A DNA stretch of 40,844 nt, taken from assembly GCA_938010715.1 (NCBI GenBank), contig CALLVG010000203.1, positions 1 through 40,844 on the forward strand. The letters run 5' to 3'. The number at the start of each line of letters is the position of its first letter. Position 1 is the first letter of the stretch. The notes beneath the pieces were generated by a model. It had not been told where the DNA came from. It did no database searches and worked only from the letters and a program-made list of their open reading frames with translations. Made by a program: the position numbers and the translations under genes. Positions 1 to 40,844 of this stretch are shown here, piece by piece. The DNA comes from an uncultured Saprospiraceae bacterium (GTDB lineage Bacteria > Bacteroidota > Bacteroidia > Chitinophagales > Saprospiraceae).

Positions 1-6
1 ATAGTT

Positions 7-25
7 CGCGGAATACCATTCCGCG
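7..25. repeat. REP-like hairpin downstream of prc
   Basis: CGCGGAAT and ATTCCGCG pair around an ACC loop, directly after the prc stop codon. There is no T-run on either side, so it may stabilise or end the prc transcript or simply be a REP-type palindrome. Confidence 0.5.
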
Positions 26-33
26 CTACAATG

Positions 34-2184
34 TTAGTTTTTGCGGCGGTTGCTATCTACCACTTTAGTAGAAAGCATATCGTGCATGATGTTCAATGTT
101 TCGTATAAGTAAACATCTTTTTGAACACCTTCCAACCAATCATCATTACGTGCTTTTTTAGATTCTTCACCTGTGTAAGCTTCTACATCAACTGGAAGAT
201 TAGCAACTGATAATGCATCGATTTTTTTGAATAAATCTTTGAACGCTTTTGATTTCTCTTCCATTTTATCATCCCAATCACGGAACTCTGTCATAGACAA
301 TGGAAACTCAGACATATCACGTTGTTTTTTCAAACGAACTGCATTATTTTCTATCTTTTGGAAAATCTCATTGTTCTCCATTCTGCTCATGCTTTTCGCG
401 ATAAGCGCATTCATATTACCCAAGTTGTAAACTTCTTGGCTGAATTTCACTGCTGGGATTTCCGTCCAAACCAATGGATGCTCATTTTCTTTTTCACCTG
501 TTTCAATGTATTTATAATTGTCAGGGAAAACGATGTCTGGCTCTACACCTTTCAATTGAGTGGAACCGCCATCTACTCTATAAAACTTCTGAGTTGTCAA
601 TTTGATTGAACCCAATGGCTTGATAGCACTGTTGCCAGAAATCGCTCTATCCAAATCGAAGAAACGTTGAACCGTTCCTTTTCCAAAAGTAGAGTTACTA
701 CCCACAATCACTGCGCGACCATAGTCTTGTAATGCCGCTGCTAAAATCTCAGAAGCGGATGCACTGAACTCATTGACCATTACGATTAATGGCCCATCAT
801 ATAAGACACTTGGGTCTCTATCTGAAAGAATCTCTGGACTACCTTTTCTTGATTTCACCTGAACGATTGGTCCATTTTCAATAAAGTACCCAGACATTTT
901 TACAACGTCTCTCAAAGAACCACCACCATTATTTCTAAGGTCTAAAATGATTCCTTCTACGTTTTCTTTTTTCAATTTTTCGATTTCAGCAGCAACGTCT
1001 GTGCTACAAAAACGACCGTTAGCATCATCAAAATCCGCGTAAAAACGTGGTAGTTTGATGTAACCAACTTTATCACCATTTTCAGTAGTATTCAGTAATA
1101 AGGACTTTGCAAATCCTTCTTCCATCACTACAACATCACGAATGATGTTTACAACTTCTATTGAACCTCCTGCTTTTTTTACCGTCAAATTCACCTCTGT
1201 TCCTTTTGGTCCACGAATCAATTTCACAACATCATTGATTTGCATTCCAGTGATATCAACTGGTTCTTCATCTCCTTGGGCAACTTTCATAATCATATCC
1301 TCTGCTTCAAGGCTTTTACCTTTCCATGCTGGGCCACCGACTACTACTTCAGTTACTTTGGTGTACTCATCTTTTGTTTGAAGACGAGCACCGATACCTT
1401 CCAATTTACCAGACATTCCGATGTCGAAATTTTGTTTATCAATTGGCTCGAAGTAACCAGTATGTGGATCAAAAACGTTAGTTACCGAGTTCAAATAATC
1501 ACTCATTCGATCGCTACGTTTCAATTTTCTTAATCTTTTGTACCAATCATCAAAAACTTTCAGCGTTGCTTTACGCGCATCGGCTTCCAATTCTTCGTAT
1601 GATTTCGCAATCAATTCTTCATCTTTTTCTCCTTCTGTCTTTGCTTTCTCTTTTTCTTGCTCGTCTAATTTATCATTCAAACGCGTCAGTGTTTCATACT
1701 TCATCCATTCCATCCAATTTGCTTTCAACTCTTTATCGTTTTTAGCAAAGGCCTTATCATCACCCTCATTGGTGTAGGTCGCTTTTACATTAAAATCGAA
1801 AGGTTTTTTCAATGCTTCTTGATAGTACTTTTCAGTTTTATCCAAAGCCTCAGTCATTAATGTCTGGGTCATATCAAAAAACTCGAACGTACCAGCATTG
1901 GCTTGGTCATCCAATTCCAATTTATATTTCTCAAGTTTATTGACTTCCTTTTGAGTAAAAAAGCGTTTTCCACCGTCGATACGATCTAAGAAAAGATCAT
2001 ACACTTTTTTAGAAAAATTGTCATCTATCGCAGGTGGCTGATAATGCATTTTATCCAAACCCCTCAAAATAGTGTTAATCAAAACTGCTTCTTTTTCTTT
2101 GTTAGAAATCATTGGCCAGAAAGCGCTCGCCAAAAAGATGATTGCTAAAACAGAAAAGAAAATCGGACCTCTCAATAATTTCAT
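34..2184 (-). CDS. prc: Carboxy-terminal processing (tail-specific) protease, S41 family
   Basis: Periplasmic serine protease of the Prc/Tsp type, which trims or degrades envelope proteins from the C-terminus. The 716-aa length fits the long Prc subfamily rather than the shorter CtpA type. Residues 1-25 are a signal peptide or membrane anchor. A long helical N-terminal domain follows, then a PDZ domain (about 255-345, starting around the GIGARL motif) and the S41 core. In the motif NEFSASASE the catalytic serine should be Ser476, with Asp487 in QDYGRA and Lys502 in FGKGTVQ, matching the Ser/Asp/Lys arrangement of E. coli Prc with one extra residue before the lysine. The C-terminal part resembles the DUF3340 tail of Prc. 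It stands alone on the minus strand. The assignment is firm; its substrates cannot be read from the sequence. Confidence 0.95.
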   Translation of the reverse strand: MKLLRGPIFFSVLAIIFLASAFWPMISNKEKEAVLINTILRGLDKMHYQPPAIDDNFSKKVYDLFLDRIDGGKRFFTQKEVNKLEKYKLELDDQANAGTFEFFDMTQTLMTEALDKTEKYYQEALKKPFDFNVKATYTNEGDDKAFAKNDKELKANWMEWMKYETLTRLNDKLDEQEKEKAKTEGEKDEELIAKSYEELEADARKATLKVFDDWYKRLRKLKRSDRMSDYLNSVTNVFDPHTGYFEPIDKQNFDIGMSGKLEGIGARLQTKDEYTKVTEVVVGGPAWKGKSLEAEDMIMKVAQGDEEPVDITGMQINDVVKLIRGPKGTEVNLTVKKAGGSIEVVNIIRDVVVMEEGFAKSLLLNTTENGDKVGYIKLPRFYADFDDANGRFCSTDVAAEIEKLKKENVEGIILDLRNNGGGSLRDVVKMSGYFIENGPIVQVKSRKGSPEILSDRDPSVLYDGPLIVMVNEFSASASEILAAALQDYGRAVIVGSNSTFGKGTVQRFFDLDRAISGNSAIKPLGSIKLTTQKFYRVDGGSTQLKGVEPDIVFPDNYKYIETGEKENEHPLVWTEIPAVKFSQEVYNLGNMNALIAKSMSRMENNEIFQKIENNAVRLKKQRDMSEFPLSMTEFRDWDDKMEEKSKAFKDLFKKIDALSVANLPVDVEAYTGEESKKARNDDWLEGVQKDVYLYETLNIMHDMLSTKVVDSNRRKN

Positions 2185-2602
2185 TGTTCTTAAAATTAGG
2201 ATGTTTAACTGAATACGTTGAAAGCTGAATGCTTATTAGGTTAGAAAGTTCATGGATAAACAACGTTCAACTTGCACTTTCAACGCTTACTTTAGTTTAG
2301 AGTAGTTCTAAAGAAAAAAGACACTTAATGTTTCTATAAAAATAGTCTTTTCTTGAAAAAGTTCGCCCCACTTTCATGCCACAATGATAGTTTAACTAAT
2401 TTGTAACGTAAATTATGGTAAAATCGGTGGAAAGAGAATTCGTGAGGGATGAAAGTAGAAATAAAACGAATATTATTCTGTAAAATTACTTGTTTTGTAA
2501 ATAAGTATCAAAAATTATTTTTCTACTTTTTAAAAGTCGTATGGAAGCAAAGACTACCTTTTATTTCAATAGGTTGCTGATAGAAAATTAAAGTTCTTTT
2601 TC

Positions 2603-2637
2603 GTTGAAAGTTAAAGGTTCAACGTTGGATGTTTAAT
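2603..2637. repeat. Five consecutive GTT-phased heptamers
   Basis: GTTGAAA, GTTAAAG, GTTCAAC, GTTGGAT and GTTTAAT follow one another with exact 7-nt spacing. The same kind of array occurs at 21443-21470 and, in a GC-richer form, at 8691-8718. Confidence 0.55.
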
Positions 2638-2806
2638 GGACGATTTGTTCAACTTTTAACATCAAACTTTTACCAAGAATGATTTCCCATTAAATCAATT
2701 CTATTCGCTCCTGATTTAACTTGAGAAGTTATTACATTTGCGCTGCAAATAAGGCTAAAGATTTCTTTTATAGAAAAGATTAAGTCATCCCGAATTTTGG
2801 AAAAGA

Positions 2807-2971
2807 TAGCCCCAGCGGGTAGGCTCTGTTTGTAGAAAAAAGCTGAATAACCAGGAAAGATAAGGGGCGTTAGCCCCAACACCGTTAAAATTGAAACAAA
2901 CGGTGTCCCCACTACGCGGCTTAAAGTTTTGGTTTTATCCTTTTCTACAAACGGTTTCGGAGCTACGCTCC
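2807..2971. repeat. Inverted pair of REP-like palindromic units
   Basis: TTTGTAGAAAA (2829-2839) and its reverse complement (2941-2951) each lie beside a small palindrome: AGCC...GGCT near 2809-2824, and GGAGC-TAC-GCTCC at 2959-2971. Between them are GGGGC-GTTA-GCCCC (2864-2877) and ACACCGTT/AACGGTGT (2879-2886 and 2899-2906). The layout is two head-to-head copies of a stem-loop plus a gtttgtagaaaa tail. From memory, similar units are scattered through many Bacteroidota genomes. Confidence 0.6.
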
Positions 2972-3041
2972 ATTTTACTCAGTTTTTTTGATGATTTTTT
3001 TCTTATTGAAAAAGAATATTTAGTCTAAAAGGGAAAACACC

Positions 3042-3908
3042 ATGAGTTTAAGACTTAACAAGCTCGGCACAACCAATGAAGCAGAAGCAGAAATGGGCTT
3101 CCTCGAACATCTCGAAGAATTGAGATGGCACATCATTCGTTCTGGCGGGTGGATTTTGTCGTTTGCCGTCATTGCTTTTATGGCAAAAGATTTTGTGTTC
3201 GGCACCTTACTTTTTGGCCCTAAAAATCAAGACTTTTTTTCTTATCGAATGCTTTGCAAATTTTCCAATGCGATTGGTGTAGGAGATAGACTTTGTATGG
3301 TTCCGCCCGAATTTCAGTTACAGGCAGTAGAATTTGGCGAGTTATTTACTTCTCATTTGAAAGTTTCTTTTTTTGTAGGTTTTGCTGCGGCATTTCCTTT
3401 CGTTTTATGGGAGTTCTGGAAATTTATCAAACCTGGCCTTTACGAAAAAGAACAAAAAGCAGCTCGTGGATTTGTATTCGTTTGTTCACTTTTATTCATG
3501 ATTGGTGCTTGTTTTGGCTATTTTGTAATTGCTCCATTTGCCGTTACCTTTTTAGCAGGTTATGAAATCGAAGGCGTACTTGCGCAGGCGGCACTTTCTT
3601 CTTTTGTCAATTATATGGTGATGTTTACCATTCCTGTAGGATTGGTTTTCGAGTTACCAATTTTGATTTATTTTCTTTCCAAAATCGGATTGGTTACGCC
3701 TGAATTTATGAAGACCTACCGCCGACAGGCATTCGTAGTTATATTGATTGCAGCCGCGATTATTACGCCGCCGGATGTGATCACTCAATTCTTGGTCGGT
3801 ATTCCGCTTTTTTTCCTTTATGAAATTAGTATTTTCATATCCGCCAGAGTTGTAAAAAATCAAGAGAAAGCAGAAGCGGAAGCATCAAAAGCACTACAAA
3901 ACACCTAA
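3042..3908 (+). CDS. tatC: Sec-independent (Tat) protein translocase subunit TatC
   Basis: Inner-membrane receptor of the twin-arginine translocase, which recognises RR signal peptides and carries folded proteins across the inner membrane with TatA. At 288 aa with about six hydrophobic segments it fits the family. The cytoplasmic N-terminus carries the hallmark HLEELR (residues 23-28). The first cytoplasmic loop carries KPGLYEKEQ, matching the conserved P-x-LY-x-x-E stretch that contacts signal peptides. The C-terminus is a short charged tail. No tatA/B-like gene is nearby. It ends two bases before the start of the next small membrane gene, so the two are probably cotranscribed and translationally coupled. 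Confidence 0.95.
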   Translation: MSLRLNKLGTTNEAEAEMGFLEHLEELRWHIIRSGGWILSFAVIAFMAKDFVFGTLLFGPKNQDFFSYRMLCKFSNAIGVGDRLCMVPPEFQLQAVEFGELFTSHLKVSFFVGFAAAFPFVLWEFWKFIKPGLYEKEQKAARGFVFVCSLLFMIGACFGYFVIAPFAVTFLAGYEIEGVLAQAALSSFVNYMVMFTIPVGLVFELPILIYFLSKIGLVTPEFMKTYRRQAFVVILIAAAIITPPDVITQFLVGIPLFFLYEISIFISARVVKNQEKAEAEASKALQNT

Positions 3909-3910
3909 AC

Positions 3911-4369
3911 ATGCAAAGAGTATCCACAAATATGACATTGACCTACAAAATCTTTCTACCCACATTTTGGATAGTCTTTTTTGGGATTTTTGGTGGTTAT
4001 GTATGGCTTTACAATACTGAAGATATCGGGAGTATCAACGCCAGTAATTTCAAATTGGTTTATTTACTTTTCTTCGCCATTTTCTTGGCGTTGTTTTACT
4101 TCACTATTATGAGTTTGAAACGCGTCGAAATGGACGCGCAAGGTGTTTATGTGACCAATTATTTCAAACATGCAAAATACCCATACGCCAATATTGAAAA
4201 GATAGTCGAAAGTCCTTTTCCTTTTGTAAAAGTGGTTTCTATCTATTTTAAAGAAGCAGGTCAGTTTGGTGAAAAGGTATTTTTTGTTCCCAGCAAAAAA
4301 CGGTTTCAACAATTTCTAATCAGTCACCCTGAGGTTAGTAAGAATTTAATGGATAAGGCGAGTGATTGA
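3911..4369 (+). CDS. Small membrane protein of unknown function, coupled to tatC
   Basis: 152 aa. Two hydrophobic segments (about residues 8-32 and 45-70) precede a soluble domain of about 80 residues with alternating strands (VEMDAQGVYVTNYF, YANIEKIVES, VFFVPSKKRF). This layout resembles small bacterial PH-like membrane proteins. I do not recognise the family and assign no function. The ATG lies two bases after the tatC stop; a second in-frame ATG at 3941 would remove ten residues. The tight spacing suggests shared expression with tatC, not necessarily a role in Tat export. Confidence 0.8.
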   Translation: MQRVSTNMTLTYKIFLPTFWIVFFGIFGGYVWLYNTEDIGSINASNFKLVYLLFFAIFLALFYFTIMSLKRVEMDAQGVYVTNYFKHAKYPYANIEKIVESPFPFVKVVSIYFKEAGQFGEKVFFVPSKKRFQQFLISHPEVSKNLMDKASD

Positions 4370-4764
4370 TTTTTTGATAATTTTAGAGGAAGGACCGCTT
4401 CGCTATGAGAAAAGACACAAAACCGACAACAAATAAGTGTGTATTGTTTCTTTGTATTATATAGAGTCCACTAATGGTTTAGTGAAGTGGTCTAAAAAAT
4501 ATATATTTGCAGAAGAATGTTAATGAATTCCATGTTTTTTGAAATAATGTCTTATTATAGTATCTTTAATTTAAGGTTCTGGAAGTAAACGTCTGTGAAT
4601 TTTTGAGTTTTAAATTGATCCCTTTATAAAGTTTCAAAGACAGTATGATTTGACTGAAATTTATCTCAATCAACCTTTTATAACTTCCAAAAGTTTAAAT
4701 CAGTTCTTAAACTTAAACTTAAACTTAAACTTAAACTTAAACTTAAACTTAAACTTAAACTTAA
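4370..4764. other. 395-nt AT-rich leader region before the metalloprotease
   Basis: No credible ORF. It holds a Bacteroidota-type -7 box (4502-4509) and ends in the CTTAAA hexamer array. If that promoter is used, the protease mRNA has an untranslated leader of about 250 nt. Confidence 0.5.
4478..4509 (+). promoter_or_regulatory. Candidate Bacteroidota sigma-ABfr-type promoter
   Basis: TATATTTG at 4502-4509 fits the TAnnTTTG -7 consensus exactly. TTTA at 4478-4481 is a weak -33 element with a 20-nt spacer. It points toward the metalloprotease about 250 nt downstream. A chance match is possible in DNA this AT-rich. Confidence 0.4.
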
Positions 4765-4765
4765 A
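4706..4765 (+). repeat. Ten perfect tandem CTTAAA hexamers abutting a start codon
   Basis: Ten uninterrupted 6-bp units; the last A is the first base of the metalloprotease ATG. In the gene's frame each unit reads ACT TAA, so upstream translation is blocked in every unit. Because the unit is six bases, gain or loss of copies would not shift the frame but would change leader length and spacing. Confidence 0.95.
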
Positions 4766-6684
4766 TGATTAAAAATTTCCAGCATCATGTCACTGACGTG
4801 AAGATTTACACCGCATCACCTCATAGAATTTTGTTAGCAATAATTCTATATTTAGTGAGTTTCAATCTATATTCACAAGACGATGAATTGATCTCAATAA
4901 TTTCTACAGAAGAAGCTAATCTTAATGCATTTGATCAAAATCATTACGATTTTCTACTAAGCGACTCCTTAATTGATACAATTTTTTTAGTTGAATTTAA
5001 AAATGTGACTGGATTACTTGTAAATAGCCAGCTATCTTTTAAATTACCCGAATATAATGAGATTACAGCTAATACTGTATTTGTTAATTACAAAAACGAA
5101 GGGAACTACGAATGGGCAGGAAACTTATCGAACTACTCTGGACAAATAATTATAGCTGACAAATGGGCAGGGGGAGTAGCAGCAATACAGATTAATCATG
5201 ACTTCTATGACTTGTTTCCCTTAAATGAAAACATTCATGTGTTAAGAAAATTTAATCCTGCACCAAAAGATCAAGTTTGTAGTGTAGGACAGAACCTCAA
5301 TGAAAGAATAGGAGAAACAAAACTTAAAATGGATGATTGTTTAGAAGAATTTAATACTTGCAGCGCGGTTATTGATGTTCTCGTATTAATACCACAAGAT
5401 GGTCAAGCTTGGTTAGAAAATCAATTTATTTTCTTGCCAAATATTATAATACCTCTATATCTGGACCTTGGTTTTTTAGCCGTAAACGTAGCTTTTACAA
5501 ACAGTGAAATAGTTAACAAATCCATTCAGTGGGAGTACGATTTTATTAATTTTCATTATGGTCTTCAACCATACTCAAGTACGTTTGCTCTTACGAGGTT
5601 AAGCCAAATAGGATCGAGTCTAAGAGATCAACATGCTGCTGATATAGTCGTGATGTTAACAGGTACTAATTTGTCGGGTGGAGCCGGTATAGCCATGTGT
5701 ACTAACATTAATAATAATGATCCTGATTGTGCATTTGCAATATCTGAGCTCCCTTGGCACTTGGCACCACGGTGGACTACTGCACACGAAATAGGCCACC
5801 TTTTGGGTGCAGATCATGACTTTTCAAGTTCATTTTGCAACAATGGCTTTACTATAGGAAATAATAGATTTCAAAAAACTATTATGGCGACTTGGTCTGG
5901 CGTCCAGAACCCACCAGATCAAAGAGTTCTACATTATTCAAATCCTGATGTAATTTTCACAGATGGAAACCCAACTGGCGGAGATGGAACAGATAATGCG
6001 AAAGCAATTCGGAATGTAGGTTGCAGAGTTAGTAAATTTAGACAAAACAGTACACTTAAAGTAGTTATTGAGGCAGAAATTAATGTATGTCATCCTCAGA
6101 ATAGTCCAACTCGTTTAAATTGCTCAGTATTTGAACCTATCGGTAACCCTGGTATTCCTCCATATACTTTTGAATGGACTTGGAATCTGAATGGAATATT
6201 TACTCCCATGAATCCAGGTATTCTTATTGGGAAAAACCAAAGTGAGTTGTTCGATGTTCCAGGGATTTTCGGTAATATATATATTCAAGTTAAAGTAACA
6301 TCGTCTGACGGAATTATAGTAACAAAAACACACCCAATGTATGTTCTTGATGGTTCAATGTTTCCTTGTTCAGGACCGCCAGATGATGATGATTTCATTA
6401 TTAAGCCTACAACAATTATTAAAGATGCTATTTTTCAACCCAATCCTACATCTGGTATTGGCTCAATATCATTTAATTTAGAGCAAGATGATGAAATTGA
6501 AATTGGCATAGTTAATATGATGGGAAAAAGAATTAAAAATTTACATAATGGTTTCCTCAGCCAAGGTTTTCATTCCTTTTCTGTTGATTTAAGTAACAGC
6601 TCTAATGGACTTTATTTTTGGAATATTAAAGGAAAGAAAGAACTCTACTCCATTAGAAAAAAGATTTCAAAAATCAATAATTAA
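4765..6684 (+). CDS. Secreted metzincin zinc metalloprotease with T9SS sorting domain
   Basis: 639 aa. A Sec signal peptide with an unusually long, polar n-region ends near residue 38 (hydrophobic core ILLAIILYLVSFNLYS, then QDD). The catalytic domain covers about 195-425 and carries HEIGHLLGADHD: zinc ligands His341, His345 and His351, base Glu342, and Met374 in the IMA Met-turn followed by YSNP. This is the reprolysin-like (M12B-type) metzincin pattern. Paired cysteines lie around the active site. A PKD/Ig-like segment follows (about 440-540), then a T9SS type-A C-terminal sorting domain (about 560-639: NPTSG, MMGKRI, GLYFWNIKG). So it should be secreted and anchored or released at the cell surface. 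The ATG is fixed by in-frame stops in the hexamer array. By eye the gene is more AT-rich than its neighbours. The substrate is unknown. Confidence 0.9.
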   Translation: MIKNFQHHVTDVKIYTASPHRILLAIILYLVSFNLYSQDDELISIISTEEANLNAFDQNHYDFLLSDSLIDTIFLVEFKNVTGLLVNSQLSFKLPEYNEITANTVFVNYKNEGNYEWAGNLSNYSGQIIIADKWAGGVAAIQINHDFYDLFPLNENIHVLRKFNPAPKDQVCSVGQNLNERIGETKLKMDDCLEEFNTCSAVIDVLVLIPQDGQAWLENQFIFLPNIIIPLYLDLGFLAVNVAFTNSEIVNKSIQWEYDFINFHYGLQPYSSTFALTRLSQIGSSLRDQHAADIVVMLTGTNLSGGAGIAMCTNINNNDPDCAFAISELPWHLAPRWTTAHEIGHLLGADHDFSSSFCNNGFTIGNNRFQKTIMATWSGVQNPPDQRVLHYSNPDVIFTDGNPTGGDGTDNAKAIRNVGCRVSKFRQNSTLKVVIEAEINVCHPQNSPTRLNCSVFEPIGNPGIPPYTFEWTWNLNGIFTPMNPGILIGKNQSELFDVPGIFGNIYIQVKVTSSDGIIVTKTHPMYVLDGSMFPCSGPPDDDDFIIKPTTIIKDAIFQPNPTSGIGSISFNLEQDDEIEIGIVNMMGKRIKNLHNGFLSQGFHSFSVDLSNSSNGLYFWNIKGKKELYSIRKKISKINN

Positions 6685-6791
6685 TAATTTTCTCCCAAAC
6701 TTCTATTCTACCCCTTAATTATTGTTGCTTCAATAAAGTTTGTGAACAAAGGGTGAGATGTTAATTAATAATAGATCTAAAAATAGAATTT

Positions 6792-7352
6792 ATGAAAAAT
6801 TGGTGTTTTGTCGTAATAATCATATCTATATTTTCTTGTGCTAAAGATGAAATCCAAACTCAGATAGATGAAGAAAAGTTATTTTCTGGAAATCAAATGT
6901 ATGGTGAGGCTGAAGGATTGCGTAATGGAGAATTGTGGAAAGCTTCAACTTATGCATTGTATATAGAGGAACCATACAATTATTATGGCTTATTTTTCCG
7001 AACATTTAGTATTGAAGGTTTCAAACGTGAAGACCTCGTTTTTAATGAAATATTTGATGATACTTCTAAACAATTGATAGATAATAAATGGGAAGATCTT
7101 GATGGATTCGTAGGTTCTTTATATTCAAGATTAGAATCAGATGGAGACTTGCTTACATCTGTATATAAGCTAGACAACGAACATAGTCAAAATTGTTTCG
7201 AACTAACTCAAATTGATTCCATGACTATTTCAGGGACTTTCTCTGCTAAATTTATTTTGGAAACAGAAAATATTACCTATCCTTACCCTGCAACTGTAGA
7301 GTTTGAAGATGTAATTTTTTCAATGCAAATATTAGAGGAAGATCCAGAGTAA
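6792..7352 (+). CDS. Probable surface-exposed lipoprotein, unknown function
   Basis: 186 aa. A short lipoprotein signal peptide ends in IFSC, with Cys16 as the lipidated residue. The next residues are A-K-D-E, matching the K-(D/E)2 lipoprotein export signal described in Bacteroidota, so it may be flipped to the outer face of the outer membrane. The mature part is acidic, beta-rich by inspection, and has one further cysteine (QNCFEL). I do not recognise a domain. It follows the metalloprotease by 107 nt on the same strand and shares its AT-rich style, so the two may form one transcription unit. Confidence 0.8.
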   Translation: MKNWCFVVIIISIFSCAKDEIQTQIDEEKLFSGNQMYGEAEGLRNGELWKASTYALYIEEPYNYYGLFFRTFSIEGFKREDLVFNEIFDDTSKQLIDNKWEDLDGFVGSLYSRLESDGDLLTSVYKLDNEHSQNCFELTQIDSMTISGTFSAKFILETENITYPYPATVEFEDVIFSMQILEEDPE

Positions 7353-7396
7353 ATGCTTGTTCATTACCAAAGTGATGCAAATTGCAACTTGAGTTC

Positions 7397-7428
7397 CTTC
7401 CGTGTCTCTCCTCAAGAGGACACGGAAG
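7397..7428. terminator. Hairpin after the lipoprotein gene
   Basis: CTTCCGTGTC (7397-7406) pairs perfectly with GACACGGAAG (7419-7428). No clear T-run follows, so it is a possible terminator or REP-like palindrome, 45 nt after the stop codon. Confidence 0.4.
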
Positions 7429-7606
7429 CGAGTTAGTACTAAAATTTTGCGTTGCTTCTTGCCTATTTAAAATTCAGAGATAATACCAAATTTGGTTTCC
7501 CTTTTTTCTTATACCTCCTGTCCTCCTAAAGGGGGTGCCGAACAGCTTTGAGTTTGTTTTTTTCTTACTTTTACGAAATATTATTTCAAAACGAAAAACA
7601 TATTTC

Positions 7607-8149
7607 ATGATGAAAAGCAAGCAAGTCATTGGCATCGTAGTTGGTGCACTCATCATTTTTATTTGGCAATTTCTTTCTTGGACTGCACTTAATGTTCACG
7701 GAAACGAAACTCAATACACTGCCAATCAAGACAAAGTCTTAGAATTTTTAGGTCAAAACTTAGAGGAAGGAAACTACTTCCTTCCAACTTATGCGCCGGG
7801 TACTTCTCAAGAAGAAATCGCTAAAATGAGCGAAGCCGCAATGGGCAAACCTTGGGCTCAAATCAAATACCGAAAAGCATTTAGTATGAATATCGGAATG
7901 AATCTATTTAGATGCATGGCCGTTGATTTATTCGTCATGTTTTTGCTCGTTTGGATTTTGATGAAATTTGCGAATCCGTCTTTCATGGATATTTTTCTAT
8001 CTACCCTTTTTGTCGGAATCATTGGCTACGGAACACTTCCTTATACCGATAGTATTTGGTTTGATGGAAATACGATTAGTTATTTAATCGATTGTTTTGT
8101 GCAATGGGGATTGGTTGGTGCATGGCTCGGCTGGTGGTTGAGAAGGTAG
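7607..8149 (+). CDS. Small integral membrane protein, unknown function
   Basis: 180 aa from the ATG at 7607 (MMKSKQVIG). A frame open from 7535 would add 24 residues that do not look like a natural N-terminus, so I use 7607. One membrane helix near residues 8-26 is followed by a roughly 70-residue soluble stretch containing YFLPTYAPGTSQEE, then three helices toward the C-terminus (about 100-125, 130-150 and 160-178). The end is the basic WWLRR. The soluble loop between the first two helices probably faces the periplasm. No family recognised; flanked by unrelated genes. Confidence 0.8.
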   Translation: MMKSKQVIGIVVGALIIFIWQFLSWTALNVHGNETQYTANQDKVLEFLGQNLEEGNYFLPTYAPGTSQEEIAKMSEAAMGKPWAQIKYRKAFSMNIGMNLFRCMAVDLFVMFLLVWILMKFANPSFMDIFLSTLFVGIIGYGTLPYTDSIWFDGNTISYLIDCFVQWGLVGAWLGWWLRR

Positions 8150-8156
8150 TTGTTTC

Positions 8157-8297
8157 ATTAATTCAAGTTGCGATCTGTCTGAGTCAAGGAGAATAAGGCT
8201 AAATGGTTAAAATGGTTTCATGGTTTTTTTTAACAATTCAACCATATAACCATATAACCATTGAAAAATTACTTCATTGGTCGCGACTTGAGTTAAT
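8157..8297. repeat. 141-bp nested-palindrome, MITE-like element
   Basis: The 17-bp ends at 8157-8173 and 8281-8297 are inverted repeats with two mismatches. Inside, three ATGGTT (8203, 8212, 8220) face three AACCAT (8240, 8248, 8256) across a T-rich loop. There is no ORF. Confidence 0.65.
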
Positions 8298-8371
8298 TAA
8301 ATTAAAGAGAACATTCATAATTCCGACTACTAATCAATTCATCCCCATTTTGAAAACATAAAAGTCCTAAA

Positions 8372-8680
8372 ATGAGAAAGATAAAATTTAATGACTTTCC
8401 ACTCATGGAAAATGTCGGCGTCAAAAGCAAAACCTATACTGGAGACGATTATAAAATTAGAATCGTAGAATTCACAGACAAATATGTGGAAGAAGATTGG
8501 TGCAAAAAAGGACATGTCGGTTATGTCTTGGAAGGCAGTATGAAAATTGAATTTGAAAACGAAATCCTTCTTTTTGAAAAAGGAGATGGAATTTATATTG
8601 ACTCCTCTGGTAGCGATAAACACAAAGCAATCATTGAGGAAGGTGGTCGAGTGAAGTTAGTTTTGTTTGATGAAGTCTAA
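8372..8680 (+). CDS. Single-domain cupin-fold protein
   Basis: 102 aa, the size of a minimal cupin barrel. The motif region W-C-K-K-G-H-V-G-Y-V-L-E-G-S-M-K-I (about 47-63), then FEKGDGIYI and SDKHKA, matches cupin motifs 1 and 2: a turn glycine before the strand pair, E-x-x-x-L-F-x-x-G-D, and a late histidine. One histidine of the usual HxH pair is replaced, so metal binding is uncertain. Members of this size are often small-molecule binding or isomerase-like proteins; no substrate can be inferred. It is a lone gene between a MITE-like element and the pseudouridine synthase gene, which follows 63 nt after the stop if that gene starts at 8744. Confidence 0.8.
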   Translation: MRKIKFNDFPLMENVGVKSKTYTGDDYKIRIVEFTDKYVEEDWCKKGHVGYVLEGSMKIEFENEILLFEKGDGIYIDSSGSDKHKAIIEEGGRVKLVLFDEV

Positions 8681-8690
8681 GACAGTACAC

Positions 8691-8718
8691 GGTTGAAGGT
8701 GCACGGTGCACGGCGTGC
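8691..8718. repeat. Four G-phased heptamers upstream of truC-like gene
   Basis: GGTTGAA, GGTGCAC, GGTGCAC and GGCGTGC run at exact 7-nt spacing. The stretch is open in the downstream gene's frame, which creates a misleading N-terminal extension. Confidence 0.5.
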
Positions 8719-8743
8719 CACATTAAATTTCAGAATAGATCTA

Positions 8744-9442
8744 TTGAGTTTAGAAATTTTATATCAGGATGAGCAAATAGTAGCTATCAATAAGCCGAAC
8801 GGATTATTGGTACATCGTACCTATATCGCCGAACCAGATGCGCAATTCGCCTTACAACTTTTAAGAGATCAGATTGGTCAAAAGGTTTTCCCAATACATC
8901 GTTTGGATCGAAAAACTTCAGGAGTTTTGATGTTTGCTTTGAATTCCGAAACAGTAAAATTAGTTCAACAACAGATTGAAAATCAATCAGTTACTAAAAG
9001 ATATATTGTGATTGTTCGCGGTTGGTTTCCTGAATCAGTTGAAGTAGATTATGCACTCACCAATGACCGAGGCAAGACGCAAGAGGCCATCACACATTTC
9101 AATTTATTAGAAAAAACAGAAGTCAATGTCCCTTTCGGGAAACATAAAACTTCGCGTTATTCGCTCATCGAAGCGCATCCAAAAACGGGTCGTCAACATC
9201 AAATTCGTAAGCATCTGAACCATCTACGTCATCCAATTATTGGCGATCGTCCACATGGTTGTAACAAACAAAATCGGTTATTCAAAGAACGATGGGAGAT
9301 GAATACTATGATGCTACACGCAGAAACATTTATCTGTGAACAACCAATTTCAAAAGAACAATTAAAAATTGTCGCGCCGCTCAATGAGGAGTTTATTCGA
9401 ATGTTGAGTGAACTTGAGTTTTCGAATAAGGAAATGATTTGA
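8744..9442 (+). CDS. truC: RluA-family pseudouridine synthase, TruC-like (tRNA U65)
   Basis: Isomerises uridine to pseudouridine in RNA. The order LEILYQDEQIVAINKPNGLLVH, HRLDRKTSGVL, then the RHQIRKHL and HPIIGDRPHG motifs is that of RluA-type enzymes and closest to TruC, which modifies U65 of tRNA-Asp. The catalytic Asp lies in HRLDR. The frame is open from a TTG at 8693, but the first 17 codons run through a heptamer repeat and do not look like protein. A TTG at 8744 (LSLEILYQ) gives a 232-aa protein with the catalytic residue at Asp55, near its place in E. coli TruC. The exact non-ATG start is inferred. Target RNA is by homology only. Confidence 0.87.
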   Translation: MSLEILYQDEQIVAINKPNGLLVHRTYIAEPDAQFALQLLRDQIGQKVFPIHRLDRKTSGVLMFALNSETVKLVQQQIENQSVTKRYIVIVRGWFPESVEVDYALTNDRGKTQEAITHFNLLEKTEVNVPFGKHKTSRYSLIEAHPKTGRQHQIRKHLNHLRHPIIGDRPHGCNKQNRLFKERWEMNTMMLHAETFICEQPISKEQLKIVAPLNEEFIRMLSELEFSNKEMI

Positions 9443-9468
9443 TTATTAATCAACATTCACAAAATACG

Positions 9469-9601
9469 CAAATCTGGAGATTTGTTGTGTATCGTGAAAG
9501 GTCAGAGACCTGCACGAGCAATTACTTTTTTTTATTAAAAAAAGTAATTGCTGGCGAGGTTCTCTGAACCGACGCCGATAATTATCAAATCTCCAGATTT
9601 G
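9469..9601. repeat. 133-bp nested-palindrome element
   Basis: CAAATCTGGAGATTTG (9469-9484) and its exact reverse complement (9586-9601) bound the element; each is itself a hairpin. The centre is a perfect 16-bp stem (9517-9532 with 9537-9552) that starts AGCAATTAC. Between the two are GGTCAGAGACC on the left and GGTTCTCTGAACC on the right. Confidence 0.7.
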
Positions 9602-9659
9602 AGTCAAAAGCAATACATTTTTTTACTTTTCTACCTACCTTCGAGAAAAATTAGTTTAA

Positions 9660-11273
9660 ATGAATCGACTGTTAATTGTACTTTTTTCTTTTCTAATTAT
9701 TAACGATGGTTTTGGACAAATACTCCAAACGACGCATTTACCAATCGTAAAAATCATAACGAATGGAGGTGCACCGATCATTGATGAACCTCGGACGAAT
9801 GCTCAAATGCAAATCATCCATGAAGAAGGTGCTGTCAATGATATTGATGATGTTCCAAACGTTTATGATGGAAATATCGCCATAGAAATACGCGGTCAAA
9901 CTTCTCAATTTCTTTTTGATAAAAAATCTTATCGCCTCGAAACACAAGACGAAATGGGCGAAAACCTAAACGTCGAATTGTTGGGAATGCCCAAAGAAAA
10001 CGATTGGATTTTGCAAGGGCCTTATTCCGATAAAACGTTGATTAGAAATGTTTTGATTTATGAACTGAGCCGTCGATTGGGGCAATATGCAGCACGAACG
10101 CAACTTTGCGAATTGGTTATCAATGGCGAATATATGGGCGTTTATGCATTAATGGAAAAATTAAAAAGAGATAAGAATCGAGTAGATATTTCTAAATTGG
10201 ATGAAGATGATATACAAGGAGATTCGTTGACAGGTGGGTTTATTTTTCGAATTGATAAGTTTGGTGCAGCGGACGAAAATGTTTGGTCATCAAAATTCGA
10301 TGCGCATTTTCAATCCATTTTATATCAAGTTGTTTATCCGAAGCCAGAGAACATTCAACCTGAGCAATTTGAGTATATCAAGACGTTTGTTGATAGTTTT
10401 GAAACCGTAACTTTTGGCCCTGATTTTCTTGATAAAGAAAATGGTTTTAAGAAGTACATTGATGAAGATTCGTTTATTGATTTTTTTTTATTGAATGAAT
10501 TGGCACGTAATCCAGATGGCTATCGAATCAGTACTTATTTTCATAAAAACAAAAATGAAAAGATAAAAGCAGGTCCGATTTGGGATTTTAATTTAGGATT
10601 TGGAAATGTCAATTTTTGTGCTGGTAGTAGTCACGAGGGATGGATTTTGAATTACCATCAATATTGTCCAAATGACAATTGGCAGGTGCCGCAGTGGTGG
10701 AACCGATTGTTTTCTGAAGCTGATTTTTATCAAAAAGTTACAGCGCGTTGGACTGATTTGAGAGCCGATATTTTATCTAATGAAAACATCTTTCAGACTA
10801 TTGATTCTCTGTCTGCTCATCTCGATGGCGCACATCAACGCAACTTTGAAAGGTGGCCAGTTTTAGGTGAACCTGTTTGGCCAAATGACTTTGTTGGAAA
10901 TACTTATAGTGCTGAAATAAACGAATTGAAAAGATGGCTGAGCAATAGGCTGTGGTGGATGGATGGTCACATTGAAAATACTTCCCAAGATTTATCTGTT
11001 TCGAGTATTGCTTCTTTGAAGTTGTTCCCAAACCCCATTTTGGATGAATTGAATTTAGAAGCAATTATGACCAGACCAGTCGAAATCTCTTTACAGTTGT
11101 TTGATGCCACTGGAAGAAAAGTGTTTGATTGGAAAGTGACACCTCCTCCAGGACAAATTTTTCAACAAAAAGTAGAACCGCAAATAATAGCTCAATTACC
11201 AACTGGAATTTACTTTTTACGAATTTCGAGAAATGGAAAATTTTGGGAAACCAGAAAAATCTTAAAACTATGA
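9660..11273 (+). CDS. CotH kinase family protein with T9SS sorting domain
   Basis: 537 aa. A signal peptide (about 1-20, ending FGQ) is followed by a CotH-type atypical kinase domain (about 25-425). Family marks include IEIRGQTSQ, KKSYRLE, the GMPKENDWILQGPYSDKTLIRN stretch, GVYALMEKLKRDKNRV and the metal-binding region GPIWDFNLGFGN. CotH proteins phosphorylate proteins with ATP in the secretory or spore-coat setting; here the target is unknown. The last 75 residues (LFPNPILDELNLE, LFDATGRKVF, PTGIYFLRI, ETRKILKL) are a T9SS type-A sorting domain, so the kinase should go to the cell surface. Its stop overlaps the next gene's start as ATGA. Confidence 0.9.
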   Translation: MNRLLIVLFSFLIINDGFGQILQTTHLPIVKIITNGGAPIIDEPRTNAQMQIIHEEGAVNDIDDVPNVYDGNIAIEIRGQTSQFLFDKKSYRLETQDEMGENLNVELLGMPKENDWILQGPYSDKTLIRNVLIYELSRRLGQYAARTQLCELVINGEYMGVYALMEKLKRDKNRVDISKLDEDDIQGDSLTGGFIFRIDKFGAADENVWSSKFDAHFQSILYQVVYPKPENIQPEQFEYIKTFVDSFETVTFGPDFLDKENGFKKYIDEDSFIDFFLLNELARNPDGYRISTYFHKNKNEKIKAGPIWDFNLGFGNVNFCAGSSHEGWILNYHQYCPNDNWQVPQWWNRLFSEADFYQKVTARWTDLRADILSNENIFQTIDSLSAHLDGAHQRNFERWPVLGEPVWPNDFVGNTYSAEINELKRWLSNRLWWMDGHIENTSQDLSVSSIASLKLFPNPILDELNLEAIMTRPVEISLQLFDATGRKVFDWKVTPPPGQIFQQKVEPQIIAQLPTGIYFLRISRNGKFWETRKILKL

Positions 11274-11578
11274 CCAAAGAAGAGCAATGTTTTCACACGG
11301 TAGGCGAGCAGATTGAGTCGGCCGAAAAAGGTCAACTTTTTGGTAAATTGTGTTATAAAATTAATAAGAAAGCCTTCTGTTGTTTTTTCGAAAATGACAT
11401 GGTTTTCAAACTTTCAGGAGAGATGCACAGTGAGGCATTGAGCCTCGATGGTGCTCAACTTTTCGACCCATCTAAAAAAGGAAGACCAATGAAGGAGTGG
11501 GTACAAGTGTCTTTTTATTATCAGAATGAGTGGAAACGATTTGCGGAAGCGGCGGCGGAGTATGTGGGTTTTAAATAA
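11270..11578 (+). CDS. TfoX N-terminal-domain-like small protein
   Basis: 102 aa from the ATG at 11270, which overlaps the CotH stop codon (ATGA), a strong sign of translational coupling. The frame stays open further upstream inside CotH, but that part is a shadow. The sequence KGQLFGKLCYKINKKAFCCFF, then DMVFKLSGEMH and KKGRPMKEWVQV, resembles the TfoX/Sxy N-terminal domain, here as a stand-alone unit of normal length. In gammaproteobacteria TfoX acts in competence; in this phylum such short proteins have no settled role, so I assign only the fold. Confidence 0.75.
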   Translation: MTKEEQCFHTVGEQIESAEKGQLFGKLCYKINKKAFCCFFENDMVFKLSGEMHSEALSLDGAQLFDPSKKGRPMKEWVQVSFYYQNEWKRFAEAAAEYVGFK

Positions 11579-11590
11579 TTTATTCCGATG

Positions 11591-11670
11591 TGTACTTCGA
11601 GCGCCGCCGAGAAGTACATGAATGAAGAACTGAATTCCACTTTTTTGCTTCACGTCTTCGCTCGAAGTAC
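11591..11670. repeat. Competing inverted repeats between convergent genes
   Basis: GTACTTCGAGCG (11592-11603) is perfectly complementary to 11659-11670. Its first part also pairs locally with GAAGTACA (11611-11618), giving two mutually exclusive hairpins. It lies between a plus-strand end and a minus-strand end. Confidence 0.55.
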
Positions 11671-11686
11671 GCATCAATGGTGGCTC

Positions 11687-13243
11687 TTACTCATAAAAAG
11701 CCGCAACCGCCTTCGCCACATTTTGGCCATCCATAGCGGCACTAATGATTCCACCTGCATAACCTGCTCCCTCGCCAGCCGGGAAAAGTCCTTCAATTTC
11801 GCGGTGCATGTAGGTGGTTCGATCTCTTGGGATGCGGAGTGGAGAACTGGTTCTACTTTCTGTTCCGATGATTTGTGCATTGGAGGTGAAGTAGCCTTTC
11901 ATTTTTTTACCAAAATCTTGAAGTCCTAATTGTAAACGATTGCGAATACCCGCAGGCAGCAACTCATGCAATGGCGCAGAAAACAAATCGGGAATGTAAG
12001 AAGTCTTCAGGGTTTTGGAAGAGGTTTTATTGTTTGCAAAATCGGTTACTAATTGAGCAGGGGCTCTTTGAGTGCCGTCGCCAGCTTGCCACATGGTTTG
12101 TTCGACGCTTTTTTGAAATTCTAAACCAGCGAATGTTCCATGTGGTATGAAGTCGATAAAATCACTTGGTTCTAACGCCACCACGACGCCTGAATTTGCA
12201 AAGGGAGAATCACGGCGAGACAAAGACATTCCGTTCACTACAATCTCTCCTGGGGCGGTTGCAGCAGGCACGACCAATCCGCCTGGACACATACAAAAAC
12301 TAAAAACTCCACGTCCTTCAATCTGAGAAACTAAACTATAACTCGCAGCAGGAAGGTTCTCTTCTCGCTTTTTTTGACTGTATTGAATTTGATCAATCAA
12401 CGGCTGTGGATGCTCTACTCTAACGCCCAATGCAAATGGTTTTGCTTCTAAATAAATGCCTTTATCACGAAGCAAATAATATATGTCGCGAGCCGAATGA
12501 CCTGTTGCTAAAATCGTAGCAGCTGCAAAATGTTCGTCTTTTTCGTTGACGACAATGCCTTTGATTTTTCCTTTTTCGATTATCAAATCAGTCACCAATG
12601 ATTCAAAATGAATCTCTCCACCATATTTCAAAATCGTTTCTCGAATATTGGCAACCACATTCGGCAATTTGTTGGAACCGATATGCGGGTGTGCATCAAT
12701 CAAAATATCTGAGTTGGCGCCATGCTCGACGAGCAATTGAAGTGCTTTTTTAATCTTACCTCTTTTCATGGAGCGGGTGTACAACTTACCGTCAGAGTAA
12801 GTCCCTGCGCCACCTTCTCCAAAACAATAATTCGAATTTGGGTCAACTTCTCCATTTTGTTGAATAGCTTTCAAATCACGGCGACGTGCTTGCACTTCTT
12901 TTCCTCGATCAAAAACGATGGGTTTGATGCCCAATTCAATCATCTCCAAAGCAGCGAAATAACCTGCTGGGCCAGCCCCCACAATGATGGCATGTTTTTT
13001 ATTTGATACATCTTGGAAAGATTCGAGCACTGCGGGTTCTGGTTGGTATTTTTCACCAATGAAAACTTGCACTTTCATGCGGTAGAGTGGTTGTTTTTGT
13101 CGCGCATCAATTGAGCGACGACGCACCCGTACTTCTTCGATTTTGGAAGGATGAACTTTGGCTGCGTTGGCAGCTTTGTTTTTTATAACTTCTAAATTGT
13201 CAAACTCTCTTGGGAGCAAGGCAATATCAACTTCTTGGACCAT
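11687..13243 (-). CDS. FAD-dependent dehydrogenase (COG2509-type)
   Basis: 518 aa flavoprotein oxidoreductase, cytoplasmic. An N-terminal region of about 80 residues with the basic block VRVRRRSIDARQK precedes a Rossmann dinucleotide-binding motif VGAGPAGYFAALE (GAGPAG at 89-94). Then come a CFGEGGAGTYSDGKL stretch (with the conserved GGAG) and an ATGHSARD motif. Near the C-terminus lies FPAGEGAGYAGGIISAAMDG, the FAD-binding end. This architecture is that of the widespread uncharacterised FAD-utilising dehydrogenase family; no substrate is known to me. It is divergent from the DUF4197 lipoprotein gene, sharing a 128-nt upstream region with it. Confidence 0.9.
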   Translation of the reverse strand: MVQEVDIALLPREFDNLEVIKNKAANAAKVHPSKIEEVRVRRRSIDARQKQPLYRMKVQVFIGEKYQPEPAVLESFQDVSNKKHAIIVGAGPAGYFAALEMIELGIKPIVFDRGKEVQARRRDLKAIQQNGEVDPNSNYCFGEGGAGTYSDGKLYTRSMKRGKIKKALQLLVEHGANSDILIDAHPHIGSNKLPNVVANIRETILKYGGEIHFESLVTDLIIEKGKIKGIVVNEKDEHFAAATILATGHSARDIYYLLRDKGIYLEAKPFALGVRVEHPQPLIDQIQYSQKKREENLPAASYSLVSQIEGRGVFSFCMCPGGLVVPAATAPGEIVVNGMSLSRRDSPFANSGVVVALEPSDFIDFIPHGTFAGLEFQKSVEQTMWQAGDGTQRAPAQLVTDFANNKTSSKTLKTSYIPDLFSAPLHELLPAGIRNRLQLGLQDFGKKMKGYFTSNAQIIGTESRTSSPLRIPRDRTTYMHREIEGLFPAGEGAGYAGGIISAAMDGQNVAKAVAAFYE

Positions 13244-13371
13244 AGTTATCGGTCAAATTTTGATTAAAAAATCTCTTTAACGTTTTTCTAACCCCAAATA
13301 TCTAAATTTACCCGTCATAAACGTATCCCAACTAATCAAATTCCTTTCATCACACAAAATTATTTTAAGAA

Positions 13372-14121
13372 ATGAAAAAAATACTCTTGTCTTTATCTGT
13401 CATTTTGGTACTTACTTCTTGTGATCCAAAATTACTTGGTGATATTGCTACGACTGTCCTTGAACAGGCAGCCAGCGGTGGAGCATTAACTGATGCTCAA
13501 ATTGGTTCTGGTTTGAAAGAAGCACTTAATATTGGTATCTCAAATGGAGTAGATGTACTTTCTGCCGAGAATGGTTACTACCAAAGTGCTTACAAAATTT
13601 TGCTTCCACCAGAAGCACAAAAGATTACGCAACGATTGTCAAAAGTTCCAGGTTTCTCTGATGTGGAGGAAGTGCTTTTGAAAAAAATCAACAGAGGTGC
13701 AGAAGATGCTGCAGTAAGAGCAAAGCCAATTTTTGTATCTGCTCTGAGAAATATGACTTTCACAGATGCAAAGAACATTTTATTAGGTGAAAGCAATGCG
13801 GCAACTACTTACCTGAATACTAACACCTACAATAATTTGTATAGCGAGTTTAACCCAGTTATCGTTAAGTCATTGGATAAATTCAGTGCTCGTCAATACT
13901 GGAGAAATATTGTTAAAAATTACAATAAAATCCCATTAGTCAATAAAGTGAATCCTGAATTGGATCAATATATCACTGACGAAGCTTTGAAGGGATTGTT
14001 CTCTATGGTAGAACTTAAAGAAAAAGATATTCGTTCAAATATATCTTCTCGTACATCTGATGTTTTGAGAAAAGTGTTTGCACTGCAAGATCAAGGTGCT
14101 CAATTAAATGGAGGGAATTAG
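13372..14121 (+). CDS. DUF4197 family lipoprotein
   Basis: 249 aa. The signal peptide ends in LTSC, making Cys17 the lipid attachment site; the following D-P-K does not match the surface-export signal, so a periplasm-facing location is more likely. The mature part is almost entirely helical and has the DUF4197 features: GLKEALNIGISNGVDVLS near the N-terminus, a LPPEAQKI segment, then VKALRNMTFTDAKNIL-like, ARQYWRNIV and ITDEALKGLFSMVELKEKDIR toward the C-terminus. The function of DUF4197 is unknown. It ends about 100 nt before a strong bidirectional terminator. Confidence 0.88.
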   Translation: MKKILLSLSVILVLTSCDPKLLGDIATTVLEQAASGGALTDAQIGSGLKEALNIGISNGVDVLSAENGYYQSAYKILLPPEAQKITQRLSKVPGFSDVEEVLLKKINRGAEDAAVRAKPIFVSALRNMTFTDAKNILLGESNAATTYLNTNTYNNLYSEFNPVIVKSLDKFSARQYWRNIVKNYNKIPLVNKVNPELDQYITDEALKGLFSMVELKEKDIRSNISSRTSDVLRKVFALQDQGAQLNGGN

Positions 14122-14223
14122 AGTAAGTAAAGTTGAAATAATAAGGTTTCGAAATTTAATCTTCTCTTTTTCTATGATAAAAATGATTCATTTTTATCCA
14201 AGAATTTAAAAAATTTCAAAAAT

Positions 14224-14255
14224 AAAGCCCTCGCGAATCACTTCACGAGGGCTTT
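14224..14255. terminator. Bidirectional intrinsic terminator (copy 1 of an identical pair)
   Basis: AAAGCCCTCG pairs with CGAGGGCTTT around a 12-nt loop, with T-runs on both strands. It sits between the convergent DUF4197 and kelch genes. All 32 bp, including the loop, recur exactly at 20636-20667. Confidence 0.9.
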
Positions 14256-14277
14256 TGTTTTTATTAAAAACAGGTTG

Positions 14278-16182
14278 TTAAAACTGCTTTACTAATCTCA
14301 CTTTGTAAGAAATATTATCATCTTCTATCTGAATGAAATAAACTCCATTTGGTATAAATGATAAATCAATTTCATTTTCTAAAGCGTGATTTGGTATCAC
14401 TGAAATTAAATCACCCATTACATTCATTACTTTCAAATCGTAGTTTTTGTCAAGTGGTAAATCACCGTTGATGCGTACGGTTTCCTTGAAAGGATTAGGG
14501 AAGGCAACAATGTTTTGAGTGTTGACATTATCGTCTGTATTGGTGGTTTCAGAAACTTGGATACAATAATCCTCAACCTCTCCCAAAATCAAATCATTGG
14601 AAGTTGAACAAGCATCATAAGTTACTCCTCCCGCAATAGCGTGTGCATAACTAACGCGCATACGACTAAGACCTGGCAGAGCATCGTTTGGTACAAGAAT
14701 GTTTTTTGACATACTTGCTGATGCAAACCCTTCATCGAGTAAAAGTTCATCATCTTGAAAAATACCATCAATATTCGTATCAATCCAAACTCTCAATCTT
14801 GAACCATTGACAAAATTGTTGACATTTACAGACAAGTTGAAATTTCCTCCAACAGGAATCATTTCTCCTCCTGCAACTTCATAATTTCCGTAACCATTAT
14901 CATTTCCTGAAGTATTTGTGAAACTATTGACACCAACACTTGTGATATGTAAATCACGGAAGTCCAAAAATTCAACTGGTGAACAATATTCCAAATCAAT
15001 ACAGGCACCACAGCCTTTTGTTCTAAAAGTATAGGTCTCTGAATTGATTTTTAGAGAATCGCAATTGCTAATGACTAGATATTCATAGTCTTGACAGGTT
15101 TCTAAATCGCTTAAAGCAACGACTGGCTTTGCATCTGGAATGACATTCCAAACTGTTTCACCCACTTTGCGCCATTTGAGCGTATCTGCTACAACATCAT
15201 CATTTGCGTCCCAAAATAACTCTGCAGTGCCATTTTCTGTAGTACTTGCATTAAGACCCTTGGCTGGACTACATTTTAAGCTTGCTAAATTAAATTTCCA
15301 CATGGTAGTTGCAGAAGCCGTTTCACTTGTTCCATCAAAAAAGTATAAAATTTCGTCAATAATGAACGAGGAAGGTGCCCAACGGCTACCTTCAGGAAGT
15401 GGTTCTAAATATTCCCATTCTTCGGTACTTGGGTCGTAAGCCATAAAAGATTCGCTTTTTGGAATGTTTACATGATTTGCATCATCTCCTGCCAAGACAA
15501 ATCCTCTACCGTTGTAATTAAACTGTGTTCCTGCAACCCTACCTAATGGCGTATTGTCGATAGGATCCAATTCTTCAGTGTTTAAATTATATTGAAACCA
15601 AGTTGGTCTATGTCCTCCGCCCAAGTAAACCATACTATCGGCAGCAAAGAAAAAAGGGTGGTGTCTTCCTCCACCTGGAATATCTTGTTTCTGAGTCCAT
15701 TCCTGAGTAATGATGTCATATTCCCACCAATCAGAAATATTGCCATTAAAAGAGGAACCTGTACCCATCATGATTTTGTCATTATGTGCAATAAAGGCAG
15801 GGTGTGATCTTCCTACACATGGGCAAGAAGGTAGCTCTGTAAATGATTGATCAACAGGGTCAAAAACCCATAAATCATTGTAAAATCCTTGGGCTCCTCC
15901 TGAACCAAAACCGTAATAATATTTTCCATTCCATTCATCTCCAACTGCAATTGCTCTTGCTGGGCCAGGAAAATCTCCAATTCTATTCCATGTATCGGTA
16001 TCAGGCAAATACTCCCATAAAGGATTTCCTGCATTTCCTTGTATAACAAAGGCTTTTCCATTAATCCCAAATCCATAGGTATGATCTGTTGAGAAAGGTG
16101 GATTTCCAAGTTGCTCCCAAGTTTGGGAGAACAAAAAAGCTGGAGCAATAAAAAAGCAAAGTGTAATAAGTTGTCTAATCAT
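14278..16182 (-). CDS. Secreted kelch-repeat protein with GEVED and T9SS sorting domains
   Basis: 634 aa. Signal peptide 1-19 (FLFSQ). Residues about 20-300 form a kelch-type beta-propeller: repeated units such as YGFGINGKAFVIQG..W.Y.P.TDTW, YYYGFGSGG..NDLWVFDP and YLGGGHRPTWFQYNL. A fibronectin-like segment (about 300-385) follows, then a GEVED domain (about 395-545; WIDTNIDGIFQDDE, LGEVEDYCIQV). The last 75 residues (FPNPFKETVRI, VMNVMGDLI, NGVYFIQI) are a T9SS type-A sorting domain. The architecture predicts a cell-surface or secreted binding protein. Convergent with the DUF4197 gene; upstream is a 290-nt gap shared with the ExbB-like gene. Confidence 0.88.
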   Translation of the reverse strand: MIRQLITLCFFIAPAFLFSQTWEQLGNPPFSTDHTYGFGINGKAFVIQGNAGNPLWEYLPDTDTWNRIGDFPGPARAIAVGDEWNGKYYYGFGSGGAQGFYNDLWVFDPVDQSFTELPSCPCVGRSHPAFIAHNDKIMMGTGSSFNGNISDWWEYDIITQEWTQKQDIPGGGRHHPFFFAADSMVYLGGGHRPTWFQYNLNTEELDPIDNTPLGRVAGTQFNYNGRGFVLAGDDANHVNIPKSESFMAYDPSTEEWEYLEPLPEGSRWAPSSFIIDEILYFFDGTSETASATTMWKFNLASLKCSPAKGLNASTTENGTAELFWDANDDVVADTLKWRKVGETVWNVIPDAKPVVALSDLETCQDYEYLVISNCDSLKINSETYTFRTKGCGACIDLEYCSPVEFLDFRDLHITSVGVNSFTNTSGNDNGYGNYEVAGGEMIPVGGNFNLSVNVNNFVNGSRLRVWIDTNIDGIFQDDELLLDEGFASASMSKNILVPNDALPGLSRMRVSYAHAIAGGVTYDACSTSNDLILGEVEDYCIQVSETTNTDDNVNTQNIVAFPNPFKETVRINGDLPLDKNYDLKVMNVMGDLISVIPNHALENEIDLSFIPNGVYFIQIEDDNISYKVRLVKQF

Positions 16183-16428
16183 TGATTTGAATTTTTTTTG
16201 CTAAAATATAGTTAAAGAATTAAAGGAGTCTTGAATTAAGAGTGATTGTCAAAATGAAGACTCCTAAATTTGAGTATTTTGTAATGCTCAGAACAAAAGC
16301 GATGTTAATTGGAGTTCATTCTGAAAAAGCTTGTAACATAATGAATACTTGTTTCCCGATTTTTGAGGCACAATTTTCTCACTTTCGCGAAATCATGAAT
16401 TCTTAAATAATTTCGTAGAGATTTAATT

Positions 16429-16436
16429 TATCTTTG
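16429..16436 (+). promoter_or_regulatory. Candidate -7 box of a Bacteroidota promoter
   Basis: TATCTTTG fits TAnnTTTG exactly and lies 36 nt upstream of the ATG at 16473, a typical short-leader position. No good -33 TTTG is present at the usual 19-nt spacing. Confidence 0.4.
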
Positions 16437-16472
16437 AGAGATTTTATCAATTTCATCAACTAATATCCAAGG

Positions 16473-16817
16473 ATGTTTCTAAACTTATTAAATGATGGTG
16501 GCCCTCTATTTATGTATTCGATCTTAGCGATGTTAATCATAATCCTTGGATTGATTATCAGAGCTTTTTTCAAAGGAGGAGATCAGAAAAAATACATAAC
16601 GATTATTGCTTCATTCGGTTCATTTGCTGTCGCCTTTGGCGTTTTTGGTCAGATTCTCGGCTTGATTTCGGCATTTGATTCGATAGAAGCGGTGGGCAAT
16701 GTTTCCACACCTATAATGGCTGCTGGGTTAAAGATTTCATTGCTTTCTCCTTTGTTTGGATTGTTGGTGTTTATGGTTTCGAGGTTAGGAGTTATTTTAT
16801 TGACTTGGAGAGGGTAG
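16473..16817 (+). CDS. Short MotA/TolQ/ExbB-like membrane protein
   Basis: 114 aa with three hydrophobic segments (about 12-32, 43-68 and 85-110). The second and third resemble the last two helices of the ExbB/TolQ/MotA proton-channel fold: FAVAFGVFGQILGLISAFDSIE followed by VSTPIMAAGLKISLLSPLFGLLVF, the counterpart of GTVTGMI.AF and AL.TTA.GL.V. The large cytoplasmic domain of true ExbB is missing, so it is a minimal version. No ExbD-like partner is adjacent. Short stand-alone members of this kind occur in Bacteroidota; function is unknown. Confidence 0.72.
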   Translation: MFLNLLNDGGPLFMYSILAMLIIILGLIIRAFFKGGDQKKYITIIASFGSFAVAFGVFGQILGLISAFDSIEAVGNVSTPIMAAGLKISLLSPLFGLLVFMVSRLGVILLTWRG

Positions 16818-17004
16818 AAGTTAAGAAGTAATTTTAAAGAGAGGGCATGCTTCGTATATTGTCCATCAGTATCTATTGGATAAAATGTGCTATTGGATAA
16901 ATAGCAAACCGATACTTTTCGACTGGGTCGATATTCACAATCTACTATACCTCGTTGACAAAAATCATTTATAGAAATTAGAACAAGAAAGAAAGAAATT
17001 TGTT

Positions 17005-17391
17005 TTATGTTCTTCTTTTTCCAAGAAGAAATTGAAATATATCGTTTGTTTCTAAAAGAATAGATAAAGGAACTAAAAGAATAGCAGTCAAGGAAACTCT
17101 CAAATATATTGGATTTATTTCTTCATCAACTTGTAAAACATAAGTCGCAACTACATACCAAAGAAAGCAAATAATTCCTGCAAAAAAAACTAATTTAATA
17201 ACATTAATTTTAGATTCTTCATTATATAAGTTCTGATATAACATTACGATTAGAAAGTAACTTATATAAACACAATGAAGCAGTATCTCGTTAGAATTTT
17301 CTATTAAAAAAATAAACAAAGATTCCGAAAACATTGTAATGACACAAATTACACAGATGAAGGATTTGATTCCGAAAAAAATATTTTTCAC
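17005..17391 (-). CDS. Small four-helix membrane protein, unknown function
   Basis: 128 aa from a GTG at 17391 (reads MKNIFFGIKSF). The frame opens further up at a GTG at 17442, but those 17 codons read partly through a dispersed repeat, so I prefer 17391. Four hydrophobic helices fill most of the protein (about 5-28, 35-52, 62-85 and 95-112), and it ends in the basic LLGKRRT. The coding strand is very AT-rich. I do not recognise a family. Flanked by intergenic repeats on its upstream side; could be recently acquired or a degenerating gene. Confidence 0.6.
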   Translation of the reverse strand: MKNIFFGIKSFICVICVITMFSESLFIFLIENSNEILLHCVYISYFLIVMLYQNLYNEESKINVIKLVFFAGIICFLWYVVATYVLQVDEEINPIYLRVSLTAILLVPLSILLETNDIFQFLLGKRRT

Positions 17392-17425
17392 AAATTCTTT
17401 TTTAAGAAGGAGGCAGCCCCCCGTT

Positions 17426-17491
17426 GGTATAAGTCTTCCCACTACCCAAAACTAAAGCGCTGGTTTAAGTTTTCAAAAACTTGAACCCAAT
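17426..17491. repeat. Dispersed repeat, copy 1
   Basis: GGT-A-TAAGTCTTCCCAC, then a spacer, then GCGCTGGTTTAAGTTTT and AAAAACTTGAACC as an inverted pair. It aligns along its length with 20510-20574. Confidence 0.6.
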
Positions 17492-17750
17492 ATTACGCGC
17501 GTCTGTGACGCAACTTTTACACAAATCTACAAAACAGAACCTCAAAATTATTCAGGAAAATAGTTGAGAAACTCCAAAAGGAGCATTGAGAGAAGTGGGG
17601 GTGGGATTTTTGATGACGAAAATTTTTTAGATTTGATTTTCATGTTTCCGTTAGCCGCGGCGGACAAGTCAAAGACGGGCAGATAATGGAATTCAGTTGC
17701 GAACTGAATCCAGCGAAGGGTATTAATTGAGTGCCTACTTTTTAAGTAGT

Positions 17751-17862
17751 GCTCAAAAAATAACTTCCCTCTTCAATTCAATAAATTAGCTTGAAAAAAA
17801 CTCATTATCAATCACTTTTTCTTCACTAATTTTTTTTGAAAGCTGGAAGTTATTTTTTGAGC
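17751..17862. repeat. MITE-like element, copy 1 (perfect 18-bp TIRs)
   Basis: GCTCAAAAAATAACTTCC (17751-17768) and its exact reverse complement (17845-17862) bound 112 bp with no ORF. The interior (ATTAGC, CTCATTATCAATCACTTTT, CTTCACTAATTTTTT) matches copy 2 at 21498-21604. Confidence 0.8.
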
Positions 17863-17872
17863 GTTTCTAAAG

Positions 17873-20278
17873 TTAGAGTTTAATCATCCTTTTAGATAGG
17901 GTTGATTCTCCATTATTTAATAATAAGTACAAATTACCTTTCGGCAAGTGACTTACGTTAATAATAAAGTCTTGGGTCTCCGTTGATTTATTGAATTGTT
18001 GAACATCTAATATTTTTCCATTCACGTCCAATATACTTAATTCAAAATCTCCTCTCCAATCGTTATCAATATTCATTGTAGTTCTAAATGCAACTGGATT
18101 GGGAACTAAAGTCACATTTTCATCATCTTCAAAAACATTTTGAGTATTAACCATTCCTTGAAACTCATACGCACCAATATCTACTTGACCAAATCTCGGG
18201 TTTCCATCCAAATCAATAGTTGGGGCATCGTCGTTTACTCCTGCATTAATCAATGGACTTCCCGCCAAAAGGTGATAATCCATATTGAATGCATCGACAA
18301 ACATGGGGTCATCCTGACTATTGTTAATGTCCATCATGTGCGTAAGGATACTCTCTGTTGAGTTATCATTGGAGAAGTTTCCACCATCGGAAACAACAGT
18401 TGTATTGCCAGTACTGGCTGCGTAGTTAGTCGCATTGACATTCAAAAAGGCATTATTTTGTAGAAACAATGTTGCCTGACTAGAGTTGGTAGTCGAAGTA
18501 GCAATTCCAGCGGATAGTTGACCAGTATTGTCAGAAAAGGTGGAATTCTTAATGGTAACATTCAACTCATCTGATCCAGAAGCCTCCATTGAAATAGCAC
18601 CCACATCGCTTCCTACATTGTTTACAAAAAGACAACTTGTAATATTTGAGTTGGCATTGCTGATAATCATAGCCCCCCCTTCACCTGTAGTTTCGTTAGA
18701 ATTAAAAATGGTATTGCTCAAGTTCAATCGTGAGTCACCCATTTGACTTTCCCCCATAAATATCGCCCCAACAGAGGTGCCAGCTTGATTCTCTTCAAAA
18801 CGAGAATCTTCAATTGTGATAGCCTCGGCACCAGCGATAAAAATACCTCCTGCTATTACATTTGCTGAGTTTGAGGAAAAGGTGGTATTTTTCAATGTAA
18901 GAGATTTGGTCTCATTTTGAACATGAATTGCACCTCCAAATCTAGCATCATTAGCTTCAAAAATACAGTCCTCAAATGTCATACTAGTCTTAAGGGCAAG
19001 AGCCAGACCTCCTCCATAGTTGCCCGAGCTGTTTCCATTGAAATTCGTGCCTTTGACAATAGCGATAGTAGAGTCTCCATTAATATTTATCGCACCTCCA
19101 TTTTCGCGGATAGAACTATTATTTTCGAATACACAATCTGTGATGAGCACCCGCTTTCTATCTCCAGTAGTACTTACTGCACCACCTGTAAAGGTGACCT
19201 CATTATTTCTGAAAATACAATTCAGCAATTCAAAACTTCCACTAAAAGACGCAAGTGCTCCCCCTGCAAAGCCAGTGGCAGTATTCTCTTCAAAGAGACA
19301 ATCTTTTATCAAAAAATCTTCGGCAAATTGTTCTGAGAAAGTAAAGTTTCTAGAGTCCGTATAGATTGCACCTCCATTCAAAGCAAAATTACTTTTGAAT
19401 TCACAATTTACGACGTCCACATTTGTGCTGTGCCAATTATATATTGCACCAGCAAAACTTCCTTCATTTACATTATCTGTAAAATTACAATTTTCGATAT
19501 TTAATCCGCGTGACCATTCAGTATATAATGCACCTTCACTGATCGAATTTTCAAAGAAATTACAATCTTTAATTTCGACATTTTCAACTCTTGTCATATA
19601 GAGAGCTGCCTGATCCATTGCAGTATTTTTAAAGAATCGACAGTTCTGAAAAACAGAATTGGATGCAGCGCTTTCAAGAAGACTGATCCCAACGCCAGTG
19701 CCGCCAAAATTACCTGTAAAATCTGTATTTGTAATTGTCACTCTAGCGTAAGATAAAATACCAGCACCTGCCCTCGACCAAATATCACCTGCTCCGTCAT
19801 TATCTAAATAAGTATTTGTTCCGCCAGTAATTGTAAAAGCATCTAGCAAAACAGACCCTGCTGCAGAATTAATTACCATTACATGAACAGCATTATCTTC
19901 TCTATTATCTATGACATTGTCATCAACGTCATCGCCTGCCAAATCACCTGATAATATGGTAGGATTGGAGGCGATGTCCCTATCATCTTGTGTAAGTTCA
20001 ACCCCTGCGAATCCTCCAAAAATACTTACTGGACGGTTCACCTCAAATGTACTTAAAGTGTCCAATGAACCGAGCCCTGGTCTATAGGTTCCTTTTGCGA
20101 CCCATATAATGTCTTTTGAAGTATCGTCAATCGCTTTTTGCAAATCAGTATAAGCATTTTCCCATGATGTACCATCATTGGTTCCAGTTGCAGCTTGATT
20201 AACATAAATCTGGTTTTGTTGGGCTGATAACATGAATGACATCAGACATGATGTAAAGAGTAAGATTATTTTTTTCAT
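17873..20278 (-). CDS. Secreted right-handed beta-helix protein with T9SS sorting domain
   Basis: 801 aa. Signal peptide 1-19 (FMLSAQ) then [23 protein letters not shown], the usual start of right-handed parallel beta-helix proteins. About fifteen repeats of the type I-x-N/D-C-x-F-x-x-N-x-A/G-x-x-G-G-A-I (about 140-640) form the helix, similar to chlamydial polymorphic-membrane-protein repeats. A choice-of-anchor-Q-like end ([28 protein letters not shown]) follows near 660-710. The C-terminus ([39 protein letters not shown]) is a T9SS type-A sorting domain. Likely a surface adhesin or glycan-binding protein; no catalytic motif seen. A candidate promoter lies just upstream at 20310-20339. Confidence 0.9.
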
Positions 20279-20309
20279 TTTAGTTGAGTTTGTTATTTAA
20301 AAGAATTAT

Positions 20310-20339
20310 TAAATGTATCAATTAGGACAAAAAAACAAA
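20310..20339 (-). promoter_or_regulatory. Candidate promoter of the beta-helix gene
   Basis: On the minus strand TTTG (20336-20339) is followed after 18 nt by TACATTTA (20310-20317), close to the TTTG-N19-TAnnTTTG consensus. It would start transcription about 25-30 nt before the ATG. Confidence 0.45.
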
Positions 20340-20468
20340 GAAAATATTCACCTAAAGTGTTATCACGAGACAATATTTTATTTAGTTATACGATTCCTGC
20401 ATTTTGTGTGTGTGTTTGATGATTTTTTTTGTACTGATGATTTTTTTTTCGTTCATTCAAGTAGCTAA

Positions 20469-20487
20469 CGCTCAAAAATAACTTCCC
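20469..20487. repeat. Half copy of the 18-bp TIR element
   Basis: CGCTCAAAAATAACTTCCC matches the left end of the elements at 17751 and 21498 with one A missing. No right end follows; the next bases start a different repeat. Confidence 0.6.
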
Positions 20488-20574
20488 AAAGCCATTGCGC
20501 TGGCCCGCTGGTCTAAGTCTTCCCACAAATCCAAAGCCATTGCGCTGGTTCAAGTTTTGAAAACTTGAACCAGC
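20485..20574. repeat. Dispersed repeat, copy 2, with duplicated 18-mer and palindrome
   Basis: CCAAAGCCATTGCGCTGG occurs at 20486-20503 and 20531-20548. Between them is GGTCTAAGTCTTCCCAC. The end is a palindrome with GCTGGTTCAAGTTTT (20544-20558) perfectly mirrored at 20560-20574. Aligns with 17426-17491. Confidence 0.65.
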
Positions 20575-20635
20575 CTTCCACTTTTTTGGGTTGGATTATC
20601 ACTTGTACCAGCAGGTGACTTTCTACAAAAAACAA

Positions 20636-20667
20636 AAAGCCCTCGCGAATCACTTCACGAGGGCTTT
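20636..20667. terminator. Intrinsic terminator of pyrH (copy 2 of an identical pair)
   Basis: Same 32 bp as at 14224-14255. It is 27 nt past the pyrH stop codon on the minus strand, with T-runs on both strands. Confidence 0.9.
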
Positions 20668-20693
20668 CTATTTTTTTTCTAAAATAACAAAAT

Positions 20694-21416
20694 CTATCCT
20701 TCCACTAAAGTACCAACTGACTCACCTCTAACGATTCGAGACAAATTGGATGGATTTCCGATGTCAAAGACGACAATAGGAATATCGTTCTCTTGACACA
20801 GGGTAAAGGCCGTCATGTCCATTACTCCAAGTCCGAGGCTAATCACTTTTGCAAATGATAAAGTATCGAATTTCGTGGCGCTTGGATCTTTGAGCGGATC
20901 AGAAGTATAAATACCATCAACTCTGGTTCCTTTCAAAATTACATCAACTTCCATTTCGTTGGCGCGCAATGCTGCTGCTGAGTCGGTTGTAAAAAACGGG
21001 CTACCCGTTCCACAAGCAAAAATTACAACTCTACCTTTTTCGAGGTGTCTGATGGCTTTACGACGAATATAGGGTTCTGCTATTTTTTTCATATCGATGG
21101 CTGTGACCATTCGAGTTTTGACAGCGTAGGCATCATCTTCTAATGCACTTTGCAAAGCCAATCCATTGATAGTGGTTGCCAACATACCCATGTAATCACC
21201 TTGCACTCTATCAAATCCAGTATTTGCAGCTTGAATTCCTCGATAGATGTTTCCGCCGCCAATCACGATTGCAACCTCAATTCCATCTTCTACCAAATCT
21301 TTAATTTGGGAAGCATAGTGTCGAAGCATGTTTGGGTCAATACCATACTCTTGGTCTCCCATAAGGGACTCACCACTTAATTTTAGAAGAATTCTTTTAT
21401 ACTTGATTGATGACAT
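20694..21416 (-). CDS. pyrH: UMP kinase
   Basis: Phosphorylates UMP to UDP with ATP in pyrimidine nucleotide synthesis; cytoplasmic hexamer of the amino-acid-kinase fold. 240 aa, the normal length. N-terminal KLSGES (residues 12-17) is the phosphate-binding start. VIGGGNIYRG follows, then GDYMGMLAT, then the GTGSPFFTTDSAAALRA nucleotide-binding region. It is the last gene downstream of the ribosomal-protein/tsf cluster but is separated from tsf by 295 nt containing a terminator, a repeat element and a heptamer array, so it probably has its own promoter. frr, often next to pyrH, is not in this window. Confidence 0.97.
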   Translation of the reverse strand: MSSIKYKRILLKLSGESLMGDQEYGIDPNMLRHYASQIKDLVEDGIEVAIVIGGGNIYRGIQAANTGFDRVQGDYMGMLATTINGLALQSALEDDAYAVKTRMVTAIDMKKIAEPYIRRKAIRHLEKGRVVIFACGTGSPFFTTDSAAALRANEMEVDVILKGTRVDGIYTSDPLKDPSATKFDTLSFAKVISLGLGVMDMTAFTLCQENDIPIVVFDIGNPSNLSRIVRGESVGTLVEG

Positions 21417-21442
21417 ATTGATAGAGAGATTTTTTTTGTGAT

Positions 21443-21470
21443 GTTGAAAGTTGAAAGTTAAAGGTTGAAA
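21443..21470. repeat. Four GTT-phased heptamers just upstream of pyrH
   Basis: GTTGAAA, GTTGAAA, GTTAAAG and GTTGAAA follow at exact 7-nt spacing, 27 nt before the pyrH ATG on the complementary strand. Confidence 0.55.
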
Positions 21471-21497
21471 GTTTTGAGAGAGGCTTGTTTAGTATTA

Positions 21498-21604
21498 CTC
21501 AAAAAATAACTTCCCTCTTCGATTCAAAAAATTAGCTCGAAAAACCTCATTATCAATCACTTTTCCTTCACTAATTTTTTGAAATCGGGAACTTATTTTT
21601 TGAG
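21498..21604. repeat. MITE-like element, copy 2
   Basis: CTCAAAAAATAACTTCCC (21498-21515) and its near-exact inverse (21587-21604, one mismatch) bound 107 bp. The interior aligns with copy 1 at 17751-17862, including CTCATTATCAATCACTTTT. Confidence 0.8.
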
Positions 21605-21666
21605 CGTTCCTTAACTTTCAATTCAATAATGTTTCCAAAAAGGAATGCAAATAAATTTTAGACAAA

Positions 21667-21698
21667 AAAAAGGTGAATTCCGAAGAATTCACCTTTTT
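21667..21698. terminator. Intrinsic terminator of the rplM-rpsI-rpsB-tsf operon
   Basis: GGTGAATTC (21672-21680) pairs with GAATTCACC (21685-21693) across CGAA, with A5/T5 flanks. It is 14 nt past the tsf stop on the minus strand. Confidence 0.88.
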
Positions 21699-21711
21699 AA
21701 AACCAATATTT

Positions 21712-22560
21712 TTAACCTAACTCAACGTGCTTGTAAGCAGTGATAGTTAAGTTTTTATCAATGCTGGTCAAATATGATTGAACGGTTTGTTTTCCGTCTT
21801 TTACATATTGCTGATTCAACAATGTTTTTTCTTTGTAGAATTTATTCAACTTACCCATTGCGATTTTTTCTAACATCGCTTCAGGTTTGCCTTCTTGTCT
21901 TGCTTGCTCTTTTCCGATTTCGATTTCTGAATTGATAACAGAAGCATCAATTCCATCTTTATTCAAAGCAATAGGACGCATTGCTGCAACTTGCATTGCT
22001 ACGTTTTTACCTGGCTCAATGATATTTGGTCCTTCTACATTCAAAGCAACCAATACACCTGCACGGTATCCCATGTGGATGTAAGGAATTACTTGACCTT
22101 CTCCGGCAGCGGTTTCCAATTTGTGGTAAGTTGCCAATTCGTGCTTCTCACCGTTTACACCAATCTGCTCAGTGATTTTTTCACCAACAGTCATTCCGCT
22201 GTCATAAGGTAAGGCTAAGAAATCTTCAATAGAGTCAGGAAGATTTTTCAAACCGATATCCGCGATAGAATCAGCAAATGCAATAAATTTTTCATTTTTA
22301 GCAACGAAATCAGTTTCGCAACTCAAACGAATTACAACGCCGTTGTTTCTGTTACTAGAAGTTTTTGCGATTACAACACCTTCTTTCGCATCTCTATCCG
22401 CTCTTTTTGCAGAAAGTTTTTGTCCTTTCTTTCTAAGCAATTCAATTGCTTTATTGATATCACCTTCAGCTTCAGCTAAGGCTTTTTTACAATCCATCAT
22501 TCCTGCGCCCGTCATATCACGCAGTTGTTTAACATCTTTTGCAGAAATTGCAACACTCAT
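21712..22560 (-). CDS. tsf: Translation elongation factor Ts
   Basis: Guanine-nucleotide exchange factor for EF-Tu. 282 aa, normal. N-terminal UBA-like domain with VKQLRDMTGAGMMDCKKALAEA and GDINKAIELLRKKG, followed by the diagnostic SCETDFVAKNEKF. Then come the dimerisation domains (HMGYRAGVLVAL, VAMQVAAMRP). It follows rpsB by 65 nt as last gene of the operon, with an intrinsic terminator right after the stop codon. Confidence 0.97.
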   Translation of the reverse strand: MSVAISAKDVKQLRDMTGAGMMDCKKALAEAEGDINKAIELLRKKGQKLSAKRADRDAKEGVVIAKTSSNRNNGVVIRLSCETDFVAKNEKFIAFADSIADIGLKNLPDSIEDFLALPYDSGMTVGEKITEQIGVNGEKHELATYHKLETAAGEGQVIPYIHMGYRAGVLVALNVEGPNIIEPGKNVAMQVAAMRPIALNKDGIDASVINSEIEIGKEQARQEGKPEAMLEKIAMGKLNKFYKEKTLLNQQYVKDGKQTVQSYLTSIDKNLTITAYKHVELG

Positions 22561-22625
22561 GTTCTTGATTTTGAATTTTTAGTAATAAATTAAAATTAAG
22601 TGTAGTTCAGAAGTTGATGTCTTTT

Positions 22626-23366
22626 CTATTTTGCCTCTGCCTCTTTCTTAGGCTCAGCAGCAGCAGCTTCTTTTTTCGAGTTACGTTCTGCCAATCCTTC
22701 TTTGATACAATCTGCGATATACTTCGTGATGATTTCAATCGACTTAGAAGCATCATCATTTCCTGGAATAGGAAAGTTGACCAAGTTAGGATTAGAGTTA
22801 GTATCAACGATACCGAAAGTTTTTACACCTAATTTTGTAGATTCAGCTACTGCTAAATGCTCATGTGCAATGTCAACAATAAATACTGCTGAAGGAATAC
22901 GAGTCATGTTCTCGATACCACCCAATACTTTCTCCAACTTATCGCGCTCTCTACCGAGTGTTAGTCTTTCCTTCTTAGTAATGCTGGTAACATTTGAGTC
23001 ATTCAACATATTTTCGATATTCTGCTTTTTCTTAACAGAACGTCTGATTGTTGCGAAGTTCGTCATCATACCACCCAACCAACGGTCAACCACGTATGGC
23101 ATTCCAACGCTTTGAGCTGCTTCAGAAACAATCGTTCTTGATTGTTTTTTGGTAGAAACGAATAAGATTTTTTTACCAGATTTAGCGATTTGCTTCAATG
23201 CATTTCCTGCTTTTTCCATTCCTTCTAAGGTACGGTTGAGGTCAATAACATGAATTCCTTTTCGCTCCATGAAGATGTAAGGAGACATCTTTGGGTTCCA
23301 TTTTTTCTTTTGGTGCCCAAAATGTACGCCTGCATCCAACAAATTTTTATATGTAGGTATAGCCAT
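22626..23366 (-). CDS. rpsB: 30S ribosomal protein S2
   Basis: Small-subunit ribosomal protein needed for S1 binding to the ribosome. The frame is open 15 codons earlier (to 23411), but MAIPTYKNLLDAGVHFGHQ at 23366 is the conserved N-terminus, giving 246 aa. Marks include GVHFGHQKKKWNPKM, the IDLNRTLEGM segment, WLGGMMTNF and GVKTFGIVDTNSNPNLVNFPIPGNDDA. The end is an alanine/lysine/glutamate-rich tail (KKEAAAAEPKKEAEAK), common in this phylum. Third in rplM-rpsI-rpsB-tsf. Confidence 0.97.
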   Translation of the reverse strand: MAIPTYKNLLDAGVHFGHQKKKWNPKMSPYIFMERKGIHVIDLNRTLEGMEKAGNALKQIAKSGKKILFVSTKKQSRTIVSEAAQSVGMPYVVDRWLGGMMTNFATIRRSVKKKQNIENMLNDSNVTSITKKERLTLGRERDKLEKVLGGIENMTRIPSAVFIVDIAHEHLAVAESTKLGVKTFGIVDTNSNPNLVNFPIPGNDDASKSIEIITKYIADCIKEGLAERNSKKEAAAAEPKKEAEAK

Positions 23367-23431
23367 TTTTAATTTTGATTTTGAAAACAAAAAAAGTAAA
23401 GAAATTTTCAAAGAATAAATAAATCCTCCGA

Positions 23432-23818
23432 TTAACGTTTTGAGAACTGGAAGCTCTTACGTGCTTTCGGTTTACCGTATTTCTTACGCTCTACGGCTCT
23501 TGCATCTCTGGTAAGAAATTTTCTTACTTTCAATGGTTTACGATTCTCTTCGTTCAATTTCACCAAAGCACGTGAGATACCCATTCTTACGGCTTCTGCT
23601 TGACCTTTGAAGCCGCCACCGTCAACATTTACGTTTAAGTTGTAAATATTTTCAGCTTCGATAGCTTGAAAAGGTTCTTTTACTTTGTTTTGAATATGCG
23701 TTTGTGGGAAGTACTCTTCCAAAGCTTTACCATTGATGGTAATTTGTCCGTCACCTTTTGAAAGGTAGATACGAGCAACAGCAGCTTTTCTTCTTCCGAT
23801 GGCATTAATCACGTCCAT
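23432..23818 (-). CDS. rpsI: 30S ribosomal protein S9
   Basis: 128 aa, the normal length. Starts MDVINAIGRRKAAVARIYL, carries NVNVDGGGFKGQAEAVRMGISRAL, and ends with the invariant SKR, whose last residues reach the ribosomal P-site tRNA. It starts 20 nt after rplM in the usual rplM-rpsI pair. Confidence 0.97.
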   Translation of the reverse strand: MDVINAIGRRKAAVARIYLSKGDGQITINGKALEEYFPQTHIQNKVKEPFQAIEAENIYNLNVNVDGGGFKGQAEAVRMGISRALVKLNEENRKPLKVRKFLTRDARAVERKKYGKPKARKSFQFSKR

Positions 23819-23838
23819 ATTATAAAGATTGATTTTGC

Positions 23839-24288
23839 TTATTTAGTAAATTCAAGTTTCTCAGGTTTTTGAGCTATGTGTGGGTGCTCGCTTCCTGCAT
23901 AAACGAATAATTTTTTGAACATCGTTTTTCCCAATTTATTTTTAGGAAGCATTCCTTTTACAGCATGCTCAATAGGGAAGATTGGCTTCTTTACCATATA
24001 TTCCGCTGGAGTACGGCTTTTTTGTCCACCCATGTATCCACTGTGAGAAAGATATTGTTTGTCTTTCATTTTGTTTCCTGTGAATCTTGCTTTTTCAGCA
24101 TTGATTACAATCACAAAATCACCTGTATCTACGTGAGGTGTAAAAGAAGGCTTGTGTTTTCCACGAAGAATATGTGCAATCTGAGATGACATACGACCAA
24201 CTACTTGACCTTCTGCATCTACGATATGCCATTTTCTTTCAACTGTTTCTTTCTTTGCCGAAAGAGTTTTATAACTAAGTGTATTCAC
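23839..24288 (-). CDS. rplM: 50S ribosomal protein L13
   Basis: 149 aa. [28 protein letters not shown] at the N-terminus, [22 protein letters not shown] in the middle and [29 protein letters not shown] at the end are standard L13 segments. First gene of the rplM-rpsI-rpsB-tsf operon. The promoter should lie in the 440-nt upstream region; TATATTTT on the minus strand near 24310-24325 is a weak -7 candidate. Confidence 0.97.
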
Positions 24289-24498
24289 TTTGTATAATTT
24301 TGAAATTTAGTAAAATATAGAATAGGGTTTTTGTCCTTTTCTACCGCCTTTTTCAAAGCGGCTGCAAAAGTAATCCCTCTTTCTACTTTTTCAAAGCTTT
24401 TTATTGAGTTTATTGAAAGTCATATTCATAACTCACTGATAATCAGTAAAATTTTCGCACAGAAATTTTAGAGACTGCTTTTTTTTATGCAAAAAAGC

Positions 24499-24671
24499 AC
24501 GTAATGTGGGGCGGTGCTCCGCAAATGTCGCTCTGAGAAAGTTGTTTTTTGGGCTTGTCAGTGTCCTTTGTTTTGCTAAAAAACGAGAGAACGAATTGCG
24601 TGTTGGCTTCGCCTTGAGGCTTGTTTTTTGATTTCTTTGAAATCATTGCGGAGCAGCGCTCCGCATTACGT
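24499..24671. repeat. 173-bp element with imperfect 26-bp terminal inverted repeats
   Basis: The 26 bp at 24499-24524 and 24646-24671 are inverted copies with about three mismatches (shared ends ACGTAATG...TGCTCCGCAA). The right arm also folds on itself as GCGGAGC-AGC-GCTCCGC. It abuts the terminator at 24672. Confidence 0.6.
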
Positions 24672-24706
24672 AAAAAGCCTTGAGCAAACACTGCTCAAGG
24701 CTTTTT
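24672..24706. terminator. Strong intrinsic terminator of the small basic protein gene
   Basis: A perfect 15-bp stem AAAAAGCCTTGAGCA/TGCTCAAGGCTTTTT with a five-base loop, 22 nt past the stop of the minus-strand gene at 24728. Confidence 0.88.
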
Positions 24707-24727
24707 CGATTCTCTTATTTAAAAAGA

Positions 24728-25207
24728 TTAATATTTCTCGCTCAACTGCATCAATGCTTGAGCATATTGCTGATCGAATTTTTTGCGATCTTGAATATAC
24801 TTTTGCTGAACTTGTTGAATGACCTCTCTTGGCACGCCATTCAAATCAATATTATAATCTACAACGATACTTCTTAATCCTTGACTTGCTTGTCTTTTCG
24901 GTTTCTGATCTAATTTTTTGATTAAGCTATCAAAAATAGATTTAGGAGCAGTTTTTTGATTTGGATCTTTTTGATTGTCTTGTCTTGCTCCTTCAATTTC
25001 ATTCTTTACTCTATCCAAAAAGCTGATAGGGCTTTTTCCTTTTTGAACTCTTTTCTGCTTTTGCTTTTGATCCAATTTTGCTAATCTGTTTTTCAAAAGG
25101 TCGAAAACATTTGGATCAGCAGTTTCTTCTTTTGGATTTGCTTTGTTTTTTTGTTGGACTTCGTTGATTGTGTTTACAAGTAAGTCTAAAAAATTTCTTT
25201 TTGCCAT
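24728..25207 (-). CDS. Small charged cytoplasmic protein, unknown function
   Basis: 159 aa from the ATG at 25207 (MAKRNFLDLLVNTI). The frame continues to 25261, but that part lies in a palindromic repeat, so the shorter start is preferred. The protein is rich in Lys and Gln with segments VFDLLKNRLAKLDQKQKQK, SPISFLDRVKNEIEG and KSIFDSLIKKLDQKPKRQ. The (F/I)xDxLxxxLxKLDQK pattern appears twice (about 35-55 and 90-110), so it may be an internal repeat. The tail DLNGVPREVIQQVQQKYIQDRKKFDQQYAQAL is a long helix. No signal peptide. I do not recognise a family. Confidence 0.75.
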   Translation of the reverse strand: MAKRNFLDLLVNTINEVQQKNKANPKEETADPNVFDLLKNRLAKLDQKQKQKRVQKGKSPISFLDRVKNEIEGARQDNQKDPNQKTAPKSIFDSLIKKLDQKPKRQASQGLRSIVVDYNIDLNGVPREVIQQVQQKYIQDRKKFDQQYAQALMQLSEKY

Positions 25208-25225
25208 TGTAGTAAGTAGTTTTAA

Positions 25226-25384
25226 GTAGTACGGCTTAAATAATCGACACATTTGTGACAAACCATATTTTCCGCTACTCTTCGTTAAAAAAATAATTCC
25301 GTAGCTCGGCTATGCAATGATTTTTTGCCTTTTATAGCGAAAAATCTGCGCTGTCAAAAATGACGATTATTTAAACCGCGCTAC
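25226..25384 (-). repeat. 159-bp imperfect palindrome with hairpin core (element copy C)
   Basis: The 21-bp ends at 25226-25246 and 25364-25384 are inverted with three mismatches (shared TTAAATAATCG). Complementarity continues inward past them. The core is A7T (25287-25294), TAGC-TCG-GCTA (25302-25312), AT6 (25320-25326), and on the minus strand it is followed by AGTAGCGGAAAA. The same layout recurs in copies A and B. Confidence 0.65.
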
Positions 25385-25439
25385 TTATTTTACATTGATT
25401 AAAGTCTTTTGACGGCTTTTATTAAAAAATGTAACCTAC

Positions 25440-25594
25440 TTTGACTATATTCTAAAATATTTCGTGTGCAAGCAAACGCTACTTTTTCCGCTACTTTTCC
25501 CCGATGTAAAATCGCATACGCGGGTTAAAAAATAGAACGTCCGCCGCCGTGGATGCTTAGATTTTTTGCATCAATTAGCAAAAAAATAAGCATT
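25440..25594 (-). repeat. Dispersed hairpin element, copy A
   Basis: Read on the minus strand it aligns over about 155 bp with 31779-31937: GCAAAAAATCTAAG, a GC-rich hairpin (25539-25554), ATTTTTTAA, CGATTTTACATC, GGGAAAAGTAGC, GAAAAAG. A6T (25527-25533) and AT6 (25561-25567) flank the hairpin. Confidence 0.7.
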
Positions 25595-25634
25595 CGATAT
25601 TCTACAAACTATTTCAGAATGAAGGCTATTAAAT

Positions 25635-26060
25635 TTACTCTTTCTCAGGTTTGATCAAACCAGTCAATTGTTCGTAAAATGATTTAGCCATCGCAGGGGG
25701 TTGCTCGCCGCCGCCCCAAGTCATTTTATGATTTTTGGTAGTATCTTCTTGCATGTCGATGAAGTAGTAGAGATTTCCTGGATTGTCAATTTCGACATCA
25801 TTCAATCCATTTTTTTGGTAAGCTTTGAAAATACTTTTTGCTACGCCTTTTCCGACTTTAGGTAGCTCTGTAAGGGAATCTCCATAAGTTGAACGAGTAA
25901 AAAGCTGCCCATTTTCCAAAAGGATATATTCTTTTACTGCTCCGGTCATTCCTCCACCATTCCCAAATCTTAATTGTTTTGCGGGTAAATTATCAGGTTT
26001 GTAAGTTGTGCAACTTCCAAACAACCAACAGCTAAAAATTAACATGGCAACTTTTTTCAT
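25635..26060 (-). CDS. Small lipoprotein, unknown function
   Basis: 141 aa. Signal peptide ending FGSC, so Cys17 is lipidated; the following T-T-Y-K does not match the surface-export signal. The mature part contains LRFGNGGGMTGAVKEYILLENGQLFTRS, a glycine-rich turn followed by paired strands, and later MTWGGGEQPPAMAKSFYEQLTGLI. Similar short FG-GGG-MTG lipoproteins occur in Bacteroidota as uncharacterised proteins. It follows the TPR gene but is separated from it by a strong terminator, so it has its own promoter or depends on read-through. Confidence 0.8.
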   Translation of the reverse strand: MKKVAMLIFSCWLFGSCTTYKPDNLPAKQLRFGNGGGMTGAVKEYILLENGQLFTRSTYGDSLTELPKVGKGVAKSIFKAYQKNGLNDVEIDNPGNLYYFIDMQEDTTKNHKMTWGGGEQPPAMAKSFYEQLTGLIKPEKE

Positions 26061-26094
26061 TAGACAGATTTATTTTTTAAAGATAGGCGAAAAT

Positions 26095-26133
26095 AAAAAA
26101 CTTCCGTAGTTGCTTGAACTACGGAAGTTTTTT
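26095..26133. terminator. Bidirectional intrinsic terminator after the TPR gene
   Basis: CTTCCGTAGTT (26101-26111) pairs with AACTACGGAAG (26117-26127), flanked by A6 and T6. It lies 23 nt past the TPR gene's stop on the minus strand. Confidence 0.88.
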
Positions 26134-26156
26134 AAACTAAATATTAACCTTTAGAT

Positions 26157-27500
26157 TTATTTGAAACTTACTGATACTGTTTCACCAATCCAACATGGAA
26201 CTTTTTGGGATTGCCCTGCTTTTACGCCCATCATGAACGCTGATTCTTCATCAGGTCGGTAGGCCATATATTTTCCAATTTTCTTACTTGCTTCATCTGC
26301 GAATGATGGGTCAACAGATTTTGCTTTTCTGTATTTATCAATTGCAGCGATAGCTGCTAAACCTTTATCGAAAGGCGTTTTTCCACATGAGCCACTTGAA
26401 GAGGCATACATGTCGCCAATCAACATATATGGTTTTCCCCAATTTGGACGCAACTCTGCCGCTTGCAATGCACTTCTACGAGCGTCGCTATATTTTTTCA
26501 ATTTTCTAAACTGAATAGAGGCAACTGAGAAGTGGTAACTTCCTTTCTTTGATGGGTCAGCTTCAGCAGAAATTGCTTCTTGATATTTTGCTAATGCGCC
26601 GTTGAAGTCGCCAGCTTTGTATAGCTTACTTGCCAAAAATGCTGGGTTGTTTGCATTAAAGGTTGCCATTGTTGACATACTGTCCTTCTTGAAAATCTCA
26701 TAAACAATAGGGTCGGATTTGGTACAACCTCCTCTTTTCAATTGTTTATAAACTTCTTTGTAAACTTCTGGATTGCTTGGATCAGCTTTGTACTGTGCAA
26801 CATATTTGCTTTTGAAATATTCACAATCGAAGATGTCTCTTTCTATTTCTGAGAAAAGAGAGATAACTGCATCCTTTGATTGTTGGTAATATGCACTGTA
26901 ATCTTTGCTGTTTTTGATACCTGCATCAGACAGCTTCATCAATTGCTCGTTACGATTTCTCGCTTCAGCAGCATCAATTTGCTTTTCTTTGAATTGGTGA
27001 ACAGTGATACGAGCATAAGGGTCGATTACACTGTAACTTGTGTTGTCGCCACCCAATTTCATTGCTTTTTGAATAATATCTACGGTCTCAGCGTAAGGTC
27101 TCTGCAAAGTGTAGAACATTTTATAAACCTGATCGCCACGCATCGCTGGTGCTTCTTTTGGATAACATTCTGCCCATCCGTCATACAGTTTCATAATCAT
27201 ATCAGAGGCAGCTTGCTTTTCAGCTTTGTCGGTTGCTTTTCCAAATTTGTGCATATAGATTTCTATCCCATCGATATAGTGAGAAGAACGTTGGCCATCG
27301 GCAGCAGGAGCTGCTTTGTACACTTTTTCCCAGTGAGGGAGAGCCGAATCATAATCTTTGGCCTTTACCAATCCTCTATAAACGGAGTGCGCATCTGTTA
27401 GTGCATCTTCGTCAGGAGAACCAGTCCACTTTTCGCATTGAGCGAACATGAAACTTGAAAAGAAAATTGAAAGGGCACTTACGAAAAGTATTTTTTTCAT
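26157..27500 (-). CDS. Secreted/periplasmic TPR protein
   Basis: 447 aa. Signal peptide 1-20 (SSFMFAQ, then CEKW). The rest is helical with TPR-like repeats; the clearest are KLYKAGDFNGALAKYQEAISAEADPSKKGSYHF and VASIQFRKLKKYSDARRSALQAAELRPNWGKPYMLIGDMY (about 290-370). An earlier region (ALPHWEKVYKAAP) reads as a further repeat. It follows the outer-membrane-protein gene by 61 nt in the order coaX, outer-membrane protein, TPR, a neighbourhood I recall as conserved in Bacteroidota. Likely a protein-interaction scaffold in the envelope; no enzyme motif seen. A terminator ends the unit. Confidence 0.88.
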   Translation of the reverse strand: MKKILFVSALSIFFSSFMFAQCEKWTGSPDEDALTDAHSVYRGLVKAKDYDSALPHWEKVYKAAPAADGQRSSHYIDGIEIYMHKFGKATDKAEKQAASDMIMKLYDGWAECYPKEAPAMRGDQVYKMFYTLQRPYAETVDIIQKAMKLGGDNTSYSVIDPYARITVHQFKEKQIDAAEARNRNEQLMKLSDAGIKNSKDYSAYYQQSKDAVISLFSEIERDIFDCEYFKSKYVAQYKADPSNPEVYKEVYKQLKRGGCTKSDPIVYEIFKKDSMSTMATFNANNPAFLASKLYKAGDFNGALAKYQEAISAEADPSKKGSYHFSVASIQFRKLKKYSDARRSALQAAELRPNWGKPYMLIGDMYASSSGSCGKTPFDKGLAAIAAIDKYRKAKSVDPSFADEASKKIGKYMAYRPDEESAFMMGVKAGQSQKVPCWIGETVSVSFK

Positions 27501-27561
27501 CTTCTGGAAATTTATTTGAATTTTATAAATGAATTTTTTGACTTATCTACTCAAGCAGCTT

Positions 27562-28914
27562 TTAGTTAAACTTACGTTTGAAAAACCAAGTGTTATCATT
27601 CAAAGTAAAACCTGCTGTCAAATTGACGTAACTCTCAGAAATCGAATTTGCGTTTGTTGAAGAACTTAAATCTTTTAGTTGTCCAAGTTCCAAACTCAAG
27701 TTGACAAAAGAGATTGTCTGTCTTGGTAATATGATCGGTAGTCCGACACCAAATGTTACACCGTAATCCGATAAATTAAGTCTTGGGTCTTTTCCAAAAA
27801 AGACACCACCTCTATATCTTATCTTTTTAGCGTAGCTATTATATGCTTTGTAATCGGGCGTAATTTCTCCTCCAATTCCAAGTTCCCATGTGTCATTTAG
27901 ATCTTGGCCATCTACCAATCCTTCGTTAAAGTATTTGCTCCATTGAGCATATTTGAAGTTAGCACCAAGTTTCCACTTATTGCTTTGTTTCAACATCAAA
28001 CCAACTCCAAACTCAGCAGGCAAACGTCCTTTTTGACGCAATTCTCCATTGTCGGTAATGGTATCTCTATGAAAAAAAGTGTTATTTGATCTAAATTCAA
28101 GCAAACTACTATTGGTACCAAAACCTGTTGCACTATTGCCATGAGCTCCTATGGTCAATATTCGTCCAGTAGGTTTCAGTCCTTCAGCAGTCTCTTCTTT
28201 GAAAATGAAATTGTATTGAACACCCAAATTCCAATTAAAACCACTGAGACTTGTAGCTTTTTCTGTAATTACATTGTAGGTCGGTTGAGCCTCAAAACCA
28301 AGCGACCGTTCGTTATTTATTTTTCCGAAGATATAGCCCAGGTTGAGACCTGCACTGAAATTTTTGTATCGATAAGCATTACCCCACATAAACCGATAAG
28401 TTCCTCCGTTTCCATTAAAAAGTTCGACAACTTGAGTGCTGTCTCGAAGAGAACGGTTCAACTCGACCCCATAATTTACATCACTGTAAGGCGAAAGGCT
28501 AAAATTCATACCCCAAGCCCACGGACGTACTTTTTTATCTAAAATTTGATTGAGTTTATTTTGAGTAATAAAACCAAGCGAAAGGTATCCAAGGTTGCCA
28601 CTCGTTACACCAACGTCTGTGTTGCCATCGGACAAAGCAGAGTATTGGCTATAGAGTCCAACCTCAAATGAAGTCGCATCCAAAAAACCCAATGATGCAG
28701 GATTGACAAGGTTGACTTGAAACGGATCGTGATAAGCCGCAGATTGTCCTCCCATCGCACGAATGGCCGAAAAGTTTTGGTCAAACAAATCTCCCATTCC
28801 CAATCTGGAATATGGAGAGTTATCTTTTACACGTTCAGATTGTCCATTTTGTGCAAATGAGCCAATAGGAAATAGTAAAATTAGGATAAGGTATTTAATA
28901 GTTTGTCTATGCAT
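27562..28914 (-). CDS. Outer-membrane beta-barrel protein, coaX-linked family
   Basis: 450 aa. Signal peptide 1-21 (GSFAQ) then DNSPYSRLGMGDL (about 31-43), a signature start of a Bacteroidota outer-membrane family found beside coaX. LVNPASLGFLDATSFEVG follows. The body is alternating strands with aromatic ends (LGYLSLGFITQ, FSAGLNLGYIFG, FNWNLGVQYNFIF, WKLGANFKYAQWSKY). The protein ends in a strand with terminal aromatic residues (NDNTWFFKRKFN), as expected for a barrel. It resembles FadL/OMPP1-type barrels; its ligand is unknown. Starts 29 nt after coaX, so the two are one operon. Confidence 0.85.
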   Translation of the reverse strand: MHRQTIKYLILILLFPIGSFAQNGQSERVKDNSPYSRLGMGDLFDQNFSAIRAMGGQSAAYHDPFQVNLVNPASLGFLDATSFEVGLYSQYSALSDGNTDVGVTSGNLGYLSLGFITQNKLNQILDKKVRPWAWGMNFSLSPYSDVNYGVELNRSLRDSTQVVELFNGNGGTYRFMWGNAYRYKNFSAGLNLGYIFGKINNERSLGFEAQPTYNVITEKATSLSGFNWNLGVQYNFIFKEETAEGLKPTGRILTIGAHGNSATGFGTNSSLLEFRSNNTFFHRDTITDNGELRQKGRLPAEFGVGLMLKQSNKWKLGANFKYAQWSKYFNEGLVDGQDLNDTWELGIGGEITPDYKAYNSYAKKIRYRGGVFFGKDPRLNLSDYGVTFGVGLPIILPRQTISFVNLSLELGQLKDLSSSTNANSISESYVNLTAGFTLNDNTWFFKRKFN

Positions 28915-28943
28915 TAAAGCGTTTGTTTTACTCCTAATTAGAT

Positions 28944-29675
28944 TTAATTCAGAGCGATTATTTTATTTAATCCAGCAAGGACGATATTTGGGCGTGCAAA
29001 TATCCTTCTTTTAAGATGTTTCACAAAGAAATTGGTGTCACCACCAGTAAAAATCACTTTTAGTTGTCCAAAATTTTTTCTTCCCCACAAAATATAGCCA
29101 TCAACTTCTTGCACTGCTCCCCACAATGCTCCGTTTCTAAGGGCTAATTCGGTGCTCTTTCCGATTGGGTTTTCGATATCGGCTTTTTCGACGAGCGGTA
29201 ACCTTGCAGTGAAATGATTCATGGCTTCCAATCGCATGGTAATTCCAGGCGCAATATTTCCACCCAAATAATCACCTTCTGCTGTCAACCAATCGTAAGT
29301 AATGCAAGTACCAGCATCTATGACCAAGCAATTGCTATTTGGAAAAAATGCTTGTGCGCCAACCACTGCTGCCAATCTATCTCTGCCCAAGGTTGCTGGT
29401 GTTCCGTACTTATTTTGGACAGGCACTTTTGTTTTGTGAGAAAGTTCGATTGCTTTCAAATCTTCTTTTAGAAATTTTCCGAAAGCAGGTTCAATTTTTC
29501 CAGTTGCTAAATAGATGGATTTTTTGATGGAATGGTTGGTTTGTAATTCTTTTATTTTAGAAATAGAATCACTTGAAAAAAATATTTTTTCCAATATTTT
29601 TTCACCCTCAAAAACGGCTGCTTTTGTGCGGGTATTGCCTATGTCAATGACCAGATTTGTTTCTTTGTCAGGCAT
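28944..29675 (-). CDS. coaX: Type III pantothenate kinase
   Basis: Phosphorylates pantothenate with ATP, the first step of coenzyme A synthesis. 243 aa, typical of type III enzymes. The ASKHA-fold phosphate-1 motif is VIDIGNTRTKAAVF (residues 9-22). The pantothenate-binding region reads YGTPATLGRDRLAAVVGA. VIDAGTCITYDWL carries the catalytic aspartate, LGGNIAPGITMR follows, and IFTGGDT is the adenosine motif. First gene of coaX, outer-membrane protein, TPR, on the minus strand, divergent from the SPOR gene. Confidence 0.95.
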   Translation of the reverse strand: MPDKETNLVIDIGNTRTKAAVFEGEKILEKIFFSSDSISKIKELQTNHSIKKSIYLATGKIEPAFGKFLKEDLKAIELSHKTKVPVQNKYGTPATLGRDRLAAVVGAQAFFPNSNCLVIDAGTCITYDWLTAEGDYLGGNIAPGITMRLEAMNHFTARLPLVEKADIENPIGKSTELALRNGALWGAVQEVDGYILWGRKNFGQLKVIFTGGDTNFFVKHLKRRIFARPNIVLAGLNKIIALN

Positions 29676-29889
29676 TATTATAATTATCTATTTTCAGAAC
29701 AATTCCTAAAAAGGCGCAAAAGTCCACATTTTCTTTTAATAAAAGAGTTTAAATCATAAAAATGTTGTGTATCGAGTAGGCGCTTCTTTGAAATAAACCT
29801 GACTAGCTTCTAAAGTTTTTTAAAAATTCCTTTACTTTGTAAAATATTTCGAACTACTTGAATTTCAAGCACTTATAAAATTTTCTAAT

Positions 29890-30510
29890 ATGTCACGTCT
29901 CGATTGGTTTACTATTGCTGTTGTTGGAATATGTATTTCCGCTATTGTTTTTTTATTATTCAAAACCTCTAGTTTACTCAACAATGAGAATTCTATCATG
30001 ACAGATCCAAACACAGAGATTTCTGATGATACGGATCTTGATTCAGATGAATCAGATATCTATACAGACGAAACCTTGGAGCCAAGTGATTTGGATGATG
30101 ATCTTGATGATGTTGATGACGCCGTGAGTGAAGATGCGGTCGCTTCTTCTGAGGGAGTAAATTCAGCGAATAATGGAACAAATACAGGAAAAAACATAGA
30201 TGAAACTGAAACTGAGGCGCCAACCGAAGAAGAGCCAGTGAGGGTCAATACTTCTCCTTCGTCGGAGAGTGCGAATGCTGGTGGCAAATTTATGGTTGTT
30301 GCTGGTTCGTTTGCACAAATGATAAATGCCGAGAACATGGTGAGAGACCTTCAAAATAAAGGTTTTGCAGGTGCAGAAGTAGGGAAATTCAATGCAGGGA
30401 AATATGCCACAGCTTTAGCTGGTAGATTTGATTCGCAAGCAGAAGCTCAGACATTGGTTGCTGATTTGAAAGCAAAAGGAATCGAAGCCTACATTCAGAA
30501 ACGCAAGTAG
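29890..30510 (+). CDS. Membrane-anchored SPOR-domain protein
   Basis: 206 aa. One N-terminal membrane helix (about 7-27), then a strongly acidic linker of about 100 residues (runs of Asp, Glu and Ser such as DLDDDLDDVDD). A SPOR domain ends the protein (about 133-206: GKFMVVAGSFAQMINAENMVRDL, GKYATALAGRF, AYIQKRK). SPOR domains bind denuded septal peptidoglycan, so this is likely a division or cell-wall protein facing the periplasm. It stands alone, divergent from coaX across 214 nt. A hairpin (30511-30530) directly follows the stop codon and a second terminator follows at 30581. Confidence 0.88.
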   Translation: MSRLDWFTIAVVGICISAIVFLLFKTSSLLNNENSIMTDPNTEISDDTDLDSDESDIYTDETLEPSDLDDDLDDVDDAVSEDAVASSEGVNSANNGTNTGKNIDETETEAPTEEEPVRVNTSPSSESANAGGKFMVVAGSFAQMINAENMVRDLQNKGFAGAEVGKFNAGKYATALAGRFDSQAEAQTLVADLKAKGIEAYIQKRK

Positions 30511-30530
30511 AGAGGATTCACGAATCCTCT
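30511..30530. terminator. Hairpin immediately after the SPOR stop codon
   Basis: AGAGGATT-CACG-AATCCTCT starts at the base after the TAG. There is no T-run, so it is likely an accessory structure to the terminator 50 nt on. Confidence 0.4.
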
Positions 30531-30580
30531 TCATTAAGATTTGTGAACCCCTTCACAATAAAACGAAATTTTCGAAAAGC

Positions 30581-30616
30581 AAAAAAAACAAGCACTTTGT
30601 GGTGCTTGTTTTTTTT
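30581..30616. terminator. Intrinsic terminator after the SPOR gene
   Basis: A8, then CAAGCAC-TTTGTG-GTGCTTG, then T8. It would end the SPOR transcript before the next gene at 30648, which then needs its own promoter in about 30 nt or some read-through. Confidence 0.85.
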
Positions 30617-30647
30617 GATCTGGAAACTTTTGTTGAGATTCGCATCG

Positions 30648-31562
30648 ATGAATCGTATTAAATACCTAAAAGAGCTTGCGCTCATTTTATTACTTTTTTT
30701 TGGTGGTTTCTTTGGAGTTACACTCCTTGCCAACTGGGTGACGGCTCGTCATGAATATAAAATCAATGAAGTTGAGAGTAATTTATACTTTATCGATGAG
30801 GACGAGCAATTCGATATGGTCATAACGGGCATTTCTCATGCGCGTAATTTTTCCCGCCAAACCAATCATGCTACTACCGAAAGCATTCTAAACAAAAAAG
30901 TACTCAATCTCGGACGTGGGGGAGGCCTTTGTGGTTTACATGGTCAACAATTGTATCTCGATTTCTTTTTTGAAAAAGGAAATACAACGGAGGAAGTCTT
31001 ATTTATCGCAACGCCACCACTTTTGTATGGAACATATCTCGATCGCAATGAAGCGGGTTATTGGGATGAAGCGATTCGAATTGATTTTTCATGGTTTATT
31101 TTAAAAAATGGAAACAGCGACAAACGATGGCAATTGTATCAGTCATTTATTAGAAAAGCAAAACCAAGTTGGTTGTCTTTCAAAAAATACTCGAATGAAC
31201 CCAATACCAATCAACTCGAAAAAATAGATTCCATAAAAATTGAGGAAGGGATGAAGTTGGCCTACCCTGAAGGAATGACTCCTGAAATGTTAAATGAAAA
31301 TCTTTTCTACTTTAAAAAAATAGTCAAAACTTGCCAGCAAAACAATGCTAATTTGAAAGTCATAATCCCTCCCGCTGTTTTTGGGAAGTGGCAAGGACAC
31401 GAGTCTGTTTTAAAGGAATTGGAGCAATTGAGAAAGGTCGATAATTTTGAAATTATCGACTTTTCAGAAGCGATTTTGGAAAAGGAATATTACTATGATC
31501 ATCATCATCTCAATTCGAGTGGAGTAAAATTGTTTTGGGGAAAATATATTTCAAAGGATTGA
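30648..31562 (+). CDS. Membrane-anchored SGNH-hydrolase-like protein
   Basis: 304 aa from the ATG at 30648 (MNRIKYLKELALIL). An upstream frame to 30543 runs through a terminator hairpin and is rejected. One N-terminal membrane helix (about 9-30). The extracytoplasmic part has FDMVITGISHARNF (about 59-72), a GxS block with serine before H-A-R, and near the end YYYDHHHLNSSGVKLFW, the D-x-x-H-L-N-x-x-G motif of DltD/AlgX-like and DUF1574-like SGNH proteins. These act in O-acetylation or D-alanylation of surface polymers, usually beside an MBOAT acyltransferase; none is present here. So the fold call is moderate and the reaction is open. Confidence 0.75.
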   Translation: MNRIKYLKELALILLLFFGGFFGVTLLANWVTARHEYKINEVESNLYFIDEDEQFDMVITGISHARNFSRQTNHATTESILNKKVLNLGRGGGLCGLHGQQLYLDFFFEKGNTTEEVLFIATPPLLYGTYLDRNEAGYWDEAIRIDFSWFILKNGNSDKRWQLYQSFIRKAKPSWLSFKKYSNEPNTNQLEKIDSIKIEEGMKLAYPEGMTPEMLNENLFYFKKIVKTCQQNNANLKVIIPPAVFGKWQGHESVLKELEQLRKVDNFEIIDFSEAILEKEYYYDHHHLNSSGVKLFWGKYISKD

Positions 31563-31980
31563 TTTACTGATTTTCAACCGTTTATAAAGTAGTTTTCATA
31601 AAAAGTGATAACTTTCGCACTTCTTTAGAAAATGAATCATCGTTTTCTATCGTTAAACAAACTTTCAAAATTGAGGAGGGAACTTTTTTCATGCATCACG
31701 CACGCAATCTCGCCTTTGGTTTTTGAAGTTATTTGACTTCATTAGTCTTTTAATTCTGAAATGGGTTGTAGAGCAATCAATATTTATTTTTTTTGATAAT
31801 TGAGGCAAAAAATTTAAGTATCCGCCACCGCGGATTGTTCAATTTTTTAAGGCGTGTCCCGATTTTGCATCTGGGAAAAGTAGCAGAAAAAGAAGCATTT
31901 GAATTGCAAACAAATTATTTTACGATAAAGACTATTTTACTTTACTATTTCAAGTTTTAATAAAAAAAAACCAACAGACT
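31563..31980. other. 418-nt region upstream of exbB
   Basis: No gene. It contains a GAAGT/ACTTC hairpin near 31724-31739 and the dispersed hairpin element copy B (31779-31937), which ends about 40 nt before the exbB start. The exbB promoter must lie within or beside that element. Confidence 0.6.
31779..31937 (+). repeat. Dispersed hairpin element, copy B
   Basis: About 159 bp aligning with the minus strand of 25440-25594. The core is AAAAAATT (31807-31814), ATCCGC-CACC-GCGGAT (31820-31835), AATTTTTT (31841-31848), then CGATTTTGCATC, GGGAAAAGTAGC and GAAAAAG. Lies in the same orientation as exbB. Confidence 0.7.
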
Positions 31981-32679
31981 ATGTTGTTAAACTTAATTCT
32001 ATTATTTCAGAAAACAAGCGGATTAGATAGGGGAGGAGACGAGATGAAATCAGAAGGTCTCATTGATGTTATCATGGGAAGTGGTTACATGGGATTGACC
32101 ATTTATGCTTTACTTTTGATTTTGACATTTATTGCATTTTATATTTTCTTCGAACGTTACTTGACGATTGGTCGTGCAGGTCGTATCGACGAAAATTTTA
32201 TGAATAACATTCGCGCCAATGTGCAGGCTGGGAACATCTCTGCAGGTAAAGCACTTTGCCAAACGACGGATTCTCCAGTTGCGCGTATGGTTGAAAAAGG
32301 ATTGCTTCGTATCGGAAAACCATTGCGTGATATTGATGCAGCAATTGACAATGTAGGTAACCTCGAAATTTTCAAATTAGAGAAAAATCTATCAACGCTT
32401 GCCTCTATCGCAGGTGCTGCTCCGATGATTGGATTCTTCGGTACCGTAACGGGTATGATCAACGCATTTTACGAAATGGCAAATCAGCAAAACGTAACAC
32501 CAGATGTTTTGGCAGGTGGTATTTATGTGGCATTGATTACAACTGCATTCGGTTTGTTCGTTGGTATTTTCTCCTTTGTAGGGTATAACCTTTTGGTGGC
32601 AAAAGTTGATAAAGTTGTTTTCAAAATGGAAAGAACGACTACTGACTTTATGGACTTATTGCAAGAACCGACTAACTAA
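31981..32679 (+). CDS. exbB: ExbB/TolQ/MotA-family proton channel subunit
   Basis: Inner-membrane channel of the TonB energising complex: with ExbD it uses the proton gradient to drive TonB. 232 aa. After a hydrophobic N-terminus and a polar stretch there is a membrane helix (about 38-60: LTIYALLLILTFIAFYIFFER) and a cytoplasmic domain. The paired helices contain IAGAAPMIGFFGTVTGMINAF (about 140-162) and VALITTAFGLFVGIFSFVGYN (about 183-205), the conserved pore-lining regions. First gene of exbB-exbD-exbD-tonB; the 108-nt gap to exbD holds an inverted CCCTGAGCG pair. Confidence 0.92.
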   Translation: MLLNLILLFQKTSGLDRGGDEMKSEGLIDVIMGSGYMGLTIYALLLILTFIAFYIFFERYLTIGRAGRIDENFMNNIRANVQAGNISAGKALCQTTDSPVARMVEKGLLRIGKPLRDIDAAIDNVGNLEIFKLEKNLSTLASIAGAAPMIGFFGTVTGMINAFYEMANQQNVTPDVLAGGIYVALITTAFGLFVGIFSFVGYNLLVAKVDKVVFKMERTTTDFMDLLQEPTN

Positions 32680-32693
32680 ATTTCTGACTTCGT

Positions 32694-32770
32694 ACCCTGA
32701 GCGAAGCCGAAGGGGACAAACGCGAAGAACAGTTTTTTCATACACGTTCCAATTTGACTACGCTCAGGGA
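32694..32770. repeat. Inverted CCCTGAGCG repeat pair inside the exb operon
   Basis: ACCCTGAGCGAAG (32694-32706) and, inverted, GACTACGCTCAGGGA (32756-32770) face each other across about 50 nt between exbB and exbD. From memory, CCCTGAGCGnAGTCGAAGGG-type units are frequent in Bacteroidota intergenic DNA. Confidence 0.65.
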
Positions 32771-32787
32771 ACGCATTATTTTTATAA

Positions 32788-33192
32788 ATGGGATTAAAAA
32801 AGCGCGCAAAAGTATCGGCGGAGTTTAGTATGGCCTCATTGACAGATATTATTTTTCTGTTACTGATTTTCTTTATGCTAACCTCCAATATCGCAGGTGT
32901 TCCAAGTATGGATTTGCCAGAGTCTGATTCGAAGACCGTGGCAGGTAACTCCATGAATATTGCGATTACAAAAGATGGAGCGTATAGCTTCAATGGAAAT
33001 ACAATAAGTTCGAGGTTGATTGAGTCAAAACTTCGTCGCACGATGAAGGAAATGGAGATTGATAGAAAGAACGCAACCTTGACAATTGCTGCAGAGAAAG
33101 GTGTTCCATTTAGCAAAGTAACAGCCTTGATGGAAATTGCCGCTAAATTGAAAATGAAAGCCATCATTGCTACTCAACCTACAAAAAAATAG
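32788..33192 (+). CDS. exbD: ExbD/TolR-family biopolymer transport protein (first copy)
   Basis: 134 aa. One membrane helix with the proton-carrying aspartate: SLTDIIFLLLIFFML, Asp20. The periplasmic domain follows (about 50-130), ending in VTALMEIAAKLKMKAIIATQPTKK. Works with ExbB and TonB. The next gene is a second ExbD starting three bases after its stop. Their first 60 nt differ at four positions, and 31 of the first 33 residues are identical, whereas the periplasmic domains are clearly different. Confidence 0.92.
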   Translation: MGLKKRAKVSAEFSMASLTDIIFLLLIFFMLTSNIAGVPSMDLPESDSKTVAGNSMNIAITKDGAYSFNGNTISSRLIESKLRRTMKEMEIDRKNATLTIAAEKGVPFSKVTALMEIAAKLKMKAIIATQPTKK

Positions 33193-33195
33193 AAA

Positions 33196-33597
33196 ATGGG
33201 ATTAAAAAAGCGCTCAAAGGTATCGGCGGAGTTTAGTATGTCTTCATTGACAGATATTATCTTTTTGTTGTTAATCTTTTTTATGCTAACTTCTACCTTG
33301 GTGGCACCCAATTCTTTGAATTTGAAAATGCCTGGAAAGGGGAAACCCAACTCTATCCCTTCTGACGATTTGGATGAGGTGAAAATTGATAGCAAAGGCC
33401 GATATTATTACAATGGTAAAAGAGTCAAGCTCGAATATTTGGACAAAACGCTCGGTAGAAAGGCAAGACTAAAAGGAAGAGAAAATTACAATTTTATTTT
33501 AGCTCCTGACAAAAGGAGTCCTGTTGAATCAGTAGTAGCAGTGATGGATATTGCGTTAAGATTTCATGCAGTAGCGACTTTGGCACCTGACCTATAG
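33196..33597 (+). CDS. exbD: ExbD/TolR-family biopolymer transport protein (second copy)
   Basis: 133 aa. N-terminus MGLKKRSKVSAEFSMSSLTD with Asp20 in the membrane helix, nearly the same as the first copy. The periplasmic domain diverges: SLNLKMPGKGKPNSIPSDDLDEVKIDSKGRYYYNGKRVKLEYLDKTL then VVAVMDIALRFHAVATLAPDL. Two different ExbD proteins with one ExbB is common in Bacteroidota TonB clusters, where both can be needed in one complex. Three-base spacing implies tight cotranslation. Confidence 0.92.
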   Translation: MGLKKRSKVSAEFSMSSLTDIIFLLLIFFMLTSTLVAPNSLNLKMPGKGKPNSIPSDDLDEVKIDSKGRYYYNGKRVKLEYLDKTLGRKARLKGRENYNFILAPDKRSPVESVVAVMDIALRFHAVATLAPDL

Positions 33598-33691
33598 GTG
33601 ATTAGAACGGTATGTTAAGAAATAACAATTCATCCCAAAATTCGTCTAAACTATTCAACCCTGATTTACAAAACCTTTAAATTTTTGAAAA

Positions 33692-34672
33692 ATGCAAGAT
33701 TTCAAAGTAGGTGAATACGAAGATGCAAACAAAAAGAAAAGTGGCGTTATCAGTACTTTACTGACCGCGATTTTGATATTATTGCTTTTTCTTCCTTTGT
33801 TTTCTCATATAGATCCTCCTCCAGGGCAGGAAGGTATTTTGGTGAATCTTGGTGAAATTGACGTCGGGCAAGGGGATGATAATGCACCGCCACCTCGTGA
33901 AACAAAAGAAAAGGAACCAGAAACGGCTCCCGAAGAGGTGAAGGAAGAAACTAAACCTAAGCCAACACCAAAGAAGCCAGAGGTGAAAAAGCCAAAGGTG
34001 AAAACGCCTAAGCCAAAACCAGTTGTAAAGGAAACCGTAACTACCGAAGATCCTGATGCCATTAGAATAAAAAAAGAGAAGGAAAAGAAGAAGCGAGAAG
34101 AAGATAAAAAACGCAAAGAGGAACAAGAAGCAGAAGAGGCAAGAGAAGCAGCAGAAGAAGCTGCTCGTGAGGCAAAAATTGCAGAAGAACGAAGGAAAAA
34201 AGCAATTGCTGCTGAGAAAAAACGTAAGGCAGATGAAGCTGCACGTAGAAAAGCAGAAGCCAAGAAGAAAGCAGATGCGCTTGATGGTTTATTTGGAGAT
34301 GGTGGTGGAAAGGGAAACACCGGCAAGCCTGGCAATCAAGGTGATCCTAACGGAGATCCGAATAGTGATATTTTAGAAGGAAAAAGCACTGGCGCGGGTA
34401 AAGTCGGTGGTGGATTGGGAAGAAGAGGAGTTGTCTCTGCGCCAAAGATTACAGATAATTCTCAAGATACGGGAGTCGTCGTAGTAGATGTTTGTGTTGA
34501 TAGAAATGGACGAGTGACCAAAGCAGAAATTCGCCAAACCAAAACAACAACGACCAGTAGAAGGCTTAAAAGCGTTGCGGTAAAAGGAGCAAAATCTTAT
34601 AAGTTTAAAAAAGATCCTTCTGCTCCAGAGACCCAGTGTGGTACTATCACGGTTGACTTTAGAGTGAGATAA
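33692..34672 (+). CDS. tonB: TonB-family energy transducer
   Basis: 326 aa. Short cytoplasmic N-terminus, one membrane helix (about 17-38), then PPPGQEGILVNLGEIDVGQG, a conserved start of Bacteroidota TonB-like periplasmic parts. A proline/lysine/glutamate-rich stretch (about 65-120) and a charged coiled coil (about 125-205, KKEKEKKKREEDKK) bridge the periplasm. A Gly-rich hinge leads to a C-terminal TonB domain (about 245-326: GVVVVDVCVDRNGRVTKAEI, AVKGAKSYKFKKDP, GTITVDFRVR), which binds TonB-dependent receptors. Last of the exbB-exbD-exbD-tonB unit, followed by a clear terminator. Confidence 0.9.
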   Translation: MQDFKVGEYEDANKKKSGVISTLLTAILILLLFLPLFSHIDPPPGQEGILVNLGEIDVGQGDDNAPPPRETKEKEPETAPEEVKEETKPKPTPKKPEVKKPKVKTPKPKPVVKETVTTEDPDAIRIKKEKEKKKREEDKKRKEEQEAEEAREAAEEAAREAKIAEERRKKAIAAEKKRKADEAARRKAEAKKKADALDGLFGDGGGKGNTGKPGNQGDPNGDPNSDILEGKSTGAGKVGGGLGRRGVVSAPKITDNSQDTGVVVVDVCVDRNGRVTKAEIRQTKTTTTSRRLKSVAVKGAKSYKFKKDPSAPETQCGTITVDFRVR

Positions 34673-34693
34673 ATTTTTTACTACTAAAATTTG

Positions 34694-34732
34694 AAAACCC
34701 GAATTTCTATTGATTGGAAATTCGGGTTTTTT
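34694..34732. terminator. Intrinsic terminator of the exb/tonB operon
   Basis: AAAACCCGAATTTC (34694-34707) pairs with GAAATTCGGGTTTT (34717-34730), followed by further Ts, 22 nt after the tonB stop. Confidence 0.9.
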
Positions 34733-34800
34733 GTTTCTGTGATTTTAGTGAATTATGCTAACCATTTTTAAGATTCACTGTTATCTTACAAATATTATTT

Positions 34801-35382
34801 ATGGCAAATTTCTGGAAACAGGTAAAAGGTTGGTTCAAAGAGGCAGACGAGAGTAGCCCGACAAAACCGTTTATTGAAGAGCGATTGGAACGAACCGATG
34901 CAGAGCAAGAAGATTTGAGGAAATGGAAATTGAGCAATTCTTGCTTGGAACTTTGCAGTGTGGTGTACGATTCATTTTTAGAAGAGAAAAATCATCCAGC
35001 GCTTACTTTTTTGAAGCTGAGGTCTTCTTCAGGTTTTGTCATTGATTTAGAAAAAGAAAAAACAAACTTGAGGGATGCTCAGCGTTTCATGGATTTTTTG
35101 CGAGAAAAAGTATTAGCACTTAATTATAAAAGACAAAATTCGAATTATCGCCTTTATTCCAAAAAAGGTAAAACCGAGAAAATTGAACGTTTCTATATGA
35201 AGCCCCGCCCCAAAATAGTGGAAAGTGGACAGGTTGATCAACTATACGGAAATGTGATTATTGAACTGACGATTCGAGAAGAGGTGCCATTAAGTTTGAA
35301 GTTCCAGGTCAATGGGTACAGTGATCGAAATTATACTGATAGTCGAACTTTTGGAGCATTGATGGAGAAGGTATTTGGTTGA
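34801..35382 (+). CDS. Hypothetical cytoplasmic protein
   Basis: 193 aa, no signal peptide or membrane helix. Starts MANFWKQVKGWFKEADESS, an amphipathic helix. A central segment LTFLKLRSSSGFVIDLEKEKTNLRDAQRFMDFLREKVLALNY is a strand pair followed by a helix. The C-terminal half is beta-rich (RLYSKKGKTEKIERFYMKPRP, YGNVIIELTIREEVPLSLKFQVNGYSDR). I do not recognise a family. It stands alone between the tonB terminator and the convergent thymidine kinase gene. Confidence 0.8.
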   Translation: MANFWKQVKGWFKEADESSPTKPFIEERLERTDAEQEDLRKWKLSNSCLELCSVVYDSFLEEKNHPALTFLKLRSSSGFVIDLEKEKTNLRDAQRFMDFLREKVLALNYKRQNSNYRLYSKKGKTEKIERFYMKPRPKIVESGQVDQLYGNVIIELTIREEVPLSLKFQVNGYSDRNYTDSRTFGALMEKVFG

Positions 35383-35502
35383 TCAGGTTATTAGTTAATT
35401 AGTCAATATGAGTTCACAAAAAAGTATTGATGGTTGTAACCTGTTGATGATGAGTAAGTTGACAACTAATAAACTAATAAACTAATAAACTAATAAACTA
35501 AA
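35383..35502. repeat. Octamer tandem repeat with complementary left arm
   Basis: Four perfect ACTAATAA units plus ACTAA fill 35465-35501, directly beside the thymidine kinase stop codon. Upstream, TTATTAGTTAATTAGTCAA (about 35394-35412) is complementary to the array, so the whole 120-bp gap can fold back. Confidence 0.7.
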
Positions 35503-36096
35503 TCACCCAATCGGTTTCAAATCCAAGATATTCCCCATTGCAAAACAAGTTCGGCAGCGCGGTTCGTAAAGGTCTTTTTCACCGAGAAGAACGGTATCAC
35601 CTTCCTGAGTCAACCTGTAGGAATGGGTAGCGAGGTTACCACAATGGCTGCAAATCGCGTGTACTTTAGTAATATATTCGGCTACTGCGAGGATGTCCGG
35701 AATCGGCCCAAAAGGTCGTCCTTTAAAATCCATGTCAAGTCCAGCTACGATGATTCGAGTACCATTTAGCGCCAATTCTTGTATCACATCTGCTAAATTG
35801 TCGTCAAAGAATTGAGCTTCGTCAACACCAACGACTGCGACATCTTTTGCTAGTTCAAGCAATTCAGAAGAATGTTTGATAGGCGTAGCAAGAATTGAGT
35901 TTTCGTCGTGAGAGACCACTTTGCGTTCATCGTAGCGCGTATCGACTTTTGGTTTGAAAATTTCGACTTTTTGATTAGCAATTTTTGCTCTCTTGAGTCG
36001 TCGGATGAGTTCTTCTGTTTTACCAGAAAACATACTTCCGCAGATAACTTCAATCCAACCGCTGCGTTGACCTTTAAAATGTGGCTCTAAAAACAT
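35503..36096 (-). CDS. tdk: Thymidine kinase (type II)
   Basis: Salvages thymidine to dTMP with ATP. 197 aa, normal for the type II family. Walker A GSMFSGKT at residues 20-27, the Walker-B-like VGVDEAQFF, and the lasso-loop region [28 protein letters not shown] structural zinc site is formed by CSHCGN and CRTC. Its stop codon abuts an octamer repeat; upstream it is divergent from the proline-rich gene. Confidence 0.96.
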
Positions 36097-36223
36097 GTGA
36101 ATCTTTTCGACGTTAGTTTATAATGCAAAGCTAAAATCTTAATTTACTTCTTTTAAAAATTTTTACTTTTACGTTGGGGTTGTTGATAACTTCATTGATT
36201 TTTACTAAACAAGGATACGAATA

Positions 36224-36994
36224 ATGAATATAGACAAGGCAAAAATTCTTTTAGACAAAATAAATGTTTTGATGCGAAGCATTGCGGTCGCTCCCAATCA
36301 GGTTGCTGAAATCGAGAAAGATTTGATGAAAAATTACATCCGTCAACTTTACGAATCAGTTTTGGAAGAGGATGGTGTTATTGTAAAAACACCCTCAAAA
36401 CCTTTACCTACGAAAAAACAACCAGCTCCAAAGCCAGCGGTGGTTGCGCCAGTTGCAGAGCCAGAGATTGCGCCAGTACAGACAGCAGCACCAGTAGTTG
36501 TATCAGCACCAAAGCCAGTGCCGACTCCAAAACCAAAACCAACGCCACCACCTCCTCCTCCTCCTCCTGTCCCAGAACCAGTAATAGAAGTGGAGGTCGT
36601 TGAACCAACACCAACACCTGCGCCGACTCCGACCCCAAAGCCAGTGCCGAAACCTGTCTTTGTTCCTGCTCCAATTAGTGTAAATCCTGATTTGGAAGAA
36701 ATTTTTAATTTGCCAAATGCGACTGATTTGGGTGAAAAGTTGAGTCAATCAAATATTAAAGATTTGACAAAAGCATTTAGTATCAACGATAAAATATTGA
36801 CGATTAAGGAGTTGTTTGGTGGAGACAATGCTTTATTTCAAGATACTTTAAAAGCATTAAATAAAATGTCTTCCTTCGAAGAAGCGAAAAATTATTTATT
36901 GACAAATGTCGCGAGTAAAAATGACTGGGTCAAAGCGTCCAAACAAAAGAAAGCGAAGGTCTTCGCGAAATTAATAAAACGAAGGTTCAATTAA
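36224..36994 (+). CDS. Proline-rich linker protein with conserved Bacteroidota C-terminal helical domain
   Basis: 256 aa, no signal peptide. Residues 1-48 form a helix (MNIDKAKILLDKINVLMRSI). Residues about 55-150 are almost only Pro, Ala, Val, Lys and Thr, including a run of eight prolines after PKPTP, and should be an extended linker. The C-terminal 95 residues (LEEIFNLPNATDLGEKL, AFSINDKILTIKELFGGDNALFQDTLKALN, VFAKLIKRRF) match a helical module common at the ends of uncharacterised Bacteroidota proteins. The function is unknown. The low-complexity DNA is prone to spurious antisense frames. Confidence 0.85.
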   Translation: MNIDKAKILLDKINVLMRSIAVAPNQVAEIEKDLMKNYIRQLYESVLEEDGVIVKTPSKPLPTKKQPAPKPAVVAPVAEPEIAPVQTAAPVVVSAPKPVPTPKPKPTPPPPPPPPVPEPVIEVEVVEPTPTPAPTPTPKPVPKPVFVPAPISVNPDLEEIFNLPNATDLGEKLSQSNIKDLTKAFSINDKILTIKELFGGDNALFQDTLKALNKMSSFEEAKNYLLTNVASKNDWVKASKQKKAKVFAKLIKRRFN

Positions 36995-37086
36995 TCATCT
37001 TGATTAGAAGTGCTATTGTGGTTGTTTAAAAACTCATTGATTGGCTGCAAGTGACAAATTTGATAAGAAATTTCAAAAAATAGAAA

Positions 37087-37791
37087 ATGCCTATGTTTGA
37101 AAAAAGAGTCGTAAATGCAATAAAGTATCCTGCTTATTTTATTCTATTGATTTGGGCAGTTCACTTGTTCCAATTCGTAACGCCCTTTGATCTTTCTTAC
37201 TTAGGAACTTATCCACGGACGACTTTTGGTTTGAGAGGCGTGATATTTTCGCCCTTGTTGCACAGTGGTTTTCCACATTTGATCAATAACTCAATTCCGA
37301 TGTTTGCGCTTTCTGCGCTTATCTATTTCTTTTTTCCTCGGATAGCTACTAAGTCAATTTTAATGATTTATGTGCTTTCAGGATTGGCTGTATGGGGTTT
37401 TGGTCGATCTGTTTTTCATATTGGAGCGAGTGGGGTAGTATATGGCTTGGTGGCATTTGTTTTTTGGACGGGTATCTTTAGAAGAAATGTAAAATCAATC
37501 GTTCTATCCTTGATAGTTGGTTTTTATTATAGTGGAATGTTTATGGGAATACTCCCCAATCAAGAAGGAATCAGTTGGGAAAGCCACCTGCTTGGAGGAA
37601 TAGTTGGCATATTTGTAGCCTACTGGCTGCGGTATCAAATTGAAACAGATGAAGAACCCAAACGGTACTCCTGGGAAGATGAACCCGACAACAGTTCATT
37701 CTTTTTAAATAGAGATACTTTTGAAAAAACGAAAGAAGAACGCCGAAGAGAGGAAGACAGTGAGGATAACTGGTTTACAACAATTTCGTAA
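37087..37791 (+). CDS. Rhomboid family intramembrane serine protease
   Basis: 234 aa with about six membrane helices. HLINNS carries the histidine/asparagine pair of the oxyanion region. FHIGASGVVYGL gives the catalytic serine Ser115 in GASG, and SWESHLLGGIVGI gives the catalytic His167 with the GG of the last helix. All needed catalytic positions are present. A charged tail of about 45 residues (EEPKRYSWEDEPD..RRREEDSED) is cytoplasmic. Rhomboids cut membrane proteins within or near the bilayer; the substrate is unknown. It is convergent with the DUF5723-like gene, 48 nt between stops. Confidence 0.92.
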   Translation: MPMFEKRVVNAIKYPAYFILLIWAVHLFQFVTPFDLSYLGTYPRTTFGLRGVIFSPLLHSGFPHLINNSIPMFALSALIYFFFPRIATKSILMIYVLSGLAVWGFGRSVFHIGASGVVYGLVAFVFWTGIFRRNVKSIVLSLIVGFYYSGMFMGILPNQEGISWESHLLGGIVGIFVAYWLRYQIETDEEPKRYSWEDEPDNSSFFLNRDTFEKTKEERRREEDSEDNWFTTIS

Positions 37792-37839
37792 GGAATGTAA
37801 ATTTATTTTTGAACCATTCCTAATCAGACTACTTAGAAC

Positions 37840-39294
37840 CTAAAATTTATAACATTTTGGTGCCTTTCCACCTCTTCTACCTGATCTAATCTTAGACTCA
37901 CCTGAACTCCAAAATGGATTCAATTTCAACGCAACAAAAAACTCAGTAGAACGAAAATCGGAAGAAGAAAAAATACTTCCAATGTTTTCTGTTCCGATGA
38001 TTAATGGGCCAAGTCTGCCCGCAAGCCCTATATTGAAATCATTCCAATTATTAAAAACAACTGGTACATAACCTCCAAAGATTCGATGCTCAAATCGAGG
38101 GGTGACAGACAAGTGCGAACCAATTCCAGGTTGGATTTTGCCAAGGTTTAAAGGTTGAACAAAACTTGCATTGACATACACATTAGGTGCCAAATTTACA
38201 TCACCGCTAAGATTAAAGGTGGTGGGTAAGCTCATTCTAAATTCAGTTTCGGGCGCAGCGTTTTGATCTTTCAAAACAGCAGTTCTGAATTGTTGGACGG
38301 CATCATCCAAGTCACTCGGCTCTGTATATTGGGTATAATCACTATCAGCTAACTCAATGTAGTCTGATGAATTTAATTGGTGAGCAGAGGCGTTTTTGTT
38401 AAAGTTGATAGCTCCAATATTTGTAATAGCTGCTGCAATTTTGAAGTCATACCTTTTGTCTGTATCTCTACTGTCTGCAATATAAACGGCTCCGATATCA
38501 AGTCCTACGCCCGCTCCGTTTTTGGTGGCAGAGGCATCGGGAAAACTATTGGTAAAGCTATTTGTATATCCAAAAGCGATGTTGGTCTGGTTGCCAGCAA
38601 TAGAGTCGCTTGGAAGTTTAGTCAGGTTGAATGCTTCTTCCAATTCAAAATAGCCAGCTTCATATCCTTGTAGCATTTTTACGCTTCCTCCCACAGAAAT
38701 AGTCCCGCTGGTCAAATCAGTTTTATAACTATAATTCAATCCTATCTCGGACCAAGTCATGATTGCACCCATAAAAGGAGTAACCGCTAGTGGCTGATTG
38801 AGTGGATGCGCATCATATTCCCAATAAGAAAAAGCGGCTGGTATGTTTTGAGAGCCAAAAACAGCATGTGCGCCTGTGAATAATCCAATATTATGCTTTT
38901 CAGTTAATTTGAAATGAACGGATGGCCCCATTAAATGTGACTGAGAAGTGACATACCTTTTTTTAGCACCGCGATAAAAATCAAGTACAAAGTCAGCATT
39001 ACTTGGTTCGCCACGGAGTTCAGGTTCGAATTCAAAACTGAAATCATTTCTCTTAGAATAAAAATTCCAAAGACTTCCATTTCTAAGGTATCCGTAATTA
39101 TTATCAAAAAATTGCTCGAACCCAATTAGGTTAATATCCCAACGATAAGGAGTACTGGAAGGAGCTGCAGGATTGATTGTTACACTATTGATTCCAGCGT
39201 AATTGTCTGTCAGCCAACCAGCTTGGTACTGCCCCAAAAGAGAAAAAGTTGAAAATAAAAAGAGTCCTAAAAAAAGTGTGAAAGTCTTTTTCAT
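37840..39294 (-). CDS. Outer-membrane beta-barrel protein, DUF5723-like
   Basis: 484 aa. Signal peptide 1-21 (FSLLGQ). YQAGWLTDNYAGINSVTINPAAPSSTPYRWDINLIG at the start of the mature protein is typical of the DUF5723 outer-membrane family. The body is alternating beta strands with SHLMGPSVHFKLTEKHNIGLFTGAHA, FKIAAAITNIGAINF and LSVTPRFEHRIFGGYVPVVF. Some related proteins carry a C-terminal OmpA domain; this one does not and ends in a basic RSGRRGGKAPKCYKF tail. Probably a barrel with unknown cargo or structural role. Confidence 0.82.
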   Translation of the reverse strand: MKKTFTLFLGLFLFSTFSLLGQYQAGWLTDNYAGINSVTINPAAPSSTPYRWDINLIGFEQFFDNNYGYLRNGSLWNFYSKRNDFSFEFEPELRGEPSNADFVLDFYRGAKKRYVTSQSHLMGPSVHFKLTEKHNIGLFTGAHAVFGSQNIPAAFSYWEYDAHPLNQPLAVTPFMGAIMTWSEIGLNYSYKTDLTSGTISVGGSVKMLQGYEAGYFELEEAFNLTKLPSDSIAGNQTNIAFGYTNSFTNSFPDASATKNGAGVGLDIGAVYIADSRDTDKRYDFKIAAAITNIGAINFNKNASAHQLNSSDYIELADSDYTQYTEPSDLDDAVQQFRTAVLKDQNAAPETEFRMSLPTTFNLSGDVNLAPNVYVNASFVQPLNLGKIQPGIGSHLSVTPRFEHRIFGGYVPVVFNNWNDFNIGLAGRLGPLIIGTENIGSIFSSSDFRSTEFFVALKLNPFWSSGESKIRSGRRGGKAPKCYKF

Positions 39295-39430
39295 CTGATT
39301 ATAATTTGTACTGCTTGATTTTTACACTTTCAAATCCCATCTTTGAAAGTGCCCCTTAAATAGTTAGATAGTCAATTTAAACATACTCTAACTATTAAGA
39401 TTTAAAAATGCAAAAATGTTGCCTGAAAAA

Positions 39431-39790
39431 TTAAAACAATTTGGCAATTTTAGGTGCGAAGATAATTAGGCCAACTAATACAGCACCAATTGAAAGAATA
39501 AGTACTGCTCCAGCCGCTAGATCCTTTGTTTTTCCTGCCAAAGGATGCACCTTAGGAGAAACCAAATCTGTAAGGTTTTCGATGGCAGTGTTGAATGCTT
39601 CTGCCATGATAACGAGTGTGATGCACAAAGTTACGAAACACCATTCCGTAATCGAAATTTTTAACATCCATCCAACTACAATGGTGATGGTCGCAACGAT
39701 AAGATGTATGCGTGCATTCGTTTCTTCTTTGAAAAGTATGGAAATGCCATTGAAGGCATACCGAAAACTCTTAAATAGTTTTACTAACAT
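39431..39790 (-). CDS. dgkA: Diacylglycerol kinase family protein (DgkA/UdpK-type)
   Basis: 119-aa integral membrane kinase with three helices. RYAFNGI near the N-terminus, then the signature AEAFNTAIENLTDLV, followed by HPLAGKTKDLAAGAVLI. These are the metal- and ATP-binding marks of small membrane lipid kinases, which recycle diacylglycerol or undecaprenol. The Bacteroidota type cannot be placed on either substrate from sequence alone. Its ATG (39788-39790) lies inside the last codons of the upstream EEP gene, a 20-nt overlap, so the pair is cotranscribed. Confidence 0.92.
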   Translation of the reverse strand: MLVKLFKSFRYAFNGISILFKEETNARIHLIVATITIVVGWMLKISITEWCFVTLCITLVIMAEAFNTAIENLTDLVSPKVHPLAGKTKDLAAGAVLILSIGAVLVGLIIFAPKIAKLF

Positions 39791-40754
39791 TTAGTGTCTT
39801 GGGAGTAGGTTTAAATTCGTAAATACCCATGATTCCTAAATGGGAAGTTTCCTTTCCGTCTAAAGTTTCGAAATCGAGACAACGTAGATGATTGGAGTAA
39901 AAAATGTGATCAACTGGAATTTCCATAAAATCCATCTGGCCACTTGGGAAAGTTGGCGAAATGCCCTTACGGCTATCTTTTAGTCCACTCGAATTTCTAA
40001 ACTCTTTTATTTCATAACTCCAACTTACGGCATTGTACTCGCCGAGCGTAATATAAGGGGCATCAAACTCTTTGATTTTATCACTCAAAACATTTAGATG
40101 TGAAACCAATTGATTGTAGCTGGTTTTGTCCTTCGCTGGCAATGTATGAGAACTGATCAAATTTATTTTTGAGTATGGCGTGCTTACTTTTCCAATCAAA
40201 TTGGGTTTGTTGTTGAAATGGAAGGTATCAATTGATTCCAACGGATATTTTGACAATAAGGCAAGACCACAAAACCCCGTATCTGGAATCATGATCATTG
40301 ATGGATAGAATTCAATCATACACGCGGATAACTCAGCCGCCCACAAGTGATCAATTTCTTGAATCGAAACTAAATCTGCATTATGACTTTTGATCAACTC
40401 AATCGTTTCAGAAATAGATTCTACAGATTTGGAAGTGCTAAAATGCGCCACAGAGATGACGTTGTTTTGATTTGTTTTAATATTAGAATCTGTGAAAGGG
40501 CTATCAACAGAATTGTTTAAATGAAAACAAAGTGCTGCACAACAGGCAAAACTGGTAAACATCAATCTTGATTGTTTCAAAAACATCAATGCAAATCCCA
40601 AGAATAGGTAGCTAAACATGATTTGATTAGCATAATTTGCTGCCCATTTAAAATAAAGGTAGCTAGGTGTATAAATACACAGCGCTGCTCCAAGAATTAG
40701 AACAAAAGAGATTCCGAATTGGAATATTGGACTATTAATCGCTTTGGGTATCAT
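39771..40754 (-). CDS. Membrane-anchored endonuclease/exonuclease/phosphatase-fold protein
   Basis: 327 aa. Two to three N-terminal helices (about 12-32, 43-59 and 62-80) anchor an EEP domain (about 98-315). Fold marks: LVSIQEID with Glu133, SSHTLPA with His203, ITLGEYNAVSW at 236-245, VDHIF with Asp282, and SHLGIMG with His305. Two active-site motifs depart from the family norm: the usual GDxN reads GEYN (Glu239) and the usual SDH reads TSH. So metal use or catalysis may be altered. Typical relatives are membrane-bound phosphodiesterase-like proteins of unknown substrate. Overlaps dgkA by 20 nt, suggesting a shared lipid or envelope role. Confidence 0.83.
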   Translation of the reverse strand: MIPKAINSPIFQFGISFVLILGAALCIYTPSYLYFKWAANYANQIMFSYLFLGFALMFLKQSRLMFTSFACCAALCFHLNNSVDSPFTDSNIKTNQNNVISVAHFSTSKSVESISETIELIKSHNADLVSIQEIDHLWAAELSACMIEFYPSMIMIPDTGFCGLALLSKYPLESIDTFHFNNKPNLIGKVSTPYSKINLISSHTLPAKDKTSYNQLVSHLNVLSDKIKEFDAPYITLGEYNAVSWSYEIKEFRNSSGLKDSRKGISPTFPSGQMDFMEIPVDHIFYSNHLRCLDFETLDGKETSHLGIMGIYEFKPTPKTLNVSKTI

Positions 40755-40844
40755 GATTATGGGAAGTTATAAAGGTTTTCATCTGGGCTCGTGCTGCAAA
40801 AATAAGGGATATATTAATAATAAACCTTATTAATAATCTTTATT

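Follow-up and report, generated by a model that had tools for sequence, protein, structure and literature searches.

A perfect (CTTAAA)10 array that ends in the start codon of a secreted metzincin gene is probably a slippage-expanded repeat of a polar gene-boundary class

The window, that is, the whole 40,844-nt stretch of DNA analysed here, comes from an uncultured Saprospiraceae bacterium and carries a gene for a secreted metzincin whose start codon is joined to a tandem hexamer array (Table 1). The ORF of the metzincin was intact, and its product matched an M12B reprolysin-like peptidase and a T9SS tail above the Pfam cut-offs; the tail scored 36.8 bits against PF18962 (cut-off 27) and 24.8 against TIGR04183 (23). 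The motif HEIGHLLGADH was present, followed downstream by the Met-turn-like TIMATW, and the sequence weakly matched the catalytic domain of ADAMTS-5. A signal peptide was recognized by eye, and the T9SS translocon SprA was found to be encoded elsewhere in the same genome (2190 bits). Since it carries a signal peptide and a C-terminal sorting domain that exceeds the cut-off, and since the genome encodes a translocon, the protein has the features of a T9SS cargo, which agrees with the preliminary description of the gene as one for a T9SS-exported metalloprotease.

Table 1. Features of the metzincin locus and AACYAATA/AACTTAATA arrays of the same genome (positions in the window unless a contig is named)
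Feature	Position	Strand	Basis or remark
152-aa membrane protein gene	3911..4369	+	Upstream; paired with tatC (3042-3908); neighbourhood comparison
TATATTTG, sole TAnnTTTG (-7 element) in leader	4502..4509	+	Putative promoter motif; single motif without clear -33 partner
AAGTTTAA-ATCAGTTC-TTAAACTT, 8-bp inverted repeat	4691..4714	+	Sequence; significance uncertain
(CTTAAA)10 perfect tandem array	4706..4765	+	Sequence, Tandem Repeats Finder, shuffles
639-aa secreted M12B-type metzincin, T9SS type A sorting tail	4765..6684	+	Pfam/NCBIfam domain matches
186-aa putative lipoprotein	6792..7352	+	Also follows the protease in G002 and G035 and, at a greater distance, in G008
AACYAATA/AACTTAATA array	35464-35501		Abuts stop of thymidine kinase gene
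AACYAATA/AACTTAATA array	G000:C31:9827-9880		
AACYAATA/AACTTAATA array	G000:C107:7484-7518		
AACYAATA/AACTTAATA array	G000:C135:3073		
AACYAATA/AACTTAATA array	G000:C191:5757		
AACYAATA/AACTTAATA array	G000:C233:9905-9951		
AACYAATA/AACTTAATA array	G000:C246:1301		

The gene downstream of the metzincin encodes a putative lipoprotein for which no Pfam or NCBIfam match was found. Homologs of this lipoprotein adjoined homologs of the protease in two related genomes and lay approximately 0.6 kb further on in a third (G008). Because the homologs are adjacent in relatives, the protease and the lipoprotein are a conserved pair, and the lipoprotein could be a cognate partner or an inhibitor of the metzincin. 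The pair of metzincin and small lipoprotein (4765-7352) was conserved in several genera of the family. On the upstream side, tatC and the gene of the 152-aa membrane protein formed a conserved pair, which recurred in three further genomes of the genus, where the protease did not follow.

Ten CTTAAA units without a single mismatch were read directly in the sequence, and Tandem Repeats Finder returned the same interval (4706-4765) with period 6, 10.0 copies, 100% matches and no indels. The final base of the array is the A of the protease ATG (4765-4767); the array is thus intergenic, and the distance from its 3' end to the start is 0 nt. The earlier account of a perfect ten-unit array running into the ATG was therefore accurate. 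Chance was excluded, since eight overlapping 18-nt matches were counted, compared with 0.33 ± 0.57 in shuffled sequences, even when three mismatches were allowed. No other (CTTAAA)3 was found in the genome (3.6 Mb in 314 contigs, 76.6% complete). The first unit of the array is also the right arm of the 8-bp inverted repeat listed in Table 1, whose left arm, AAGTTTAA, is located at 4691-4698. No strong RNA or DNA structure was detected (z of -1.4 and 0.1), and no terminator or sigma-70-type site close to the array scored above shuffled sequences.

The TAA of every unit is in frame with the ATG (4708 and 4765 agree modulo 3), as had been claimed. Because each unit contains this in-frame stop, no start is possible upstream of 4765. 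The accompanying claim that the stops isolate the gene from upstream translation carries little weight, since the remaining two frames across the array are open, reading (LK)n and (LN)n, and the upstream gene ends 395 nt ahead of the protease start, which leaves such isolation little work to do. An upstream ORF or translational coupling via the array was considered and rejected: the LK frame lacks a start, and the LN frame contains only a TTG-started ORF of 40 codons. The GTG at 4798 (codon 12) likewise yields a sensible signal peptide and is a candidate alternative start; in that case, the last base of the array would lie 33 nt ahead of the start. The ATG at 4765 was favoured because the ortholog in G002, which is 38% identical to the protease, has an equally long N-terminus from its own ATG. 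The array was absent from this nearest ortholog and from other homologs, and, by this comparison, it is lineage-specific.

Expression signals of the Bacteroidota type, which the preliminary description had assumed, were recovered in this genome. The motif TAnnTTTG was enriched 4-fold upstream of its genes (106 compared with 27.6, of 315), and the gene starts displayed an A-rich region at -10 to -13. CTTAAA was not enriched as a common leader motif of the genome (12 observed, 10.3 expected). Approximately 190-200 nt separate the array from the TAnnTTTG motif of the protease leader; if this motif is the promoter, the leader would be approximately 250 nt long, and the array would be located toward its 3' end. 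Because the only consensus promoter lies approximately 200 nt upstream, the array does not serve as a spacer within a promoter. Relative to the start, adenines of the array occupy -6 and -12 to -14, and -3 is T. In F. johnsoniae, adenines at -6, -12 and -13 raise initiation, and T at -3 is unfavourable (PMC6847099). For arrays of at least five units, the region from -30 to -1 is identical at any copy number. The predicted openness of the region from -20 to +15 was nearly flat from 5 to 30 units for three assumed transcript starts, and the initiation region was predicted to close only when almost all units were removed. Since the predicted accessibility is flat, slippage around ten units should not act at initiation; effects on the transcript, whether through the length of the leader, through RNA stability or through transcription, remain possible. 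A seemingly conserved leader in another genome, G001 (45 bits), was dismissed, since the similarity is of the AT-rich kind and precedes an unrelated transporter gene.

Other arrays of this genome were surveyed in a 1.33-Mb sample, a non-random 40% of the contigs in which approximately 85% of the bases lie inside ORFs of at least 100 codons. Perfect 6-9-mers of at least 22 nt and at least 2.8 copies were counted; 21 arrays with diverse units were found, 16 of which were intergenic. Therefore, the CTTAAA array is one of a genome-wide set, which by rough extrapolation comprises some 40-55 arrays. In all seven AACYAATA/AACTTAATA arrays (Table 1), the distance between the 3' end and a gene boundary was 2-12 nt; the boundary was the stop of a reverse gene in six cases and a start in one. 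These arrays shared a 5' inverted-repeat flank, AACY-N15-RGTT, with the core TTGAT or close to it, and are possibly a 3'-end element. AACTTA is a rotation of CTTAAA, and the flank of the CTTAAA array contains AACT-N16-AGTT without TTGAT; the array resembles the AACYAATA/AACTTAATA family in polarity and unit but not in flank. G+C-richer 7-8-mer arrays, AATCGGC, GAGTTGCC, GGCAGTC and TCGGCAAC, were also observed (L044:1-79, L094:1-34, L130:1409-1460 and L175:75-114). Each of these adjoins a palindrome-like AAAATCKWMGATTTT, and two start at a contig end.

Among 398 genomes of the family, (CTTAAA)4 occurred in eight, mostly of one second genus (g4), where CTTAAA arrays are common, and the reversed control pattern was nearly absent. 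In the small set of g4 arrays that had not been chosen by context, and with crude ORF-based gene calls, 11 of 15 had a gene boundary no more than 25 nt from their 3' end, compared with 0 of 12 for the 5' end (Fisher, 1.8e-4; p<5e-5 in a test of random placement). Arrays of the same unit elsewhere thus follow one polarity. These 11 boundaries comprised four starts and seven stops of reverse (convergent) genes; a larger, selected set comprised 19 starts and 16 stops. The arrays are oriented according to the gene boundary rather than to the direction in which the gene is translated. When an ATG was present 4-20 nt past the array, a real ORF followed CTTAAA in 19 of 29 cases, compared with 1 of 19 in the TTTAAG orientation. 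The genes following g4 arrays, whose N-termini were read by eye, included those for GreA, ribosomal protein S6, PurQ and a nucleotide-sugar epimerase. Because the g4 arrays are polar at both starts and stops, it may be concluded that gene adjacency is the rule for such repeats, and this adjacency is neither start-specific nor surface-protein-specific.

An inverted arm, AAGTTTAAG, was present 46-138 nt to the 5' side of 18 of 50 g4 arrays and to the 3' side of 0 of 55. Therefore, many g4 intergenic regions resemble palindromes of the form (TTTAAG)n-centre-(CTTAAA)n, of which the inverted repeat at the window array would be a single-copy form of uncertain significance. Several g4 arrays (L063, L085, L064, L071, L081 and L088) adjoin short hairpin-like or dispersed intergenic sequences that are repeated between loci, and similar copies of these loci differ in unit number. 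Since the window array is the sole CTTAAA array of its own genome, it was grouped with those of g4 by unit and polarity, not by flanks. The start-fused form, (CTTAAA)3TG, was found at three places in a collection of 84,980 species, at none of which it formed a start codon, and among 395 genomes of the phylum only in the window array. At another locus (L150), three CTTAAA units were located 11 nt ahead of the start of a secreted-protein gene.

Taken as a whole, the array is probably a slippage-expanded simple sequence repeat of the polar gene-boundary class, near-neutral for protease expression. AACTTA-like tandem units (AACTTA, equivalent to CTTAAA, as well as AACYAATA and AACTTAATA) would accumulate in the intergenic DNA of the family and would keep a fixed polarity, such that the 3' end is directed at the closest boundary, either a start or the stop of a convergent gene. 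As the boundary here is the metzincin start, the array makes up the last 59 nt of the leader. It would be transcribed from the distant promoter as an A/U-rich, weakly structured spacer, the adenines of which would permit ordinary SD-less initiation. Its copy number probably drifts by replication slippage; a change around ten units would leave initiation almost unaffected and alter leader length alone, and any effect on expression would be modest and exerted via mRNA level or stability. Viewed by itself, the array could be taken for the switch of a secreted protease. The attraction of the family's tandem repeats to gene boundaries, with fixed polarity and at both starts and stops, provides a simpler reason for its position and warns against inferring phase variation from location only. 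Two features count against this explanation, namely, the exact abutment, where g4 arrays typically leave 4-19 nt, and the ten units, which make the array longer than most; both could mean selection. The lack of further CTTAAA arrays in the same genome and the departure of the flank from that of the AACYAATA/AACTTAATA family also speak against it. CTTAAA-type arrays might be functional polar boundary elements at both gene ends, arms of (TTTAAG)n...(CTTAAA)n palindromes, and the window array might have grown to the start and tune the secreted protease operon, but this is distinctly doubtful.

The preliminary description had proposed rheostat-like phase variation of the protease. In a reading of this kind, the gain or loss of units would grade expression of the protease operon via promoter spacing or leader length, as in uspA2 and hmwA. 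This reading is unlikely, even though a perfect array of ten units is long enough for slippage, the protease is exported to the surface, and both precedents are published (PMC7302503, PMC2424069). A six-base unit outside the ORF is unable to shift the frame, and the array is not located between promoter elements, the sole consensus promoter being far upstream. A rheostat at the start codon is also not supported, given the constancy of the initiation region from five units upwards and its flat predicted accessibility. Likewise, the supposed link to surface proteins was not sustained, since g4 arrays precede greA, rpsF, purQ and other housekeeping genes and are equally found at stops.

That the CTTAAA repeat of the leader serves translation as an element bound by, e.g., bS1 or a cold-shock protein, and is hence placed before starts, is very unlikely. 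The excess of real starts after CTTAAA in g4, the adenines at initiation-raising positions and a like proposal for TAACTGA (PMC4679880) speak for it, but the boundary rule explains the polarity, and CTTAAA equally abuts reverse genes at their stops, a position in which it does not form a leader. Moreover, the T at -3 is of the unfavourable kind, and the leaders of the same genome show no enrichment of CTTAAA. Little probability is also given to a chance landing, that is, a neutral intergenic array ending at the ATG without any boundary rule. Given 336 possible placements in the gap and the number of arrays estimated genome-wide, exact abutment of some start would, by a rough estimate, not be very rare; however, the polar boundary association of the g4 arrays and of the AACYAATA arrays in the same genome is far from chance.

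Comparison with known systems qualified the novelty that had been claimed. No paper on CTTAAA arrays or on a repeat-controlled T9SS cargo was found in the open-licence literature, and, in the collections scanned, (CTTAAA)3TG forms a start codon only here, but repeats near starts (PMC4679880) and graded leader repeats (PMC7302503, PMC2424069) are already known. The latter may serve as functional precedents by analogy. In Moraxella catarrhalis uspA2, as here, a tandem repeat occupies the leader of a surface-protein gene, and mRNA levels differ up to 3.4-fold, in a graded manner, between AGAT copy numbers; in contrast, that array is located 132 bp upstream in the tabulated strains, and its variation and effect were measured (PMC7302503). 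In Haemophilus influenzae hmw1A/hmw2A, non-frame-shifting repeats upstream of an exported-protein gene also produce stepwise change, transcripts declining as the number of 7-bp repeats rises (PMC2424069), but those repeats are described as lying inside the promoter and acting on transcript level, whereas the present array lies approximately 190 nt past the only promoter-like site. The many perfect, mostly intergenic 6-9-mer arrays of the present genome also recall the long simple sequence repeats of the 5-11-nt class (Mrazek et al. 2007, as cited in PMC4679880), which were surveyed in the complete genomes then available; the summary of that work contains no mention of polarity relative to gene boundaries.

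The closest known kind is formed by the polar TAACTGA gene-boundary arrays of Beggiatoaceae, Cyanobacteria and some Bacteroidetes (MacGregor 2015; PMC4679880), among which tandem heptamers that stop 1 nt short of a start codon were described. The unit is likewise short and AT-rich; its arrays are intergenic, often terminate between 1 nt and some tens of nt ahead of a start and occur before essential genes. Their polarity is that of CTTAAA in g4; in Flexibacter litoralis, they are forward at starts and reverse just past a stop (PMC4679880). The TAACTGA unit differs in having seven bases of another sequence, compared with six in CTTAAA, and forms many short arrays, whereas the genome studied here has one long array, which takes in the first base of the start codon. 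The question raised is why slippage arrays hold one orientation to gene ends, as the published TAACTGA repeats already do.
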